Shown in pieces: positions 1-64,000 of a stretch of DNA of 64,000 bases. This stretch comes from Candidatus Lumbricidiphila eiseniae (GTDB lineage: Bacteria; Actinomycetota; Actinomycetes; Actinomycetales; Microbacteriaceae): the NCBI GenBank assembly GCA_002529645.1, contig NAEP01000050.1:33601-97600 (forward strand). The letters are read 5' to 3'. Made by a program: the position numbers and the translations under genes. The notes under the pieces were generated by a model, which saw nothing but the letters and a program-made list of their open reading frames with translations, searched no databases and was not told where the DNA came from. Within the stretch, counting starts at the first letter, position 1, and the number at the start of each line of letters is the position of its first letter.

Positions 1-901
1 GCACCGGTGCTGCGGTGAGAGCACAGCCGACAACCGAGGCCGCACCGACCACCGTCATAACGGCGCTGGCGGCCCCTGACGCAACGGCGCGACGGCGAAT
101 CATCCGCGCCAGTGTGATCTCCAGTGCGGCGATCCGCTGCTGAGCCATCCGGTCAGCGTCAAAGGCAACGAGCACCTCACGCGCCTGCACGTACTCCACG
201 ACCGCGGCTTGATACTCGCCCCGCGCCGCCTGGATGTGTGTATCCGCTCCCGCAGCAATACGGTGTTGCACAAGTATGGTCACCGCAACACCGACGATGA
301 GGCATCCCAACTGCGCGACCGCCGTCGCCGGAACCACCAGCGCCATTCCGATCACCGTGAGCACAAGCACAGTGGTCGCGCTCACCAGCGGCTGCAGCAC
401 CCGCAGCGACAGATTCTGCAATTCGTCAACATCACCCACAAACCGCGCCAGCAGATCGCCCCGACGACGACCGGTGAGCACATCGGGAGCAAGCTCTAAT
501 AACCGCGCAAACACGCGCGTGCGCACCCGGGCTAACTGCCGGAAGGATGCCTCGTGCCCGACAAGTCGCTCGAGGTAGCGGAAACTCGCGCGGCCAAGCG
601 CGAAGGCCCGCACCCCCACCACCGCGAGCGAGAGGTAGAGAATCGGCGGCTGCTCCGAGGCACGAACGATGAGCCACGCCGAACATGCAAGCAGGGCCAC
701 GCTGCAACCTGCCGACAGAATTCCGAACAACACTCCCGGCAGCAGGCGGTGCCACGACGGCACCGCCCACCGGAGCACAGTGGCGGGGCCTGTAGTTGCC
801 CGGTCGGTGGGTTGAGTATTCGCCCGTTCGCCCGAGGGCGTGCCCCGGTGCCGCTCGGCGCGCGCGATGTGGGAATGGGTCTGCGCGTTCGTCTCACGCA
901 C
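1..901 (-). CDS. cydC: CydC, ABC exporter subunit for cytochrome bd assembly (partial, runs off left edge)
   Basis: N-terminal ~300 residues of the CydC half of the CydDC exporter, which moves reductant (thiols/heme-related) across the membrane and is needed to assemble cytochrome bd. Only the membrane domain is visible: hydrophobic helices after residue 50 (GVLFGILSAGCSVALLACSA), then RYLERLVGHE and FVGDVDELQN, both typical of type IV ABC exporters. The ATPase domain lies beyond base 1. The ORF track misses it because no stop codon falls in the window. I chose the GTG at 901, which overlaps the cydD stop by 8 nt; an internal GTG near residue 37 is possible. It is the last gene of the cydABDC operon. 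Family assignment is firm from frame, motifs and context. Confidence 0.9.
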   Translation of the reverse strand, partial: MRETNAQTHSHIARAERHRGTPSGERANTQPTDRATTGPATVLRWAVPSWHRLLPGVLFGILSAGCSVALLACSAWLIVRASEQPPILYLSLAVVGVRAFALGRASFRYLERLVGHEASFRQLARVRTRVFARLLELAPDVLTGRRRGDLLARFVGDVDELQNLSLRVLQPLVSATTVLVLTVIGMALVVPATAVAQLGCLIVGVAVTILVQHRIAAGADTHIQAARGEYQAAVVEYVQAREVLVAFDADRMAQQRIAALEITLARMIRRRAVASGAASAVMTVVGAASVVGCALTAAPV

Positions 902-2783
902 GCGCTACCGCCAATTCGACCCGAATATCAGCTGCGGCGGCGAGAGCATCGCGGTGGGTTGTGAGAAGCACACACCGTCCCTCAGCAGCTAGCTCCCGCA
1001 GTCCCGCGATCAGTGCGCGCTCCCGCGCATCGTCCTGCGCCGAGGTCGGTTCGTCAAGCAGCAGCAGCGCACCGTCGCGACTGACCAGTCGATGGATGGC
1101 TCGCGCCGTCGCAACTCGCTGCGCTTGCCCGCCGGAGAGCCCGCTACCGCCCGGCCCCAACCGAAGCCGGGGGTCGAGTTCAACCCCCGCAAGCCTCAGC
1201 GCCCGCACGAGCAGTGCCGGGTCGGCTGTCGGGTCGCCAACACACACGTTCTCGGCAATGCTTCCGGTTACCAGCGTCGGGGTTTGCCCCGCCCACGCCA
1301 TCCGAGCGCGAGCCGCTGCGGTGCCGAGAATGAGCGGATGTCCGTCGAGCAGCACGGTCCCCGTGGCATCCCGAAACCCCATCAGCGCTGCCAGCAGCGA
1401 CGATTTACCCGAACCAGATTCACCGACCACCGCAACAATCTGCCCGGGTGTGACGTCGAGATCGAGCGGGGACAGGAGATCGATCTGCGTTAGTGGAAAA
1501 TCACCGGCACTAACAACCCGGAGGTCTCGGACAACCAGGCCCGCACCGGGGCCACGTACAGGGTCAGGCCCACATCCAGAAACAGGCCCAGACTCAGACC
1601 GGGGCCCGACCCCGGGCCCGAAAGCGACCCCGGGCCCAGGCCCAGACCCAGAAACAACTCCAGACCCAGAAACAACCCCAGCTTCAGAACCCGCCGATAC
1701 GGGAACGCGTGACACGAGCGCGTCCTGTGCCGAGACATCCCGTGCCGGTGCCGACACCAACGCCAGTGCCTCCGTCAGCGCTGTCGTCCCCGTCGTCGAG
1801 GCGTGGAAGGCCGCCCCCACCGCCCGGATCGGAGCAAACACGTCCGGTGCCAGTAACAGCACGACCAGCCCCACCGTGAGCGTCATGTTGCCAGAAACCA
1901 GTCGGAGCCCAATCGACACGGCGACCAGGGCGACACAGAGACTCGCGCCCAGCTCCAGTGTGAAACCCGACAGAAACGTAACCCGCAATACCTTCATGGT
2001 CGCCCGACGATACTCATCGGTTACTCGTTCAACTCGTTCAAGCTGTCGCCGGGCTCGGCCAAAAATTTTCAGGGTTGTGAGTCCACCAACAGTTTCGAGA
2101 AACGCCGTCGACAGCGTGCGCAAACTGTCCCACTGCCGTCGCTGCACCGAGGCGGTCGCCATTCCGATCAATGCCAGAAACAGCGGGATCAGCGGGAGCA
2201 CAATGATGAGGATGATTCCCGAGAGCGGGTCTGCCCACCACACGGCCGCAACGAGTATCGGCGTGACGATGATGGTTGCCACCAGGTGTGGCAAAAATCG
2301 CCCGAAGTACTCATCAAGCCCGTCAAGTCCGGGTCCGAGTAGGGATGCTATCTCCGAGGTATGATCACGAGCGCCGTGCCGATCGCTGACCACGCGTAAT
2401 ACGCCCGCCCGCAGATCGCGTTTCACCCGGATAGCGCCTTCGGTGGACAACACCTCCCAGAACCACACGCACAGCGACCGAATGACAACCGCAGCGAGGA
2501 AGCATCCTAGCCATCCACCGAGCCCCCACCCGTCAGGCCACGAGCCTACCGGCCAGACACCAGCGAATCCCCCACCACCGGTTCCCCCACCACCGGTTCC
2601 CGCACCACCGGTTCCCGCACCGCCGCCTCCCGATCCTCCAAGCACCCCGGTCACAACCATCGTGAGTGCCCCCGCGGCCACCACTGTCGCCGTCGCCTGC
2701 ACACCGGCGAGCAGTGCTGCCCCCAAAAAGAAGCCGCGCGCTGCACGAGAATAGCGCAGTAGACGAACATCAAGCGGTTTCAC
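894..2783 (-). CDS. cydD: CydD, ABC exporter subunit for cytochrome bd assembly
   Basis: 629 aa partner of CydC. A membrane domain (residues ~15-345) is followed by an ATPase with Walker A GESGSGKSS (~454-462), signature LSGGQ and Walker B ALLLLDEPTS, so this half-site looks catalytically intact. Its ATG overlaps the cydB stop by 4 nt (ATGA). Two stretches are odd. Residues ~49-72 are almost pure Gly/Thr/Ala between the first two helices. Residues ~350-415 form a Gly/Pro/Ser linker between membrane and ATPase domains, written in short imperfect DNA repeats. Both look like recent low-complexity expansions that the fold tolerates because they fall in loops. Acts in the cytoplasmic membrane. Confidence 0.95.
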   Translation of the reverse strand: MKPLDVRLLRYSRAARGFFLGAALLAGVQATATVVAAGALTMVVTGVLGGSGGGGAGTGGAGTGGGGTGGGGFAGVWPVGSWPDGWGLGGWLGCFLAAVVIRSLCVWFWEVLSTEGAIRVKRDLRAGVLRVVSDRHGARDHTSEIASLLGPGLDGLDEYFGRFLPHLVATIIVTPILVAAVWWADPLSGIILIIVLPLIPLFLALIGMATASVQRRQWDSLRTLSTAFLETVGGLTTLKIFGRARRQLERVERVTDEYRRATMKVLRVTFLSGFTLELGASLCVALVAVSIGLRLVSGNMTLTVGLVVLLLAPDVFAPIRAVGAAFHASTTGTTALTEALALVSAPARDVSAQDALVSRVPVSAGSEAGVVSGSGVVSGSGPGPGVAFGPGVGPRSESGPVSGCGPDPVRGPGAGLVVRDLRVVSAGDFPLTQIDLLSPLDLDVTPGQIVAVVGESGSGKSSLLAALMGFRDATGTVLLDGHPLILGTAAARARMAWAGQTPTLVTGSIAENVCVGDPTADPALLVRALRLAGVELDPRLRLGPGGSGLSGGQAQRVATARAIHRLVSRDGALLLLDEPTSAQDDARERALIAGLRELAAEGRCVLLTTHRDALAAAADIRVELAVARA

Positions 2784-3826
2784 ACCGAGCTACCTCCGAT
2801 GGGCTGGGACACCTCCATACTGCCGTCTATATCTGCCTCCACCACACCACGGGTCACCCGTTTCCGGAACACCCAGTACGTCCACGTCTGATAGGCAAGC
2901 ACAAGCGGCAGGCAACACAGTGCCACCCAGCTCATGACTGTGAGTGTATAGGGAGTACTCGAGGCATTCATGATCGTGAGACTATTGGCCGGGTCGTTCG
3001 AGGCCGGAAGCACGCTGGGAAACAGCGATGCGAACAGAGCGAGCACGGCTGCCGCAATTGTCACCGCAGTCAGCGCAAACGCTACCCTCTCTGAGCCACG
3101 AGCATTCGTGATCCACGAACCGATGAGCGCGACCGCGGCCACGGCCGCGAGAAGCCAGAACCACAGTGTTCCGTGTGCCAGCCCCGTCCAGAGCAGGAAT
3201 GATGCGGCGGCGAGAATCGTGATTGCCCCGGATGTCCGTGCCAACCGCTGGGCGCGCAATCGCATCTCACCCTCGGTTTTCAGTGAGACAAACACGACCC
3301 CGTGCGTGAAGAAGAGCAGCAGCGTTGTCACCCCGCCGAGTAGCGCATAGGGATTGAGCAGCGTCAGCAGAGTGCCGGTGAAGTTGTGGGATGCATCCAG
3401 CGGAACACCCTGCACAACATTGGCAAACGCAACACCCCACAGCAGCGCTGGCACCGCCGATCCGATGATAATCAGCTGATCGAACCAAGCCTTCCATCGC
3501 GATTCGGGTCGCTGATGCCGATATTCAAAAGAGACACCACGCACAATGAGTGCTAACAAAATGAGCAGAAGAGCGAGATAGAAACCGGAAAACAGCGAGG
3601 CGTACCACTCCGGGAAAGAGGCAAACAACGCTGCCCCCGCGACGATCACCCACGTCTCGTTGAGATCCCACACCGGACCGATCGTGTTGATGAGCACCCG
3701 CCGATCGGTGTCGTCACGAGCGAGAAACGGCAGGGACATCCCCACGCCGAAGTCAAAACCGTCGAGCACGAAGTAGCCGACAAAGAGGACCGCGACGATC
3801 CAGAACCAGAGTGTTGGCAGATCCAT
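2780..3826 (-). CDS. cydB: Cytochrome bd ubiquinol/menaquinol oxidase subunit II
   Basis: 348 aa integral membrane subunit of the bd-type terminal oxidase, which reduces O2 with quinol electrons under low oxygen. The start MDLPTLWFWIVAVLFVGYF and the nearby DGFDFGVG motif are diagnostic of CydB; about eight hydrophobic segments follow. It begins 9 nt after the cydA stop and its own stop overlaps the cydD start, so translation of the four genes is probably coupled. Length is normal for the family. Nothing appears broken. Confidence 0.97.
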   Translation of the reverse strand: MDLPTLWFWIVAVLFVGYFVLDGFDFGVGMSLPFLARDDTDRRVLINTIGPVWDLNETWVIVAGAALFASFPEWYASLFSGFYLALLLILLALIVRGVSFEYRHQRPESRWKAWFDQLIIIGSAVPALLWGVAFANVVQGVPLDASHNFTGTLLTLLNPYALLGGVTTLLLFFTHGVVFVSLKTEGEMRLRAQRLARTSGAITILAAASFLLWTGLAHGTLWFWLLAAVAAVALIGSWITNARGSERVAFALTAVTIAAAVLALFASLFPSVLPASNDPANSLTIMNASSTPYTLTVMSWVALCCLPLVLAYQTWTYWVFRKRVTRGVVEADIDGSMEVSQPIGGSSV

Positions 3827-3835
3827 GGCGAGCTC

Positions 3836-5248
<1,413 letters not shown>

Positions 5249-5353
5249 GGTGTCCTTTCTGGTCGGCGGCACCGGTTCGCCGTGCGCCGTGGTGGTGGGC
5301 AGCACGCTCCACGACGGTACGGACTATCGAACCTAGGCTCGAGAGCCTCTTTT

Positions 5354-5384
5354 CTACACCACGTAGTAATACTACACAACGTAG
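5354..5384. promoter_or_regulatory. Paired CTAC-N5-GTAG operator boxes between cydA and blaI
   Basis: Two 13-bp palindromes, CTACACCACGTAG (5354-5366) and CTACACAACGTAG (5372-5384), lie 18 bp apart centre to centre in the divergent promoter region. BlaI/MecI-family repressors bind TAC/GTA-flanked dyads, and the adjacent gene encodes one. The boxes end 34 nt before the blaI ATG and lie 106 nt or more upstream of the cydA GTG. Autoregulation is likely; control of cyd is possible but unproven. Confidence 0.7.
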
Positions 5385-5417
5385 AACAAACATCGGATCA
5401 GCGGTAGTCTGATTCGC

Positions 5418-5780
5418 ATGCATAATCTCGGAGAACTCGAGCGCGCGATCATGGATACTCTCTGGTCGAGTGACCAGGCACTTTCGGCAAACGAGGTTCG
5501 CGACAGGCTCCCCTCGCGCGACAATGCCACGACAACAGTGCTCACGGTGCTCTCCCGACTGGAAAAAAAGGGATTTGTTGCCCGTGATCGTGGGGTACGA
5601 CCGCACCGTTACCGAGCCAAACTGAGCCGCCCCGAACACACCGCAGCACTCATGCACCAGGTGCTGTCCCACGAGCACGATCGGGATGCCGCGCTCGCGC
5701 GCTTTGTCGGAACCGTTGGCGATGACGGGGCACGAGCACTACGGCGCATCCTCAACGATCTTAGAAAGGCCAAGGATTAG
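5418..5780 (+). CDS. BlaI/MecI-family transcriptional repressor
   Basis: 120 aa winged-helix repressor. LGELERAIMDTLW opens helix 1, ATTTVLTVLSRLEKKGFV is the recognition-helix/wing region typical of BlaI, and the C-terminal helices would dimerise. In known systems a membrane M56 protease destroys BlaI when a signal arrives; here an M56 gene follows 5 nt downstream, so the pair is probably one sensor-repressor unit. It is divergent from cydABDC with candidate operators between. No beta-lactamase gene is nearby, so the target is more likely the operon itself and perhaps cytochrome bd. Confidence 0.9.
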   Translation: MHNLGELERAIMDTLWSSDQALSANEVRDRLPSRDNATTTVLTVLSRLEKKGFVARDRGVRPHRYRAKLSRPEHTAALMHQVLSHEHDRDAALARFVGTVGDDGARALRRILNDLRKAKD

Positions 5781-5785
5781 GCGCG

Positions 5786-6628
5786 GTGTATGTCGCCGCA
5801 GCGGGACTCGCCCTCATCGCAGTGGCCGTCGCATGGCCGGTGCCGCAGGCACTTACCCGCGCGCGCTGGCCTGCCCGGCACCCGGCAGTTGCGCTCGCGC
5901 TCTGGCAGTCCATTGCGCTGACGGGTGCACTGAGCATGATTGGTTCACTGCTGTGTCTCGGCTTTGCGCCGAGCACAACGCTCCCCGATGGGATCGAACG
6001 ACTCAGTGAGCATCTCGGTCGCGGCCCCCTGCCCCCCGAGTTTGGAGTCATCCACCTGAGCGCACTCGGCTTCGCCAGTGGACTGACAGCACATCTAGCG
6101 GCAACGGTGGCGATCACGGTGTTGCGTACCGAGCGCGAACGGCGGCGACAGCATCGCGACATCCAGTTACTCGGAAATCCGTTACCGGGCACACTCCGCA
6201 CGTGGGTGCTTGCTCACCCCACACCGCTCGCCTACTGCCTACCGGGTCTGCGCACTCGGACGGTGCTCACTGCCGGGCTCATAGAGGCTCTCAGCGAGGA
6301 AGAACTGCGCGCGGTGCTCGAGCACGAACGCGCACACCTCGATCAGTTCCACCACCTTGTACTGCTCTCGTTTCGGGCATGGCGCTTGGCACTGCCCTGG
6401 TTTCCGATGGCACAGCGCGCGGAGCGTGCAGTCGCACTGCTAACCGAAATGCTCGCGGATGACCGAGCCCGAGTGATTGTCGGCGCGAAGCCGCTTCAAA
6501 CTGCTCTCCGAACCGTCGGGGATGCCGGTGACCTTGGGGTGATGGACAGCGGCATCACCGACCCCGACGCGATCGCTCGGCGGTTGCAGAGACTGGAATA
6601 CCCAGCGCAGGCTACCCTCGAACGATGA
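5786..6628 (+). CDS. M56-family (BlaR1-like) membrane metallopeptidase
   Basis: 280 aa with hydrophobic segments near the N-terminus (VAAAGLALIAVAVAW; IALTGALSMIGSLLC) and near residue 85-110, then the zinc motif HERAH in VLEHERAHLDQFHHLV. There is no penicillin-sensor domain, so it is the short M56 form found beside BlaI regulators in many actinobacteria. GTG start 5 nt after the blaI-like stop; its TGA overlaps the next ATG (ATGA). Inferred job: signal-dependent cleavage of the BlaI protein at the membrane. The signal is unknown. Confidence 0.85.
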   Translation: MYVAAAGLALIAVAVAWPVPQALTRARWPARHPAVALALWQSIALTGALSMIGSLLCLGFAPSTTLPDGIERLSEHLGRGPLPPEFGVIHLSALGFASGLTAHLAATVAITVLRTERERRRQHRDIQLLGNPLPGTLRTWVLAHPTPLAYCLPGLRTRTVLTAGLIEALSEEELRAVLEHERAHLDQFHHLVLLSFRAWRLALPWFPMAQRAERAVALLTEMLADDRARVIVGAKPLQTALRTVGDAGDLGVMDSGITDPDAIARRLQRLEYPAQATLER

Positions 6629-7278
6629 ACCATATGCTCGATTGGGTGCTGCAGGCGATCGCCTCGATCGGCGTGGTACCGCGCCTGCTCATCGTCGGAA
6701 TTGCCATCATGCTGGAAACCTCGGCGTTTGTCGGCCTCGTGATCCCGGGCGATACCGTTGTTCTCACGGCATCGACGGCGATCACCGGCATCCCCGACTA
6801 TCTCACGACCATCGTTGTCGTCGTGCTTGGTGCTCTCCTTGGCGAGAGCCTCGGGTTCGCGCTTGGTCGGTGGTTCGGCCCCCGAATCGAGCACTCGTGG
6901 CTCGGCCACAAGCTCGGTGTTGAGAACTGGGAACGAGCGCGTCGCTACATTGATCGACGTGGCGGTCCGGCGATTTTTATGTCTCGATTTCTACCGGTGC
7001 TTCACTCACTCGTGCCACTCACCGTGGGAATGAGCGCAATGCGGTATCGCCGATTTATCGCCTGGACGGCACCCGCGTGTCTGATCTGGGCGGGCTCCTA
7101 CGTGAGCATTGCGTGGTTTGCGGCAAGTCGCTATAAAGAGCTCAGCAAGGAACTGAGTTGGGCGATTTACCTGTTTTTTGGAGTTATTGTCATCTTTGTT
7201 ATCGTTGTGTGGCTCATCAAGAAACAACTCCTCAAATCTGAGAAAAAACACATGACGACTGAATCTGAATCGACCTAA
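6625..7278 (+). CDS. DedA/VTT-family membrane protein
   Basis: 217 aa polytopic membrane protein. [17 protein letters not shown] near residue 30-45, [14 protein letters not shown] and a central [14 protein letters not shown] match the DedA fold; family members include undecaprenyl-phosphate and phospholipid flippases. A helix at ~175-200 precedes a charged C-terminal tail ([11 protein letters not shown]). Co-translated with the M56 gene through a 4-nt overlap, which suggests it belongs to the same envelope-stress unit. The substrate cannot be read from sequence. Confidence 0.9.
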
Positions 7279-7404
7279 CCGACGCTTGTCGGGTCGGTCG
7301 AGCAGGCCCAGAATGTTGAGCACGGTTGTCTTTCCGCTTCCGCTGGAACCGGTAATGGCAACAGTCTCACCCGGCGGCAGCCACGAGCGTGGCCAGCCAG
7401 TCAC
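7279..7404 (-). pseudogene. Relic of an ABC transporter ATP-binding protein (N-terminal fragment only)
   Basis: Minus-strand reading gives [20 protein letters not shown] followed by [10 protein letters not shown], a clear Walker A region of a LolD/MacB-type ABC ATPase. After about 40 codons the frame leaves ABC homology and runs into antisense DedA sequence. Signature, Walker B and permease are all missing. It is a truncated leftover rather than a gene. The ORF track lists it as part of 7006..7404, most of which is a shadow. Confidence 0.8.
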
Positions 7405-7515
7405 GCCCGTGTGAGCCTATCGCTGCTCTCCGTTCCTCAACCCGCCGGAAAAATTCCATCGAAATGTACTCGCGAAAGCCGCGCGGGACGGTACATTCAT
7501 CCCTGGGGAACACAG

Positions 7516-7605
7516 GGGGACCTCCTCGGCCATCCGGCCCTCCGCACGAACGAGGAAGCCAAACACATCAGAGCTTCGGGGACTTCCCCGGCCATCCGGC
7601 CCTCC
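7516..7605. repeat. Direct-repeat pair A, about 28 nt at 62-nt pitch
   Basis: Two copies (7516-7543 and 7578-7605) share 26 of 28 positions; the invariant core is GGCCATCCGGCCCTCC. The 34 nt between them is unrelated to the repeat. Lies in the leader of the aquaporin gene, within the 7405-7629 gap, which holds no other recognisable feature. Confidence 0.85.
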
Positions 7606-7629
7606 AGAAATAAAGGGAAAACATCACTC

Positions 7630-8361
7630 ATGACAGACACCACCACCACCGCACCAACCAGTGTTCACACACTGGTCGCTGAGGTTATGGGAACATTCAT
7701 CCTCGTATTTGGCGTTTTTAGTACCGCCATTTTTGTCCCGGCTGACAGCCACGGCACGAAGCTTCTCACCGTTGCGCTTGTGCACGGTATGGCACTTGCC
7801 GCGGGCATCTACGCTTTCGGTCGAATCTCGGGCGGGCACTTCAACCCCGCCGTCACGGTGGGACTTGCCATCGCGGGTCGGTTCGCCTGGAAGAGCGCTC
7901 CGACCTACATCGTTGCGCAGATTGTCGGCGGTGTCCTGGCATCGCTGGCCGTGCTCCTGATCGGTGCATCCAACCCGACATTCAACATCGGTAACTCATT
8001 TGCCGCTGTCTCTAATGGCGCTCAGGGAGATTTCTCGATCACCTCGACGCTCGTCATTGAAATCATCGCAACGGCCGTATTTGTCCTCGTGATTCTCGGT
8101 GCAACCGCGGTCAGTCAGGCTGCGGCCCGCCTTGCTCCCCTCGCGATCAGCCTCGCACTAACATTCCTCGTACTGCTCGCACTACCGGTCTCAAATGCCT
8201 CGCTCAACCCGGCTCGTTCGATCGCCTCGGCAATCTTCGGGGGCAGCATCGCACTCGGAAACCTGTGGGTGTTCATCGTCGCTCCGCTTATTGGTGCTGT
8301 CGCGGCAGGACTCATCTACCGGTTCACCTTTGACAATAAGGGTGTCCTCACAACCGGTTAG
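7630..8361 (+). CDS. Aquaporin / MIP-family channel
   Basis: 243 aa water or small-solute channel. Both half-helix signatures are present: SGGHFNPAVT near residue 65 and SNASLNPARS near residue 190, with six hydrophobic segments. The ORF track starts at 7411, but those extra 73 codons are non-hydrophobic and contain repeat locus A. ATG at 7630 has AAAGGGA upstream and begins just before the first helix, so I use it. NPA/NPAR plus short loops favour an AqpZ-like water channel, but selectivity is not certain. A strong hairpin follows the stop. Confidence 0.9.
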   Translation: MTDTTTTAPTSVHTLVAEVMGTFILVFGVFSTAIFVPADSHGTKLLTVALVHGMALAAGIYAFGRISGGHFNPAVTVGLAIAGRFAWKSAPTYIVAQIVGGVLASLAVLLIGASNPTFNIGNSFAAVSNGAQGDFSITSTLVIEIIATAVFVLVILGATAVSQAAARLAPLAISLALTFLVLLALPVSNASLNPARSIASAIFGGSIALGNLWVFIVAPLIGAVAAGLIYRFTFDNKGVLTTG

Positions 8362-8394
8362 TCAGTTGCCCTCGCACCGGTCGCACCACAAACA

Positions 8395-8434
8395 GGTGCT
8401 GGTGGATGTCCCGGGCGGGGCATCCACCAGCACC
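8395..8434. terminator. 40-nt hairpin between convergent aquaporin and TetR genes
   Basis: Arms of 18 nt (GGTGCTGGTGGATGTCCC and its complement) pair with one G-U/C-A position around a 4-nt loop. It stands between convergent genes and has no clear U-tract. Probably a bidirectional terminator. Confidence 0.75.
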
Positions 8435-8507
8435 AGGCTGGGCGTCGCTCACGCACTGGCTACCGGAATCCCCACCTGAAGCATCCGCCCTCGGTGGTAA
8501 GGGCGAA

Positions 8508-9203
8508 TTACGCTGCGCTGCTCGCACGCGAACCGGACTCATCCGCCTCCGCACGGACACCGGAGGTCAGTTCAATAACACTGTTGAGATAGTCGTGCAC
8601 GTGCTGCTTCGCCTCGTGCAGATACCGCTCGTCGCCGGTGTGCGATCGCTCAAACGCCCGATTGATGAGCGCATCTCCAAGTTCCAGCCCCACTCCGATG
8701 CGAAACCGCAGTTCGGCGCTGTCGGCAACCGCGCCGAATTCAGCCTCAATAAGAGCCACGAGACAGTGCACAAACTCCGGCTCGTTGTCGACCGCGGAGA
8801 TCTCGCGCCAGCCGCCGTAGACGACGACGTAACCCGGCTCGTTGCGGTACATGGCAACCGAGACATCCAGTGTGGTTTCTAGGATGCTCCACCACGACCG
8901 AATGGGCGGCTGCGAAAGCCGGTTCGCAACCTCGTCACGGAAGCGGAAAATGCACCGTTCCCGCAACGCGTGTAACACCGCGACACGATCAGGGAAGTAG
9001 CGATACACCGTCCCAATGGATGCCCCGGCCCGCTCCGCGACCATCTGTGTGGTCAGGCGCTCAGCGCCCAGCTCATCGACAATGGTGGCCGCAGCATCAA
9101 GGAGCGTATCGAGCCGCCGCGTACTTCGTCGCTGAGTGGGCTCTGTCCGAACTGAATGACGCCGTACAGGGTCAATGCCGCGAATAACCTCGACGTTGGG
9201 CAC
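8508..9203 (-). CDS. TetR-family transcriptional regulator
   Basis: 231 aa. The N-terminal helix-turn-helix spans residues ~27-75 (LLDAAATIVDELGAERLTTQ, then GASIGTVYRYFPDR), the standard TetR DNA-binding head; the rest is a ligand domain of unknown specificity. GTG at 9203 is preceded by GGAGG at ideal spacing. Divergent from the App1-like gene, with a 9-bp-arm inverted repeat in the shared intergenic region that could be its operator. No transporter or enzyme is close enough to suggest the ligand. Confidence 0.9.
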   Translation of the reverse strand: MPNVEVIRGIDPVRRHSVRTEPTQRRSTRRLDTLLDAAATIVDELGAERLTTQMVAERAGASIGTVYRYFPDRVAVLHALRERCIFRFRDEVANRLSQPPIRSWWSILETTLDVSVAMYRNEPGYVVVYGGWREISAVDNEPEFVHCLVALIEAEFGAVADSAELRFRIGVGLELGDALINRAFERSHTGDERYLHEAKQHVHDYLNSVIELTSGVRAEADESGSRASSAA

Positions 9204-9284
9204 GAATCCTCCTTGGGTAAGGCACCACTCTATCGGGAATCTATGGCAGTGATCTCACAATTTCTCAGGTCGGCACCACCCACC

Positions 9285-9314
9285 GTCTTGCACAACAGGT
9301 TGGTCGTGCAAGAC
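9285..9314. promoter_or_regulatory. Inverted repeat GTCTTGCAC...GTGCAAGAC, candidate TetR operator
   Basis: Perfect 9-bp arms flank a 12-nt loop in the divergent gap between the TetR gene and the App1-type gene, ending 16 nt before the ATG at 9331. Position fits a repressor site; the 30-bp span is long for TetR, so this is tentative. Confidence 0.4.
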
Positions 9315-9330
9315 TTGGGGAGTGTCGGCG

Positions 9331-10392
9331 ATGCCCCCCCACTCCCCCGAGTCTCAGGAGCACGAATTTAAGCATCGCGCGGCACAATTTGAAGACTGGT
9401 TCCACGACATTCGGGAGCGACGGGCACGCAAACGCGGCAAAGTTCCAACCGTTGTTCCCTACACCGGTTACGGCTCAACCACGTGGGTGCGAGTCTTCTG
9501 CCGGGTGTTGTTCAGTAACCCCGTCCCGCCGAGCCTACCAACCGGCCGGGGTCAGCACGAGACATCCATTCGCGGTTGGCGCAGTTTTACAAGTGTGCCG
9601 ATCAAAGACACTCCGGTCACCATCAGCATCGGCGGCGTGTCACTCGAAGCGGTGACCGACCGGGGTGGTGTTGTCGATACCCGAATGGACGTAAGCCTGT
9701 CTCCCGGCTGGCACACGGCAACACTGCACACTCCCGGCTCAATCGAGGTAGAAGCCACAATTCGCGTTGTTGATCCGGCCGAGACCTTTGGGATCATCTC
9801 GGATGTCGATGACACCGTCATGGTCACGACACTGCCCCGACCGTTCCTGGCCGCGTGGAACACCTTCGTACTCGATGAGCACGCCCGAAGTCCCACCCCG
9901 GGGATGGCGGTGCTATACGAGCGGCTCGTGCGGACACACCCGGGATCACCTGTCATTTACCTGTCGACCGGAGCCTGGAATGTAGCCCCCACCCTGAGTC
10001 GCTTTCTTTCCCGGAATCTCTACCCGCCAGGGCCCCTGTTGCTAACCGATTGGGGCCCCACCCACGACCGCTGGTTTCGCAGCGGCCGACAGCACAAGGA
10101 TGAGAACCTCCGGAGGCTCGCACTCGAGTTCCCGCACGTGAAGTGGCTGCTCGTTGGTGACGACGGGCAGCACGATGAGCAACTGTATGCCGCCTTTGCG
10201 GCGGAGCATCCCAACAGTGTCGCGGCCGTAGCCATCCGACGACTCTCAACGGGGGAAGCGGTGCTCGCGGGTGGCCGAACTCGGATGGAGCGATCGGAAC
10301 TGCAGGTGCCCTGGGTGAGTGGAAGCACCGGTGCGGTGCTGTACAAGCGGTTGGCAGATATCGGGGTCTTGCCAGAACAGGGAGGACGCTAG
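9331..10392 (+). CDS. App1-type (DUF2183) phosphatase-domain protein
   Basis: 353 aa. The C-terminal half carries the HAD-like DVDDTV motif (residue ~155) with downstream YLSTGAWN and LVGDDGQHD, the signature of the App1 catalytic domain known from yeast phosphatidate phosphatase. The N-terminal half (~50-140) has beta-rich sequence as in bacterial homologues. Bacterial function is undefined; a lipid or other phosphate ester is plausible. The ORF track starts at GTG 9322, but GGGGAG overlaps that codon and sits 8-9 nt before ATG 9331, so I prefer 9331. Confidence 0.85.
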   Translation: MPPHSPESQEHEFKHRAAQFEDWFHDIRERRARKRGKVPTVVPYTGYGSTTWVRVFCRVLFSNPVPPSLPTGRGQHETSIRGWRSFTSVPIKDTPVTISIGGVSLEAVTDRGGVVDTRMDVSLSPGWHTATLHTPGSIEVEATIRVVDPAETFGIISDVDDTVMVTTLPRPFLAAWNTFVLDEHARSPTPGMAVLYERLVRTHPGSPVIYLSTGAWNVAPTLSRFLSRNLYPPGPLLLTDWGPTHDRWFRSGRQHKDENLRRLALEFPHVKWLLVGDDGQHDEQLYAAFAAEHPNSVAAVAIRRLSTGEAVLAGGRTRMERSELQVPWVSGSTGAVLYKRLADIGVLPEQGGR

Positions 10393-10436
10393 CTCGGGTC
10401 GTATAGGGCTTCAAGCCAAACGCAGGCTCGAACGGC

Positions 10437-10532
10437 ACCCGAACTCTCGCTCACTCGAACGGAGCGCGTCCTTGATCACGACACCCGAACTCTCGCTCAC
10501 TCGAACGGAGCGCACGTCCTTGATCACGACAC
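10437..10532. repeat. Tandem duplication, 46-48 bp, two copies
   Basis: Two adjoining copies start at 10437 and 10483 and differ by a 2-nt insertion (GCGCGTCC versus GCGCACGTCC). Lies between convergent App1-type and pyrD genes. Unlike the other repeat loci here it has no intervening segment. Confidence 0.85.
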
Positions 10533-10539
10533 ACGCTAC

Positions 10540-11577
10540 TTACCGTCCGAGGTCGCGCACAAGCCCCCGATTGATCTGACGCGCCCACAGCGGGCCGCGG
10601 TAGATGAACGCGGAGTATCCCTGCACGAGGGTAGCGCCAGCGGCCAGGCGCTCCCGCACATCGGCGGCAGTCTCCACCCCGCCCACCGAGATCACGCACA
10701 GCGAGGCGGGCGTGTGCTGCCGGATGACCCGGAGCACCGCGAGTGCCCGCGCCGCGAGCGGTGCCCCTGAGAGCCCCCCGGCTCCCAGCTGTGCTACCTC
10801 GGCGGCAGGGGTCTGCAAACCCTCTCGGGAAAGGGTCGAGTTCGTCGCAATGATGCCGTCAAGTCTCAGCTGCACAACAAGCTCGCAGATCCGCACGATC
10901 TGGTCATCGGGCACATCCGGGGCAATTTTCACGAGCAGTGGTGTGGTGCCGACAACGTCCCGGATGCCTCGCAGAAGCGGCGTGAGCGCATCGAGTTCCT
11001 GTAGTCCGCGCAGACCCGGAGTATTGGGCGAACTGACATTGACAACGAGGTAGTCCGCGTACGGTGCAAGTAACCGTGCACTGCGCTGATAGTCGGTGCC
11101 CGCATCCGCAACATCTGTTACCCGACTCTTGCCGATATTGATGCCGAGCACCGGTCTGCGGGGGTGGCGTGACAACCGTGACAGGCGACCGGTCGCGGCA
11201 TCCGCTCCCCCGTTGTTAAATCCCATTCGATTGATGAGTGCACGGTCTGACACAAGCCGAAACAACCGTGGTCGGGGATTTCCCGGCTGTGCGTGTGCGG
11301 TCAGCGTGCCGATCTCGACGTGACCGAAGCCAAGTGCACCGAGCGCGGTCACCGCGACACCGTCTTTGTCGAATCCGGCTGCCAACCCAAACGGCGAAGG
11401 AAACCGCAATCCGAGTGTCTCCACCGCGAGTACCGGGTCGGGTCGGGTGAATCGTGCAATGATCGATTCGAGTCCAAGGCGCGAGATCATACGGATGGCA
11501 CGCACTGCCCGGTGATGGGCTGTTTCTGCTTCCCAGTGACGCAGCACGGTCTGGAAGAACAACTCGTAGCCGCTCAC
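10540..11577 (-). CDS. pyrD: Dihydroorotate dehydrogenase (quinone), class 2
   Basis: 345 aa FMN enzyme oxidising dihydroorotate to orotate in pyrimidine synthesis, passing electrons to quinone at the membrane. Seen: [11 protein letters not shown] near residue 65, [21 protein letters not shown] and the C-terminal GGVETAADV and [11 protein letters not shown] phosphate/FMN loops. The N-terminal helical extension (~40 residues) marks class 2. Its ATG overlaps the nrdR stop by 4 nt, so the two are co-translated. Full length, no anomalies. Confidence 0.96.
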
Positions 11578-12056
11578 TCCCGGAACTCCTGATCGGGTCG
11601 GTTTTCGGATCGATTTTCGGTGCGCAACTGCCCGATAGCGGCTTCGAAATCCTGCAACGAGTCAAACGCCTGGTAGACGCTGGCGAATCGAAGGTAGGCG
11701 ACCTCGTCGAGATCACGCAGCGGATCGAGCACGGCCAGGCCAATATCGTTCGCATCAATCTGAGAGGCACCGGATTGCCGTACGGTTTCTTCCACCCGCT
11801 GCGCAAGCTTCATGAGGTCTGCCTCGGTGACGGGTCGGCCCTGGCACGCCTTCTTCACCCCGCTGACAACCTTGTCCCGACTAAACGCTTCGATAACACC
11901 GGATCGCTTGATAACGAGCAGACTCGCGGTTTCGGTCGTGGAGAACCGGCCATTGCACTGCGGACACTGCCGCCGTCTGCGGATCGCGAGACCATCGTCA
12001 CTGGTTCGAGAATCAATGACGCGAGAGTCGGGGTTGCGGCAGAAGGGGCAGAACAT
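11574..12056 (-). CDS. nrdR: Transcriptional repressor NrdR
   Basis: 160 aa regulator of ribonucleotide reductase genes. A zinc ribbon with CPFC and CPQC pairs lies at residues ~3-34, followed by an ATP-cone domain ([16 protein letters not shown]). It binds NrdR boxes according to its nucleotide load. First gene of the nrdR-pyrD pair. In related genomes nrdR often lies near hisD and dnaE (from memory, not checked); here a sugar-uptake island separates them. Confidence 0.96.
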
Positions 12057-12089
12057 GGCGGTTCCAGCCTAGATGTACCCGGCCATTAC

Positions 12090-12178
12090 GCTGGTGTCAA
12101 TCGGCTGGCGGTGGTGTTGGCGTCTCGTTGATATCGTCGAGAAGGCCAAGCTGGTGTCAATCGGCTGGCGGGTGGTGT
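12090..12178. repeat. Direct-repeat pair B, 28-29 nt at 60-nt pitch
   Basis: Copies at 12090-12117 and 12150-12178 differ by one inserted G; the core is CTGGTGTCAATCGGCTGGCG. The 32 nt between is unrelated. The second copy overlaps the 3' end of the transposase relic. This plus the relic accounts for the 12057-12276 gap. Confidence 0.85.
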
Positions 12179-12273
12179 GCTGCCGAGTGTGGTGTGATGA
12201 ACTTCTGCGTCGCCCCGAGTTCTGCGATCACGGTTTTGATGCTGTGTTTGTAGGCCCGGGTGCTCTCGGTCAT
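12157..12273 (-). pseudogene. IS481-type transposase relic (38 codons)
   Basis: Minus-strand reading begins MTESTRAYKHSIKTVIAELG and continues ATQKFITPHS, close to the catalytic-core stretch of IS481-family transposases in which a conserved TDN leads into YKHS, then AELG and a KFI-x-x-H segment. Both ends of the gene are gone and the catalytic Asp is not convincing. It marks the left border of the sugar-uptake island. Identification is by motif memory, so moderate confidence. Confidence 0.6.
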
Positions 12274-12306
12274 GGGCTAGCCTCCGAGACCGGAGGAGGC
12301 TAGCCC
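12274..12306. terminator. Hairpin at the 3' end of the sugar ABC operon
   Basis: GGGCTAGCCTCC pairs with GGAGGCTAGCCC at the far side of a short loop. It overlaps the last codons of the second permease and would terminate the minus-strand operon. Confidence 0.6.
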
Positions 12307-13161
12307 ACTGATGAAGCGTCGTTGGAGAAACAGGAAAAGGATGAGCATCGGTGCGATCATGATCACACCGGCCGCTGTGACGAGCGGGTAGTTCTGAGTG
12401 AAACCTTGCTGAAAACTGTAAAACGTTGTCGACGCTGGCAGCAGATCCGAGTTCTGGATGAATGTCACGGCAAACAGGAACTCGTTGTAGGCAGAGAGAG
12501 CTGTCACGAGCGCAACTGTCAGGAGGCCGGGAAGAGCATTAGGGAGCACCACTCGGAAGAGCACGCCGAGTTCGTTCGCACCATCCATACGGGCAGCTTC
12601 CTCGAGTTCTTTCGGCATTGTCAGCATGAATGATCGAAGAAGCAGAGTGGCAAACGGTGAAAAGAGTCCAACGTAGATGAGGATGAGACCAATCTGCGTA
12701 TCGTATAACCTGGCCTGCACGGCCATATAGAACAGGGGGACGAGAAACATTTGCGTTGGCAACGAGCTTGAGATCAAGAGGTAGTTTATGAAGAGCCGGT
12801 TCCCTTTGATGTCCAAACGAGCAAGAGCATAGGCGGCACATCCTGAGACCACAAGGGTGAGCGCTGCGGTACCCGCGACAACGACAGCGGAGTTGATCAG
12901 ACCCGCGCCAATATTTCCCTGGATCCACGCATCTAGGAAATTGCCCCACTCCCAGGTCTTCGGAAGTCCGAGGGAGCTTGCGGCGTAATCATTGCTGGTC
13001 TTCACCGAGTTGAAGAAGAAAAGAATGATCGGGCCGATTGCAAAGAGCGCCAGAAGCGTCAGCGACACACAGGTGAAGATGCCTGCGTCGGTTCCCTTGG
13101 GTGGGGTACGTCGCCTGAGTCTTGTCGCTCGGGTAAGGAGTGCTGTGCTTGTGATGCTCAT
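12277..13161 (-). CDS. Carbohydrate ABC transporter permease (MalG type)
   Basis: 294 aa inner-membrane permease with six predicted helices and the EAA loop EEAARMDGANELGVLFRVVL near residue 185. The ORF track start (13170) would overlap the upstream permease by 13 nt; ATG at 13161 gives the usual 4-nt ATGA overlap and is preferred. Works with the MalF-like permease and lipoprotein binding protein upstream. No ATP-binding protein is encoded here, so a shared MsmX-like ATPase elsewhere probably powers it. Confidence 0.92.
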   Translation of the reverse strand: MSITSTALLTRATRLRRRTPPKGTDAGIFTCVSLTLLALFAIGPIILFFFNSVKTSNDYAASSLGLPKTWEWGNFLDAWIQGNIGAGLINSAVVVAGTAALTLVVSGCAAYALARLDIKGNRLFINYLLISSSLPTQMFLVPLFYMAVQARLYDTQIGLILIYVGLFSPFATLLLRSFMLTMPKELEEAARMDGANELGVLFRVVLPNALPGLLTVALVTALSAYNEFLFAVTFIQNSDLLPASTTFYSFQQGFTQNYPLVTAAGVIMIAPMLILFLFLQRRFISGLASSGLGG

Positions 13162-14084
13162 ATTTCCCACTTTTTAACACGGCGGATGACAAGGTAAGTT
13201 ACGACGGCGATGGCACTGATGAGGGCCAAGACAACTCCGGTCGCGGAGGCGTAACCGGATTCTTGATTGGTGAACGCGTTGCGGTACAGCAGTGTCGAGA
13301 GAACATCTGTTGACCCCGCGGGTCCGCCCTGGGTGAGAATGTAGACATAGTCGAACGACAAGAATGACCAGATTATGGTCATCAGCCCGAGAAACACGAA
13401 TGTTGGACGAATCCCAGGCAGTGTCACACTAAAGAACTGTCGTGCAGGCCCCGCCCCGTCGAGAGAAGCTGCTTCATAGAGGGCCGGGCTGATGCTCCGC
13501 ATCGCTGCGAGGAACACGACAACAAGGAATCCCCACCAGGCCCAGTTGTTAATGAAAGCCACCGAACCGAGCGCCGTGTCTGGGTTTCCGAGGAAGTTGA
13601 GGTGTAGGAGGCTGCCGAAACCGGCGGTGGGATCCATGATGCTCCGCCAGATTGCGGCGTTCACTACGCTTGCCACAATGTGTGGGATGAAGTACAGGAC
13701 TCGGAAAATCACTCTGAATCGGCGGATCCGAGTGAGGGCATATGCGCTGAACAGTCCCATCGTCATGGGGACAATAAGGAAGAATACTGTCCAGTAGATG
13801 TTATGCACGAGCGCGTTTGTGAATTCGGGGTCGGTGAACAGTTTCGTATAGTTATCAATACCGATGAAATTTGCGTCACCCACTCCGCTCCAGTCGGTGA
13901 ATGAAAAAAAGAGAGTAAAGATGCTTGGGATGGCCACAACGAAGAGATTGATCAAGATGAGTGGGAGCATAAAAAGCCAACCACTGACCCGTCGATCTCG
14001 GATCCGAGCCGCAAAACTCTTTCTGTGCATGAGGCGCATGTCGCGGGGTGCCGTCGCGACGTACACGTCGCTGTGGAAGGTCAA
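13158..14084 (-). CDS. Carbohydrate ABC transporter permease (MalF type)
   Basis: 308 aa permease. A cytoplasmic Arg-rich N-terminus is followed by six helices and the EAA loop YEAASLDGAGPARQFFSVTL near residue 205. The start used is a TTG one base after the binding-protein stop, with AAGG upstream; an ATG at codon 16 is the alternative. It pairs with the downstream MalG-type permease. Sugar specificity cannot be read from the sequence. Confidence 0.88.
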   Translation of the reverse strand: MTFHSDVYVATAPRDMRLMHRKSFAARIRDRRVSGWLFMLPLILINLFVVAIPSIFTLFFSFTDWSGVGDANFIGIDNYTKLFTDPEFTNALVHNIYWTVFFLIVPMTMGLFSAYALTRIRRFRVIFRVLYFIPHIVASVVNAAIWRSIMDPTAGFGSLLHLNFLGNPDTALGSVAFINNWAWWGFLVVVFLAAMRSISPALYEAASLDGAGPARQFFSVTLPGIRPTFVFLGLMTIIWSFLSFDYVYILTQGGPAGSTDVLSTLLYRNAFTNQESGYASATGVVLALISAIAVVTYLVIRRVKKWEI

Positions 14085-14085
14085 T

Positions 14086-15435
14086 CTAGATACCTTGACC
14101 CGGCTTAGGGGCTGCAGGCACGTTACCAGCGGCCAGTTCCTCAGCGAAAGATTTCTGAATTCCTGCGCAGTAATCCGCCGCCGTCATCTTGCCGGTTAGC
14201 ACCTGCTCCCAGTTGAGGATTATGTATGTTTCGGTCTTTTGTGGGAAGAAAGTCCAGGTTGTATAACCAATTTTTTTGGCCGCTGCAAGCTGCGAATAGA
14301 GGTCAGCGGTTCGGGAATCGGTACCTGTCGGGAAACCGGATGCTGTTATGCGGATGGGTGACGGTTGGAAGTCTTGGTCCCTGACTGCGTTGAGAATCGT
14401 CTTCTTATCTGTGGTCAAAAAATTGAGATACGCGACGGATCCAGCAACGTCCACTGCTTTCGAATTAACAGCGGCGGACTGCCCGATTGCAAGATCCCAC
14501 ACTACTTCTGGTACACCTGCGCCAAGCGAAGGGACAGCTGCCCAATCCCACACCTCGTTATTGCCCGCCTCCGTGCCGAAGTATTTGCGTAGCGATGCGA
14601 ATTCCCAGGTGCCAGAAATCATTGCGGCGGCAGTGCCAGTAACGAGTTGGTTGTAGACCGTCGCGAAGGTGTTGGTGAAGTAGGAGTTCACGCCGCCGCC
14701 GAACCAGCCCTTCTTGAAGTATCCCGTGTAGCGCTCGACGGCATCAACGAAGACAGGGTCCGTCCACTTGGTCGCCCCGGTGAGTGCAGAATAGACCGCT
14801 TCCGGACCCGCTCCATGGTTGAGGGCAATGACAGCATGCCACTCGTTGACACCCTGCCAGTCAGCCTTGCCGGTCGCGATCGGAACCATGCCTTTGGCGG
14901 TGGCTTCGGTGCAGAATTCTTCGAACTCCGCCTGGTTTTTAGGTACGGCAAGGTTATTTTTCTTGATGGTAGTGGGGTTGGTGTAGAAAGCCATCGATTC
15001 GAACTGGGTGGGAAGTGACATGAGTTTTCCATCGATCTTCGATGCTGCAAGAGCCCAGGGCGCAAAGGCGTCGTTCCAACCGTACTGGTCTGCATACTGT
15101 GAGAGGTCAATGAGGTAGCCAGCCTTTGTGTACTCCGGCACGCCCGTCGAAGGGCCCGGGGTGATGACAATCGAGGGACCGGAGCCGGCGGCGAGCGCGG
15201 TTTGAATCAGCCGGTCGATCGCGTTGTTGGGTTTGTTGGAGAACTTAACTTTTGCTTTCGTGTAGGCGTCAACGAAGTTCTTCTGAAAGTAGTCCTGCTG
15301 GGTGCTATTGGTCAGGTTATTCCACAGGATAACTGATCTATCAGCTGAGCCGCTGGCTGAGCAGGCGCTGAGCAGTCCAATCGTTGCCGCCGATACGCCC
15401 GCACCGAGCAGTGTGCGACGGGTGATGAGTTCCAC
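14086..15435 (-). CDS. Extracellular carbohydrate-binding lipoprotein of ABC transporter
   Basis: 449 aa. The N-terminus has twin Arg followed by a hydrophobic stretch and lipobox LLSAC (cleavage before Cys ~25), so it is exported, perhaps by Tat, and lipid-anchored outside the membrane. The remainder looks like a family 1 solute-binding protein (VILWNNLTNSTQQDYFQKNF near the start, FLTTDKKT late). It delivers a sugar to the two permeases downstream. Placed after the ADP-ribosylglycohydrolase homologue in a LacI-headed operon. Confidence 0.92.
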   Translation of the reverse strand: MELITRRTLLGAGVSAATIGLLSACSASGSADRSVILWNNLTNSTQQDYFQKNFVDAYTKAKVKFSNKPNNAIDRLIQTALAAGSGPSIVITPGPSTGVPEYTKAGYLIDLSQYADQYGWNDAFAPWALAASKIDGKLMSLPTQFESMAFYTNPTTIKKNNLAVPKNQAEFEEFCTEATAKGMVPIATGKADWQGVNEWHAVIALNHGAGPEAVYSALTGATKWTDPVFVDAVERYTGYFKKGWFGGGVNSYFTNTFATVYNQLVTGTAAAMISGTWEFASLRKYFGTEAGNNEVWDWAAVPSLGAGVPEVVWDLAIGQSAAVNSKAVDVAGSVAYLNFLTTDKKTILNAVRDQDFQPSPIRITASGFPTGTDSRTADLYSQLAAAKKIGYTTWTFFPQKTETYIILNWEQVLTGKMTAADYCAGIQKSFAEELAAGNVPAAPKPGQGI

Positions 15436-15489
15436 GGTATCTCCTTTGATCAGTGTTTCTCGCTATTGGATTATGGGACTTCGTTTGGG

Positions 15490-16875
15490 TCAGTGAAGCC
15501 CTTTGGTGCAAAGTTGGTAGGTGCGGTCCGCGAGGTTGGAGATGGCCGAGTTGTCGAACCCGAAGAGGGCGGATCGAGTGCGGTCTTCGAGGGGGTCAAT
15601 CAAGCGTTCGGGCAGGCCTGCCATGCCGGCGAGGATTCCAGCGACACTTCCGACGGTCGCCCCGTTCGAGTCAGTGTCCCAGCCGCCCATCACCGTGAGG
15701 CCAAGAGACCTCATATAGTCGCCGTCGCCCCAGAGGAGGCCAGCGACGACCAAGGCGGCGTTATTGACGGTATGCACCCAGGAGTAGTGGCCGTATGCAG
15801 TCTCAATACGTTTGAGGGCATCGTCCCACGTGATCCCGCTATCGAAAAGACCGATGACGAAAGCAATCGCTTCCGCTAGGCGGGATGTTGGTGGCACGAC
15901 CCGGGCAGCTGTGTCGATAACCTCGCGAGCGTTTGCGGAGGTGAAAGCCGCAGCAACCAGAGCGGCTGCCCACATTTCCCCGTAGATACCATTGCCAACA
16001 TGAGAAAGGGAAGCGTCCCGGTAGGAGAGCTCCGCAGCCGCCCAGGGATCACCCGGATGGACGTAGCCGAAAACATCACCACGGATCTGAGCACCGATCC
16101 ATTCCCGGTATGGGTTGCGGAAGCGGGCGACGCTGTCGCCGACCAGGCCGTTGGTGAGGTTGATGTACGCCGCCCTTTCTGCGGTGTACACCTGCGCAAC
16201 CGGGAAAAGCGTCAGCCAGGCATCTGCAACATGTTCTGGCTTGAGATACGTGCCGTGTTTCTCGAGCAGGTGAAGGGCAAGAATTGCGTAGTCGATGTCA
16301 TCATCGCGTGCCGAACCCTTGACATTTCCTTTAGTGGTCTCGGGCCAGTTGTCTCGTAACTCAAAACGCGTCGGCATTGGATCGAGCAGTGGAATATAGT
16401 CATTGAGAGGATACGCATTAGCCAGTTCCAGGTACTCGCGAATGCTCGAGGAGTTCCAACGCCATCCATCTTCAATCGGCTTACCAACATTACAACCCGC
16501 GATTCGTCCGAGCCATGCAGCCTGCAGACGGTCCCTGAGGGTGGCGGGATTTGCTTTCTTAGCCACCGGAGGGGGGTCAATTAGTGCGGTGATTTCTTCG
16601 AGGGAGTCTGGTTCTTCGTACGCCCAGTCCTCGCGCCGCTCGGAAGAGGCCATCTCGTCGACCAGGGCGAGGACGGACTCGCGGCGCTGGAGATCGGTCT
16701 GATTAGCCCGGCGCACGATATCATCGACGTCATACCCGGATTCACGACGCTGCAGAACTTCGTCAAAGAGAAGGTCTTGTGGGCTGCGGGCATCGAAAGT
16801 ACTCGAGTGGATGGCGCTCAGTTTGACGGCTGGGGTTTTGCCTTCCGCAAAACTGGTATTTGTGGTCGTAGACAA
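15490..16875 (-). CDS. ADP-ribosylglycohydrolase-family protein
   Basis: 461 aa. From residue ~120 on it has the all-helical dinuclear-magnesium fold: GRIAGCNVGKPIEDG, ARDDDIDYAILAL (metal-site acids) and the C-terminal GGWDTDSNGATVG motif. Family members remove ADP-ribose from proteins or DNA, but many bacterial paralogues in sugar operons probably hydrolyse N- or O-ribosides. About 115 N-terminal residues are extra. TTG start at 16875 is supported by AGGAG 4 nt upstream. Position between LacI and the binding protein implies a catabolic role on the imported glycoside; the substrate is unknown. Confidence 0.85.
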   Translation of the reverse strand: MSTTTNTSFAEGKTPAVKLSAIHSSTFDARSPQDLLFDEVLQRRESGYDVDDIVRRANQTDLQRRESVLALVDEMASSERREDWAYEEPDSLEEITALIDPPPVAKKANPATLRDRLQAAWLGRIAGCNVGKPIEDGWRWNSSSIREYLELANAYPLNDYIPLLDPMPTRFELRDNWPETTKGNVKGSARDDDIDYAILALHLLEKHGTYLKPEHVADAWLTLFPVAQVYTAERAAYINLTNGLVGDSVARFRNPYREWIGAQIRGDVFGYVHPGDPWAAAELSYRDASLSHVGNGIYGEMWAAALVAAAFTSANAREVIDTAARVVPPTSRLAEAIAFVIGLFDSGITWDDALKRIETAYGHYSWVHTVNNAALVVAGLLWGDGDYMRSLGLTVMGGWDTDSNGATVGSVAGILAGMAGLPERLIDPLEDRTRSALFGFDNSAISNLADRTYQLCTKGLH

Positions 16876-16935
16876 AGGACTCCTATGTGGGCAGGTGTAC
16901 GCGATTAGGTGTGTGATTGTGTGGGGCGTAGATAC

Positions 16936-16943
16936 GAACGTTC
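16936..16943. promoter_or_regulatory. GAACGTTC palindrome upstream of the ADP-ribosylglycohydrolase gene
   Basis: An 8-bp perfect palindrome with central CG, the usual centre of LacI-family operators, in the 78-nt gap between lacI-type and glycohydrolase genes. Short enough to occur by chance. Confidence 0.3.
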
Positions 16944-16953
16944 TGGTAGGAGA

Positions 16954-17958
16954 TCAGGTGGAGTCTCTAATGATGAGTCGCGTCGCGAGCTCGATGACTT
17001 GGAATGACGTTGCACCGGGGTCGGATATTCGCTTCAGGAGCACGTCGGCACTTTTCCCACCGACCTCCGCTGCAGAGTTGTCAATGGTGGTTAGCTTGGT
17101 TGTTAAAAGACTGGCCATTTCGATGTTATCAAAACCGATAATTGCCACGTCTTTGGGGATACTGATGCCACGTTCATGTGCTGCATCCATAACGCCGATT
17201 GCGATCAAATCGTTGGCGCAGATAATTGCTGATGGGTGTGTAGACGGGTCTTGCGAGAAGATTGTTACTCCGGCGATATGTCCACCATCACGGGTGAACG
17301 AGGTGTGTAAAATACGTGTGTGGGGTACGGTAATTTGTGCTCTATCAGCGGCGGCACGGAAGGCATTTAGTCGAGTGGGCCCTGGTTCATGATCGACCGG
17401 TCCACTGACGAAAGCGATGTCAGTTCGCCCTGATGCGCAGAGGTGTGCGACTGCTTCTGTGATCCCTTGAGCGTCGAGCGTCGACACCGTATCGGCGACG
17501 GGGGCAGCGTGTGTGTATCCGATGATGACAAGCGGCGTGGACCCGACGATTGTTCGAATGTGATTGAAACCGAGCGACATCGGAGTAATGATGATTCCAT
17601 CGACATTACGTGCGACGGAATCTTCGAGGAGCTTCTGTTCTGTTTCAGCCTTTCCGTCTGTGTTGCCAATGAAGGTGGTGTAGCCCTTCGCAGCGAGTCC
17701 GTCGATCGCGGAACGTGCAAGAGCCGGGTAGTAGGGGTTTGCGATATCAACGACAAGCAGCGCAACGGTGTAGGTTCGCTGCAGACGAAGACTCCGGGCG
17801 ACGAGGTTGGGCCGGTAACCCAAACGGTGCGCCGATTCCTGCACTCGCCTTCGAGTCGCATCCGACACGGGACTGTTTCCGCTCAGTGCGTGCGAGACTG
17901 TGGTTCGGCTCACACCAGCGTCAGCGGCAACATCGGAGATATTGATGGTTTTGCCCAA
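16954..17958 (-). CDS. LacI-family transcriptional regulator
   Basis: 334 aa. The helix-turn-helix is INISDVAADAGVSRTTVSHA at residues ~4-24, followed by the hinge VARSLRLQRTYTVALLV and a periplasmic-binding-protein-like sensor domain. The ORF track begins at 18030, but TTG at 17958 with AAGGGTG upstream gives the canonical N-terminus, so I shortened it. It heads the operon of glycohydrolase, binding protein and permeases and most likely represses it until its sugar ligand binds. A promoter and a 12-bp CAAATCGATTTG palindrome lie just upstream. Confidence 0.92.
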   Translation of the reverse strand: MGKTINISDVAADAGVSRTTVSHALSGNSPVSDATRRRVQESAHRLGYRPNLVARSLRLQRTYTVALLVVDIANPYYPALARSAIDGLAAKGYTTFIGNTDGKAETEQKLLEDSVARNVDGIIITPMSLGFNHIRTIVGSTPLVIIGYTHAAPVADTVSTLDAQGITEAVAHLCASGRTDIAFVSGPVDHEPGPTRLNAFRAAADRAQITVPHTRILHTSFTRDGGHIAGVTIFSQDPSTHPSAIICANDLIAIGVMDAAHERGISIPKDVAIIGFDNIEMASLLTTKLTTIDNSAAEVGGKSADVLLKRISDPGATSFQVIELATRLIIRDST

Positions 17959-17971
17959 GTCTTCACCCTTA

Positions 17972-18030
17972 CAAATCGATTTGGATGCCCCTTTAAGGCC
18001 AAGGCTAAACCCGGGATCGACTTCTGTCAA
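17972..18030 (-). promoter_or_regulatory. Promoter and LacI-type operator of the sugar-uptake operon
   Basis: Read on the minus strand: TTGACA (18030-18025), a 17-bp spacer, then TAGCCT (18007-18002) as -35/-10. Downstream, between the predicted transcription start and the TTG codon, is the perfect palindrome CAAATCGATTTG (17972-17983) with the central CG typical of LacI-family sites. Position predicts repression, including autorepression. Confidence 0.65.
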
Positions 18031-18167
18031 GAGGTTGACGAGACTCCCCCGATGTGCCCGTGTCCGGTGCTCCTACGAGACTGTCATCTCTCAGGCCCTA
18101 CCCACCCACACACTTACTGGAGGGGTGAGATCACGAGGGTGCACATCCGGCGAGAACCCGCCTCCCG

Positions 18168-19478
18168 TCAGGATCTCCCGAAGCGAGCGGAAATCGCCGC
18201 CGCATGCGCGGGCAGATCTTCTTCCGCCGCCAGGGTATGGATGACCGACGCAACCTCTCGCAGTGCTGTCTGGTCATACCGCACCACCTGTTGTGATCGA
18301 AGAAAGGTCGCTGCCGAGAGTCCCGCCGCGTAGCGTGCCTGCCCACCCGTGGGTAACACGTGATTCGATCCGGCGGCGTAGTCGCCGAGGCTAACCGGCG
18401 ACCACTCTCCCACAAAGATCGCGCCCGCGTTATCGATGCGCGCAAGCGTGGCATCCGGTTCACTCACCTGAATTTCCAGGTGTTCGGGCCCAAACGCGTT
18501 GGCGAACGCGGCGGCTTGGGCAAGGTCATCAACGAGCACGATAGCCGATTGGGCTCCGCTCAGTGCCGCCGTCACGCGTTCCCGGTGCTGGGTTGCGGCG
18601 ACACGACGCGCGCAGTGCGCAGCGACAGCGGTTGCAAGCCGAACCGAGGTGGTCACCAGCACGGATGCTGCAAGTTCATCGTGTTCGGCCTGGCTGATCA
18701 GATCCGCCGCAACGATATCGGCGTCGGCACTATCGTCGGCAATGACGAGGATGTCTGTGGGCCCCGCCTCCGCGTCAATCCCGGTGATGCCCTGCACAAC
18801 GCGCTTGGCTGCGGCAACGAACACGTTGCCGGGACCAGCCACCCGCTGCACGGGCTCCAGGTCAATCTCAGGCACCCCGTGCGCGAGCGCGCCAATCGCG
18901 CCCGCGCCGCCCATGGCGTACACCTCCGTAACCCCGAGCAGGCTCGCGGCCGCCGCGACCGTCGGGTGAATCCGCCCGCCGTGCGCCGCCTGCGGCGGAG
19001 AAGCGAGCACGATTGACTCCACCCCGGCGATCTGCGCCGGAACAACGTTCATGACCACACTCGAGGGGTAGACGGCTTTGCCGCCGGGCACATACAGGCC
19101 AACCCGAGCAACAGGGTGCCATCGCTGTTCAACAACGGCACCCGGGGCCAACTCGGTCACGCGCGGGGCAGGGACCTGCGCCGCGCTGGCCCGCCGCACC
19201 CGTGTGATCGTGGATTCGAGGGCCGCACGAACCCGGGGATCGAGCGCCGCTTCGGCCTCTCGAAGCTGCTCGATGGGCACCCGGATGTGCGCGGGCCGCA
19301 CCCGATCGAATCGTTCCGCCTGCGCGACAAGCGCGGCGGCACCGCCGGTGCGCACCTCGTCAATGAGTGCGCGGGCAGCATCCATCGTGACCGCGACATC
19401 CATCCCAGCCCGCGGGATGAGTGCGAGTAGGTCTCTGGTTGACAGCTGTTGACCGCGGAGGTCAATGGTTCTCATCAT
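18168..19478 (-). CDS. hisD: Histidinol dehydrogenase
   Basis: 436 aa zinc/NAD enzyme making the last two oxidations of histidine synthesis. Seen: YVPGGKAVYPSSVVMNVVPA, AGPGNVFVAAAKR, EAGPTDILVIAD, QAEHDELA and GPEHLEI, all conserved active-site segments. ATG at 19478 has GGGA upstream; the tracked start at 19490 has no Shine-Dalgarno, so I use 19478. It follows dnaE by 18 nt and no other his genes are present, so the pathway is split in this genome. Confidence 0.95.
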   Translation of the reverse strand: MMRTIDLRGQQLSTRDLLALIPRAGMDVAVTMDAARALIDEVRTGGAAALVAQAERFDRVRPAHIRVPIEQLREAEAALDPRVRAALESTITRVRRASAAQVPAPRVTELAPGAVVEQRWHPVARVGLYVPGGKAVYPSSVVMNVVPAQIAGVESIVLASPPQAAHGGRIHPTVAAAASLLGVTEVYAMGGAGAIGALAHGVPEIDLEPVQRVAGPGNVFVAAAKRVVQGITGIDAEAGPTDILVIADDSADADIVAADLISQAEHDELAASVLVTTSVRLATAVAAHCARRVAATQHRERVTAALSGAQSAIVLVDDLAQAAAFANAFGPEHLEIQVSEPDATLARIDNAGAIFVGEWSPVSLGDYAAGSNHVLPTGGQARYAAGLSAATFLRSQQVVRYDQTALREVASVIHTLAAEEDLPAHAAAISARFGRS

Positions 19479-19496
19479 GTGTATTCCCATCCGACA

Positions 19497-22400
19497 CTAC
19501 AATAAACAGCCCGGGCCCAGGAGGCTCTTGAGTTCTCCGAACAAATCAGCCGTGACTGCCACAGGTTGCGGCAGTTCAAACACGCGGGCCGTTGTGTCCT
19601 TGACAAGTTTCAAACGCACCTCGGTCGGCCCAGTGTGGCGACCGAGAACCTCGTGCAGCGCGACAATGGTGTCGGTGGTCGCACGATTCTCGGCAACCGC
19701 GATGGTGATCGGTCGATCAGCCTCGGCAACGGTTCCAAGCTCAGGAGAGAAAATACTCTGTGCGCGCACATTTATGCCATCATCGCGGATTCCGACCTGG
19801 CCTTTTACGACAACGATGGCGTCGTTAACGATCGTCGGCGAAAACTCCTTGTACACCTTGCCGAGGAACAAGATGCTGAGTTCACCCGTAAAATCCTCGA
19901 TCTGCACGAGCGCGTATGGTTCACCGCTCTGGCGCCCGACCCGGTGCTGGGCGCTCGTGATAAGCCCGGCAATCGTTACGGTGTCACGATCTTTGATCGT
20001 CTCTGAGGTGGTGAGCTCAAGGATGGTCGTGGACGCGTGTCGAGCGAGCACTGCCTCCATTCCCGCAAGCGGGTGATCGGAGACATACAGCCCGAGCATT
20101 TCCCGTTCAAATGAGAGCTTGTCACGCTTGCTCCACTCGGGCCGGTCGGGCACCTGAGAGACCGGTTCCTGTTCCTGCTCGGCAAACAGCGAGTCAAAGT
20201 CAAATCCGGCCTGGCCGGTCGCTTCCACCCGCTTCTGTGATACCACCGCTTCCACCGCCGATTCGTGAATTTCCATCAGCGCCCGCCGAGTGGAACCAAG
20301 CGAATCGAATGTCCCTGCTTTGATGAGTGACTCCACTGTCCGCTTATTTACCACCGGGATCGGACTCTTCTTGAGGAAATCATGGAAGGATACAAACCGT
20401 CCTTTTTCTTCGCGTGCGTGCCGAATAGCGTCAACCACGTTGAATCCCACGTTTCGCACGGCACCGAGCCCAAACCGGATGTCGTCACCGACGGCGGCAA
20501 AATACCCAATCGATTCATTAACATCCGGTGCAAGCACCCGAATCCCCATCCGGCGACACTCGTTGAGATACACTGCTAGTTTATCCCGGGCATCCCCGAC
20601 GCTCGTGAGCAATGCTGCCATATATTCTGCAGGATAATGCGCCTTCAGATACGCCGTCCAATAACTGAGCACACCGTAGGCTGCCGAGTGAGCCTTGTTA
20701 AACGCATAATCAGAGAACGGCAACAGGATGTCCCACAGTGTCTTTACTGCGTCTTCAGAAAAACCATTCGTGGCCATACCGGCTGCAAAATCAGCGTACT
20801 GTTTATCGAGCTCTTCTTTCTTTTTCTTTCCCATTGCGCGCCGCAGAATATCAGCTTGGCCGAGTGAGAATCCCGCTACCCGCTGTGCAATCGCCATAAC
20901 CTGTTCCTGGTAAATGATGAGACCGTAGGTGGTATCCAGGATGTCTCGCAACGGCTCCGCCAGTTCGGGATGAATCGGCGTGTTTTCTTGTTGCCCATTC
21001 TTGCGCAGCGCGTAGTTCGTGTGTGAATTCGCCCCCATCGGACCCGGTCGGTACAACGCGATGACCGCGGAAATGTCCTCGAAGGTGTCCGGTTTCAGCA
21101 ATCGCAGCAGTGCCCGCATCGGACCGCCGTCGAGCTGGAATACGCCGAGTGTGTCACCCCGGGCGAGCAGCGCGTAGGCGTCCGGGTCATCCAGTGCCAG
21201 CTCTTCCAGTACGGGTCGCTCACTGCGGTTGGAGGCAACATTGTCGAGCGCGTCATCGATAATCGTGAGGTTTCGCAGCCCGAGAAAGTCCATCTTCATA
21301 AGGCCGAGCGCCTCGCACGACGGAAAGTCAAACTGGGTGACGATTTGGCCGTCCTGTTCCCGTTTCATAATCGGGATGATGTCAATGAGCGGATCACTCG
21401 ACATGATGACACCGGCCGCGTGCACACCCCACTGTCGCTTAAGGTTTTCTAACCCAACGGCGGTGTCAAACACCGTCTTGGCATCCGAATTTTCCTCAAT
21501 AAGCTGCCGAATATCGCCCGCTTCTTTATATCTGGGATGCTCCGGAGTAAAAATACCCGAGAGTGGCACGTCTTGCCCCATCACCGCCGGAGGCATAGCC
21601 TTTGTCAATGCCTCGCCCATTCCGTAGGGGAAGCCCAGCACACGCGAGGAATCTTTCAGCGCCTGTTTTGCCTTGATCGTGCCGTAGGTGACGATCTGCG
21701 CAACCCGCTCATCGCCGTACTTTTCGGTAACATACCGAATAACCTCACCCCGTCGGCGCTCGTCAAAATCGACATCGAAGTCGGGCATTGAGACACGATC
21801 CGGGTTGAGGAAGCGTTCGAAGATGAGACCGTGTTCAAGCGGGTCGAGGTCAGTGATCCGCATGGCGTACGCGGCCATTGAACCGGCACCAGACCCGCGG
21901 CCCGGGCCCACTCGAATTCCATTGTTCTTCGACCAGTTAATGAAATCCGCGACAACGAGGAAGTAGCCGGGGAACCCCATCTGAGTGATGACCTCAACCT
22001 CGTAGTTGGCCTGTGTCCGAACTTTTTCTGGAATGCCCCGCGGGTACCGAGCATGCAAACCTCGCTCGACCTCTTTGACAAACCAGCTCGTCTCATCTTC
22101 TCCCTCCGGTACGGGGAATCGGGGCATGTAGTTCGCGGAGGTGTTGAATTCAACGCTGCAGCGTTCGGCAATGAGCAGGGTATTGTCACAGGCATCCGGG
22201 TGGTCACGGAACGTGTTCCGCATCTCGGCCGGGCTCTTCAAATAAAACTCGTCGGCGTCGAACTTGAACCGGTTGGGGTCATCCAGTGTTGATCCTGATT
22301 GCACGCAGAGCAGGGCTGCGTGACTTTTTGCATCTTCTTGGCGGGTGTAGTGCAGGTCATTGGTGGCCACGAGCGGCAGGTTGAGCTCTTTCGCAAGCCG

Positions 22401-23018
22401 GAGTAGGTCTGCGATAACCCGGCGTTCCACGGGCAGCCCGTGGTCCATAATTTCCGCGAAATAGTTATCGGCGCCGAAGATATCCCGGAAGTCAGCTGCC
22501 GCCTGTCGGGCCTGGTCATACTGACCCAGTCGCAGTCTCGTCTGTACCTCACCACCGGGACATCCCGTCGTCGCAATGAGCCCGCGCGCATACTGTTGTA
22601 GCAGCTCTCGATCCATCCGGGGCTTGAAATAGTACCCCTCAATGGATGCTCGGCTCGAGAGCCGAAACAGATTGTGCATGCCCTCGGTGCTCTCCGAAAG
22701 CAGGGTTATGTGGGTGTACGAACCAGAGCCGGACACATCGTCTTCACCGCTTGCGCCGCTGCCCCACCGTACTCGCGTTTTATCGGTGCGGTGGGTACCC
22801 GGTGTGAGATACGCCTCGGTGCCGATGATGGGCTTCACACCCTGCAGGGTGGCCTTTTTCCAGAAATCGAACGCGCCGAACATATTGCCGTGGTCGGTGA
22901 TCGCGATGGCCGTCATACCCTGCGCCCGGGTAGCCGAGATAAGCTCGGCTACCCGGGCGGCACCGTCGAGCATTGAATACTCGGTGTGCACGTGCAGGTG
23001 AGCAAACGACTCAGACAC
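19497..23018 (-). CDS. dnaE: DNA polymerase III subunit alpha
   Basis: 1173 aa replicative polymerase. PHP domain at the N-terminus (HLHVHTEYSMLDG), palm with the catalytic acids in MPDFDVDFDERRRGEV (~residue 395-410), then helix-hairpin-helix and OB-fold regions (DRDTVTIAGLI). GTG at 23018 is preceded by AAGGAG at ideal spacing and replaces the tracked start at 23039. Length and order match the housekeeping DnaE1 of actinobacteria. Confidence 0.97.
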   Translation of the reverse strand: MSESFAHLHVHTEYSMLDGAARVAELISATRAQGMTAIAITDHGNMFGAFDFWKKATLQGVKPIIGTEAYLTPGTHRTDKTRVRWGSGASGEDDVSGSGSYTHITLLSESTEGMHNLFRLSSRASIEGYYFKPRMDRELLQQYARGLIATTGCPGGEVQTRLRLGQYDQARQAAADFRDIFGADNYFAEIMDHGLPVERRVIADLLRLAKELNLPLVATNDLHYTRQEDAKSHAALLCVQSGSTLDDPNRFKFDADEFYLKSPAEMRNTFRDHPDACDNTLLIAERCSVEFNTSANYMPRFPVPEGEDETSWFVKEVERGLHARYPRGIPEKVRTQANYEVEVITQMGFPGYFLVVADFINWSKNNGIRVGPGRGSGAGSMAAYAMRITDLDPLEHGLIFERFLNPDRVSMPDFDVDFDERRRGEVIRYVTEKYGDERVAQIVTYGTIKAKQALKDSSRVLGFPYGMGEALTKAMPPAVMGQDVPLSGIFTPEHPRYKEAGDIRQLIEENSDAKTVFDTAVGLENLKRQWGVHAAGVIMSSDPLIDIIPIMKREQDGQIVTQFDFPSCEALGLMKMDFLGLRNLTIIDDALDNVASNRSERPVLEELALDDPDAYALLARGDTLGVFQLDGGPMRALLRLLKPDTFEDISAVIALYRPGPMGANSHTNYALRKNGQQENTPIHPELAEPLRDILDTTYGLIIYQEQVMAIAQRVAGFSLGQADILRRAMGKKKKEELDKQYADFAAGMATNGFSEDAVKTLWDILLPFSDYAFNKAHSAAYGVLSYWTAYLKAHYPAEYMAALLTSVGDARDKLAVYLNECRRMGIRVLAPDVNESIGYFAAVGDDIRFGLGAVRNVGFNVVDAIRHAREEKGRFVSFHDFLKKSPIPVVNKRTVESLIKAGTFDSLGSTRRALMEIHESAVEAVVSQKRVEATGQAGFDFDSLFAEQEQEPVSQVPDRPEWSKRDKLSFEREMLGLYVSDHPLAGMEAVLARHASTTILELTTSETIKDRDTVTIAGLITSAQHRVGRQSGEPYALVQIEDFTGELSILFLGKVYKEFSPTIVNDAIVVVKGQVGIRDDGINVRAQSIFSPELGTVAEADRPITIAVAENRATTDTIVALHEVLGRHTGPTEVRLKLVKDTTARVFELPQPVAVTADLFGELKSLLGPGCLL

Positions 23019-23082
23019 AAATCTCCTTACTCGGTGCACTGCCTCAGTGTGCGGGGAAGACTTTCAGTTTACGTTCGCTCGG

Positions 23083-24009
23083 CTACGAACCGTTGCGCAA
23101 CATCGTCAGTGCATTGGCTAGGTCACCGGGATACTCCGAGTGGAAGCTCACCCACTCCCCCGACCCGGGATGGCGCAGCGTGAGCTCGCGCGCGTGCAAC
23201 CACTGCCGCGTCACGCTCAAACGCTCTGCGAGCACCGGATCAGCACCGTACATGAGGTCACCGACACAGGGATGGCGCTGTGCCGCCATGTGCACCCGAA
23301 TCTGGTGGGTTCGTCCTGTCTCAAGATGAATTTCCAGCAGGGATGCCCCGACAAATGCCTCCACCGTCTCGTAGTGCGTGACCGCGTGTCGGCCGTCGGC
23401 TGTGACCGCAAACCTCCACTCCGAATGGGGGTGTCGCCCGACGGGCGCATCGATCGTGCCACGCAGGGGATCCGGATGCCCCTGGACAACGGTGTGATAG
23501 ATCTTTGTCACCTCGCGGTCGTGAAACTGTCGCTTCAACTCTGTGTAGGCTCGTTCGCTCTTTGCCACAACCATGAGCCCACTCGTGCCGGCATCAAGGC
23601 GGTGCACAACCCCCTGCCGCTCTGCCGCACCCGATGTGGAAATCCGGAAGCCCGCCGCAGCAAGCCCACCCACCACCGTTGGTCCCGTCCATCCGAGCGA
23701 GGGATGCGCCGCGACTCCCGCCGGTTTGTCCACGACCACGATGTCTTCGTCATCGTGGATGATATTCATGCCGGGAATGACAACGGATTCAACACTCAGC
23801 ACTCGTGGTGTCTGCCACGCCACGGTCAACCACGAATTCGCATGCAGTCGATCTGATTTTCCGACGATAACACCGTCTACGCTCACCCCACCCTGTTCGA
23901 CAATGGTCGTCGCAAAGGTACGGGAGAGTCCGAGCAACCTGGCGACGCCGACATCCACCCGTGCACCACTGAGACCCTCGGGAACCGGAAGGGAACGCTG
24001 CTGATCCAT
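23083..24009 (-). CDS. RluA-family pseudouridine synthase (RluD-like)
   Basis: 308 aa. An N-terminal S4-like RNA-binding segment (residues ~10-75, with [20 protein letters not shown]) precedes the catalytic domain with [18 protein letters not shown], whose Asp forms the enzyme-RNA adduct. Likely isomerises uridines in 23S rRNA. Located between lspA and dnaE as in many actinobacteria; starts 17 nt after the lspA stop. Exact target uridines are not predictable. Confidence 0.93.
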
Positions 24010-24026
24010 GAAGTTGATCTGCCGGT

Positions 24027-24617
24027 TCAGTGGGCGGGGTCAGCGGCCGCGAGCTCAACGGTCCCGTTTGAGTCAGCGTCGGGTGCTGTTGTCGCGCCTC
24101 GGGCCTCGACCGAGCCATCCAGTCGTACGCCGCGAAGGGTAATCAGCAGAAACAATCCCATGCTCACCACGATCGAGGCATCCGCCATGTTGTAGATTGC
24201 GGGCAGCATCCACGGCATGGAAATAAAGTCGACGACCTCACCGCGGCCAAATCCGGGTTCCCGAAACAGCCGGTCGGTGAGATTGCCGAGCACACCGCCG
24301 AGCAGTAGTCCCAGCAGGATGGCCCACGAGAGCGAGTGGATTCGCCGAGAAAACCACACGATAACCACAGCGACAATCACTGCCAGAATCGTGAAGATCC
24401 AGGTCATTCCGCTCGCGAGCGAGAATGCGGCACCCGAATTACGGACAAAATTCCACTGCAAGACCGGCCCAAGAACCGGAATGACCTCACCCTCACGCAT
24501 CGTCGTAACGACCAGGAACTTGCTGAACTGATCGATACCCAGCGCAATCAGGGCCGCACTCGCCAGAACCGGGAGAGCGATCGCCGAGCGAATCACTCGT
24601 CGCGGCTCAGACTCCAC
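24027..24617 (-). CDS. lspA: Lipoprotein signal peptidase (signal peptidase II)
   Basis: 196 aa membrane aspartyl protease that cleaves the signal peptides of prolipoproteins after lipidation. Four helices; catalytic aspartates in [13 protein letters not shown] and [19 protein letters not shown] is also conserved. The C-terminal ~35 residues are a hydrophilic tail. Starts 5 nt after wag31. Needed for lipoproteins such as the sugar-binding protein in this window. Confidence 0.96.
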
Positions 24618-24622
24618 GCGTC

Positions 24623-25387
24623 TCAGGCCACGCTGCCCGGAAAGGGCGTACCGGGTGTACCCGTCGCGCGTGCCTGCACAACGCTCGCGGAATCAAGGTC
24701 CTGCAATTGGCCCTCAATGTATGCACGAAGCTTGCGCCGGTAGTCGTGCTCGAAGGTCCGCAGTTCATCGACCCGCCGCTGCAAACCGACTCGCTCTTGC
24801 TCCAGCGCCACAAGCTTAGAGCGCATGGATGCCTCGGCGTCGCTGCCAATGCGGGCCGCAGTCGCCTTGCCCTCGGCGATAAGCGCGTCCCGCTTGTTGA
24901 TTCCCTCGCGGACGTGTTCTTCGTGCAGGCGGCGCGCGAGTTGCAAAAGGTTCGCGGAGTCGCGCTCTTCGTCGGTCGGCGATGCGCTCGCAGCCGGGAG
25001 CGGTGCGGGCAGCGATCCCGGAATCGCGGCGACGGGAGCGGCGGTGATCGTCGGGGCTGCCATCGCAGGTGGGCGTTCGGCGGCAGGTGCCTGCCTCTGG
25101 CGGGACAGCTCTGCCCGTGCCTCGGCGAGCTGCGAACGCAGCGCCTGTACCTCTTGCTCGACCTGCGCAGCTCGGCTCTTCGCGGGTTCCAGAGAACGAA
25201 CTGCGTCGGCCGCTTTCGACTCCGCGACCGTGACCCGTTCGCGGAGTTGTTCATTCTCCTGCGCGAGACGGCGCAGCTCTATGACAACTTCGTCGAGAAA
25301 GTCATCGACCTGATCTTGATCGTAGCCTTCACGAAATTTCGTCTTTTCGAAACTCTTATTGACCACATCATCCGGCGTGAGCGCCAT
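24623..25387 (-). CDS. wag31: DivIVA/Wag31 polar growth protein
   Basis: 254 aa cytoskeletal protein that gathers at poles and directs cell-wall insertion. The N-terminal DivIVA domain (ALTPDDVVNKSFEKTKFREG, residues 2-21) is followed by coiled coil to ~95, an Ala/Pro linker (~100-145) and a second coiled coil to ~240. Located beside sepF/yggT as in most actinobacteria. Confidence 0.95.
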   Translation of the reverse strand: MALTPDDVVNKSFEKTKFREGYDQDQVDDFLDEVVIELRRLAQENEQLRERVTVAESKAADAVRSLEPAKSRAAQVEQEVQALRSQLAEARAELSRQRQAPAAERPPAMAAPTITAAPVAAIPGSLPAPLPAASASPTDEERDSANLLQLARRLHEEHVREGINKRDALIAEGKATAARIGSDAEASMRSKLVALEQERVGLQRRVDELRTFEHDYRRKLRAYIEGQLQDLDSASVVQARATGTPGTPFPGSVA

Positions 25388-25510
25388 AACGAACCATCCT
25401 CAATTTTCACAGGGTAAGTACAAACGGTACCAGAGACAATGAACTCAGCGAACACCGCAGCCCCAGCGAGACCCCACGAACGCACGCACTATCATCCAGC
25501 ACTCTCGAGA

Positions 25511-25825
25511 CTATCCCCCCACCGAGATACGCGCCAACCACGACACCGTATTCATTCCCACAACCACCAGAAGCATGGCCAGCGACCAGGCAAGATCGAA
25601 CGAGACGGGGCCGATCCGAATCGGGGGGAGGATCCGCCGGAACAGTCGAATCAACGGGTCAGTGATGGAGTACCCGAGTTCGATGAGAACCAGCAAGAAC
25701 CCGGAGGGTCGCCACCCGTGATTGATAGAGCGCACGAGATCAACAAGAAGCCTGCCCCACATCACAAAGAAGTACAGCAGCAGAACCCAGTAGGCAATAT
25801 TCCAGATGACGTACAGGGCGGTCAC
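25511..25825 (-). CDS. YggT-family membrane protein
   Basis: 104 aa with two hydrophobic segments (NIAYWVLLLYFFVMWGRLLV; LAWSLAMLLVVVGMNTVSWL) and the conserved central ITDPLIRLFRRILPP. YggT proteins regularly sit between sepF and divIVA and are thought to help envelope or division organisation, but no reaction is known. It starts 6 nt after the sepF stop. The 123-nt gap to wag31 holds no visible gene. Confidence 0.92.
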   Translation of the reverse strand: MTALYVIWNIAYWVLLLYFFVMWGRLLVDLVRSINHGWRPSGFLLVLIELGYSITDPLIRLFRRILPPIRIGPVSFDLAWSLAMLLVVVGMNTVSWLARISVGG

Positions 25826-25831
25826 ACAGCC

Positions 25832-26302
25832 TTAGGCGCGGTGGAAGAATGAGGCATCTACCTCGCTGCTGGCGTCGCTTTGCTCACCGGTGACAACGAT
25901 GTGTGCGGGTGAGAGCACAAAGACCTTGTCGGCAACTCGCTCGATCTTGCCGTAGAGCCCCTGCGACAGACCGCTTGCGAAGTCAACGAGGCGCCGAGCG
26001 TCACCGTCGGACATCTGCGCAACATTGATAATGACCGGAACGCCATCGCGGAAGGACTCAGCAATGAGCTGCGCGTCTTTGTACTGGCGCGGATGCACCG
26101 TCAAAATCTCGTTCAGGTGCGGCTGCGATGCGGCGGCCTGAATGTGCTTGCGCGGCAGTGGCGTGACCGGAGCGGCTGCCCGTGTTGGGGCGAGTGCCTG
26201 CGGTACCTGCTGCTGAACAGCGGGAGCCTGCGGGGCCTCCGCTTCGTACTCCTCGTCAGCGAGGCCAAGGTAGACCATGGTTTTCTTGAGGGGGTTGGAC
26301 AT
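25832..26302 (-). CDS. sepF: Cell division protein SepF
   Basis: 156 aa. The N-terminal membrane-binding helix ([18 protein letters not shown]) is joined by an Ala/Pro/Gln linker to the FtsZ-binding core (~residues 65-140; [39 protein letters not shown]). In actinobacteria, which lack FtsA, SepF is the essential membrane anchor of FtsZ. Sits between yggS and yggT in the usual order. Confidence 0.96.
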
Positions 26303-26338
26303 GACTGCCTCCGGTTGGTGATGTGCGTCTTGACGAGG

Positions 26339-27229
26339 TTAACCGATATTTACTCGTTTTCCGGTGATTGCGGACCCAATTCGCAGGTGTGTCGCGCCCT
26401 CAAGGATCGCCTCGCGGTAATCACCCGACATTCCCATCGACAGTGCGCTCGCATCGGGCACTATCTGCTGAACCCGTTCCGACAGAGCGCGAAGGCGCGC
26501 AAAAATCCGGCGCGGTGGCTCCCCGAGTGGGGCGACCGTCATGAGTCCCAGCAAACGGAGGCTCGGTGCCGCGGCAATGCGTTCCGCGAGGTGTTCCACA
26601 AGGTGCGGAAGCGTGCCGCCCCGAGAACCACCGGGAACCCCGCCGACTCCCTCCGTACCCACGGAGCGTGCCAACGCGCTCATGGGTGCGGCAGCGCAGC
26701 CGCGGGCGGAGCCGGCGGCATCTGAGTCATCCAGATTGACCTGGATAAAACAGTCGAGCGGGCCCGCACTCGTGCCGAGCGGACCCACATCCCCACCGAG
26801 CGCACTCCTCCCCGGCTCGAGCGGGCCCACATCCCCACCGTGCACACCCGCCCCCACCCTGGGCACTCCCACATCCCCACCGTGTGCGCCTGCCCCCGCC
26901 TCGAGCGCACTCACAAGCTCAACCCGATCAATCGAGTGAACAACACGCGCATAGCGGCGAACCTGCCGCGCCTTATTGCTTTGCAACTGCCCAATAAAGT
27001 GCCAGCGAAGGTGAAGAGGCGCCAGTTCCTGCGCCTTTGCACGCGCCTCCTGGTGACGGTTCTCACCGACCTCGCTCACCCCCAGTTTCGCCAGCTCGGC
27101 AACAAGCGATGCCGGGTGAAACTTTGTCACGACGATCATCGTGATCGATGCCGGGTCGCGTTCTGCGCTCCGCGCTGCATCCACGATCTCACTCTGCACC
27201 GACGCGAGCCGCTCGGCGAGATCGGTCAC
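26339..27229 (-). CDS. yggS: YggS-family PLP-binding protein with an internal repeat expansion
   Basis: 296 aa homologue of PLPBP/YggS, a pyridoxal-phosphate homeostasis protein. [20 protein letters not shown] carries the PLP lysine (~residue 36), GENRHQEA follows, and [20 protein letters not shown] near the C-terminus binds phosphate. Usual length is ~230. The excess lies at ~110-155, where a Gly-rich block repeats GGDVG three times, encoded by a 42-bp tandem, plus a second Gly/Ala-rich stretch at ~170-205. Both interrupt loops and keep frame, so the protein may still fold. ATG overlaps the ftsZ region by 4 nt. Confidence 0.88.
26784..26882. repeat. 42-bp in-frame tandem repeat inside yggS
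   Basis: CCCACATCCCCACCG begins at 26784, 26826 and 26868, an exact 42-bp pitch (14 codons). Flanking parts of the unit have diverged more. Behaves as a coding minisatellite. Confidence 0.8.
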
Positions 27230-28497
27230 TTCAGGAAGTCGGGAATATCGAGGTCGTCGTCCTCGTCTTCAAAGCCCGGTTCCGCAACGATGCGTTGACC
27301 CTCACCCGGTGGTGAGGCATCCCAGGAGGGTGTTGCGGCGGAACCGGAGGACTCGAGAAAGGATGTCGGTGCCGATGAAAACCCGGCTGATACAGCAGAT
27401 CCGTCCAGTGCACCATCCGATGAGAACGAACCGGCCGCTGTCGCACCGGACGCGGCGAATCCGGGTAGCCCACCGAGTGCACTCCCGAACTCGCTCGAAC
27501 CCTGGTCGGCACGGCCGAGTCCGGTACTCCCGACACGGCGAACGGTAGGTTCTCCGCCGTCGAACCCGGCGGCAATGACCGTCACCCGCACCTCATCACC
27601 GAGCGAGTCGTCAATGACGGCACCAAAGATGATATTGGCCTCGGGATGCACCGCCTCCTGCACCAGTCGCGCGGCATCGTTGATCTCAAAAATACCCAGG
27701 TTAGAGCCACCCTGGATCGAGAGCAACACTCCGTGTGCTCCCTCAATGGATGCCTCAAGCAGCGGGCTCGCAACCGCCAGCTCTGCCGCCTTGATCGCGC
27801 GGTCGGCACCGCGCGATGAACCAATTCCCATGAGCGCCGACCCGGCACCCTGCATAACCGACTTCACGTCGGCAAAGTCAAGGTTGATGAGGCCGGGAGT
27901 GGTGATGAGATCGGTGATGCCCTGTACCCCTGCAAGAAGCACCTGGTCTGCCGTCCCAAATGCCTCGAGCATGGAGATGCCGCGGTCACTGATCTCGAGC
28001 AGCCGATCGTTGGGCACGACGATGAGGGTGTCAACCTCTTCCTTCAGTCGCGCGACCCCCTGGTCGGCCTGGCTCTGACGGCGCTTGCCCTCAAACCCAA
28101 ACGGCTTGGTCACAACACCGATCGTGAGCGCGCCAATCGATTTCGCAATCCGGGCGACAACCGGTGCGCCGCCGGTGCCAGTGCCGCCACCTTCACCCGC
28201 CGTGACAAACACCATGTCTGCACCCGCGAGAGCCTCTTCAATTTCCTCCAGGTGATCTTCCGCCGCACGGCGACCGACCTCGGGGTCAGCACCGGCACCG
28301 AGACCACGAGTCAGGTCACGACCGACATCCAGTTTGACGTCGGCATCGGACATGAGCAGCGCCTGCGCATCGGTATTGATCGCAATGAACTCAACCCCCC
28401 GCAATCCGAGCTCGATCATCCGATTGACAGCGTTAACACCGCCACCTCCGATACCGACAACCTTGATAACGGCGAGGTAGTTCTGGTGTGTTGACAT
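27226..28497 (-). CDS. ftsZ: Cell division GTPase FtsZ
   Basis: 423 aa tubulin homologue that forms the division ring. [19 protein letters not shown] at the N-terminus, tubulin signature [11 protein letters not shown] (~105), and the C-terminal SepF/partner-binding peptide [11 protein letters not shown] are intact. Residues ~315-410 are a long Ser/Gly/Ala-rich linker. The tracked start at 28515 is rejected: ATG at 28497 has GAAGGG upstream and the standard N-terminus. Confidence 0.97.
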
Positions 28498-28786
28498 GTT
28501 TGGCCCTTCGTGCAAAACTCGTACCCTAAACCTGTGCTTGAGGGTTTCTCGTCACTGAGCTGGCGTGGTTACAACTGACCGTAAGCGTCATGCGCGATGC
28601 GTGAGACAAGGCCGTCCCGCGTGTCGTGAACCTCGACTCGCGCGGGTACTTTATCGGTCGGTAAACCCCGCTCAAACTGAGGTTTTATCAGTAAAAATGG
28701 CACACGACCCCCTCCGCTCAACCGCTCAACCGGGGTCAGCGGGCCATCGGTGAGACCGGCGGGTGAGACCGGCCGGATCCCCGAAC
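28498..28786. other. ftsQ-ftsZ intergenic region, no gene
   Basis: About 290 nt separate ftsQ from ftsZ. No coding ORF or ftsA is present. Short direct repeats (GTGAGACCGG twice; CCGCTCAA twice) near 28720-28775 may form weak hairpins. A dedicated ftsZ promoter is expected here, but no clear -35/-10 pair was picked. Confidence 0.6.
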
Positions 28787-29800
28787 TCAACCGGTCACCG
28801 GGCTGAGCGGCGACGAGACGTCGTAGACCGATACCGACCCCGGAGGTGCCGCCCGGAGCAACGAGTCGAGCACCTGTGCTTTCAACACCGGCTCCGAGAC
28901 ATCCCCCCACACAATCTTCTCGCCGCTGGCAAGCTGCAGTATCACATTATTAGACGTTGACGCTGACACCCCCGCCAGCATCGACCGTAGCGAAGACGGG
29001 AGACTGCGAATGACCGCAGCGGCGGTTCTGAATCCACTACCGCTCGCCCCGTCGGGGACGGTGATCAGCGGCTGCCCCGCAGGCTGTGCAGCCGGTGTGT
29101 CGATCACAACCCCCGCGGCATCCACCAGTTCAAATCCACCACCGCTGTGCGCAAACACACCAACGGCAGTGCGCTCAACAACGCGAATAACAAGCGTGTG
29201 CGGTGGCAACGCCTCAATCGAGTAGGTTTCAATCGGTTTGAAGTTCGCGAGCACCTTCTGTATCTTCTCGTCTGTCACAAGTGGCAACGGCGTGCCACGC
29301 AGCGGAACAAATGCTGCCTCAACCTGAGCGCTTGGTAGCGTGTGGGTTCCCTCCACTCGAATGGTGCGCAACGCAAACAGCGGCGAATACGCGATCGCCC
29401 ACACCGCGATGACGACAACCGTCACGCTCCCCAGACCGAGCGCCCACATCCGGCGGCGACGGCGTTGAAACGTCGTGAAGCGGCGAATTTCCTGACGCTC
29501 GTACTGGCGTCGCTCTCGCTCCAGGGCGAGCAGAGCGCGGCGCTCGCGACGGTCGTCGGGGGAAGAATCAACAACCTCAGAGTCGCTCTCCGTCTCCCTC
29601 TCCGGTTTCGTGCTCGCCACTGCAAACCGGATGCCACGTGCTGCGCGCCTGCCCTTCCGGCCGGTAAGGAGCGCATCGTCCTGATGCGAGAGCTCAGCCG
29701 TGTCCTGTGGCGGTGGCACCACACTCTTGTGTCCGCCCGGCTTTGCCCGCGGGTTACCCGTCTCCTGTGGCGGTAGCCCGAACCCCTGTGGGCGCTTCAC
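28787..29800 (-). CDS. ftsQ: Cell division protein FtsQ
   Basis: 337 aa bitopic divisome protein. A long charged cytoplasmic region (~1-120) is followed by one helix (WALGLGSVTVVVIAVWAIAY), then the POTRA segment (LFALRTIRVEGTHTLPSAQV) and beta domain. The ORF track begins at 30019, deep inside murC. I use GTG at 29800 (KRPQGFG start, GGTGG upstream, just after the murC stop); ATG at 29836 is the alternative and would overlap murC by 23 nt. Confidence 0.88.
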   Translation of the reverse strand: MKRPQGFGLPPQETGNPRAKPGGHKSVVPPPQDTAELSHQDDALLTGRKGRRAARGIRFAVASTKPERETESDSEVVDSSPDDRRERRALLALERERRQYERQEIRRFTTFQRRRRRMWALGLGSVTVVVIAVWAIAYSPLFALRTIRVEGTHTLPSAQVEAAFVPLRGTPLPLVTDEKIQKVLANFKPIETYSIEALPPHTLVIRVVERTAVGVFAHSGGGFELVDAAGVVIDTPAAQPAGQPLITVPDGASGSGFRTAAAVIRSLPSSLRSMLAGVSASTSNNVILQLASGEKIVWGDVSEPVLKAQVLDSLLRAAPPGSVSVYDVSSPLSPVTG

Positions 29801-29813
29801 AGCACTGCCACCC

Positions 29814-31259
29814 TCACGGGTGTTGCTCCCGGACATCACGTGCCGGTGCTCTCTGCCTGAGCGCCGCGACAATCTGCGGGATAAGGCGGTACACATCACC
29901 ACACCCGAGAGTGATAACAAGATCCCCGGGGCGGGATATCTCGGCGATGTAATCGGCGGCATCCTGCCAGTCGGGGCGATAGGCCACGCTAGCCGGGTGA
30001 GCGAAGCCTCGCACGACAAGTTCGCCGGTCACTCCCGGTTCCGGGTCTTCACGGGCACCACAGACATCGAGAACAACGGTGTGATCTGCGTTCTGCTCCA
30101 ACACGTGCGCAAACTCGCCCGCAAACAGGCGGGTGCGGCTGTACAGATGCGGCTGGTGTACCGCAATAACCCGCCCCGGCGCGGCGACAGCCCGGGCCGT
30201 GCGCACAGCAGCAATCACCTCGGTGGGGTGATGGGCATAATCATCGTAGACACTCACTCCACCAACCGTTGCGTGCAGCTCAAATCGTCGGTGCGTTCCG
30301 CCGAACATCTCAATTCCGGCCAGCGCTTCGGCGGGGTCATACCCGAGTCCCACGAGCACGGCAAACGCGCCCGCCGCGTTAATCGCATTGTGGTGCCCCG
30401 GCACCCGGAGCCGTGCGTGATGCGTCGAGCCCCGGTAGCTGATCAAAAACGAGACGGCACCACCGGGCACCACGTCGGTGGATGTCTCGATGGTGTGCAC
30501 CCGCACCGTGGCATCCGGTGCTTCACCAAAGGTCACAACATTCGGTGCGGAGGTTCTTGCCCGAATGCGCCGGGCCCCCGGGTCATCGGATGAGACAACA
30601 ACAAGCTCGCTCGCGCCATCCGCGAAATCAACAAACGCCTGTTCGAATACCTCGTGCGTGCCGTAGTGGTCCAGATGGTCGGCGTCAACGTTTGTAATGA
30701 GGGCAACGGACGTGTCGTAGAACAGGAACGAGCCATCAGACTCATCGGCCTCGATGACGGCGAGTGGGTCGGTGCCACTCCGCGCCGATACCCTGAGAGT
30801 CTCGATGACCCCACCGTTGATGAACGTCGGATCAACACCCAACCCCAGCAGTCCGGTAACGATCATGCCGGTCGAGGTGGTCTTTCCGTGCGCACCGGCT
30901 ACCGACACCAAACGAAGACCACGAACGAGACCGGCCAGCGCGTGTGAGCGATGCAGCACGGGAATCCCTCGCCGCAGCGCCTCCTGGTACTCCGGATTCT
31001 CTTCCCACAGTGCACCGGTTACAACCATCGTGTCGGCGGCACCCACGTGCGCGGCATCGTGACCAATCTGGATATCAGCACCGAGCTCGCGCAGCACCGC
31101 AATGTTGGCCGAATCGCGAATATCTGACCCTGTGACCCGATGCCCGGCAGTGAGAAAAAGACGGGCAATTCCGCTCATCCCAGAGCCACCGATTCCGACA
31201 AAGTGCAGTGCTCCCGGGTTGTCGGGAAGTCGCACGGTGGAATCGGGTTTAATAGGCAC
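29814..31259 (-). CDS. murC: UDP-N-acetylmuramate--L-alanine ligase
   Basis: 481 aa Mur ligase adding the first residue to UDP-MurNAc. [19 protein letters not shown] near residue 18 binds [15 protein letters not shown] (~115) is the ATP P-loop, and [10 protein letters not shown] (~340) is the conserved C-terminal motif. Between murG and ftsQ, as expected for the cluster. The ~80 nt gap to murG has no feature. Confidence 0.97.
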
Positions 31260-31341
31260 CCTGACACGCTACGCGTTTCGAAGGCTCTCGGGTGTCGCGC
31301 ACGCCGTCACTGTTCTAAACGAGCGGGGCTGCACCGACGCG

Positions 31342-32403
31342 TTATCCGCGAATCAACGCGACCATCCGATCGGTGCCGTCTCGATGCCCGACCGAGGCGG
31401 CGGCGGCGGCCATCTCTGCCCGTCGCTCCGAATCACGCAGCAGCGAGACCAACTCTGTTCCAACCCAGTCCGGCACAAACGCGGCGTCATCCACGAGGAT
31501 TCCACCGCCAGCGGCCACCACCTCAGCCGCATTGAAACGCTGTTCGCCGTTGCCAACCGGGTACGGCACGTACACCGATGGAATCCCGAGGGCTGCACAC
31601 TCGCTCACCGTCGCAGCTCCGGCACGCGAGACCGCCGCATCGGCAAGGGCCAGCGCCAGATCCATCCGGTCGGCGTACTCAATCATTCGATAGTCCGGTA
31701 ACCGGGGGTCACCCACCTCGGCTTGTGCTCCGGTCACGTGCAACACCTGCCAGCCGGTTGCCACGATGAGCGAACCGCTGTCGACGATGGTGCGGTTGAT
31801 CCGCCGGGCACCGAGCGAACCGCCGGTGACCAGTAACACCGGCCGCGCGGCATCCAGCCCAAAAAATGCGGCGGCTTCGGCGCGACTAGCGGCCCGGTCG
31901 AGCGTTTCAATTTCCCGGCGCAGTGGCATCCCAACCAGGATGCTCCGGGGTAGCGGCGTGCCCGCAAAAGCAACCCCCACCGACCGCGCGAACCGCGCCC
32001 CGAGCCTATTGGCAAGACCCGGCCGCGCGTTCGCCTCGTGAATAACAACGGGCACTCGCGCCCGGCGTGCCGCTATGTATGCCGGGGTAGAGACATACCC
32101 ACCAAAACCAACAACGACATCAACACCGTGCTCCTCAATCATTGCCCGTACCGCCGCAATCGCACCGCGGAACGCTGGCACAAAACTGAGCGCCCGTTTG
32201 TCTGGCCTGCGTGGAAACGGGACCTTCGCAACGGTGAGCAGGTCATAACCCCGGTCGGGAACAAGTCGGCTCTCGAGTCCTTCAGCCGTGCCGAGAACAA
32301 GAACGCGTGAGTCGGGTTCAACCTCCCGAAGCCGGTCCGCGACGGCCAGCAGCGGGTTGACGTGGCCAGCGGTACCGCCACCGGCGAGCAGGTAGCAGGT
32401 CAC
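31342..32403 (-). CDS. murG: UDP-GlcNAc--lipid I N-acetylglucosaminyltransferase
   Basis: 353 aa glycosyltransferase converting lipid I to lipid II on the inner membrane face. LLAGGGTAGHVNPLLAVAD at the N-terminus and VTGGSLGARRIN plus ADAAVSRAGAATVSECAA in the donor domain are diagnostic. The tracked start at 32679 lies within ftsW; GTG at 32403 overlaps the ftsW stop (GTGA) and has GAGGG upstream, so it is chosen. Confidence 0.96.
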   Translation of the reverse strand: MTCYLLAGGGTAGHVNPLLAVADRLREVEPDSRVLVLGTAEGLESRLVPDRGYDLLTVAKVPFPRRPDKRALSFVPAFRGAIAAVRAMIEEHGVDVVVGFGGYVSTPAYIAARRARVPVVIHEANARPGLANRLGARFARSVGVAFAGTPLPRSILVGMPLRREIETLDRAASRAEAAAFFGLDAARPVLLVTGGSLGARRINRTIVDSGSLIVATGWQVLHVTGAQAEVGDPRLPDYRMIEYADRMDLALALADAAVSRAGAATVSECAALGIPSVYVPYPVGNGEQRFNAAEVVAAGGGILVDDAAFVPDWVGTELVSLLRDSERRAEMAAAAASVGHRDGTDRMVALIRG

Positions 32404-33635
32404 GAGGCGAACCCTCGCGGTGAGCTCCGCTCCGGTACTGCCCGCGTCACCGACAGCACCATACCGATCCCCAAGAGGGTGGTGAGCAGAGCTGTCCCCC
32501 CGGCCGAGACCAGCGGCAACGGAACGCCCAACACCGGCAATAACCCCAGCACGACGGCAATGTTGACGCAGGCCTGGAAAATCACCCAGAACATGATCCC
32601 GGCGGTCAACACTCGAGCGAACGGTGTCCGGGCAACTCGAAGGCTCCACGTGAACGAGAATGCCAACAGGACAAAACATCCAATAATCACAAGCGCACCG
32701 AGTAACCCGAGCTCTTCTCCCACAACGGCGAAAATAAAGTCATTGTCCGCAGCGGGCAACCACGACCACTTTGCGGTGGAATTACCGAGCCCCACACCGA
32801 ACAGTCCACCGTGTGCCAGAGCGAAGGTGCCGTGTTGAATTTGCCAGCAATTATTGAGATCGTACTGGCTGCACGAATCTTGAAAAAATGCGGTAAGTCG
32901 CTTCGTGCGGTTCGGACTCGCGAAGGCGAATAGCAGCGACACGGCGGCCACCCCGAGCACAACCGGTGTGAGCAGCCGCAACCGCATGCCCGTGAGAAAC
33001 AGGGCACCAAACAGCATCCCGGCGATGATAACCGCGGTGCCAAGATCGTCACCGAGCATAACAAGGCCCAGCGCACCGCCACCCACCAGCAGAATGGGAA
33101 CCATCCCTTTCCACAGGGTATTAATGACGTCCTGTTTTTTGCTGACAAACAGACCGAGCCAGAGCACCAGTGACAGTTTGATGAGTTCGGAGGGCTGAAC
33201 AGACACAGCTCCCAGCGAAAGCCAGTTCTTATTGCCACCCACCGCAACTCCCAGCGGCGTCGCGACAACAATCATCTGAAGCACGCAGGAACCGATCATC
33301 GCTGGCCAGGCGCAAGCCCGCCAGAGTTTCTCCGGCACCCGACTCGCAAGAAGCATGAGTGGCACCCCGAGCAGCGCAAACAGGCTCTGTCGGGTGGCAG
33401 TGCCCACCAAACCGCCACCCTCCAAGCGCGACTGCACGAGCGAGGAGGAGAGCACCATCACAAGACCGAACAGCACAAGAAAAAGCGTCGTACCCAGCAG
33501 CACAATATAGGCGCGGCTCTGCTGAGCAACGACATGCCCGAGGCGGATGAAGGTGGCTGAGATTCCGGGATGCTCCGCCGACTCGCTAACTCCCGCCGCC
33601 TGAATCGGGCGAGGCGGGCGCGTGCGAACCGTCAT
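32400..33635 (-). CDS. ftsW: Lipid II polymerase / cell division protein FtsW
   Basis: 411 aa SEDS-family glycosyltransferase with about ten membrane helices. Motifs include GGGLVGTATRQSL, the central KLSLVLWLG and the C-terminal LPVLGVPLPLVSAGGTALL. Works with FtsI to build septal wall. ATG at 33635 follows GGAGAGGCGA and lies inside the last 50 nt of murD, an unusually long overlap but with the best RBS in the area. Confidence 0.96.
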   Translation of the reverse strand: MTVRTRPPRPIQAAGVSESAEHPGISATFIRLGHVVAQQSRAYIVLLGTTLFLVLFGLVMVLSSSLVQSRLEGGGLVGTATRQSLFALLGVPLMLLASRVPEKLWRACAWPAMIGSCVLQMIVVATPLGVAVGGNKNWLSLGAVSVQPSELIKLSLVLWLGLFVSKKQDVINTLWKGMVPILLVGGGALGLVMLGDDLGTAVIIAGMLFGALFLTGMRLRLLTPVVLGVAAVSLLFAFASPNRTKRLTAFFQDSCSQYDLNNCWQIQHGTFALAHGGLFGVGLGNSTAKWSWLPAADNDFIFAVVGEELGLLGALVIIGCFVLLAFSFTWSLRVARTPFARVLTAGIMFWVIFQACVNIAVVLGLLPVLGVPLPLVSAGGTALLTTLLGIGMVLSVTRAVPERSSPRGFAS

Positions 33636-35184
33636 TCGCCTCTCCTCCCAGATGTCTCAACACGGCGGCCTGAAATCGTCGACCCCGGTCGCCGTAGTCG
33701 ATGAACTGATCCATCGATGCGGCCGCCGGAGCGAGCAACACGGTGTCCCCGGGTTGCGCAACCTGGGCGGCGAGTGCGACCGCCGCAGACATGACGTTTT
33801 CAGTGTCCCGTGTCGACACCTCGAACAACGGGAGCCCCGGCGCGTGTCGGCGGAACGCTTCCACGATCGCGACACGATCAACTCCGATCACGATAGCGGC
33901 CCGGAGTCGTTGCACGTGCTCACGCACGAGATCGTCGACATCCACCCCTTTCAGCAACCCACCCACAATCCACACCACCGACTCACAGGCCCGCAGCGAC
34001 GCGTGGGCGGCATGCGGATTGGTTGCCTTGGAGTCATCGACCCACCGGATGCCCCCGTCCTGCGCCACCGGTTGGATTCGGTGCTCGTCCAACCGGAAGG
34101 TCGTGACGGCGTCTCGAATAACGGCCACCGGCACTCCGTAAGATCGCGCCAGTGCGGTGGCCGCAAGAACGTTCGCGACGGTGTGTGGAGCACCAAGCCC
34201 GTGCGCCGCCAGTTCCTCGACAGTGGTAACTTCCAGGGCCGAGGTACGGCGCTCTTCCAAAAAAGCCCGGTCGCAGAGAATACCGTCAACGATGCCGACA
34301 TCACTGGGGCCCGGGACATCCAGCCCGAAGCCAATCGCTCGTGCACCCTCCTCAACATCGGCCTCTTCCACCAGGCGCACTGTTGCGACATCGGCGCGGT
34401 TATACACGCAGGCAACCTTTGTGTTCTCGTATACGGTAGCCTTCGCCGCACGGTAGGCTGCGCGCGATCCGTGCCAGTCGAGGTGATCATCGGCAATGTT
34501 GAGCACAGCGCTTGACCAGGGATGAATCGCACCCGGCCCGTGCCGGGGCATAGCGTGCAGCTGAAAACTCGAGAGTTCCACCACAAAGACGTCGAAACCC
34601 ACCGGATCACGAACCGCGTCGAGCACCGGCACACCGATATTGCCGCAGGGTGCCACCCGCACGCCGTGCGCCGCGAGCAGGTGCGCGGCCAGGCGCACCG
34701 TCGTTGTCTTGCCGTTGGTTCCGGTCACAACAATCCACTCGGCCGGGTTGACCTTGTCGCGCACGCGCCACGCAAGTTCAATATCACCCCACACAGCGAT
34801 CTGTTTTTCGCCCGCCCACACCAGCACGGGATGCTCCGGGCGAAACCCGGGCGACACAATGATCAGTTCCGGAGCAAAGCCGATGAGGGCAGCCGGAATT
34901 GAGTCGAGCGGGTCTGACACAACAGACACGCCGACAACCTCAAGGATCATCGCCCGGTCGTCGGTGCCGGTTGCTGGCGCAACCACGAGCACCTCTGCAC
35001 CCAGTTCGGCGAGCGTGTCGGCGACGGAGAATCCGGTAACCCCGAGCCCCACAACAGCAACACGGAGACCGGACCAGTCGCTGTGCCAGCTGTTCAGCGA
35101 GTTGAGTCGAGCTATCGGGTCATTCCCGTCACCACCAGGGCCCCGAGCAGTCGAGTCGGGATCGGGGTGAGTGGTCTCTCCCAT
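33586..35184 (-). CDS. murD: UDP-N-acetylmuramoylalanine--D-glutamate ligase
   Basis: 532 aa Mur ligase adding D-Glu. VAVVGLGVTGFSVADTLAEL near residue 40, P-loop VVTGTNGKTTTVRL (~150) and WVDDSKATNPHAA (~375) are present. The tracked start (35253) lies in mraY; ATG at 35184 overlaps the mraY stop as TAATG and is preferred, with ATG 35199 as alternative. Slightly long because of a polar N-terminal leader. Confidence 0.95.
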   Translation of the reverse strand: MGETTHPDPDSTARGPGGDGNDPIARLNSLNSWHSDWSGLRVAVVGLGVTGFSVADTLAELGAEVLVVAPATGTDDRAMILEVVGVSVVSDPLDSIPAALIGFAPELIIVSPGFRPEHPVLVWAGEKQIAVWGDIELAWRVRDKVNPAEWIVVTGTNGKTTTVRLAAHLLAAHGVRVAPCGNIGVPVLDAVRDPVGFDVFVVELSSFQLHAMPRHGPGAIHPWSSAVLNIADDHLDWHGSRAAYRAAKATVYENTKVACVYNRADVATVRLVEEADVEEGARAIGFGLDVPGPSDVGIVDGILCDRAFLEERRTSALEVTTVEELAAHGLGAPHTVANVLAATALARSYGVPVAVIRDAVTTFRLDEHRIQPVAQDGGIRWVDDSKATNPHAAHASLRACESVVWIVGGLLKGVDVDDLVREHVQRLRAAIVIGVDRVAIVEAFRRHAPGLPLFEVSTRDTENVMSAAVALAAQVAQPGDTVLLAPAAASMDQFIDYGDRGRRFQAAVLRHLGGEANDGSHAPASPDSGGGS

Positions 35185-36278
35185 TAGGTTTGCAACCATT
35201 CCAGGTAAAACGAACCAATCCCGGCTGCGACGAGCATGCCAGCAATGATCCAAAAACGCACCACAATCGTCACTTCGGCCCAGCCTTTGAGTTCAAAGTG
35301 ATGGTGGATGGGGCTCATCAGGAAGATCCGTTTACCGTGCGTCACTCGGAAGTAGGCCCGCTGCACAATGACCGAGCCGGTTTCAATGACGAAAAGGCCA
35401 CCGATCAGCAGCAGAAGCAGTTGCGTGTGGGTGACAATCGCGAACGCGGCGAGTGCACCGCCGAGCGCGAGTGAACCGGTGTCCCCCATGTAGATCTTGG
35501 CCGGGTTCGTGTTCCACCAGAGGAAACCCACGAGACCACCGACAATCGCCGTGGCAAGGATCGCAACGTCGAGCGGATCGCGCACGAGATAGCAGCGTGC
35601 GGGATCAACCATGACTGACCGAACGTTGTGACACAACTGGTTGGATTGCCAAAAGCCAATGACCACATACGAGCCGATGGCGAGGATGGATGCCCCGCCC
35701 GCGAGCCCATCGAGACCATCGGTCACGTTCACGCCATTGGATGTGCCGAGCGTGATAACGCAAATCCAGATGATGTACAGAATGATTCCGGCAACCGTGC
35801 CCAAAACCAAGAAGTTCAGCGGCAGGTCTCGAGTAAACGAGATTTTAGTGTTGGCGGGAGTAACACCGCGCCCGTTGGGAAACTGCAGAGCCAGCAGGGC
35901 AAAAACGGTCGCGACAACCAGCTGACCCGCGATCTTGGCCCATCCACCGAGACCCAGGCTTTGTTTCCTGCGGGTTTTCAGGAGGTCATCGACGAAACCG
36001 ACCACCCCCATGCCCAGCATCATAACGATGACAAGAGCGGACGATGTGCTCGGGACATCCTGTGTGAGAGCGTTGGCCAAGAAATAGCCGAACATCGATC
36101 CGAGGATGAAAATAATGCCACCCATTGTGGGAGTGCCGCGCTTGACATGGTGCGACTGTGGGCCGTCATCCCGAATAAACTGCCCCCACCCGAGCTTTGT
36201 AAAGAGTCGAATGAACGCGGGGGTGAGAAAAAGCGTAAACGCCAGTGACAGTGCCCCCGCCAACAACAGTGCTCTCAC
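35184..36278 (-). CDS. mraY: Phospho-MurNAc-pentapeptide transferase
   Basis: 364 aa membrane enzyme that makes lipid I from UDP-MurNAc-pentapeptide and undecaprenyl phosphate. Ten helices; [27 protein letters not shown] (metal-binding Asp) and [13 protein letters not shown] are all present. GTG at 36278 overlaps the murF stop (GTGA) with GGGAGA at good distance; the tracked ATG at 36287 is too close to that RBS. Confidence 0.97.
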
Positions 36279-37747
36279 GATAACCATTCTCCCAACTCGT
36301 CGCCCAGAAACCGAAGCCCGGCCGAGTTGGATGATTTCACAAGAACCGTGTCGTGATCCTGAAGCGAGTCCCGCAAAAATGACAGTGCGGCGGCGGATGT
36401 CTCGACGAAGTGTGATTCACCGTCCCACGACCCCTCCTTGATCGCACTCAGGTGCACGCGACGAGCGCTGTGCCCAACAACCACGAGCTGTGCAATATTG
36501 AGCCGCACGGCAAGCAAACCAATCTGATCGTGCTCCTCCTCCGCGTACTCACCCAGTTCACTCATTTCCCCCAGCACCGCGATCGCGCGGCCCTCCGGGT
36601 GTCTGATCTGGGCGAGCGTTTTCAGGGCCGCCAACATCGAATCGGGGCTCGCGTTATACGCATCATTGATGATCGTGATGTTGCCACGGCCACCCAGCAC
36701 CTGCATTCGCCACCGTTCCGCAAGAGTGACGCGCTCGAGCGCCGCAACAATGATGGCAATCGGGACTTCCAAGCACCGCGCCGCGGCTGTCGCTGCCAGC
36801 GCGTTCATGATGTGGTGTTCCCCCAGCACTCCAAAGCGCACCCGCACGCCCGCCTCTCCGGCAACGGTGAGCGTGAAGTCGGTGCCACGCGGATGCACCG
36901 TCACATCGGTTGCTCGCACGTCTGTCCCGTTACCGAGGCCAAACTGCACCACCCGGGCGGGTGTGAGCTCGGCCATTGCTGCCACCCGCGGGTCATCACC
37001 GTTGAGCACCGCACTGCCGCTCGCACACAGGTCGGTGACCATCTCCGCCTTCGCACGCACAGTCTGCTCGATACCGCCGAACTCCCCCGCGTGCGCGAGG
37101 CCAACCTTGAGCACAATGCCAATATCCGGGATCACGAGCCGGATGAGTCGCGCAATATCGCCCGTGCGCGATGCGCCCATCTCCAGCACAAGAAACTCGG
37201 TTTCCCACGTCACCTCGAGCATGGTGAGGGGCACACCGACCTCATTGTTGAAAGATTTACGCGCGGCAACCGTCGGCCCCACCTCGCACAGGATGTCCCG
37301 CAGTAGGTTCTTCGTCGTTGTTTTCCCGTTTGACCCGGTCACCCCGATGACGCGCAGCCGCCCGCGGGCTCGCACTCGCCGAACAACCTCCGCAGCGAAA
37401 GCGCCCAGCGCCACCACCGAATCGGTCACGACAATCTGTGGCAGGGGCAGGTCTAACAGACGCTCCACAATGAGCAGCGCCGCGCCCGCGGCGGCGGCAT
37501 CCGGAGCAAAGCGGTGACCGTCGTCACACTCGCCGGGCTTTGCGACGAAGATACCGCCCGGAGTCACCTCGCGGGAGTCGGTGGTGACCTCCCCGTCGAC
37601 GGTCGTGCTGGCGGTGGTGACCGTGCCGCTGCAATCCTGCTGATCCGCGTGCTGTCTGAGGTCAGTTCGTTCCCCGCACTCTGTGCGGGGCAGGTGCAAT
37701 TGGCCCGCGACCGCCTCTGCGAGCTCTGCGAGTGTGAGCGCGATCAT
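36275..37747 (-). CDS. murF: UDP-MurNAc-tripeptide--D-alanyl-D-alanine ligase
   Basis: 490 aa Mur ligase adding D-Ala-D-Ala. P-loop [18 protein letters not shown] (~140), [11 protein letters not shown] and [18 protein letters not shown] (~350) are diagnostic. ATG at 37747 overlaps the murE stop (ATGA) and has AGGCAGG upstream; the tracked ATG nine bases earlier is less suitable. An extra polar insert at ~30-50 separates the first strand pair. Confidence 0.96.
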
Positions 37748-39477
37748 TCGAGCCATCCTGCCTCGCGAAGGGCGATTCGTGCCTCGTCGCGCGCCGAATA
37801 CGGTTGCTTTGTTCCGGCAACCTCGTGGTAGTCCTCGTGACCGGGCCCGGCGTAGAGCACGGTGTCTGCTTCGCCCGCGAGCGCGATCACCGCTCGCAAG
37901 GCCTCGCGCGGATCGGCGATTTCGTACATCTCACGCTCCGGCACGGCGGCACGGGCGGCCGTCATGAGCGTGCGGCGAATGGCGGCGGCATCCTCAAATC
38001 GAGGATGGAAATCTGTCACCACCACAACATCTGCTCCCCTCGCGGCAATGGCCGCCATATCGGCCCGCTTGGTTGTGTCTCGATCACCGTCTGCTCCGAA
38101 GAGCATAACGACTCGACCCGGGGTAAAAACCCGAAGCGCCGCCAGCGTTTGCGCAAAGGCGTCCGGGGTGTGTGCGTAGTCAACGTACACCCGCGGACCG
38201 GTTGCGCCCGAGATGAGCTCCGTACGTCCGGGGATGTACGCGTCAATTCCTCCGTCGCGCGCGAGAGCCGTTGCCAGAGCATCGAAAGAGTACCCCGCTT
38301 CCAGCACCATGACAATTGCGAGTGCTGCATTGGCGGCCATGTATCCACCAAACAGCGGAACTCGGGTGCACAGAGTTCGACCGTCCCGGTGTGTGAGCCT
38401 GATACGGGTGTGGGTTGCGGCCTCTTCCTCGAGCACCAGGTTCCAGTCCGCGGCGGGCTGCACAACCGGTACCGCGGCGGTTGGTGTTCCGGCGGTTGTG
38501 ATGCCGATGATGGGTGCACCGAGGGGTGTCATACCGGCGTTCTCCGAGTCGGCGAGCGTGGTCGCGGTGGTCGCGGTAGTGATCGTTGTGCACGGCAGTG
38601 CGAGTTCGTTCGCGAGGTGGGCTCCCCACGGAGTATCCACGAGAATAACCGCGCGCCGCGACCTGCGGAACAGTTCAACCTTGGCACGGTAGTAAGTGTC
38701 CATCGAGTCATAATCGTCGAGATGATCGTGACTGAGGTTCGTGAATCCGGCCACATCGAAGGTCAAACCGTCAACCCGGTGGCGCGACAGCGCTTGCGCT
38801 GATACCTCCACTGCAACTGCCCCGACATCCAGTTCTTGGCCCCGGGCAAGCAGTGCGTGCAGCTCGCTTGCCTCCGGCGTTGTCAAGCTGCTCGCCATCA
38901 CCTCGCCAGCAACCCTCCGCGTGGCCGTCGAGCTGAGCCCCGACCGCACCCCGAGTTGACGCAGCAGCGCGTCGAGGAGATGAACGACGCTTGTTTTGCC
39001 GTTCGTGCCGGTCACGGCCAGTAACTGTGGGCGAGCCAGGTCGGTCCCATACATCCACGCCGCGACACCACCGAGGATGGCTCGAGGATCCGGCACCACA
39101 ACACAGGGCAACCCGGAGCCTGCCGCACGTGTTGCCCCCTCACCGTCGGTCAAAACAGCGACAGCACCCGCCGCACGGGCCTGCTCTACGAAGTCAGCGC
39201 CGTGCACACGGTGTCCCGGCAGTGCCACGTACAGTTCGCCGGGGCGCACCGTGTGCGAAGACAGGTCAAGCCCCGACACCGTAACCGCATCGGCGGTATC
39301 TATCCCTGGGTCTGGCCTCACCGTCGGCACGGCATCCAACCTCGAAGGTTCGTCCGAATCCGGTGGCCTGGCCGTGTCATCCTGCCGTATCACCCCACCG
39401 CAGTGCGCGGCAAGCTCAGCGAGTGTTCGGCGCGGCGGGTGCTCCGGGCGAATCACGATCCGCTCCGATTCGCTCAC
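37744..39477 (-). CDS. murE: UDP-MurNAc-dipeptide ligase MurE (third-residue specificity atypical)
   Basis: 577 aa, longer than the usual ~500 because of a ~70-residue N-terminal extension. P-loop LLAVTGTNGKTSVVHLLDAL, NLSHDHLDDYDSMDTYYRAK and YVDYAHTPDA are present. The third-residue recognition motif, DNPR in diaminopimelate ligases, reads FHPR in VVTDFHPRFED. Microbacteriaceae often have B-type peptidoglycan without DAP at position 3, so the motif fits a different substrate (Lys, Orn, Dab or homoserine); which one is unknown. GTG at 39477 has GAGAGAG upstream. Confidence 0.93.
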   Translation of the reverse strand: MSESERIVIRPEHPPRRTLAELAAHCGGVIRQDDTARPPDSDEPSRLDAVPTVRPDPGIDTADAVTVSGLDLSSHTVRPGELYVALPGHRVHGADFVEQARAAGAVAVLTDGEGATRAAGSGLPCVVVPDPRAILGGVAAWMYGTDLARPQLLAVTGTNGKTSVVHLLDALLRQLGVRSGLSSTATRRVAGEVMASSLTTPEASELHALLARGQELDVGAVAVEVSAQALSRHRVDGLTFDVAGFTNLSHDHLDDYDSMDTYYRAKVELFRRSRRAVILVDTPWGAHLANELALPCTTITTATTATTLADSENAGMTPLGAPIIGITTAGTPTAAVPVVQPAADWNLVLEEEAATHTRIRLTHRDGRTLCTRVPLFGGYMAANAALAIVMVLEAGYSFDALATALARDGGIDAYIPGRTELISGATGPRVYVDYAHTPDAFAQTLAALRVFTPGRVVMLFGADGDRDTTKRADMAAIAARGADVVVVTDFHPRFEDAAAIRRTLMTAARAAVPEREMYEIADPREALRAVIALAGEADTVLYAGPGHEDYHEVAGTKQPYSARDEARIALREAGWLE

Positions 39478-39490
39478 TAAACCAACTCTC

Positions 39491-41296
39491 TCACCATGTC
39501 GCCGGGAGGTTCGGGGCAGGTGATCCGGACGGGGCAACCCGATACTTTTTCAAAACCTGCGACATGACGTCCCGAAACACCGGAGCCGACGCCGCCGAGG
39601 TGTTCAGTTTAACCGGATCCATGATGCTCACCGAGACAACGTACTGTGGATCATCAGCCGGAGCGAACCCCGACACCGACACAAGATACCCCTTCAGGTA
39701 CCCACCCTTGCCGTTCGGAACCTGGGCGGTACCGGTCTTGGCCGCGATCCGGTAACCGGGAATATTCCACTGCTTGGCGAGCCACCCCCTGGTGTACACA
39801 CTTTCAAGCATGGCGGATACACTGCTCGCACTCTCCGCAGTAATGACCCGCTCGCCGGTCGGCACGGGTGCCTGCGTCGGCGCAGTGCCGGGGCGCTGAC
39901 ACCCTGAAACCAGGCTGACGGGCATCCGCACTCCTGCGTTGGCAATGGTCTGGTAGACGCTCGCGATCTGCACCGCCGTTGTGGTCAGCCCCTGCCCAAA
40001 CATCGTCGTGTATTTTGTCTGATTATCCCAGTCGGACGGGTCGCCGTGCAGGTCACCAGGTTCTTCACCGGGGAAACCTACCTCCGTTTTCGCGCCAAGA
40101 CCGAAGGCTTTCATGTAGTTGTAGCGATCTCGGTCGGCCATCTTTTCACCAAACTTAGACATTCCGGTGTTTGATGACTCGATGAGCACACCGGTGAGGG
40201 TGAGTCGCAGGTCACCGTGCGCATCACTGTCATTGATGTTTGCTCCGTTGCTGGGCAAATACCGAAACGGAGCGACAACCTGTGAGGTGGGGGTTGCTTT
40301 GCCGTTGTCAACAACGGATGCAGCGGTGAATGCCTTGAACGTCGAACCCGGCTCATACGGGGCGGTGAAAGCCCGCGACCCACGATCCGCGCTGGCGGTC
40401 GCTGTCGGCGCGTTCGGATCAACCGTCGGAACGTCGGCAACCGCGAGCAGCTTCCCGGTCTTCACCTCCATGACCGTGACGGTGGCCCACGAGGCACCGG
40501 TTTCCGCGACCCGCTGCGCTGCGATCCGCTGCACCGCCCACTGCAGGTCGGAATCGACGGTGAGTTTAAGATTCCCACCGTCTTCGGCTGGTTTGGTGGT
40601 GGTCGCGGTTCCAGGAATCTGTACCCAGTCCTCCAGACTGTGCTCGTAGGTCATCTCGCCGTCGTGACCGGCCAAGCAGGAGTTTTGAGAGTATTCCAGT
40701 CCCGCGAGGGCCTGACCATCGTCACCGACGAAGCCGATGAGATTGCCGGCCACGGCTCCGTCCGGGTATCGCCTACTGGGGTGTTTCCACGGCACCACCC
40801 ACGGGATATTGAGAGCCCTTACCCGTTCGTAGACATCGGTATCCACGAGTTTTGCGACGTAGGCGAAGTCGGAGTCTGGGTTAGCTGCCAGTGCGTTGGA
40901 GATGACATCGCGCACGGCCTGGCCAGGCATCCCCAGAGCGGCACCCAGTTCGTCGGTGAGCTGCTGCAGGGGAACAACCGTCGTGATCTGCTTTCCAGGG
41001 CGGGCCGGGTCGGCGATTGTTTTCTTCAACGGAACCGACGCGTTCTTCGGCGAGAGCGCAATGTCGTACCGCATGACGCTGTCGGCCAGCAGAACGCCGT
41101 TGGCATCGACAATCTGGCCGCGCGCGCCGTACAGGGTGACGGGAGCTGATCGTGCCGCTGCCGCCTCACGGTTGAGCGCAGCGGCGCGCACGACCTGCAC
41201 ATCCACAAGCTTCCACGCAAACACCCCCACCACGCAGAGCAGTGCCGCAACAGCGATGGCGGCCCGAGAGGGCGGATACCTCGTCGCCTGCGTCAT
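39491..41296 (-). CDS. ftsI: Division-specific peptidoglycan transpeptidase FtsI (PBP3 class)
   Basis: 601 aa class B penicillin-binding protein. One N-terminal helix (AAIAVAALLCVVGVFAWKLV), a pedestal domain, then the transpeptidase with catalytic STFK (in YEPGSTFKAF), SSNTG and KTGTAQ. Cross-links septal wall together with FtsW. Between murE and the FtsL-like gene, the standard dcw order. Full length. Confidence 0.97.
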   Translation of the reverse strand: MTQATRYPPSRAAIAVAALLCVVGVFAWKLVDVQVVRAAALNREAAAARSAPVTLYGARGQIVDANGVLLADSVMRYDIALSPKNASVPLKKTIADPARPGKQITTVVPLQQLTDELGAALGMPGQAVRDVISNALAANPDSDFAYVAKLVDTDVYERVRALNIPWVVPWKHPSRRYPDGAVAGNLIGFVGDDGQALAGLEYSQNSCLAGHDGEMTYEHSLEDWVQIPGTATTTKPAEDGGNLKLTVDSDLQWAVQRIAAQRVAETGASWATVTVMEVKTGKLLAVADVPTVDPNAPTATASADRGSRAFTAPYEPGSTFKAFTAASVVDNGKATPTSQVVAPFRYLPSNGANINDSDAHGDLRLTLTGVLIESSNTGMSKFGEKMADRDRYNYMKAFGLGAKTEVGFPGEEPGDLHGDPSDWDNQTKYTTMFGQGLTTTAVQIASVYQTIANAGVRMPVSLVSGCQRPGTAPTQAPVPTGERVITAESASSVSAMLESVYTRGWLAKQWNIPGYRIAAKTGTAQVPNGKGGYLKGYLVSVSGFAPADDPQYVVSVSIMDPVKLNTSAASAPVFRDVMSQVLKKYRVAPSGSPAPNLPATW

Positions 41297-41334
41297 TTCT
41301 ATGTCCTGTACTGCGTAGTTGGCCTGACACCCGA

Positions 41335-41970
41335 TCAGTGTGTGACCGGGACGGGTATTCCTTGAACGGACGGCGGAGCCGGAGCCGGAGCCGGAGCGGC
41401 AATACCGGGATTCTCCGCCACTTTTGGCTGGGCTGCCAGCGGCACGCCGGTGAGGAGCGAATTTGCAACGAGCCCTGTGCTGGTCACCGGAGCAGCTCGG
41501 GCTGCAGTCGGCGTTCCGAGCACCTGTCCGTCCGAGAGTCGCAAATAGACCGGGTTGGTGTTTGGCACCATTCCGAGAGCTTCCACGTTTGCCGCAAGAT
41601 ACTGCGGCGACTGTAGGCGATCGACATCGTCAGCGAGTTTCTGTTTCTGCAGAGCCAATTGGGCCAGCCGAATCTGGTACCCATCAACGTCGTAGGCTCC
41701 CTGTGTGACAGCGATCGAGAGCAGCATCTGAACGATTACAACGGCGATGATCGCAATAATTGGGATAACAGCAAACGCGACTCGACCACGCGAACGGCGC
41801 TGAGGCACAGCCTGGAGAATCGGCCCCCTGCCGTGCACTGAGCCTGTTGACGGCTGCCACGATCCGACACTCGACCGGTCGGCTCCGCGAGCGTCAATCC
41901 CGTGCTCTTCACCGTCTGGCAACCGCTCAATCGGAATGGTTGGCAGGGCGATACTGACCACTGCGCTCAC
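41335..41970 (-). CDS. FtsL-like division membrane protein (by position and topology)
   Basis: 211 aa with a polar N-terminus (~1-60), one helix (VAFAVIPIIAIIAVVIVQML) and a short coiled coil (YQIRLAQLALQKQKLADDVD), then a Pro/Ala-rich tail. No catalytic motif. FtsL is poorly conserved but is always a small bitopic coiled-coil protein between rsmH and ftsI, as here. It overlaps the rsmH stop by 4 nt. The C-terminal tail with PAPAPAPP is longer than typical FtsL. Confidence 0.75.
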   Translation of the reverse strand: MSAVVSIALPTIPIERLPDGEEHGIDARGADRSSVGSWQPSTGSVHGRGPILQAVPQRRSRGRVAFAVIPIIAIIAVVIVQMLLSIAVTQGAYDVDGYQIRLAQLALQKQKLADDVDRLQSPQYLAANVEALGMVPNTNPVYLRLSDGQVLGTPTAARAAPVTSTGLVANSLLTGVPLAAQPKVAENPGIAAPAPAPAPPSVQGIPVPVTH

Positions 41971-42926
41971 GAGATCTCCCTCCGTACTCGCTCGACGGCG
42001 CGCAAGCGCACCGGTCTGGCCCGCGAATTGGTCGCTTCTTCGGCGTCACTCACGAGTTCGGCACCGCGCACGATCGATACAAACTCGGGCTGATGCTCGG
42101 GCAGTTCTATCGGCAGATCGGCCGGTGCGCTCGATGTTGTCGCCCGGTTAAAGGCGCGCTTAACGATCCGATCTTCCAGAGAGTGGTAGGACAACACAAC
42201 AATTCGCCCACCGGTGGCGACAAGCTCCAGTGCCTCGGGAATAGCCCGTTCCAACACCCGCAGTTCTTCATTGACGGCGATCCTCAATGCCTGAAAAACC
42301 CGCTTGGCAGGATGTCCCTGCCGCTGCACGTTCACGGGCGTCACCGACTGGATCGTGGCCACCAGTTCGCTCGAGCGCGTAAACGGGCGTTCGACCCGAG
42401 TCTGCACGATAGCCCGCGCGTAGCGCCCCGCGAGTCGTTCCTCGCCGTACTCGGCAAACACGCGCCGCAAGTCTTCTTCGCTCGCCGAGGCGAGAATGTC
42501 TGCCGCGGTTGCGCCGCACGAGGCATCCATTCGCATATCGAGCGGGGCATCCCGCGAGTAGGAGAATCCCCGCTCTGCGCGATCGAGTTGCAACGAGGAG
42601 ACCCCGAGGTCAAACAGGATGCCCGTGACCGCATCTTTTCCGAAGTCTGCGACGAGCTCCGCGAGCTGGTCGTACACCGCGTGCACGAACCGGACACGAT
42701 CGGCAAACGGGGCAAGCCGTTCCTGCGCAATCGCCAGCGCATCGGAATCCCGATCAATTCCGATCACCGTGAGGTCGGGAAACCGTTCCAGCGCGGCGCG
42801 GGTGTGACCACCCATACCGAGCGTCGCGTCGACGAGCACCGGACGCGCTCGTCCGGTTAGCGCGGGTGCAAGCAGATCGAGGGTGCGCTCGAGCATGACG
42901 GGAACGTGAATGGTATCGAGTTGCAT
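41967..42926 (-). CDS. rsmH: 16S rRNA (cytosine(1402)-N4)-methyltransferase
   Basis: 319 aa SAM-dependent enzyme modifying 16S rRNA near the P site. HVPVMLERTLDLLAP, DATLGMGGHTRAAL (SAM loop), FDLGVSSLQLDRAERGFSY and RPFTRSSELVATIQ are diagnostic. ATG at 42926 with AGGGA upstream is chosen over the tracked 42965. Second gene of the mraZ-led cluster. Confidence 0.97.
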   Translation of the reverse strand: MQLDTIHVPVMLERTLDLLAPALTGRARPVLVDATLGMGGHTRAALERFPDLTVIGIDRDSDALAIAQERLAPFADRVRFVHAVYDQLAELVADFGKDAVTGILFDLGVSSLQLDRAERGFSYSRDAPLDMRMDASCGATAADILASASEEDLRRVFAEYGEERLAGRYARAIVQTRVERPFTRSSELVATIQSVTPVNVQRQGHPAKRVFQALRIAVNEELRVLERAIPEALELVATGGRIVVLSYHSLEDRIVKRAFNRATTSSAPADLPIELPEHQPEFVSIVRGAELVSDAEEATNSRARPVRLRAVERVRREIS

Positions 42927-43028
42927 AACTATCCCTGTAACGAGCCCGTGAGTTTTGAGCCCCATCCGCGCGGTCCTGATGCGGGGAAGTGCACCAGGTA
43001 CGTCCGGATGGAAGTCGAATCTCAGGGG

Positions 43029-43460
43029 CTAGAAGAGTCCGGGAATCACCTCCTCAGCCGTCTGCGCAAAAGCTGTTTCCTGTTCGGTGAGGTAGGTCTG
43101 CCAGGCCGTGGCGTCCCATATCTCAACCCGGTTACCCGCACCGATGACCGCAAGATCACGATCAACCCCGGCGTAACTGCGGAGGTTGGCGGGGATAGTG
43201 ACGCGGTGTTGTTTGTCGGGAACCTCGGACGATGCGCCGGAGAGAAAGACCCGCATGTAATCACGCACCTGCTTGCTTGTCACCGGTCCCTGCCGGAGCT
43301 TGTCGCTCATCTGTTCGAACTCGCGGGCGCTGAATACGTAGAGGCATCGTTCCTGTCCCCGGGTGATGACAAGGCCCGACTGAAGTTCTTCGCGAAATTT
43401 GGCCGGCAGGATGAGCCGCCCTTTGTCGTCAAGCTTCGGCTCATACGTTCCCAGGAACAC
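43029..43460 (-). CDS. mraZ: Transcriptional regulator MraZ
   Basis: 143 aa with two SpoVT/AbrB-like repeats: [20 protein letters not shown] at the N-terminus and [18 protein letters not shown] in the second half. MraZ forms a ring that binds 10-bp-spaced repeats upstream of its own operon and modulates division genes. Those repeats are visible ~40 nt upstream. First gene of the division cluster. Confidence 0.97.
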
Positions 43461-43496
43461 TGCATCACCCCTTTCCTCCGGTCGAGATCACAGGAT

Positions 43497-43526
43497 TCCC
43501 TCCACATTACTCCACTTTCATCCACA
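43497..43526 (-). promoter_or_regulatory. MraZ box, three GTGGA repeats at 10-bp pitch
   Basis: On the minus strand GTGGATGAAAGTGGAGTAAT continues into a third GTGGA; starts are spaced exactly 10 bp. This is the known geometry of MraZ binding sites and lies just upstream of mraZ, so it is probably the autoregulatory operator. Confidence 0.8.
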
Positions 43527-43698
43527 TTGCGTGACGATTAGCCCATATTCTGGTCATTAGCCGAGAAAACTGCCCGTAAATGCGCAAATATTCAGGTGGA
43601 GGGAAGTGGAGTAGTCACACGGCAATTTGCCATCCAGAATGGATGCTCCGCCAACCCAGGCTGGATCGACACGCGCCGCGCCGCCCACCCGCCGCAGT

Positions 43699-43789
43699 GG
43701 TTGCCCCGCCAACCCGCACCGAAGGAGCGATCTCGTCGATGATCGCTTTCGCGTGAGCAGGTCGCCCCGCCAACCCGCACCGAAGGAAC
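43699..43789. repeat. Direct-repeat pair D, 24-30 nt at 61-nt pitch, with a degenerate third copy
   Basis: Copies at 43699-43728 and 43760-43789 share an exact 24-nt core starting GCCCCGCCAACCCGCACC. The segment between is unrelated. A partial third copy at 43641-43657 matches 15 of 17 positions at a 58-nt offset. Confidence 0.85.
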
Positions 43790-43865
43790 TCCCGCCTACA
43801 GTGCGCCAAACCCCCGACAACACCGCGTTACGGGCGGGTAGAGAGGCTGTCGGCGATCACGCGAC

Positions 43866-43954
43866 CTGCGATCTCCGGCACACACGCACCGGGCGGAACG
43901 CCTCGAGGCAACAGACGTGCTGTTCTGGTGACCTCCGGCACGCACGCACCGGGC
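43866..43954. repeat. Direct-repeat pair E, 29-30 nt at 60-nt pitch
   Basis: Cores CTCCGGCACACACGCACCGG and its one-mismatch copy begin at 43873 and 43933. Similarity extends a few bases left with a 1-nt gap. The ~30 nt between is unrelated. Confidence 0.8.
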
Positions 43955-44022
43955 ACACCGAACCACCCTCTGTGCCCGGCACAAAAACGCACACCGGAAC
44001 GCGGAGAAGGGCACCGAGCTAA

Positions 44023-44442
44023 CTACTGTCCACCGTCTTGGCGACGATCCCAACGCTCGTTGATCTTGTCCATGAAAGACGAACCGGCGCGCAGGGTGGA
44101 GGGCGGGGAATCTGCGCCATGAGCACCCGTGGAGGTGTGCGGTAGCGCGGCATCCGAGGCCCGCAGCCGCCGATCAGGAGTGACCGCCATGAGCACCCCG
44201 CTGAACATCATGGCAAATCCGACCACCCCGACGATCAAACCCACAACAGCGACCTGCATGGCAACACCAACGACAAGAACTGCAGTGCCCGCAAGCGTCA
44301 TGATGACGCCCAGTACGACTCGCCCGCTGCGCGGCCGAATCCCGTGACCACCCCCGGTGGTGCTCACGAAATCAGCGTCGCTGCGGTAAAGATTCCGCTC
44401 CATCTCGTCAAGGAGTCTTTGCTCTTTCTCGGAGAGCGGCAT
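44023..44442 (-). CDS. DUF3040-family small membrane protein
   Basis: 139 aa. MPLSEKEQRLLDEMERNLYR is the hallmark N-terminus of DUF3040, an actinobacterial family of unknown function. Two adjacent hydrophobic stretches (VVLGVIMTLAGTAVLVVGVA; VVGLIVGVVGFAMMFSGVLM) make a helical hairpin, followed by a basic tail. Divergent from the polyprenyl synthase gene. DUF3040 genes frequently neighbour mraZ, as here; no function is assigned. Confidence 0.85.
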   Translation of the reverse strand: MPLSEKEQRLLDEMERNLYRSDADFVSTTGGGHGIRPRSGRVVLGVIMTLAGTAVLVVGVAMQVAVVGLIVGVVGFAMMFSGVLMAVTPDRRLRASDAALPHTSTGAHGADSPPSTLRAGSSFMDKINERWDRRQDGGQ

Positions 44443-44513
44443 GGCAGTTATCCTTCCGACTCAGCCTGCAGGCACCGCCAGTCTACGCTGTTGAGCGTGG
44501 GTAGGCTAGAAAA

Positions 44514-45626
44514 ATGGCCCAGGGTCCCCGTCTCGTCGACTTAGTGCAACACCGTATTGACGAGTTTCTCGCCACCCGGAGGGAGCAGTTGCGCAGGATC
44601 AGTCCTGATCTTGCCCCGCTGCTCACTCACGCCGAACGCTTCCTGCGCGGCGGCAAGCGATTTCGTGCGCTGTTCTGCTACCACGGCTGGGAAGCAGTGC
44701 GCACCTCGACACCTGAGCTGTTACCGGATGCCTCAACACCACACCTATTACCGCTTATTTCTGCCGCCGCCTCCCTAGAAGTGTTCCACGCGGCCGCCCT
44801 TGTGCACGATGACATTATCGATAACTCGGACACCCGACGAGGGGGGTTGTCGACACACCGCGTGTTTGCGCAACAGCACACCGAAGCATCCTGGATGGGT
44901 GAGAGTGCTGAGTTTGGACAGTCCACAGCAATTCTGCTCGGTGATTTACTTCTGGGGTGGAGTGACGAGCTTCTCGACGAAGGTCTCGATACCCTCTCGG
45001 ATCGGGTCGCGGGACGCGCTGTGCGCGCAGAGTTTGTGCGCATGCGCACCGAGGTTACCGCCGGGCAAATGCTCGACGTCCTTGAGGAACAAGCGTGGCA
45101 CACTGCCAACGAGAGCGAACAACGGCTGCGCGCCGAACGCGTCATCATCTACAAGTCCGCGAAATACAGCGTGCAGTCGCCACTGCTTGTGGGAGCTGCC
45201 CTCGGCGGTGCTACTCGTGAACAAAGATCGGCGCTGGAAGCGTTTGGGCTACCGCTCGGAATCGCATTCCAGTTGCGTGATGACCTGCTCGGAGTTTTTG
45301 GTGATCCCGCCGTCACCGGTAAACCGAGTGGTGATGACCTGCGCGAGGGGAAGCGCACGATGCTTATCGCCATCACTCGCGAAAAACTTGGCACTGGTCC
45401 TCGCCGTCTGCTTGATGAACTCCTCGGTGATCCTGCCCTCACACCGTTGCAGGTTGACACACTGCAGCGCACAATCATCGACTGCGGCGCAGTGCAGGAG
45501 GTTGAGGCCCTCATCGCCACCAATGTTCGAAAAGCCAAATCCGCTCTCACCCTCGCACCTCTCGGCGCGGCGTCTGTTGCAGAACTGCGAGCGCTTGCCG
45601 ACACCGTCACCCGGCGGGTACGGTAG
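44514..45626 (+). CDS. Trans-polyprenyl diphosphate synthase
   Basis: 370 aa isoprenoid chain-lengthening enzyme. First Asp-rich motif DDIIDNSDTRRG (~98), second DDLLGVFGD (~258), plus GGKRFRAL at ~47 that binds diphosphate. The bulky-residue pattern before the first motif (FHAAALVHDD) suggests a geranylgeranyl- or farnesyl-length product, but this is not decisive. Corresponds in position to idsA2 (Rv2173) of mycobacteria, next to Rv2175c/pknL homologues. The 3' end of the coding sequence resembles repeat locus F downstream. Confidence 0.92.
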   Translation: MAQGPRLVDLVQHRIDEFLATRREQLRRISPDLAPLLTHAERFLRGGKRFRALFCYHGWEAVRTSTPELLPDASTPHLLPLISAAASLEVFHAAALVHDDIIDNSDTRRGGLSTHRVFAQQHTEASWMGESAEFGQSTAILLGDLLLGWSDELLDEGLDTLSDRVAGRAVRAEFVRMRTEVTAGQMLDVLEEQAWHTANESEQRLRAERVIIYKSAKYSVQSPLLVGAALGGATREQRSALEAFGLPLGIAFQLRDDLLGVFGDPAVTGKPSGDDLREGKRTMLIAITREKLGTGPRRLLDELLGDPALTPLQVDTLQRTIIDCGAVQEVEALIATNVRKAKSALTLAPLGAASVAELRALADTVTRRVR

Positions 45627-45638
45627 CCCCGGCCACAC

Positions 45639-45726
45639 CCAACCACCGTCACCCAGCGGGACGGCCAGAGGGACGTCGCCGGAGTCGTGGGGATCGGACC
45701 AACCACCGTCACCCAGCGGGGACGGC
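45639..45726. repeat. Direct-repeat pair F, 27-28 nt at 60-nt pitch
   Basis: Copies at 45639-45665 and 45699-45726 share CCAACCACCGTCACCCAGCG and differ by one inserted G. The 33 nt between is unrelated. The end of the upstream gene (CACCGTCACCCGGCGGG) is similar to the repeat, suggesting the repeat sequence came from there. Confidence 0.85.
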
Positions 45727-45736
45727 ACCCTGGCCG

Positions 45737-46072
45737 CTAAGCCAAGGCCTGCGCGATCCGCCGCACTTCGGCCTTTCGCCCGGCACGCAGAGCGATAATC
45801 GGTGTTGTCCCGAGGCTTTCCTCCGGGCGCAGCATCCACCACGTCGCATCCTCATCGGTGAAACCGCAATCGATGAGAACCGTTGCGGTGCCCCGCAGTT
45901 CGGGCAGCGGCGCATTGTCACGAAGAAAGAGCGTCGGCACCTTCAGCACGCCGTCGATACGAGCGGCAAGCAACTGCCGCTCGTCAATGAGTCGACGAAC
46001 GCGGCTGGGCGTGAGGTTGAGCATTTCCACAAGGTCGGGAATGGTCAGCCATTCGGTCTCGGCACTGGTCAC
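45737..46072 (-). CDS. Rv2175c-like helix-turn-helix DNA-binding protein
   Basis: 111 aa. An N-terminal HTH (WLTIPDLVEMLNLTPSRVRR) and C-terminal region with FTDEDATWWMLRPEESLGTT match the Rv2175c family. In mycobacteria this protein is phosphorylated by PknL, encoded next to it, and loses DNA binding. Here the PknL homologue is divergent 186 nt away, so the same switch is inferred. Targets unknown. Confidence 0.88.
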   Translation of the reverse strand: MTSAETEWLTIPDLVEMLNLTPSRVRRLIDERQLLAARIDGVLKVPTLFLRDNAPLPELRGTATVLIDCGFTDEDATWWMLRPEESLGTTPIIALRAGRKAEVRRIAQALA

Positions 46073-46258
46073 TCAACAAGCCTGCCACGAACAGGTCGCC
46101 ACAGCCAGATTGCCACACACCAGAGGCTCGAATGGCCGCTCGAACAACGGCGCGCTGCGGCACAGTGACAGAGTTCTCACACGCACCAAAGACGCTAATT
46201 CCCCCGCTTTTCGGCGTTTGGTCACCCAAAGGCATATGCCGCTTCATAAACTCTCCGG

Positions 46259-48220
46259 GTGAGCACCGAGCAAGTCGACCCGCTAATCGGTCGCCTTATC
46301 GACGGAAGATACCGAATCCGCTCACGCATTGCCCGCGGCGGCATGGCCACCGTGTATCTGGCAACCGACCTCCGGCTCGAGCGCCGCATTGCCATCAAAA
46401 TCATGCACAACCATCTGGCGGATGACCAGGCGTTCACGACCCGGTTCGTGCAGGAAGCCCGATCAGCAGCACGACTGGCGCATCCCAACGTCGTCAATGT
46501 GTTTGACCAGGGCCAGGACGCCGGCACCGCCTACATGGTGATGGAGTACCTACCCGGAATCACACTCCGGGATCTGCTCAAGGACTACACCCGTCTCAGC
46601 GCAGCACAGACCGTCGAAATCACGAGCGCGATTTTGGCCGGCCTCGCCGCCGCCCACAGCGCCGGAATCGTGCACCGCGATCTCAAACCCGAAAATGTCC
46701 TCCTCGCCAACGACGGGCGGATCAAACTCGGTGACTTTGGTTTAGCCCGCGCCGCTAACGCAAACACCGCCACCGGCCAAGCGCTTCTGGGCACAATCGC
46801 GTACCTCTCCCCCGAGTTGGTTACACGCGGCGTTGCAGACACCCGCAGCGATGTCTACGCCCTCGGCATCATGATGTACGAAATGCTCACCGGTGATCAG
46901 CCCTTCGTGGGTGACACACCCATGCAGATCGCGTATCAGCACGCACACGACACAGTGCCCAAACCCAGCACCAAAATACCGACGGTCCCGATCGAGCTCG
47001 ACGAGATTGTGCAGTGGGCCACGATCCGGGATGCTTCGGCTCGTCCTCGCGACGCCCGCGAGATGCTCGAGCGTCTCCAGCAGGTATCAGCCGCGATCAT
47101 GGCCGCAGCACCACAACAGCTATCCACGGATCTGACCAGGGTGCTGCCACACACAACACTGGATCGACAGGTGTCAGCAACGGCAATGACCGATGTCATC
47201 GGAGGCCGTGCGGCACCGGATGTGTGGCCATCGTCACGATCCACCACAACCATCGCAGCGCCCACTGCCATCGACCCCACCGCGGCTAAGGTGACAGCCC
47301 TGACCCATCGTGTCACCCGTCGGCGCACGGTCGGCGGTTTTCTGCTCGTGTGTGTGCTCGTGCTCGCGGGGATTGCGGGAACGACCGGATGGTACTTCGG
47401 CTCCGGGCCGGGTTCGCTCGTCACTGTGCCAGAAACCACGACCCTCACGCTGGCAGAGGCAACCGCTGTGTTGACCGAGCTCGGATTCACGGTCACTCCC
47501 GCGGAACACAGTGACGCCAAGATTCCCGTTGGCCATGCCATCGGTACGAGCCCGGCCACGGGCACCGCTGTTCGCCGGAATTCACACCTCACCCTGAACA
47601 TCTCCACCGGCCCCCGAATTCTTCCGGTCCCGCAGGTGACCGGACAACCCGAGGCCACCGCCCGCACCACGCTCAAAGATTTCACGATCAACGCCACCTC
47701 GATCTCCGAGTTCTCCGACAGCACTGATGCGGGCAAGGTTATCGCGGTTATTGATACCGATGGCAAGGCCATTCCCGATCAATACCCGGAGCTCGGTGCC
47801 ATGCAACTGATCGTCTCGCTCGGAGGCATCCCGGATGTTGTCGGACTCAAGAAGGATGACGCGACCGCAAAACTGACACAAGCGGGCCTAAAGGTCACAA
47901 CCGGGGACAGCGTGTTTAGCGACACGGTGCCAGCAGACAGTATTGCTATTCAGAGCAACCCGAAAGCGCCGGTTCGTGTCGGCGCGGAGGTAAACATTCA
48001 GCTCTCGAAGGGGCAGGATCTTGTCACGGTTCCCCCCCTTGCCGGCCTGACAATCAGCGAGGCCCGAACAAAACTGAAAAACCTCGGATTCGATATCACG
48101 GTGAACCCTAATCCCCTGCCAGAGGAGGTAGAACAACAGGTTAAGGTTGTCAAGCAGGGTGTTGCGTCCGGGACCAACGCAAAACGTGGAACAACGATTA
48201 CGGTGAGCTGGAAGCCCTAG
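46259..48220 (+). CDS. pknL: PASTA-domain Ser/Thr protein kinase (PknL-like)
   Basis: 653 aa membrane kinase. Catalytic domain ~15-275: GRYRIRSRIARGGMATVYLA, HRDLKPENVLL and GDFGLARA, with Thr residues in the activation loop (NTATGQALLGT). A helix at ~360-380 (GFLLVCVLVLAGIAGTTGWY) leads to four extracellular PASTA repeats that bind muropeptides or lipid II. GTG start. Probably couples wall status to phosphorylation of the neighbouring Rv2175c-like factor. All catalytic residues are present. Confidence 0.93.
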   Translation: MSTEQVDPLIGRLIDGRYRIRSRIARGGMATVYLATDLRLERRIAIKIMHNHLADDQAFTTRFVQEARSAARLAHPNVVNVFDQGQDAGTAYMVMEYLPGITLRDLLKDYTRLSAAQTVEITSAILAGLAAAHSAGIVHRDLKPENVLLANDGRIKLGDFGLARAANANTATGQALLGTIAYLSPELVTRGVADTRSDVYALGIMMYEMLTGDQPFVGDTPMQIAYQHAHDTVPKPSTKIPTVPIELDEIVQWATIRDASARPRDAREMLERLQQVSAAIMAAAPQQLSTDLTRVLPHTTLDRQVSATAMTDVIGGRAAPDVWPSSRSTTTIAAPTAIDPTAAKVTALTHRVTRRRTVGGFLLVCVLVLAGIAGTTGWYFGSGPGSLVTVPETTTLTLAEATAVLTELGFTVTPAEHSDAKIPVGHAIGTSPATGTAVRRNSHLTLNISTGPRILPVPQVTGQPEATARTTLKDFTINATSISEFSDSTDAGKVIAVIDTDGKAIPDQYPELGAMQLIVSLGGIPDVVGLKKDDATAKLTQAGLKVTTGDSVFSDTVPADSIAIQSNPKAPVRVGAEVNIQLSKGQDLVTVPPLAGLTISEARTKLKNLGFDITVNPNPLPEEVEQQVKVVKQGVASGTNAKRGTTITVSWKP

Positions 48221-48531
48221 CCCTCAGCCTCGAAAGCAATGAGAGGTTTTTGGACCATGAAGTAGAGGGAACCCACCGTGTTCAGACCGGATGAAGCGGA
48301 GCAGTCATCTGTTAGCTTGTTTGCTCTGTCTGACCCCATATTTTCAGGGAAGTCGAAACTAAAACCTCCCCCTGGCTTGAACCCCGAAAAATGATCTGGT
48401 AAGACGACAGGCACGCCCTGAAGCGACTCTTCATTTCGGCAAACTCCGCATCTGAAACTTTCTCGTCAACCAACACCTTCCGCTCACAATCTGTGGTGGT
48501 CTTGCCATACATGTACGAGAAATCCTCAGCC

Positions 48532-48621
48532 CACGGACCGGCGAACGAGGGGGCGTCACCCAATCGCCGCGCCGTGCGCGGAGCGGGAGTGGCACGGACC
48601 GGTGAACGAGGGGACGTCACC
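48532..48621. repeat. Direct-repeat pair G, 29 nt at 61-nt pitch, inside the lipoprotein pseudogene
   Basis: Copies at 48532-48560 and 48593-48621 match at 27 of 29 positions (CACGGACCGG start). The 32 nt between is unrelated. The pitch is not a multiple of three, and it accounts exactly for the frame change in the gene. Confidence 0.9.
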
Positions 48622-48668
48622 TTTCCCGCTCTCGGCCACGCCACCTTTACCGCTCTCGGCCACGCCAC
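48621..48668. repeat. 24-bp tandem repeat, two copies
   Basis: CTTTCCCGCTCTCGGCCACG with CCAC forms the first unit; the second differs at one base. Encodes the duplicated octapeptide of the lipoprotein pseudogene and keeps frame. Confidence 0.85.
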
Positions 48669-48860
48669 CGGCAGTCACCGACTTGCCGGTTACGGCACAA
48701 CCAACAAGCAATACCAGAAACGGTAAAACAGCACCGAATCGAGCACTCAAACCAAATACCTCATGGTTACCTCTACACGTGGATCGTAACAAAAAGCAGG
48801 TGGTTAATAGACGAGAGTGGCGTGGTGATATCACTCGGGCTACGTGCGGCCTTCGAATAT

Positions 48861-50231
48861 CTAGCGTCGACCCAGTTCCTCGGCCACGAGGAACGCGAGC
48901 TCCAGTGACTGCATGTGGTTGAGACGCGGGTCGCAGAGCGACTCGTATCGGGTCGCGAGGGTTGCTTCATCAATGTGTTCCGAACCGCCAAGGCACTCGG
49001 TTACATCGTCCCCGGTCAGCTCAACATGGATGCCACCGGGGAAAGTACCCGCAGCGCGATGCGCCTCGAAAAATCCCTTGACCTCGTCCACAACATCGTC
49101 GAACCGACGGGTCTTGTACCCCGACGGCGTCGTGATGCCATTACCGTGCATCGGGTCGGTGACCCACAACGGCTGCGCATCAGTTGTCACAATCGCCTCT
49201 AACAGCGGAGGCAGGGCATCCCGGATTCTGTCGGCACCCATTCGAGTGATGAAGGTGAGGCGACCGGGTTCACGGTTCGGGTCTAGCTTGTCAACAAGTT
49301 CGCGCATAACCCCGGGAGTTGTGGTGGGACCCAGTTTCACCCCGATCGGGTTCCGCACACGACTGAAGAAATCAACGTGAGCACCGTCAAGTTCTCGAGT
49401 GCGCTCACCAATCCAGATAAAGTGCGCGGACGTGTCGTATGGCGTGCCGGTACGCGAGTCAATTCGAGTCATCGGTCGTTCATAGTCCATGAGCAGACCC
49501 TCGTGGCCGGTGTAAAACTCGGTGTATTTCAGGGCGTCAAAGTCAGCGCCGCAGGCATCCATGAACTTGATCGCCCGATCAATTTCGCGGGCCAGCGACT
49601 CGTACCGGGCGTTGGCCGGGTTCTGTGCAAAACCCTGGTTCCAGGAGTGGACCTGCCGGAGATCGGCGAAGCCACCGGTTGTGAACGCTCGAATGAGATT
49701 GAGCGTGGATGCCGCGGTGTGGTACCCCCGCACCAACCGCGCTGGGTCGGCCGCCCGCGATTCTGGTGCAAAATCGTAGCCGTTGACAATGTCGCCGCGG
49801 TACGCGGGCAGCGTCACACCCTCACGGGTTTCGGTGTCGCTCGAGCGTGGCTTAGCGAACTGCCCGGCCATCCGCCCCATCTTCACAACCGGCATGGATG
49901 CCCCGTACGTGAGCACAACCGCCATCTGCAGCACGGTTTTCACCCGGTTGCGGATTCGATCAGCCGTCGCCCCCGCGAACGTCTCGGCACAGTCTCCGCC
50001 CTGGAGCAGAAACGCCCGACCCGCCGAGGCTGCCGCCAACCGTTCCCGCAGCATGTCAACCTCACCCGCGAATACCAGCGGCGGGAGTGTTGCCAGTTCG
50101 TCCGAAGCCGCACTCGCCGCCGCCGGATCGAGCCAGAGGGGCTGCTGCTTCACGGGAAGCTCCCGCCAGTAGTCCAGTCCGGCCAGTACCGACGGTTCGG
50201 GAGTGACACTGGGTTCGGGAGACTGAGCCAC
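48861..50231 (-). CDS. aroG: 3-deoxy-7-phosphoheptulonate synthase, class II
   Basis: 456 aa enzyme joining PEP and erythrose 4-phosphate, first step of aromatic synthesis. LLQGGDCAETFAG, VKMGRMAGQFAKPRS, MDACGADFDALKYTEFYTGH and MHGNGITTPSGYKTR are class II landmarks. GTG at 50231 with GAGGA upstream is preferred to the tracked 50288. Neighbours plsC and fadD as in mycobacteria (Rv2178c-Rv2187). The Cys-rich 19-codon leader of the tracked ORF is probably untranslated. Confidence 0.95.
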   Translation of the reverse strand: MAQSPEPSVTPEPSVLAGLDYWRELPVKQQPLWLDPAAASAASDELATLPPLVFAGEVDMLRERLAAASAGRAFLLQGGDCAETFAGATADRIRNRVKTVLQMAVVLTYGASMPVVKMGRMAGQFAKPRSSDTETREGVTLPAYRGDIVNGYDFAPESRAADPARLVRGYHTAASTLNLIRAFTTGGFADLRQVHSWNQGFAQNPANARYESLAREIDRAIKFMDACGADFDALKYTEFYTGHEGLLMDYERPMTRIDSRTGTPYDTSAHFIWIGERTRELDGAHVDFFSRVRNPIGVKLGPTTTPGVMRELVDKLDPNREPGRLTFITRMGADRIRDALPPLLEAIVTTDAQPLWVTDPMHGNGITTPSGYKTRRFDDVVDEVKGFFEAHRAAGTFPGGIHVELTGDDVTECLGGSEHIDEATLATRYESLCDPRLNHMQSLELAFLVAEELGRR

Positions 50232-50320
50232 GGGGCATCCTCGCGGGTTAACGCCGGTGCACAGTGTGCACACAGCAGGGCTGAACAAAACGATCGGCGA
50301 TCACCTCGCCGCACCCGAGC

Positions 50321-51022
50321 TTATCGTGCCGTCGCTGCCGCAGACCGCGCGCGTTGCTCTTTGACAGAGCTCGCGTAGAGATCGACATACTCCTGGCCGC
50401 TGATTTGAGCGAGCGCAAACACCACCTCGTCGGTCACCGCACGCAGCACGAACCGCTCCCCCTCCATGCCGGCGAAGCGAGTGAAATCGAGTTGTTCACC
50501 AAACACAACACCAATCCGGCGAATCTTTGGCAGTGTCGTGCCAATCGGCATGACCTCGTCCGTGCCGATCATGGCGACAGGAACGATGGGAACACCGGCC
50601 TCGAGCACCATCCGGGCAACACCGGTACGACCGCGATAGAGCTTACCGTCCGGACTGCGTGTGCCCTCCGGGTAAATACCGAGCACTCGTCCTTCGCGAA
50701 GCACCCGTAAACCCGTCTCGAGGGATGCCTCGGATGCCTTCCCGCCCGAACGATCAATGGGAAGCTGGCCGGTGCCAATGAAAAATATCTTCGTTGCCCA
50801 CCCCTTGATTCCTTTTCCCGTAAAGTATTCGCTCTTCGCAAGAAACACCACCGGTCGGTTGACAACCAGCGGCAGAAAAATTGAGTCGATGAACGAGAGG
50901 TGATTGGAGGCAAGGATGACCGGGCCATCCGTGGGAAGATTCTCTGCACCGCGCACCCACGGTCGGAAGAGTGCCAACAGAAGCGGCCCCGCCACGATGT
51001 GTTTCATGATCCAGTAGAACAC
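50321..51022 (-). CDS. 1-acyl-sn-glycerol-3-phosphate acyltransferase (PlsC family)
   Basis: 233 aa membrane-associated acyltransferase. SNHLSFIDS supplies the catalytic NHxxxxD (~40), and GIYPEGTRSPDG (~115) is the substrate-binding block. Converts lysophosphatidate to phosphatidate or acylates a related glycolipid; Rv2182c occupies this place in mycobacteria. Divergent from the acyl-CoA synthetase gene that could supply its acyl donor. Confidence 0.92.
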   Translation of the reverse strand: MFYWIMKHIVAGPLLLALFRPWVRGAENLPTDGPVILASNHLSFIDSIFLPLVVNRPVVFLAKSEYFTGKGIKGWATKIFFIGTGQLPIDRSGGKASEASLETGLRVLREGRVLGIYPEGTRSPDGKLYRGRTGVARMVLEAGVPIVPVAMIGTDEVMPIGTTLPKIRRIGVVFGEQLDFTRFAGMEGERFVLRAVTDEVVFALAQISGQEYVDLYASSVKEQRARSAAATAR

Positions 51023-51193
51023 CGGTGGTCAGCCCTTCCCGAGTACAGTCGGCTGTGCAATAGCCGCGCGGCAGCTTATCCGACAATGTATACCCGCGAG
51101 GGAATGCGCACATGCGACTAGAGTTGAAACAACCACGTCGTTGAGGTTCGCGCGGGCCGCGCGCACTGACACCCTTCTCGGGAAGGAGCTGCC

Positions 51194-53014
51194 ATGACCG
51201 AATACTCAACCCCTGCGCTCATCGCCGCCGATCCGCACGCAAACACCACTGATCTGCTCGTTGAGCGAGTCACACTGGCACCAGACGCCGAGTTGTTCGC
51301 ACTGCCCGATGGTCGCGGCGGCTGGTCACCTGTCACCACTCGCGAATTTTATGACCAGGTTATTGCCCTCGCGAAGGGTTTTGTTGCGGAAGGCATTGAA
51401 CCCGGACAGCTCATCGGACTGATGTGTAAGACTCGGTACGAGTGGACACTCATTGACTTTGCCGTGTGGTTTGCCGGGGCCATTCTGGTGCCGATCTATG
51501 AGACAAGCGCTCCCGCCCAGATTCAGTGGAATCTCAGTGATTCCGGTGCGACCGCGCTCATCGTTGAGACCCCCGATCACTTCGCACGCTTTGATGAGGT
51601 GCACCCGGATCTGCCGCACGTAACAACGGTGTGGCAGATTGACCTCGGCGACCTGGACAAGCTTATGGCGAGCGGCCGGAGTGTCCCGGACTCCGAAATC
51701 GAGCGGCGCCGTCGGCTCGCAACCGGTGCCGACATGGCCACGCTCATCTACACCTCCGGTACCACGGGGCATCCACGGGGGTGTGTGCTCACACACGCGA
51801 ACTTCACAGAGCTCTCCCGAAACGCGGGGATCGCCCTCCGGGAGGTGCTCGAGGGCGGGGCATCCACCCTGTTGTTTATTACGATCGCGCACGTGTTTGC
51901 CCGTTTTATTGCGGTGCTCTGCGTTCACGCGGGCGTGCGGGTGGGGCACCAGCCAGACACCACGCAACTGCTCCCCTCACTTGCAAGCTTCAAGCCGTCA
52001 TTCTTGCTTGCCGTGCCGAGGGTGTTCGAAAAGGTGTACAACGTCTCAGAGCAGAAGGCAGAAGCGGGCGGTAAAGGAAGAATTTTCCGTACTGCCGCAG
52101 AAACGGCGGTGGCCTACTCGAAGGCGAGCACCACGGGAAAGGTGCCACTCGGGCTCGCCCTGAAGTTCCGCGTCTTCGATGTCCTGGTCTATTCCAAACT
52201 GCGGGCGGCCATGGGCGGCAATGTGCGCTACGCCGTCTCCGGTTCGGCACCGCTGGGCGCGCGCCTGGGTCACTTCTATCACGCGCTCGGAATCACAATC
52301 CTCGAGGGCTACGGACTGACCGAAACGACCGCCCCCGCAACCGTCAACCTCCCGACAAAATCGAAGATCGGGACGGTGGGCCCGGCGTTGCCGGGAGTGT
52401 CGCTGCGGGTGTCCGCCGCGGGTGAAGTTGAGGTGCGGGGCATTAACGTCTTCCAGGAGTACTGGCACAATCCCACCGCCACCGCCGCTGCATTCGACGA
52501 CCACTGGTTCAAGACGGGCGACCTGGGTAGCATTGACGAGGACGGCTATCTCACCATCACGGGTCGGCTGAAAGAGATCATCGTGACCGCGGGTGGCAAG
52601 AATGTCTCCCCCGCGCAACTGGAGGATTCGGTGCGGGCCAACCCGCTCGTCGGTCAGATCGTCGTCGTCGGTGATAACAAACCGTTTATTAGCGCACTCG
52701 TGACGCTCGACCCGGAGATGCTCCCGACCTGGCTTCACAATAACGGTCAGGATGCTTCGCTGAGCCTTGCCTCCGCGGCCACCAACCCGGTCGTGCGAGC
52801 CGAAGTGCAGCACGCTATCGACGCCGCAAACGCTCAGGTCTCCCGCGCCGAGTCAATTCGTTCTTTTGTCATTCTGCCGATCGAATTCACCGAGGCATCG
52901 GGGCACCTCACACCGAAGCTGAGTATCAAGCGCCGAGTCATCCTCCGTGATTTTGCCGACGATATCGAACGGCTGTACGCCGCTTCCGGCGAAGCGCCCG
53001 GCTCAACCGGCTAA
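51194..53014 (+). CDS. Long-chain acyl-CoA synthetase (FadD15-like)
   Basis: 606 aa adenylate-forming enzyme activating fatty acids. ATP loop TLIYTSGTTGHPRGCVLTHA (~178), GYGLTETTAP (~375), TGDLGSIDEDGYLTITGRLK (~440) and the C-terminal Lys of LSIKRR are intact. ATG preceded by GGAAGGAG. Matches the Rv2187/fadD15 position. Its last codons (CCCGGCTCAACCGGCTAA) resemble the 19-bp tandem array immediately downstream. Confidence 0.94.
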   Translation: MTEYSTPALIAADPHANTTDLLVERVTLAPDAELFALPDGRGGWSPVTTREFYDQVIALAKGFVAEGIEPGQLIGLMCKTRYEWTLIDFAVWFAGAILVPIYETSAPAQIQWNLSDSGATALIVETPDHFARFDEVHPDLPHVTTVWQIDLGDLDKLMASGRSVPDSEIERRRRLATGADMATLIYTSGTTGHPRGCVLTHANFTELSRNAGIALREVLEGGASTLLFITIAHVFARFIAVLCVHAGVRVGHQPDTTQLLPSLASFKPSFLLAVPRVFEKVYNVSEQKAEAGGKGRIFRTAAETAVAYSKASTTGKVPLGLALKFRVFDVLVYSKLRAAMGGNVRYAVSGSAPLGARLGHFYHALGITILEGYGLTETTAPATVNLPTKSKIGTVGPALPGVSLRVSAAGEVEVRGINVFQEYWHNPTATAAAFDDHWFKTGDLGSIDEDGYLTITGRLKEIIVTAGGKNVSPAQLEDSVRANPLVGQIVVVGDNKPFISALVTLDPEMLPTWLHNNGQDASLSLASAATNPVVRAEVQHAIDAANAQVSRAESIRSFVILPIEFTEASGHLTPKLSIKRRVILRDFADDIERLYAASGEAPGSTG

Positions 53015-53016
53015 CT

Positions 53017-53187
53017 TTCGGCTCGACCGTCCGGCTTCCGGCTCGACCGGCCAACCCCGACTCAGTCGGCCGACTCCGGCTCGACCGGCCGGCTCCGGCT
53101 CGACCGGCCGGCTCCGGCTCGACCGTCCGACTCCGGCTCGACCGTCCGACTCCGGATCAACCGGCCAGCCCCGACTCAGTCGATTAG
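53017..53187. repeat. 19-bp tandem array, nine imperfect copies, each nearly palindromic
   Basis: Units follow CTCCGGCTCGACCGGCCGG with substitutions; copies 3 and 9 share CCCCGACTCAGTCG. The pitch is 19 bp throughout. Each unit contains CCGGCTCGACCGG, close to its own complement, so the array can form many hairpins and may act as a bidirectional terminator between fadD and def. Confidence 0.9.
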
Positions 53188-53209
53188 CCCTGAGAACCAT
53201 CCGTCTGAC

Positions 53210-53701
53210 TCAGAACCAGTCCGACTCCCGCACGAGCCGCATCGCGGCGCGGCGCTCGTCCCGCTCGAGGCGGTCAAGGTAGAGCAGACCGTCCAGGTGG
53301 TCGCTCTCGTGCTGGAGCGCTTGCGCCATGAGACCTTCGCCCGCAAGTTCCACCACCTCACCGGCAAGGTTGAGGCCGCGCACTCTCGCGTAGGGGTGCC
53401 GCGGTGTCGGATGCCACAGCCCGGGCACGGAGAGACATCCCTCGCCGATCAGTTCTCTGTCTCCACGCAACTCCACAACTTCCGGGTTGAGCACATAGCC
53501 AACGTTACCGTCAACGTTGTAGCTGAACGCTCGCACACCAATGCCAATCTGGGGGGCAGCCACCCCCGCACGACCCGGAACCCGCACACTATCGAGCAAA
53601 TCGGTTACAAGCGCACGGATGCCGCTGTCAATTGCACCGATCTGAGCGCAGGGGCTTTTCAGCACCGGGTCGCCAAACACACGAATAGCACGCTCAGCCA
53701 T
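53210..53701 (-). CDS. def: Peptide deformylase
   Basis: 163 aa metalloenzyme removing the formyl group from nascent proteins. The three motifs are present: GVAAPQIGIG, EGCLSVPG and QHESDHLDG, giving the Cys-His-His iron site and catalytic Glu. Convergent with the acyl-CoA synthetase gene across the 19-bp array. Normal length. Confidence 0.96.
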   Translation of the reverse strand: MAERAIRVFGDPVLKSPCAQIGAIDSGIRALVTDLLDSVRVPGRAGVAAPQIGIGVRAFSYNVDGNVGYVLNPEVVELRGDRELIGEGCLSVPGLWHPTPRHPYARVRGLNLAGEVVELAGEGLMAQALQHESDHLDGLLYLDRLERDERRAAMRLVRESDWF

Positions 53702-53780
53702 TCACACTCCCCACCCACAACAGACTGCTCCGGGCCGTGCGCTTCCGTACCCTCTGATCATGCTGCACCACCGCACAACC

Positions 53781-56700
53781 CTAGACAGTTCGAACCACAA
53801 CCAGGAGGTCACCCGCTTCAACCTGCTGGGTTCGAGGAACGGCAATCCGCTCCACAACCCCCGAAATCGGCGAGGTAATGGCCGCTTCCATCTTCATTGC
53901 TTCAATGGATGCCACGCTCTGACCAGCCACGACGGGTTCTCCCGCCATAACCCGAAGTGTCACCACGCCCGAGAACGGCGCGGCAACCTGACCGGGTTGC
54001 GAGGCATCCGCCTTCTCAACAACACGACCCTCCACCCGGATGCTTCGGTCTCGCACAAAAACCGGACGCAGCTGCCCGTTCAGCGTCGTCATGACAGTGC
54101 GCATCCCCCTGTCATCCGCCTCACCAACCGCCTCCAGCGCGACGTACAGCAGCACACCCGGAGCAATCTCCACGACGTGCTCGGTACCCGGTTGCAGGCC
54201 GTAGAGGTAGTCACGCGTGTCCAGCACCGACAGGTCTCCAAAGAGTTCTCGACTCTGCTCGAACTGCCGGGTCGGCGCGGGGAAAAGCAGGGTGTTGAGG
54301 ACCGCTCGGCGTGAGCGACTGTCTGCCACCAGTGCGCGACGCTGATCGACCGTCAATTCCTCCACGGCAACCCGTGCAGTGCGGCCCGCGAGCGCCTTTG
54401 TGCGGAACGGCTCGGGCCATCCGCCCGGCAGTTCACCCAGCTCACCGCTGAGAAAGCCGATCACCGAATCCGGCACGTCATACTTCTGTGGATGAGCGGC
54501 GAAGTCGGCGGGGTCGGCCCGCACAGCCGCCAGATACAGCGCCAGGTCGCCCACCACCTTTGACGAGGGAGTCACCTTCGGGATACGGCCAAGAATATTG
54601 TTCGCCGCCGCGTACATGTCTTCGATGAGCTCAAAGTCATCCGCCAGGCCGAGTGCGATTGCCTGTTGCCGGAGGTTGGATAACTGGCCACCCGGGATTT
54701 CATGGTGGTACACCCGCCCGGTCGGTGAGGGCAAGCCCGATTCGAACGGCCGATACATCCGCCGCACTGCTTCCCAGTACGGTTCCAGCTCAGCGATGGC
54801 GCTCAGCGAGACACCCGGGTCACGCTCGGTGTGCACGAGCGCGGCGATCAGCGCCGAGGCGGACGGTTGACTGGTCGTACCAGACATGGGGGCACTCGCG
54901 ACATCCACCGCGTCAACACCTGCCTGGGATGCCGCGAGCAGGGTTGCCAGCTGTCCGCCCGCGGTGTCGTGGGTGTGCAGGTGCACGGGCACGTCAAACC
55001 GTGACCGCAGCGCGGTGACGAGCGTGGCCGCCGCCGCCGGGCGTAGCAGCCCAGCCATGTCCTTGATAGCCAGGATGTGTGCGCCCGCGCCGACAATCTC
55101 ATCGGCCAAGCGTAGGTAGTAGTCGAGTGTGTACAGCGTCTCAGCGGGGTCAAGCAGATCGGCCGTATAGCACAGGGCCACCTCGGCAACACTCACTCCC
55201 GTTGCGAGAACGGCATCGATTGCGGGACGCATTTGTGACACGTCATTGAGCGCATCAAAGATACGGAAAATATCAACTCCGGTCGCCGCTGCCTCCGCGA
55301 TAAAGGCGTCAGTCACCTCGGTCGGGTACGGCGTATAGCCGACCGTGTTTCGGCCGCGTAACAGCATTTGCAGGGCGATATTGGGCACGGCCTCACGCAG
55401 TGCGGCGAGCCGGTCCCACGGGTCTTCCCCGAGAAATCGAAGCGCAACATCGTAGGTTGCGCCACCCCAGGCTTCGAGAGAGAGCAACTGCGGTGTCATC
55501 CGTGCGACGTGTGGTCCGACAAGCACGAGATCACGGGTGCGTACCCGTGTTGCGAGCAGCGACTGGTGGGCATCACGGAACGTCGTATCGGTGACCGCGA
55601 GGGGGGTTTGTGCGCGCAGAGCGTGCGCAAACCCGGACGGTCCAAGCTCTCGCAGCCGCTCCCGCGAACCGGCAGGGGCGGCAGCGGCCGTGTCCAGTGG
55701 GGGTAGTTTTGTGACCGGAACAGTGTGAATCGGGGCCGGTCCGTTGGGCTGATTGACCGTGACATCCGCCAACCAGTTGAGGATCTTTGTACCGCGGTCC
55801 TTTGAACCGTGGCTGCGCACCAGTTCCGGGCGCTCATCGATGAAGGAGGTGCTGAGATCTCCCGCAACGAACGAGGAGTCATCAAGCACTGATTGTAGAA
55901 ACGGGATGTTTGTTGCGACGCCGCGAATCCGGAATTCAGCGAGCGCGCGCTTTGCACGGGCGACCGCGGTCAGGTAGTCCCGGCCTCGGCAGGTGAGTTT
56001 TGCGAGCATCGAATCGAAGTACGGGCTGATCTGCGCGCCCGGGTTGATCGTGCCGCCATCAAGCCGAATGCCGGCACCGCCGGGAGAACGGTAGGTGGTA
56101 ATCCTTCCCGTATCGGGCCGGAACCCGGCCGTCGGGTCTTCGGTTGTAATGCGACACTGCAGAGCGGCCCCGTGCAACACAATGTCAGACTGGGCAAGGC
56201 CCAGTTCCGGCAGGGTTTGCCCCGCCGCGATCCGAATCTGTGCGACAACGAGGTCAACATCGGTGATCTCTTCCGTGACCGTGTGTTCGACCTGGATCCG
56301 CGGGTTCATCTCGATGAACACGTGCTGCCCGGCCCGCTCACCCGCGGTGTCGAGCAGAAACTCCACGGTTCCCGCGTTGACGTAGTTCAGGGATGTTGCA
56401 AACGCAATTGCATCCCGGTAGAGCGATTCCCGCACCGTCTGCGAAAGGTTGGGAGCGGGCGCGATCTCGATGACTTTCTGGTGACGACGCTGAACCGAGC
56501 AGTCCCTCTCGAAGAGGTGGACCGTGTTGCCCGAGGCATCCGCAAGCACCTGCACCTCAATGTGGCGCGGTCGCAATACCGCCTGTTCCAAGAACATCGT
56601 GGGATCGCCAAAGGCGCTCTCTGCCTCACGCATCGCCTCGGTCAGCGCGGGTCGCAATTCGGTGAGGGTGTTCACCCGCCGCATCCCGCGACCACCGCCG

Positions 56701-57185
56701 CCGGCGACCGCCTTGGCAAAAATGGGGAAACCGATGCTCTCCGCGTGCGATAAGAGCTCGTCAACATCACGCGAAGGTGGACTCGATTTCAAAACCGGTA
56801 CGCCCGCGGCGATTGCCCGCTCTTTTGCCGTGACCTTGTTGCCCGCGAGCTCAAGCACCGCGGTGGACGGTCCGATAAACGTGACCCCCGCGTCTGCTGC
56901 TGCCTGCGCCAGCTCCGGGTTTTCTGACAGAAACCCGTATCCGGGGTAGATCGCATCGGCACCCGAGGCTCGTGCCACTCGAATAATTTCCGCAACATCC
57001 AGGTAGGCACGCACCGGATGGCCCGGCTCACCAATCTGATAGGCCTCGTCGGCTTTGAGCCTGTGCAGCGAATTGCGATCCTCAAACGGGTAAACTGCCA
57101 CGGTTTTGGCGCCGAGTTCAACGGCAGCACGAAACGCACGAATGGCGATTTCGCCGCGATTAGCGACCAGGATCTTCTGGAACAT
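53781..57185 (-). CDS. pyc: Pyruvate carboxylase
   Basis: 1134 aa anaplerotic enzyme making oxaloacetate from pyruvate and bicarbonate. Biotin carboxylase/ATP-grasp domain to ~450 (KILVANRGEIAIRAFRAAVE; KAVAGGGGRGMRR), carboxyltransferase ~530-1000 (DTTFRDAHQSLLATRVRTRD), and C-terminal biotinyl domain with SIEAMKMEAAI near residue 1100. ATG at 57185 with AAGG upstream replaces the tracked GTG two codons earlier. Monocistronic, divergent from the ParA-like gene. Confidence 0.97.
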   Translation of the reverse strand: MFQKILVANRGEIAIRAFRAAVELGAKTVAVYPFEDRNSLHRLKADEAYQIGEPGHPVRAYLDVAEIIRVARASGADAIYPGYGFLSENPELAQAAADAGVTFIGPSTAVLELAGNKVTAKERAIAAGVPVLKSSPPSRDVDELLSHAESIGFPIFAKAVAGGGGRGMRRVNTLTELRPALTEAMREAESAFGDPTMFLEQAVLRPRHIEVQVLADASGNTVHLFERDCSVQRRHQKVIEIAPAPNLSQTVRESLYRDAIAFATSLNYVNAGTVEFLLDTAGERAGQHVFIEMNPRIQVEHTVTEEITDVDLVVAQIRIAAGQTLPELGLAQSDIVLHGAALQCRITTEDPTAGFRPDTGRITTYRSPGGAGIRLDGGTINPGAQISPYFDSMLAKLTCRGRDYLTAVARAKRALAEFRIRGVATNIPFLQSVLDDSSFVAGDLSTSFIDERPELVRSHGSKDRGTKILNWLADVTVNQPNGPAPIHTVPVTKLPPLDTAAAAPAGSRERLRELGPSGFAHALRAQTPLAVTDTTFRDAHQSLLATRVRTRDLVLVGPHVARMTPQLLSLEAWGGATYDVALRFLGEDPWDRLAALREAVPNIALQMLLRGRNTVGYTPYPTEVTDAFIAEAAATGVDIFRIFDALNDVSQMRPAIDAVLATGVSVAEVALCYTADLLDPAETLYTLDYYLRLADEIVGAGAHILAIKDMAGLLRPAAAATLVTALRSRFDVPVHLHTHDTAGGQLATLLAASQAGVDAVDVASAPMSGTTSQPSASALIAALVHTERDPGVSLSAIAELEPYWEAVRRMYRPFESGLPSPTGRVYHHEIPGGQLSNLRQQAIALGLADDFELIEDMYAAANNILGRIPKVTPSSKVVGDLALYLAAVRADPADFAAHPQKYDVPDSVIGFLSGELGELPGGWPEPFRTKALAGRTARVAVEELTVDQRRALVADSRSRRAVLNTLLFPAPTRQFEQSRELFGDLSVLDTRDYLYGLQPGTEHVVEIAPGVLLYVALEAVGEADDRGMRTVMTTLNGQLRPVFVRDRSIRVEGRVVEKADASQPGQVAAPFSGVVTLRVMAGEPVVAGQSVASIEAMKMEAAITSPISGVVERIAVPRTQQVEAGDLLVVVRTV

Positions 57186-57259
57186 GCACACCTTTCGGGG
57201 AGGTAGCTGAGAGGCCGGGGTCTAGGCAACGCTGCCCCACTAACGGTAACGTACTCTTC

Positions 57260-58402
57260 GTGCACGTTCTCTCGGTCAGTTCACTCAAGGGCGGCGTTGG
57301 TAAAACCACCGTCACACTCGGCTTGGCATCTGCTGCCTTCTCGCGAGGCATCCGAACCCTCGTTGTTGACCTTGATCCGCAGGCGGATGTCTCGACCGGG
57401 CTAGACATTCTCTCGGCCGACCACCTCACCGTCGCAGACGTGCTGGAGTCGCCGCGACCACGCGTCGTGCGCTCTGCGATCGTGCCGAGCGGGTGGACAC
57501 ACACCAATCCTTCATCGACGATCGATGTCATGGTGGGCAGTCCTTCGGCGATCAACTTCGATGGCCCGCATCCTTCGATCCGCGATATTTGGAAGCTGGA
57601 AGAAGCGCTCGCCTACGTGGAGGCCGACTATGACCTCGTGCTTGTTGACTGTGCGCCATCCCTGAACGCCCTCACCCGTACCGCGTGGGCCGCGAGTGAT
57701 CGGGTCATCGTGGTGACGGAACCGGGACTATTCTCGGTCGCTGCAGCCGACCGCGCACTGCGCGCAATCGAGGAGATCCGGCGGGGATTGTCATCGCGGC
57801 TGCAGCCGTTGGGCATCGTGGTGAACCGGGCGCGAGTGCAGTCACTGGAACACCAGTTTCGCATTAAGGAACTGCGCGACATGTTTGGGCCACTCGTGCT
57901 CACCCCGCAGCTGCCGGAGCGCACCTCGCTACAACAGGCACAGGGGGCAGCAAAACCCTTGCACATGTGGCCGGGTGAAAGCGCCGAGGAGATGGCGCGG
58001 CACTTTGATCATCTGTTGGAACGTGTGGTGCGAGCCGGTCGGATCCCGGAAAATGGGAGCGGACCGCGGATCGCGCTAGACCCGGACACAGGCTCCGAAC
58101 AGTCGGTAGGAGAGCGTGAACCGCGTGAGCCTGACACCGCGAGCGATTCGCTGTCGGCGGCCCTGCCCACGACGCACACCACATCCCTGGTGACACCCGG
58201 TCTCACGTACCCAACAGCTCCTGCCTTTGAGGTGCATCGTCGCGACCAGAGCAGTGGTACCTCCGATGTGACGCTGGCAGCCGACTACACCACACAGACC
58301 AGCTTCGGCGTGACCTCGGTCAGCTCAACCGCAACACCCAACGCCACAGAGCCCTCCGACGGACCGCAACCAGGCCCATTCCGCCCGCGTTATCGTTCGT
58401 AG
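57260..58402 (+). CDS. ParA/MinD-family ATPase
   Basis: 380 aa. The deviant Walker A is SLKGGVGKTTVTLGLASAAF at residues 8-27; VVDLDPQAD and LVLVDCAPSLNAL give the other ATPase motifs. After ~265 the C-terminus is a low-complexity polar tail. No parB partner is adjacent, so this is an orphan ParA, possibly positioning a protein rather than DNA. GTG start. The TTCTCTCGGTCAG context shows no strong Shine-Dalgarno. Confidence 0.9.
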   Translation: MHVLSVSSLKGGVGKTTVTLGLASAAFSRGIRTLVVDLDPQADVSTGLDILSADHLTVADVLESPRPRVVRSAIVPSGWTHTNPSSTIDVMVGSPSAINFDGPHPSIRDIWKLEEALAYVEADYDLVLVDCAPSLNALTRTAWAASDRVIVVTEPGLFSVAAADRALRAIEEIRRGLSSRLQPLGIVVNRARVQSLEHQFRIKELRDMFGPLVLTPQLPERTSLQQAQGAAKPLHMWPGESAEEMARHFDHLLERVVRAGRIPENGSGPRIALDPDTGSEQSVGEREPREPDTASDSLSAALPTTHTTSLVTPGLTYPTAPAFEVHRRDQSSGTSDVTLAADYTTQTSFGVTSVSSTATPNATEPSDGPQPGPFRPRYRS

Positions 58403-58414
58403 CCGATCTGTGCT

Positions 58415-58489
58415 TGCGTTCTGGGAAACCCCAGGGGTTGGTGCTCATGTCGCCGTTGATCGGCTAGAAACTACCTGCGTTCTGGGAAA
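58415..58489. repeat. Short direct-repeat pair H at 61-nt pitch
   Basis: TGCGTTCTGGGAAA occurs at 58415 and 58476, exactly 61 nt apart, between convergent parA-like and merR genes. Only 14 nt match, so it could be an eroded member of the same class or chance. Confidence 0.5.
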
Positions 58490-58498
58490 ACTCTCGGT

Positions 58499-59050
58499 CT
58501 AGGAAATCTTGCGCATCTTCGCACGGCGCAGCGCAAGCTCGTCCATTGGATCTGCCGACAGTGAGTCCAGCTCAATCAGGGTACTCTCCACCTCCCGAAG
58601 CACCTTCCCGACCGCGATTCCAAACACGCCCTGGCCCCGATTTACGAGGTCGATGATTTCGGTGTCAGATGCGCAGAGATAGACACTTGCGCCGTCGCTC
58701 ATGAGGGTTGTTCCGGTGAGATCGTGAATGCCCGACTCGTGGAGTTGGGTCACGGCGGAGCGGATCTGCTGCAGCGAAATGCCCGTGTCGAGCAGCCGCT
58801 TGACAAGCTTGAGCACAATGATGTCGCGAAAGCCGTAGAGACGCTGTGATCCAGAGCCCGCTGCACCACGCACCGTCGGTTTGACCAACTCTGTGCGTGC
58901 CCAGTAGTCGAGCTGGCGGTAGCTGATGCCCGCGGCACGGGCGGCAATGGCGCCACGGTATCCGTGGGGGCCGTCGTGTATGAGCATCCCTTCAGTGAAG
59001 AGCATGTCCTGCTCGTCCGGGTTCAACGCGACCCCTTCGGATTCACTCAT
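58499..59050 (-). CDS. MerR-family regulator (Rv1830-like)
   Basis: 183 aa. HTH at ~30-75 (AAGISYRQLDYWARTELVKP; GSQRLYGFRDIIVLKLVKRL), then a C-terminal domain with SVYLCASDTEIIDLV. Matches the MerR protein encoded downstream of garA/ftsR in actinobacteria. ATG at 59050 with GAGGG upstream is chosen over the tracked 59071. Targets unknown; in mycobacteria the orthologue affects division-related genes. Confidence 0.88.
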   Translation of the reverse strand: MSESEGVALNPDEQDMLFTEGMLIHDGPHGYRGAIAARAAGISYRQLDYWARTELVKPTVRGAAGSGSQRLYGFRDIIVLKLVKRLLDTGISLQQIRSAVTQLHESGIHDLTGTTLMSDGASVYLCASDTEIIDLVNRGQGVFGIAVGKVLREVESTLIELDSLSADPMDELALRRAKMRKIS

Positions 59051-59216
59051 CGCCACCCTCATCTCGATCAAACGCCCGGCGGTTTCCTCGGGGCGGTGCT
59101 GTGACTCAACACGCTACCCGCGTGAGCCGCCGCTGTCGATGATATTCAGCGACGTGTTCCGAATATGTGAGCAAGTCTCACAAAGATTTTTGGGCGGGAA
59201 CTCCCGCACGAGCCGT

Positions 59217-59303
59217 CCAGAACCCACACACGACGGTCGGATGCCCAGCACCCCGCACCCTTCTCGATCTGAACCCCCAGAACCCACACACGACGGTCGG
59301 ATG
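59217..59303. repeat. Direct-repeat pair I, 27 nt at 60-nt pitch
   Basis: Identical copies at 59217-59243 and 59277-59303 contain AACCCACACACGACGGTCGG. The 33 nt between is unrelated to the repeat, but 24 nt of it (59253-59276) recurs with two mismatches at 61198-61221. Lies between the two merR genes, accounting for most of that gap. Confidence 0.9.
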
Positions 59304-59306
59304 GTT

Positions 59307-60086
59307 TTATCGCAGCAGCTTGCGCACCTGTGCACGCAATACCGCCGAGTGTAGGGCACTCAGGTGTGTCACCAACTCGAGCGCCCGCTCCCGCGCGGCA
59401 TCCTGATCCTGACTCGAGGAACGACTGTGGGGGGCGCTACGAATGGCACCAACAATAACATCGGCCTCACGCTCGACCGAGTGTTTTACGATGCTCAGAT
59501 GCCTCGGTTCCAGCCCGGATGCTTCGAGCCCGACAAGCGCCCGAAGCGTCACGAGCGCCTCGTGGTCGTAGAACTCGGCCGCCACGATGATCGACACGGC
59601 AATCGCGGCGTCCAAGAGCTCAGCGGAGGCACCCGCGGCGCTCAGCAGATCAGCCCGATTCAGGCGGTGCGACGGTTCAGGCACCGTAGCAGCGGTCAAG
59701 GTTGCGGGCCCCGCCGGTAGTGAGGCCGACACCGACACTGGCACCGGTGTCGGCACCGGCACCGGCACCGAGTCAGCCTCGGCCAACTGTGCCCGAATCA
59801 CCCGCAACGGCAGGTAATAATCCCGCTGAAGGGTCAACACAGTGCTGAGGCGCTCGACGTCCGCGACGGAGTATTTTCGGTACCCCGATGCCGCACGGAC
59901 GGGGAAAATCAACTCTTGTTCTTCCAGAAAACGCAGCTTTGACGGCGTAAGGTCAGGGAACTCCGACTGAAACCGGGCAAGCACCTGACCAATACTCAAC
60001 AGTCCGGTCGCGGTGGCACTCCGAGAGGACGGCAGGGATGGGTCGGGAGCAGATACCCCCCGGGCAGGCACCGCCGAGCCGACCAT
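59307..60086 (-). CDS. ftsR: MerR-family regulator FtsR-type (Rv1828-like)
   Basis: 259 aa. HTH at ~30-75 (LSIGQVLARFQSEFPDLTPS; LRFLEEQELIFPVR; YRKYSVADVERL). A Pro/Val low-complexity block (VPVPVPTPVPVSVSASLP) at ~105-130 separates it from the effector-like C-terminal domain. In Corynebacterium the orthologue (FtsR) activates ftsZ and lies next to odhI, the GarA homologue, as here. ATG shares one base with the garA stop. Confidence 0.85.
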   Translation of the reverse strand: MVGSAVPARGVSAPDPSLPSSRSATATGLLSIGQVLARFQSEFPDLTPSKLRFLEEQELIFPVRAASGYRKYSVADVERLSTVLTLQRDYYLPLRVIRAQLAEADSVPVPVPTPVPVSVSASLPAGPATLTAATVPEPSHRLNRADLLSAAGASAELLDAAIAVSIIVAAEFYDHEALVTLRALVGLEASGLEPRHLSIVKHSVEREADVIVGAIRSAPHSRSSSQDQDAARERALELVTHLSALHSAVLRAQVRKLLR

Positions 60087-60565
60087 TACGGCGTCGAAAG
60101 GACAAGATCGCGACGGGACGCGTAAAACGTCAACCGAAACTTGCCGATCTGCACCTCCGAGCCATCAACCAGCACCGCACTTTCGATGCGCGCGCCGTCA
60201 AAATAGGTGCCGTTGAGCGAGCTAAGGTCGCGCACCTCAAAGGCTGTGCCGTGCCGAAGAAACTCTGCGTGTCGCCGAGAAACCGTGACATCGTCAAGGA
60301 ATATATCGGCATCGGGGTGCCGCCCCACGAGGGTTGCATCGCTATCGAGCAAAAACCGGGCACCTGCGTTGGGGCCACGGCGGACGATGAGCAGCGCCGA
60401 ACCCGACGGCAGCGCCAGGATCGCCTCAACCTCATCAACAGCAACAGAGTGATCAATGGAGGCCAGCTGCGACCCCGTCTCGCGACTAAACCCGACCGTC
60501 GTGTCTTTCTCACCGATGACAGCATTCAGTGCAGTGTGTGTGGATTCAGATCCCTGCATCGGCAC
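60086..60565 (-). CDS. garA: FHA-domain protein GarA/OdhI
   Basis: 159 aa. The phospho-switch motif KDTTVGF lies near residue 20, and an FHA domain spans ~65-140 (LVGRHPDADIFLDDVTVSRR; DLSSLNGTYFDGARI). In mycobacteria and corynebacteria the unphosphorylated form inhibits 2-oxoglutarate dehydrogenase; PknB/PknG-type kinases phosphorylate the TT motif, making FHA bind its own tail. The kinase here could be PknL or another. First gene of garA-ftsR. Confidence 0.93.
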   Translation of the reverse strand: MPMQGSESTHTALNAVIGEKDTTVGFSRETGSQLASIDHSVAVDEVEAILALPSGSALLIVRRGPNAGARFLLDSDATLVGRHPDADIFLDDVTVSRRHAEFLRHGTAFEVRDLSSLNGTYFDGARIESAVLVDGSEVQIGKFRLTFYASRRDLVLSTP

Positions 60566-60725
60566 CCCTCTGGTGGATGTTCCGTCGTGTTAAACCGGCG
60601 CCCGATCACATCGGGTCACGGCAGTCAGGTCGGTGGGCAATACCTGCTGCCCACGGCTTCGGCGTTGTCAGTCTCAAGCCTAACCGACGATGACGACTCA
60701 GTGAAAACTCTCGTGTTCAAGTTTG

Positions 60726-60817
60726 AAATGCGCCCGTGTTCAGGTCTGAAGTGCATCGCCGTGCGACGCTCGTCGCCGAACCGATCAAAGTGCGCCCGTG
60801 TTCAGGTCTGAAGTGCA
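60726..60817. repeat. Direct-repeat pair J, 27-31 nt at 61-62-nt pitch
   Basis: An exact 27-nt core beginning TGCGCCCGTGTTCAGGTCTG occurs at 60729 and 60791; similarity extends left with a 1-nt gap. A degenerate half copy (CTCGTGTTCAAGTTTGAAAT) directly precedes the first. The second copy covers the end of the transposase relic. Confidence 0.85.
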
Positions 60818-60966
60818 ACACTGTGGTGGTGTGGTTCTGTGTGGTGTTGGTAGATTTGGGCTGGTGTTGCCTGGCCGAGGCATTTTTGGGGCTGGTTGTT
60901 GTTCTCGGTGATGACCTCCTGGAGTTCCTGTCGGTTACGGTTCAAAAGTCGGTGCGTGTGGGCAGG
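60802..60966 (-). pseudogene. Transposase C-terminal relic, IS30-like
   Basis: Minus-strand reading has RNRQELQEVITENNNQPQKC then LGQATPAQIYQ and ends SVALQT. The N-x-x-P-x-x-x-LG-x-x-TPA pattern is the usual C-terminal stretch of rve-type transposases, especially IS30. Only ~50 codons survive. Family choice is by motif memory. Confidence 0.5.
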
Positions 60967-61197
60967 TAGCGTCTATTCATCGTCATAGACCGCCGCATAT
61001 GAGACGGTAAAGAATCGAAGATCGCCTGCCGGGCAGCGGTCCCGCACTCAAAGGTGAGGGCGTCTGTTTTCCGGACGAAAATGAACCGGGTCACTTGTTC
61101 TGCCCTGGCGTGGATCCCAGCACTCACCGACCTTGCTTTGATAGAGCCTGCTTCCCAGCACCCGAATAAGCGATCTGTCGAACAGACCATCCGGCAT

Positions 61198-61221
61198 CCG
61201 CACTCTTCTCGGTCTGAACCC
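61198..61221. repeat. Dispersed 24-nt sequence matching the spacer of locus I
   Basis: CCGCAC[T/C]CTTCTCG[G/A]TCTGAACCC: 22 of 24 positions match 59253-59276. Confidence 0.75.
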
Positions 61222-61234
61222 GCTCAACCTCACG

Positions 61235-61253
61235 ACACATGACCGTCATGTGT
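61235..61253. promoter_or_regulatory. 19-bp perfect palindrome, candidate operator
   Basis: ACACATGAC-C-GTCATGTGT reads the same on both strands apart from the centre. It lies 114 nt upstream of the protease-like gene. No regulator gene is adjacent. Confidence 0.5.
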
Positions 61254-61260
61254 ACCCATA

Positions 61261-61312
61261 GAAGCGCAACCCTTGATTCAGTGAACATGAACAACACCAA
61301 GCGTTGCGCTTC
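61261..61312. repeat. Inverted repeat with 10-bp arms and 32-nt loop
   Basis: GAAGCGCAAC (61261-61270) is complementary to GTTGCGCTTC (61303-61312). Could be the ends of a vanished small element or an RNA hairpin in the leader of the next gene. Confidence 0.5.
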
Positions 61313-61366
61313 CGTCTTGAACACGGGGCTGCAAGCTTCATGAGGATCCTCTGAGAGGATAGACGG

Positions 61367-61867
61367 ATGAGCCGCCCCCATTTAAGCACCACCGCAGGCT
61401 GGCGAGAATGGGTCGCGCTCACCAATGCGGGTGTTCCGTGGGTGAAAGCGAAACTCGACACCGGTGCCCGCAGCTCTGCCCTACACGCGTTCGATGTCGA
61501 AGAGTATGCCGTTGACGGTGCCGTATGGGTGCGCTTCGGCATCCGACCGTGGCAAGACTCAGAAGAGGATGCCAGAATCGTTGAGCTGCCCGTTCACGAT
61601 CGGAGAATCATCCGCAGTTCATCCGGTCACACCATGGAACGCATCGTTGTCCTGCTCGATATCACCCTGCTCGGGCGGAACATCACCGCGGAGGTGTCAC
61701 TGAGCAACCGAGACGAGATGGGATTTCGCATGCTCATCGGTCGAGAAGCACTGCGACAGGGTTTCCTCGTCGACTCATCAGTATCTTTTCTCGGTGGCCG
61801 TGCACCCCGCAGAGTGCGACGAACAAACCGCGGGAAAACACAGCACACAGACCTGGAGCGAGTGTAG
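61367..61867 (+). CDS. RimK-associated retropepsin-like protease (ATP-dependent zinc protease family, RimB-like)
   Basis: 166 aa. WVKAKLDTGARSSALHAFDV gives the DTGA aspartic motif, and MLIGREALRQGFLVD closes the domain, matching the family usually encoded with RimK ligases. Characterised members process peptides or poly-glutamate tails added by RimK. No rimK follows here, as the downstream DNA is repeats and IS remnants, so the partner may have been lost or lies elsewhere. A basic C-terminal tail (RAPRRVRRTNRGK) is normal. Confidence 0.85.
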   Translation: MSRPHLSTTAGWREWVALTNAGVPWVKAKLDTGARSSALHAFDVEEYAVDGAVWVRFGIRPWQDSEEDARIVELPVHDRRIIRSSSGHTMERIVVLLDITLLGRNITAEVSLSNRDEMGFRMLIGREALRQGFLVDSSVSFLGGRAPRRVRRTNRGKTQHTDLERV

Positions 61868-62206
61868 CGGAACGCTCCACAGAAGAGCGATCCGCCGGAG
61901 ACGATCTGCCGCCCTCTCCACGCGGGTAATTCACACGCGCGAAGGTCTCAGGCGAGCCCCCGCGGCCACCATCACGCGCTTGACGGATAATTCACACGCG
62001 CGAAGGTCTCAGAGAAGACCTCCTCGCGATCATGAACCTCATCAAGGGCAATTCACACGCGCGAGGGTCTCAGAACCATGGAGGTTATACCCGCTCAGCG
62101 TGAGACAGAAGGGCCTCCTGGTTGTGTGATCCGATTGTTGGATAGCTCCATTCCGCAGGAAGTGTTCACCTGTCAGCGAATCAACGATCGATTCCTGAAA
62201 CAACGC
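61868..62206. other. Gap between protease-like gene and IS21 element
   Basis: Holds the three-copy repeat array K (61924-62073). The remaining ~130 nt up to the IS end shows no ORF, hairpin or promoter I can support. Confidence 0.6.
61924..62073. repeat. Three-copy CRISPR-like array K: 28-nt repeats, 33-nt spacers
   Basis: Repeats at 61924, 61985 and 62046 (exact 61-nt pitch) share AATTCACACGCGCGA then GGTCTCAG, preceded by GGRY; copies 1 and 2 differ only in that GGRY prefix. The two 33-nt intervals have no similarity to each other. Geometry equals type I-E arrays, but the repeat lacks their GC palindrome and no leader or cas gene is visible, so I call it a repeat, not a CRISPR. Confidence 0.9.
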
Positions 62207-62933
62207 TGTTGACGTCGAAGTAGAGCGGGCCCCTTTGTGCTGAACTGGGGCGGACCCTTCTTTGGCTGTTGGGTTTAGTTATTCTTGTTCTGCTTGATGG
62301 GGTCGCGGCGGCCGTGGGTGCGGTAGGAATCTCTGGTGAGGGTGAGAACTTCGCGGTGGTGAACGAGGTGGTCAATCTTCGTGGACGCGACGAGGTCGTT
62401 GCTGAAGGTTTCGCCTCAGCGGCTGGAGGGCAGGTTGGTGGTGACCATGATCAAGCTCTGTTCGTAGCGGGATGCGAGGAGTTGGAAGAATAGGTTCGCG
62501 GTGTCCTGGTTGAACGGAATGTAGCCGATCTCGTCGATGATGAGTTTGCAGTGGCGGGTTTTCCTCAGTTCCGCCTCGAGTTGTCCTTGGTGGTGAACTA
62601 CTGTGAGGCGCACGATCCAGTTGTTTACGGTGTCGAACACAACGGAGTGGCCGACGTGGGTAGCCTTGATGCCGAGACCAATCGCCGAATGGGTTTTCCG
62701 ATTCCGGGAGGGCCGAGCAGGATCACGTTCTCTGCTTTCGTGACGAACCTCGAGGTCGCCAGGTGCGCGAGGAGGTTCTTGCGCAGGCTTGGTAGGTGGT
62801 CAAGGTTGAAGTCCTCGAGCGTCTTGATCGATGGGAAGTGCGCGGTTCGGATCCTCATCGTCGTGCTCGCGGACTCGCGGTCCGCGAGCTGGCATTCTGG
62901 GGCCGCGGCAAGGTATTTCCTCGTGTGCCCAGT

Positions 62934-63005
62934 TCTCGTCCCTTGCCCGGTCGGCGAGGTCCAGCTCGTCCGCGAGATCCGTGTGCACTGCGGGTCTCGT
63001 CCCTT
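62934..63005. repeat. Degenerate repeat pair L at 61-nt pitch inside istB
   Basis: TCTCGTCCCTT begins at 62934 and 62995, 61 nt apart, and CGTGTGC precedes both with small gaps. One copy is genuine istB (RDENWAHEE); the other is an eroded duplicate just before the surface-gene fragment. Confidence 0.6.
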
Positions 63006-63334
63006 AACGCGGATCGTTCTTCTACTGCAAACACAGCAGGTACTGCGGCGGGGGTTGGGGTGTCGGCGTCGGGGGCTGCTGCGGTGACGGTGGCGTCCTC
63101 GGATGCGGCGACTACCTCGAGTGCGAATGCGTCGGCGTCGGCGTCGGCGGGGGCGGATTCTCGTGCGAACGCGGCGGCGGTCGGGGCGGCGAACGCGGAT
63201 CGTTCGTCGGTGGCGTCGGCGGCGGGGTCAGCGTCCGCGGTCGCGGCGGCGCGGGCGGCGGCGAGCTCGGTGGCGTCGTCGGATGCGTCTAGTACTTCTT
63301 CTACGGTGGCGAGCGCGGCGGTGTTCGCGGCGGC
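63006..63334 (+). other. Fragment of a surface-protein stalk gene inserted in istB
   Basis: Plus-strand reading is Ala/Ser-rich with two 62-codon repeats, each starting NADRSS and containing VASSDA and TSS. Bases 63104-63180 are an exact inverted copy of 63924-64000 in the LAxTG protein gene, same reading frame. Neither a start nor a stop belongs to it, so it is captured coding DNA, not a gene. Confidence 0.85.
63104..63180. repeat. 77-nt inverted repeat, inner copy (partner 63924-64000)
   Basis: Perfect complement of the last 77 nt of the window; the match stops at CATATG on the inner side of the partner and may extend past the window on the other. About 740 nt separate the copies. Confidence 0.9.
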
Positions 63335-63580
63335 TGCCCGGTCGGCGAGGTCTTCCCAGAGTCGCTCGATCGTGGGGCTCTTCGACGCGCGGGCCAAGCA
63401 GGCGAGTTTCGACGCGACCTGCTCGCTCGTCTTCGAAATCGGTGCGTCAACGGTGCTGCTTCGTGGGGTCATCGTGTTTGAGAATCCCCGTCCGGTCAAG
63501 CACCGTGAGCTCCATCGTCCGGGCCAGGATCGGACGAACTTTCTGCTGGTTCGTCCACTCGCTCAATATTCTGGCTGATA

Positions 63581-63667
63581 TCAAGATCCCGCACAATCTG
63601 CGTTAATCAGAACACGTTCCGAGCAATACAACCGGCGAATCTCTGCCCGCGTATCCACTGAAATCAC
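63581..63667 (-). pseudogene. istA: istA (IS21 transposase) N-terminal fragment
   Basis: GTG at 63667 (or 63676) starts ISVDTRAEIRRLYCSERV, the usual opening of IstA before its helix-turn-helix; after ~20 codons homology ends and a stop follows. The catalytic domain is absent. 63473-63580 contains no recognisable istA sequence. Confidence 0.75.
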
Positions 63668-63732
63668 CCCTCTCACCTGAACCAGTGGGAACCATCCAGA
63701 CTCAGTGTTACAGGGGTCGATCCACGTCGGTG

Positions 63733-64000
63733 TTAACAAATGTCCCTGGAGATGGCAGCTGGGCACTCATCGCCATCTAATATCAGGGTGTCCACCCGAA
63801 CAGGTTCAGCCTCGCATTGGGTTTGACGACGGTGCAGCAGCAGTGTCAGTCCTGCGAGCAGGAATATTGTCACAGCTCTGAGCGGAATGGTCGGAGTGAC
63901 ACCAGTCCCCGCAAGCTCATATGCCGCCGCCGCGTTCGCACGAGAATCCGCCCCCGCCGACGCCGACGCCGACGCATTCGCACTCGAGGTAGTCGCCGCA
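63733..64000 (-). CDS. Cell-wall-anchored surface protein, C-terminus (partial, runs off right edge)
   Basis: About 88 C-terminal residues: an Ala/Ser stalk (TTSSANASASASAGADSRAN), sorting signal LAGTG, a hydrophobic helix (IPLRAVTIFLLAGLTLLLH) and RRQ. This is the LAxTG form used by sortases of high-GC Gram-positives, so the protein is probably attached to peptidoglycan. The tail after RRQ is unusually long (~28 residues with two Cys), and its stop codon lies in the IS21 terminus, so the native end was probably altered. Missed by the ORF track because its start lies outside. Confidence 0.85.
   Translation of the reverse strand, partial: AATTSSANASASASAGADSRANAAAAYELAGTGVTPTIPLRAVTIFLLAGLTLLLHRRQTQCEAEPVRVDTLILDGDECPAAISRDIC

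What the first reader, a model, noticed from the sequence alone, without database searches (positions are those of the whole stretch)
62207..63738. IS21 element that captured a piece of the neighbouring surface-protein gene
istB is split by 391 bp flanked by 18-bp direct repeats of istB itself. The insert is a stalk fragment of an LAxTG protein in the opposite direction, 77 nt of which is identical to the gene at the window edge. This creates a 77-bp perfect inverted repeat about 740 bp apart, able to drive inversion or cruciform formation and hence phase or antigenic variation of the surface gene's 3' end. Perfect identity argues for a recent event or ongoing gene conversion.
Basis: partly seen in the sequence, partly recalled or inferred. 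Interest (0 to 1): 0.75.

Follow-up and report, generated by a model that had tools for sequence, protein, structure and literature searches.

The report
Stray CRISPR insertion inside dead IS21
The odd direct repeat in this dead transposon gene is the scar of a misplaced CRISPR memory insertion, later broken by a copied piece of surface-protein gene, and the same genome carries at least 70 similar scars; the proposed DNA-flipping switch beside it is mostly an artefact of where the assembled sequence stops.

Summary
The IS21 relic is real (62206-63738); empty paralogous sites fix its ends. istB is split and a surface-protein stalk fragment lies in it. Two central details change.

First, the window end is the end of contig C72. 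Of 100 unmasked contig ends, 24 have a longest exact terminal match of exactly 77 nt, so "77 bp" is the assembler's k-mer. The true shared repeat is at least 114 bp, and perfect stalk repeats up to 411 bp are common here. Nothing supports an inversion switch.

Second, "391 bp between 18-bp repeats" is a 28-bp target duplication around a 33-bp spacer: an exact 61-bp insertion relative to intact istB. A 330-bp stalk unit later interrupted the second repeat copy.

28+33 is type I-E spacer-integration geometry. The genome has a complete I-E system; 59 sampled congeners lack its Cas2. In 1.28 Mb (45%) of this genome I found 73 such sites outside the array, against none in 400 kb of congeners and none outside the array in 250 kb of E. 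coli. Targets resemble the canonical repeat; 24 of 83 ectopic spacers have a second chromosomal copy, against 0 of 64 canonical ones.

Best reading: natural, genome-wide off-target Cas1-Cas2 integration. The kind is known; this density I found nowhere reported.

The parts
62206..63738 (-). Decayed IS21-like element
   Evidence: Flanks 62090-62205 and 63739-63923 adjoin in paralogous loci; IstA/IstB similarity
62260..62961 (-). istB, 3' part (frameshifted relic)
   Evidence: 81% DNA identity to intact istB on C56 over 62295-62961; tblastx
62934..62961 (.). 28-bp target duplication, intact copy
62962..62994 (.). 33-bp ectopic spacer, source unknown
62995..63005 (.). Second copy of the 28-bp repeat, first 11 bp
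63006..63335 (+). 330-bp (110-codon) surface-protein stalk fragment interrupting the second repeat copy
   Evidence: 78% to C34 stalk over the whole length; unit length equals the C48 stalk period
63336..63352 (.). Second copy of the 28-bp repeat, last 17 bp
63336..63472 (-). istB, 5' part
   Evidence: Alignment to C56 istB
63452..63667 (-). istA fragments after an internal deletion
   Evidence: tblastx to IstA of L155 and L029
63067..63180 (+).
63924..64000 (-). Right arm, cut at the contig end after 77 nt (assembly k-mer)
63733..64000 (-). 3' end of a surface-protein gene with LAGTG anchor; continues in frame on contig C4
61924..62073 (.). Second ectopic mini-array: three 28-bp repeats (61924-61951, 61985-62012, 62046-62073) and two 33-bp spacers
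   Evidence: spacer 1 is 34/34 identical to C3:13030-13063
59217..59303 (.). Ectopic duplication, 27-bp repeat, period 60
60729..60817 (.). Ectopic duplication, 27-bp repeat, period 62

Best explanation
The locus is layered. (1) An IS21-like element inserted long ago downstream of a sortase-anchored surface-protein gene and decayed. (2) The host's type I-E Cas1-Cas2 integrase then inserted a 33-bp spacer off target into istB, duplicating 28 bp of istB on either side, as it does to a repeat in the canonical array. (3) Later a 330-bp stalk unit, copied from a surface-protein paralogue by an unknown repair or copying route, landed inside the second repeat copy. The insertions in steps 1-3 are shown by anatomy and comparison; that Cas1-Cas2 was the agent of step 2 is inferred, and the mechanism of step 3 is unknown. 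The same 28+33 scar occurs at 73 sites in the 45% of the genome examined, so the istB scar is one of many natural off-target CRISPR integrations. The 77-bp inverted repeat is an assembly boundary inside a longer, ordinary stalk repeat.
For: Exact 61-bp insertion (28 duplicated + 33 new) in istB relative to two intact copies; the only split 28-mer at period 61 in 1.28 Mb. Repeat spectrum of this genome outside the array: 24, 53 and 7 exact repeats at periods 60, 61 and 62, against 0-6 at every other period from 30 to 130 except 126, which is the 42-codon propeller repeat. Mismatch-tolerant counts at 60-62 are 105 (up to 2 mismatches) and 152 (up to 4), against 0-4 at the other periods tested. 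Repeat length peaks at 28 and spacer length at 33. None at 60-62 in 400 kb from five congeners; none outside the array in 250 kb of E. coli K-12. Complete I-E system with Cas1e, Cas2, Cas3e, Cas5e, Cas6e, Cas7e, Cas8e, Cas11e and a 67-repeat array of period 61; its Cas2 is absent from 59 other congeners. Exact 28-mer targets match the canonical repeat at 11.7 of 28 positions against 8.8 (sd 2.1) for random 28-mers. 24 of 83 ectopic spacers have a second chromosomal copy, against 42 of 500 random 33-mers (Fisher p about 1e-6) and 0 of 64 canonical spacers. Sites avoid long reading frames: 14% against 71% of random positions.
Against: The istB spacer has no identified source. No clear PAM appears beside ten self-matching protospacers. 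55% of the genome was not examined. The assembly is short-read and reads were not available. There are no expression or acquisition data. The E. coli comparison is only 250 kb, and no other I-E genome was surveyed beyond short stretches.
Confidence: 0.87

Rival explanations
1. Phase or antigenic variation: the inverted stalk repeats recombine and flip the 743-bp segment holding the anchor-coding 3' end.
For: A perfect inverted repeat of at least 77 nt, 114 nt if C4 is the continuation, lies close to a surface gene; RecA-dependent exchange over about 100 bp is possible in principle.
Against: The 77 nt is set by the contig end. As assembled the gene reads in frame into its anchor. No recombinase was recognised nearby. 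Long perfect repeats are general to the stalk family. No isomer was observed.
Confidence: 0.05
2. Assembly chimera: the stalk fragment in istB was joined wrongly by a short-read assembler at a stalk repeat.
For: Stalk repeats break the assembly at many contig ends; C72 and C4 meet at a repeat node.
Against: The junctions at 63005/63006 and 63335/63336 are unique and split one 28-mer exactly; both istB halves are in register with intact istB. The 28+33 scar is independent of the stalk and much shorter than k-dependent repeats.
Confidence: 0.07
3. The 61-bp dispersed duplications come from a non-CRISPR process: a tiny transposon, replication slippage or template switching.
For: The agent was not observed directly; no clear PAM.
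Against: Slippage would not fix 28 and 33. Repeats and inserts differ from site to site, so no element is copied. The spike is absent from congeners without the I-E Cas2. Targets resemble the CRISPR repeat and inserts often match other parts of the chromosome.
Confidence: 0.06

Closest known systems
Non-canonical (off-target) spacer integration by type I-E Cas1-Cas2, 'neo-CRISPR' loci (Nivala, Shipman and Church 2018; not held, cited in PMC9456107 and PMC11788318)
   Same: Spacer-sized inserts flanked by duplicated chromosomal sequence resembling the CRISPR repeat, outside the array.
   Different: PMC11788318 describes it under Cas1-Cas2 overexpression in E. coli. Here it is a natural genome with at least 73 sites in 45% of the sequence, some with several spacers. 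From memory, that paper also lists a few putative natural cases.
Canonical type I-E CRISPR array acquisition
   Same: 28-bp repeat, 33-bp spacer, 61-bp period; complete I-E cas set in the same genome.
   Different: Ectopic repeats differ from site to site, sites are dispersed and mostly hold one spacer, and self-derived spacers are common.
IS21 family (istA/istB)
   Same: IstA and IstB similarity in one element.
   Different: Decayed relic: istA mostly deleted, istB frameshifted and interrupted twice.
Invertible phase-variation cassettes
   Same: An inverted repeat flanks the 3' end of a surface-protein gene.
   Different: No recombinase recognised, no isomer, no sign of use; the repeat is a stalk unit.

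Membership tests
Off-target type I-E Cas1-Cas2 integration (neo-CRISPR) | Duplication of about 28 bp of target flanking about 33 bp of new DNA | tested here: met
   28 + 33 exactly; 61-bp insertion relative to intact istB
Off-target type I-E Cas1-Cas2 integration (neo-CRISPR) | Cas1 and Cas2 of subtype I-E in the genome | tested here: met
   Cas1e E=1.7e-117, Cas2 E=2.9e-28, effector set
Off-target type I-E Cas1-Cas2 integration (neo-CRISPR) | Target resembles the canonical repeat | tested here: met
   18 exact sites: mean 11.7/28 against 8.8 for random 28-mers; istB site alone 13/28 on the better strand
Off-target type I-E Cas1-Cas2 integration (neo-CRISPR) | Spacer traceable to a source DNA | tested here: inconclusive
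   istB spacer: none found; as a set, 24 of 83 ectopic spacers match elsewhere in the chromosome
Off-target type I-E Cas1-Cas2 integration (neo-CRISPR) | Integration depends on Cas1-Cas2 activity | not testable with these tools
   Needs an acquisition assay
Canonical CRISPR array | Repeats identical to those of the cas-adjacent array | tested here: not met
   istB repeat differs from the canonical repeat
IS21 | istA and istB in one element | tested here: met
   Relics of both
IS21 | Intact transposase genes (autonomous element) | tested here: not met
   istA internally deleted, istB in several frames
Invertible phase-variation element | Both orientations present in the population | not testable with these tools
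   No reads available
Invertible phase-variation element | Dedicated recombinase nearby | tested here: inconclusive
   None recognised by eye among frames at 57000-64000; not profiled, and the other side lies on another contig

The most novel reading that the evidence does not exclude
In this species the type I-E integrase is naturally promiscuous and acts as a standing genome-wide insertional mutator. A failed off-target integration in istB left a break whose repair copied a stalk unit in, so CRISPR adaptation would be helping to reshuffle surface-protein DNA.
Probability: 0.15. Interest if true: 0.9.

Novelty: new variant of a known kind. Interest (0 to 1): 0.72.

Why it matters
What confines CRISPR integration to the array is a long-standing question: in E. 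coli the host factor IHF does it, and Cas1-Cas2 alone integrates elsewhere in vitro (PMC10011333). A natural genome carrying, by extrapolation, some 160 dispersed scars would be a fossil record of spacer capture free of selection for immunity. It would show which targets Cas1-Cas2 accepts in vivo, and that self-derived fragments are captured often but are missing from the working array. It makes the origin of new CRISPR loci and the mutational cost of adaptation testable by sequence comparison.

Tried and rejected
Phase-variation inversion: set aside for lack of support (77 = k-mer; gene in frame as assembled). A simple 391-bp insertion with an 18-bp target duplication: rejected once the 28-bp register and the 330-bp insert were found. 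NHEJ capture of the stalk: no Ku homologue in the genome, so not favoured. Structured RNA in the region: no Rfam match. Phage origin of 18 of the spacers: no match in the phage collection. Source of the istB spacer: not found. A PAM next to self-protospacers: none evident in ten cases. Relatives carrying the istB insertion: of 60 genomes, istB matches were distant and no match covered the insert as a unit. The plasmid collection gave only ordinary istB relatives.

Full report
WHAT THE WINDOW IS. The window is bases 33601-97600 of contig C72 of a 2.85-Mb draft actinobacterial genome in 73 contigs. C72 is 97600 bp long, so the window's right edge is the contig's end. At least 59 other sampled genomes share its genus, and its family showed one genus among the relatives drawn; Brevibacterium would fit, but that is a guess.

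THE 77-BP INVERTED REPEAT. The exact 77-nt match is real, but its length is technical. I compared 100 unmasked contig ends: for 24 of them the longest exact terminal match elsewhere in the held sequence is exactly 77 nt, including C72, which dovetails with C4 by 77 nt. That is the signature of a de Bruijn assembly with k = 77. C4 continues the match to 114 nt (63067-63180). Across the overlap the window's anchor peptide (AYELAGTG...) joins in frame to a 935-aa C4 reading frame with YVTN beta-propeller repeats and an Ala/Ser-rich stalk. Perfect repeats of 411, 399, 381 and 366 nt occur within and between stalk loci, so 114 nt of identity with one neighbour does not single out a recent event.

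THE IS21 RELIC. Eight paralogous surface-gene 3' ends share a conserved downstream flank, and in them window positions 62205 and about 63739 are adjacent. This fixes the element at 62206-63738. istA survives as fragments after an internal deletion and istB falls in several frames. Two further loci, C26 and C48, share the istA remnant with the gene 3' end at 82-85% identity, so the insertion is old. A more intact relative sits on C56; its IstB is 97% identical to one in Gulosibacter macacae.

WHAT SPLITS istB. istB carries TCTCGTCCCTTGCCCGGTCGGCGAGGTC intact at 62934-62961, then 33 bp of new DNA (62962-62994), then the same 28-mer broken between its 11th and 12th base: 62995-63005, a 330-bp stalk fragment (63006-63335), and 63336-63352. 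With the 330 bp set aside, alignment with two intact istB genes shows an insertion of exactly 61 bp. A scan for such split 28-mers at period 61 across 1.28 Mb returned this site and no other. The insert is 110 codons, the same as the stalk repeat period on C48.

THE GENOME-WIDE PATTERN. 28 + 33 = 61 is type I-E CRISPR geometry. The genome has a complete I-E system: Cas1e-Cas2 at C67:46311-47491, a 67-repeat array at C67:47624-51790 with period 61, and Cas5e, Cas7e, Cas11e, Cas8e, Cas3e and Cas6e beyond it on the other strand. Outside that array I scanned 1.277 Mb for exact repeats of at least 20 nt at spacings 30-130. Periods 60, 61 and 62 gave 24, 53 and 7. Every other period gave 0-6 except 126 (78), which is the 42-codon propeller repeat. 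Filtered, these are 83 events at 73 sites on 26 contigs, repeat length peaking at 28 and spacer length at 33. Repeats and spacers differ from site to site, so no element is being copied. Allowing mismatches gives 105 and 152 events at 60-62, against 0-4 at the other spacings tested. By simple scaling 73 sites in 1.28 Mb would be about 160 in the genome.

CONTROLS. 400 kb from five congeners, whose genus otherwise lacks I-E Cas2 in 59 of 59 sampled genomes, gave none at 60-62. 250 kb of E. coli K-12, which has a I-E system, gave such repeats only in its canonical array. 745 kb from other actinobacteria gave repeats at 60-62 in four loci, three array-like and one a simple tandem repeat. The scars (about 89 bp, 28-bp repeats) are not of k-mer length and are not expected from the assembler.

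WHY CAS1-CAS2. Besides geometry and co-occurrence, the 18 sites with an exact 28-mer match the canonical repeat at 11.7 of 28 positions on average, against 8.8 (sd 2.1) for random genomic 28-mers, the strand being chosen for best match in both sets; C8, C9 and G10 are the most conserved. 24 of 83 ectopic spacers have a second copy in the chromosome, many over the full 33 nt, against 42 of 500 random 33-mers and 0 of 64 canonical spacers. Self-derived spacers in the working array would provoke self-targeting; in ectopic sites that may not be transcribed or processed they could persist (inference). Only 14% of sites lie in reading frames of 300 codons or more, against 71% of random positions, as expected if disruptive insertions are removed by selection.

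A SECOND CASE BESIDE IT. At 61924-62073, in the flank just outside the IS, three 28-bp repeats enclose two 33-bp spacers. The aligned flanks on C37, C13 and one C34 locus carry the segment once. Spacer 1 is identical over 34 nt to C3:13030-13063. Another C34 paralogue has its own mini-array in the same flank at a different register, which looks like an independent event.

WHAT IS SHOWN AND WHAT IS NOT. Shown: the anatomy, the 61-bp insertion, the genome-wide spike and its absence in the controls. Inferred: that Cas1-Cas2 made the scars, that they lack immune function, and the order of events in istB. Unknown: the source of the istB spacer and how the stalk fragment arrived. The genome has no Ku homologue, so classical NHEJ is not favoured.

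PLACE IN THE LITERATURE. Off-target integration in E. coli on Cas1-Cas2 overexpression is established (Nivala et al. 2018, not held; described in PMC11788318 and PMC9456107). In vitro, Cas1-Cas2 alone integrates outside the array and IHF confers specificity (PMC10011333); type V-C Cas1 is reported to integrate off target often (PMC13034035). I found no report of a natural genome with this density in the library searched, but most subscription papers are not held. From memory, Nivala et al. list a few putative natural cases, so the kind is known and the scale is what appears new.

Noticed in passing
C67:47574-47727 (L242:17574-17727): The CRISPR leader plus first repeat is duplicated in tandem with a unit of exactly 77 nt, equal to the assembly k-mer, so it may be an assembly artefact.
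   Followed up: no
C1:160750-161083: An ectopic mini-array with about five spacers and diverging repeats, the longest ectopic array seen outside the canonical one.
   Followed up: partly
window:12090, 43703, 45639: Three further period-60/61 duplications in the window (exact runs of 22-24 nt) that look like older ectopic integrations.
   Followed up: partly
C4, C26, C34, C35, C37, C48, C49, C56 and the window's right edge: A family of surface proteins (YVTN propellers or other N-terminal domains, Ala/Ser-rich stalks, LAGTG anchors on several) with a conserved 3' flank; their stalk repeats break the assembly at many contig ends.
   Followed up: partly
C45:23415-23450; C23:145253-145284: Two ectopic spacers resemble stalk-coding DNA of the surface-protein family.
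   Followed up: no
C56:20319-22423: IS21 element with full-length IstB 97% identical to one in Gulosibacter macacae, suggesting recent transfer.
   Followed up: no
G000 contigs C50-C55, C57-C66, C68: Short contigs read entirely as N (withheld), so they could not be surveyed.
   Followed up: no
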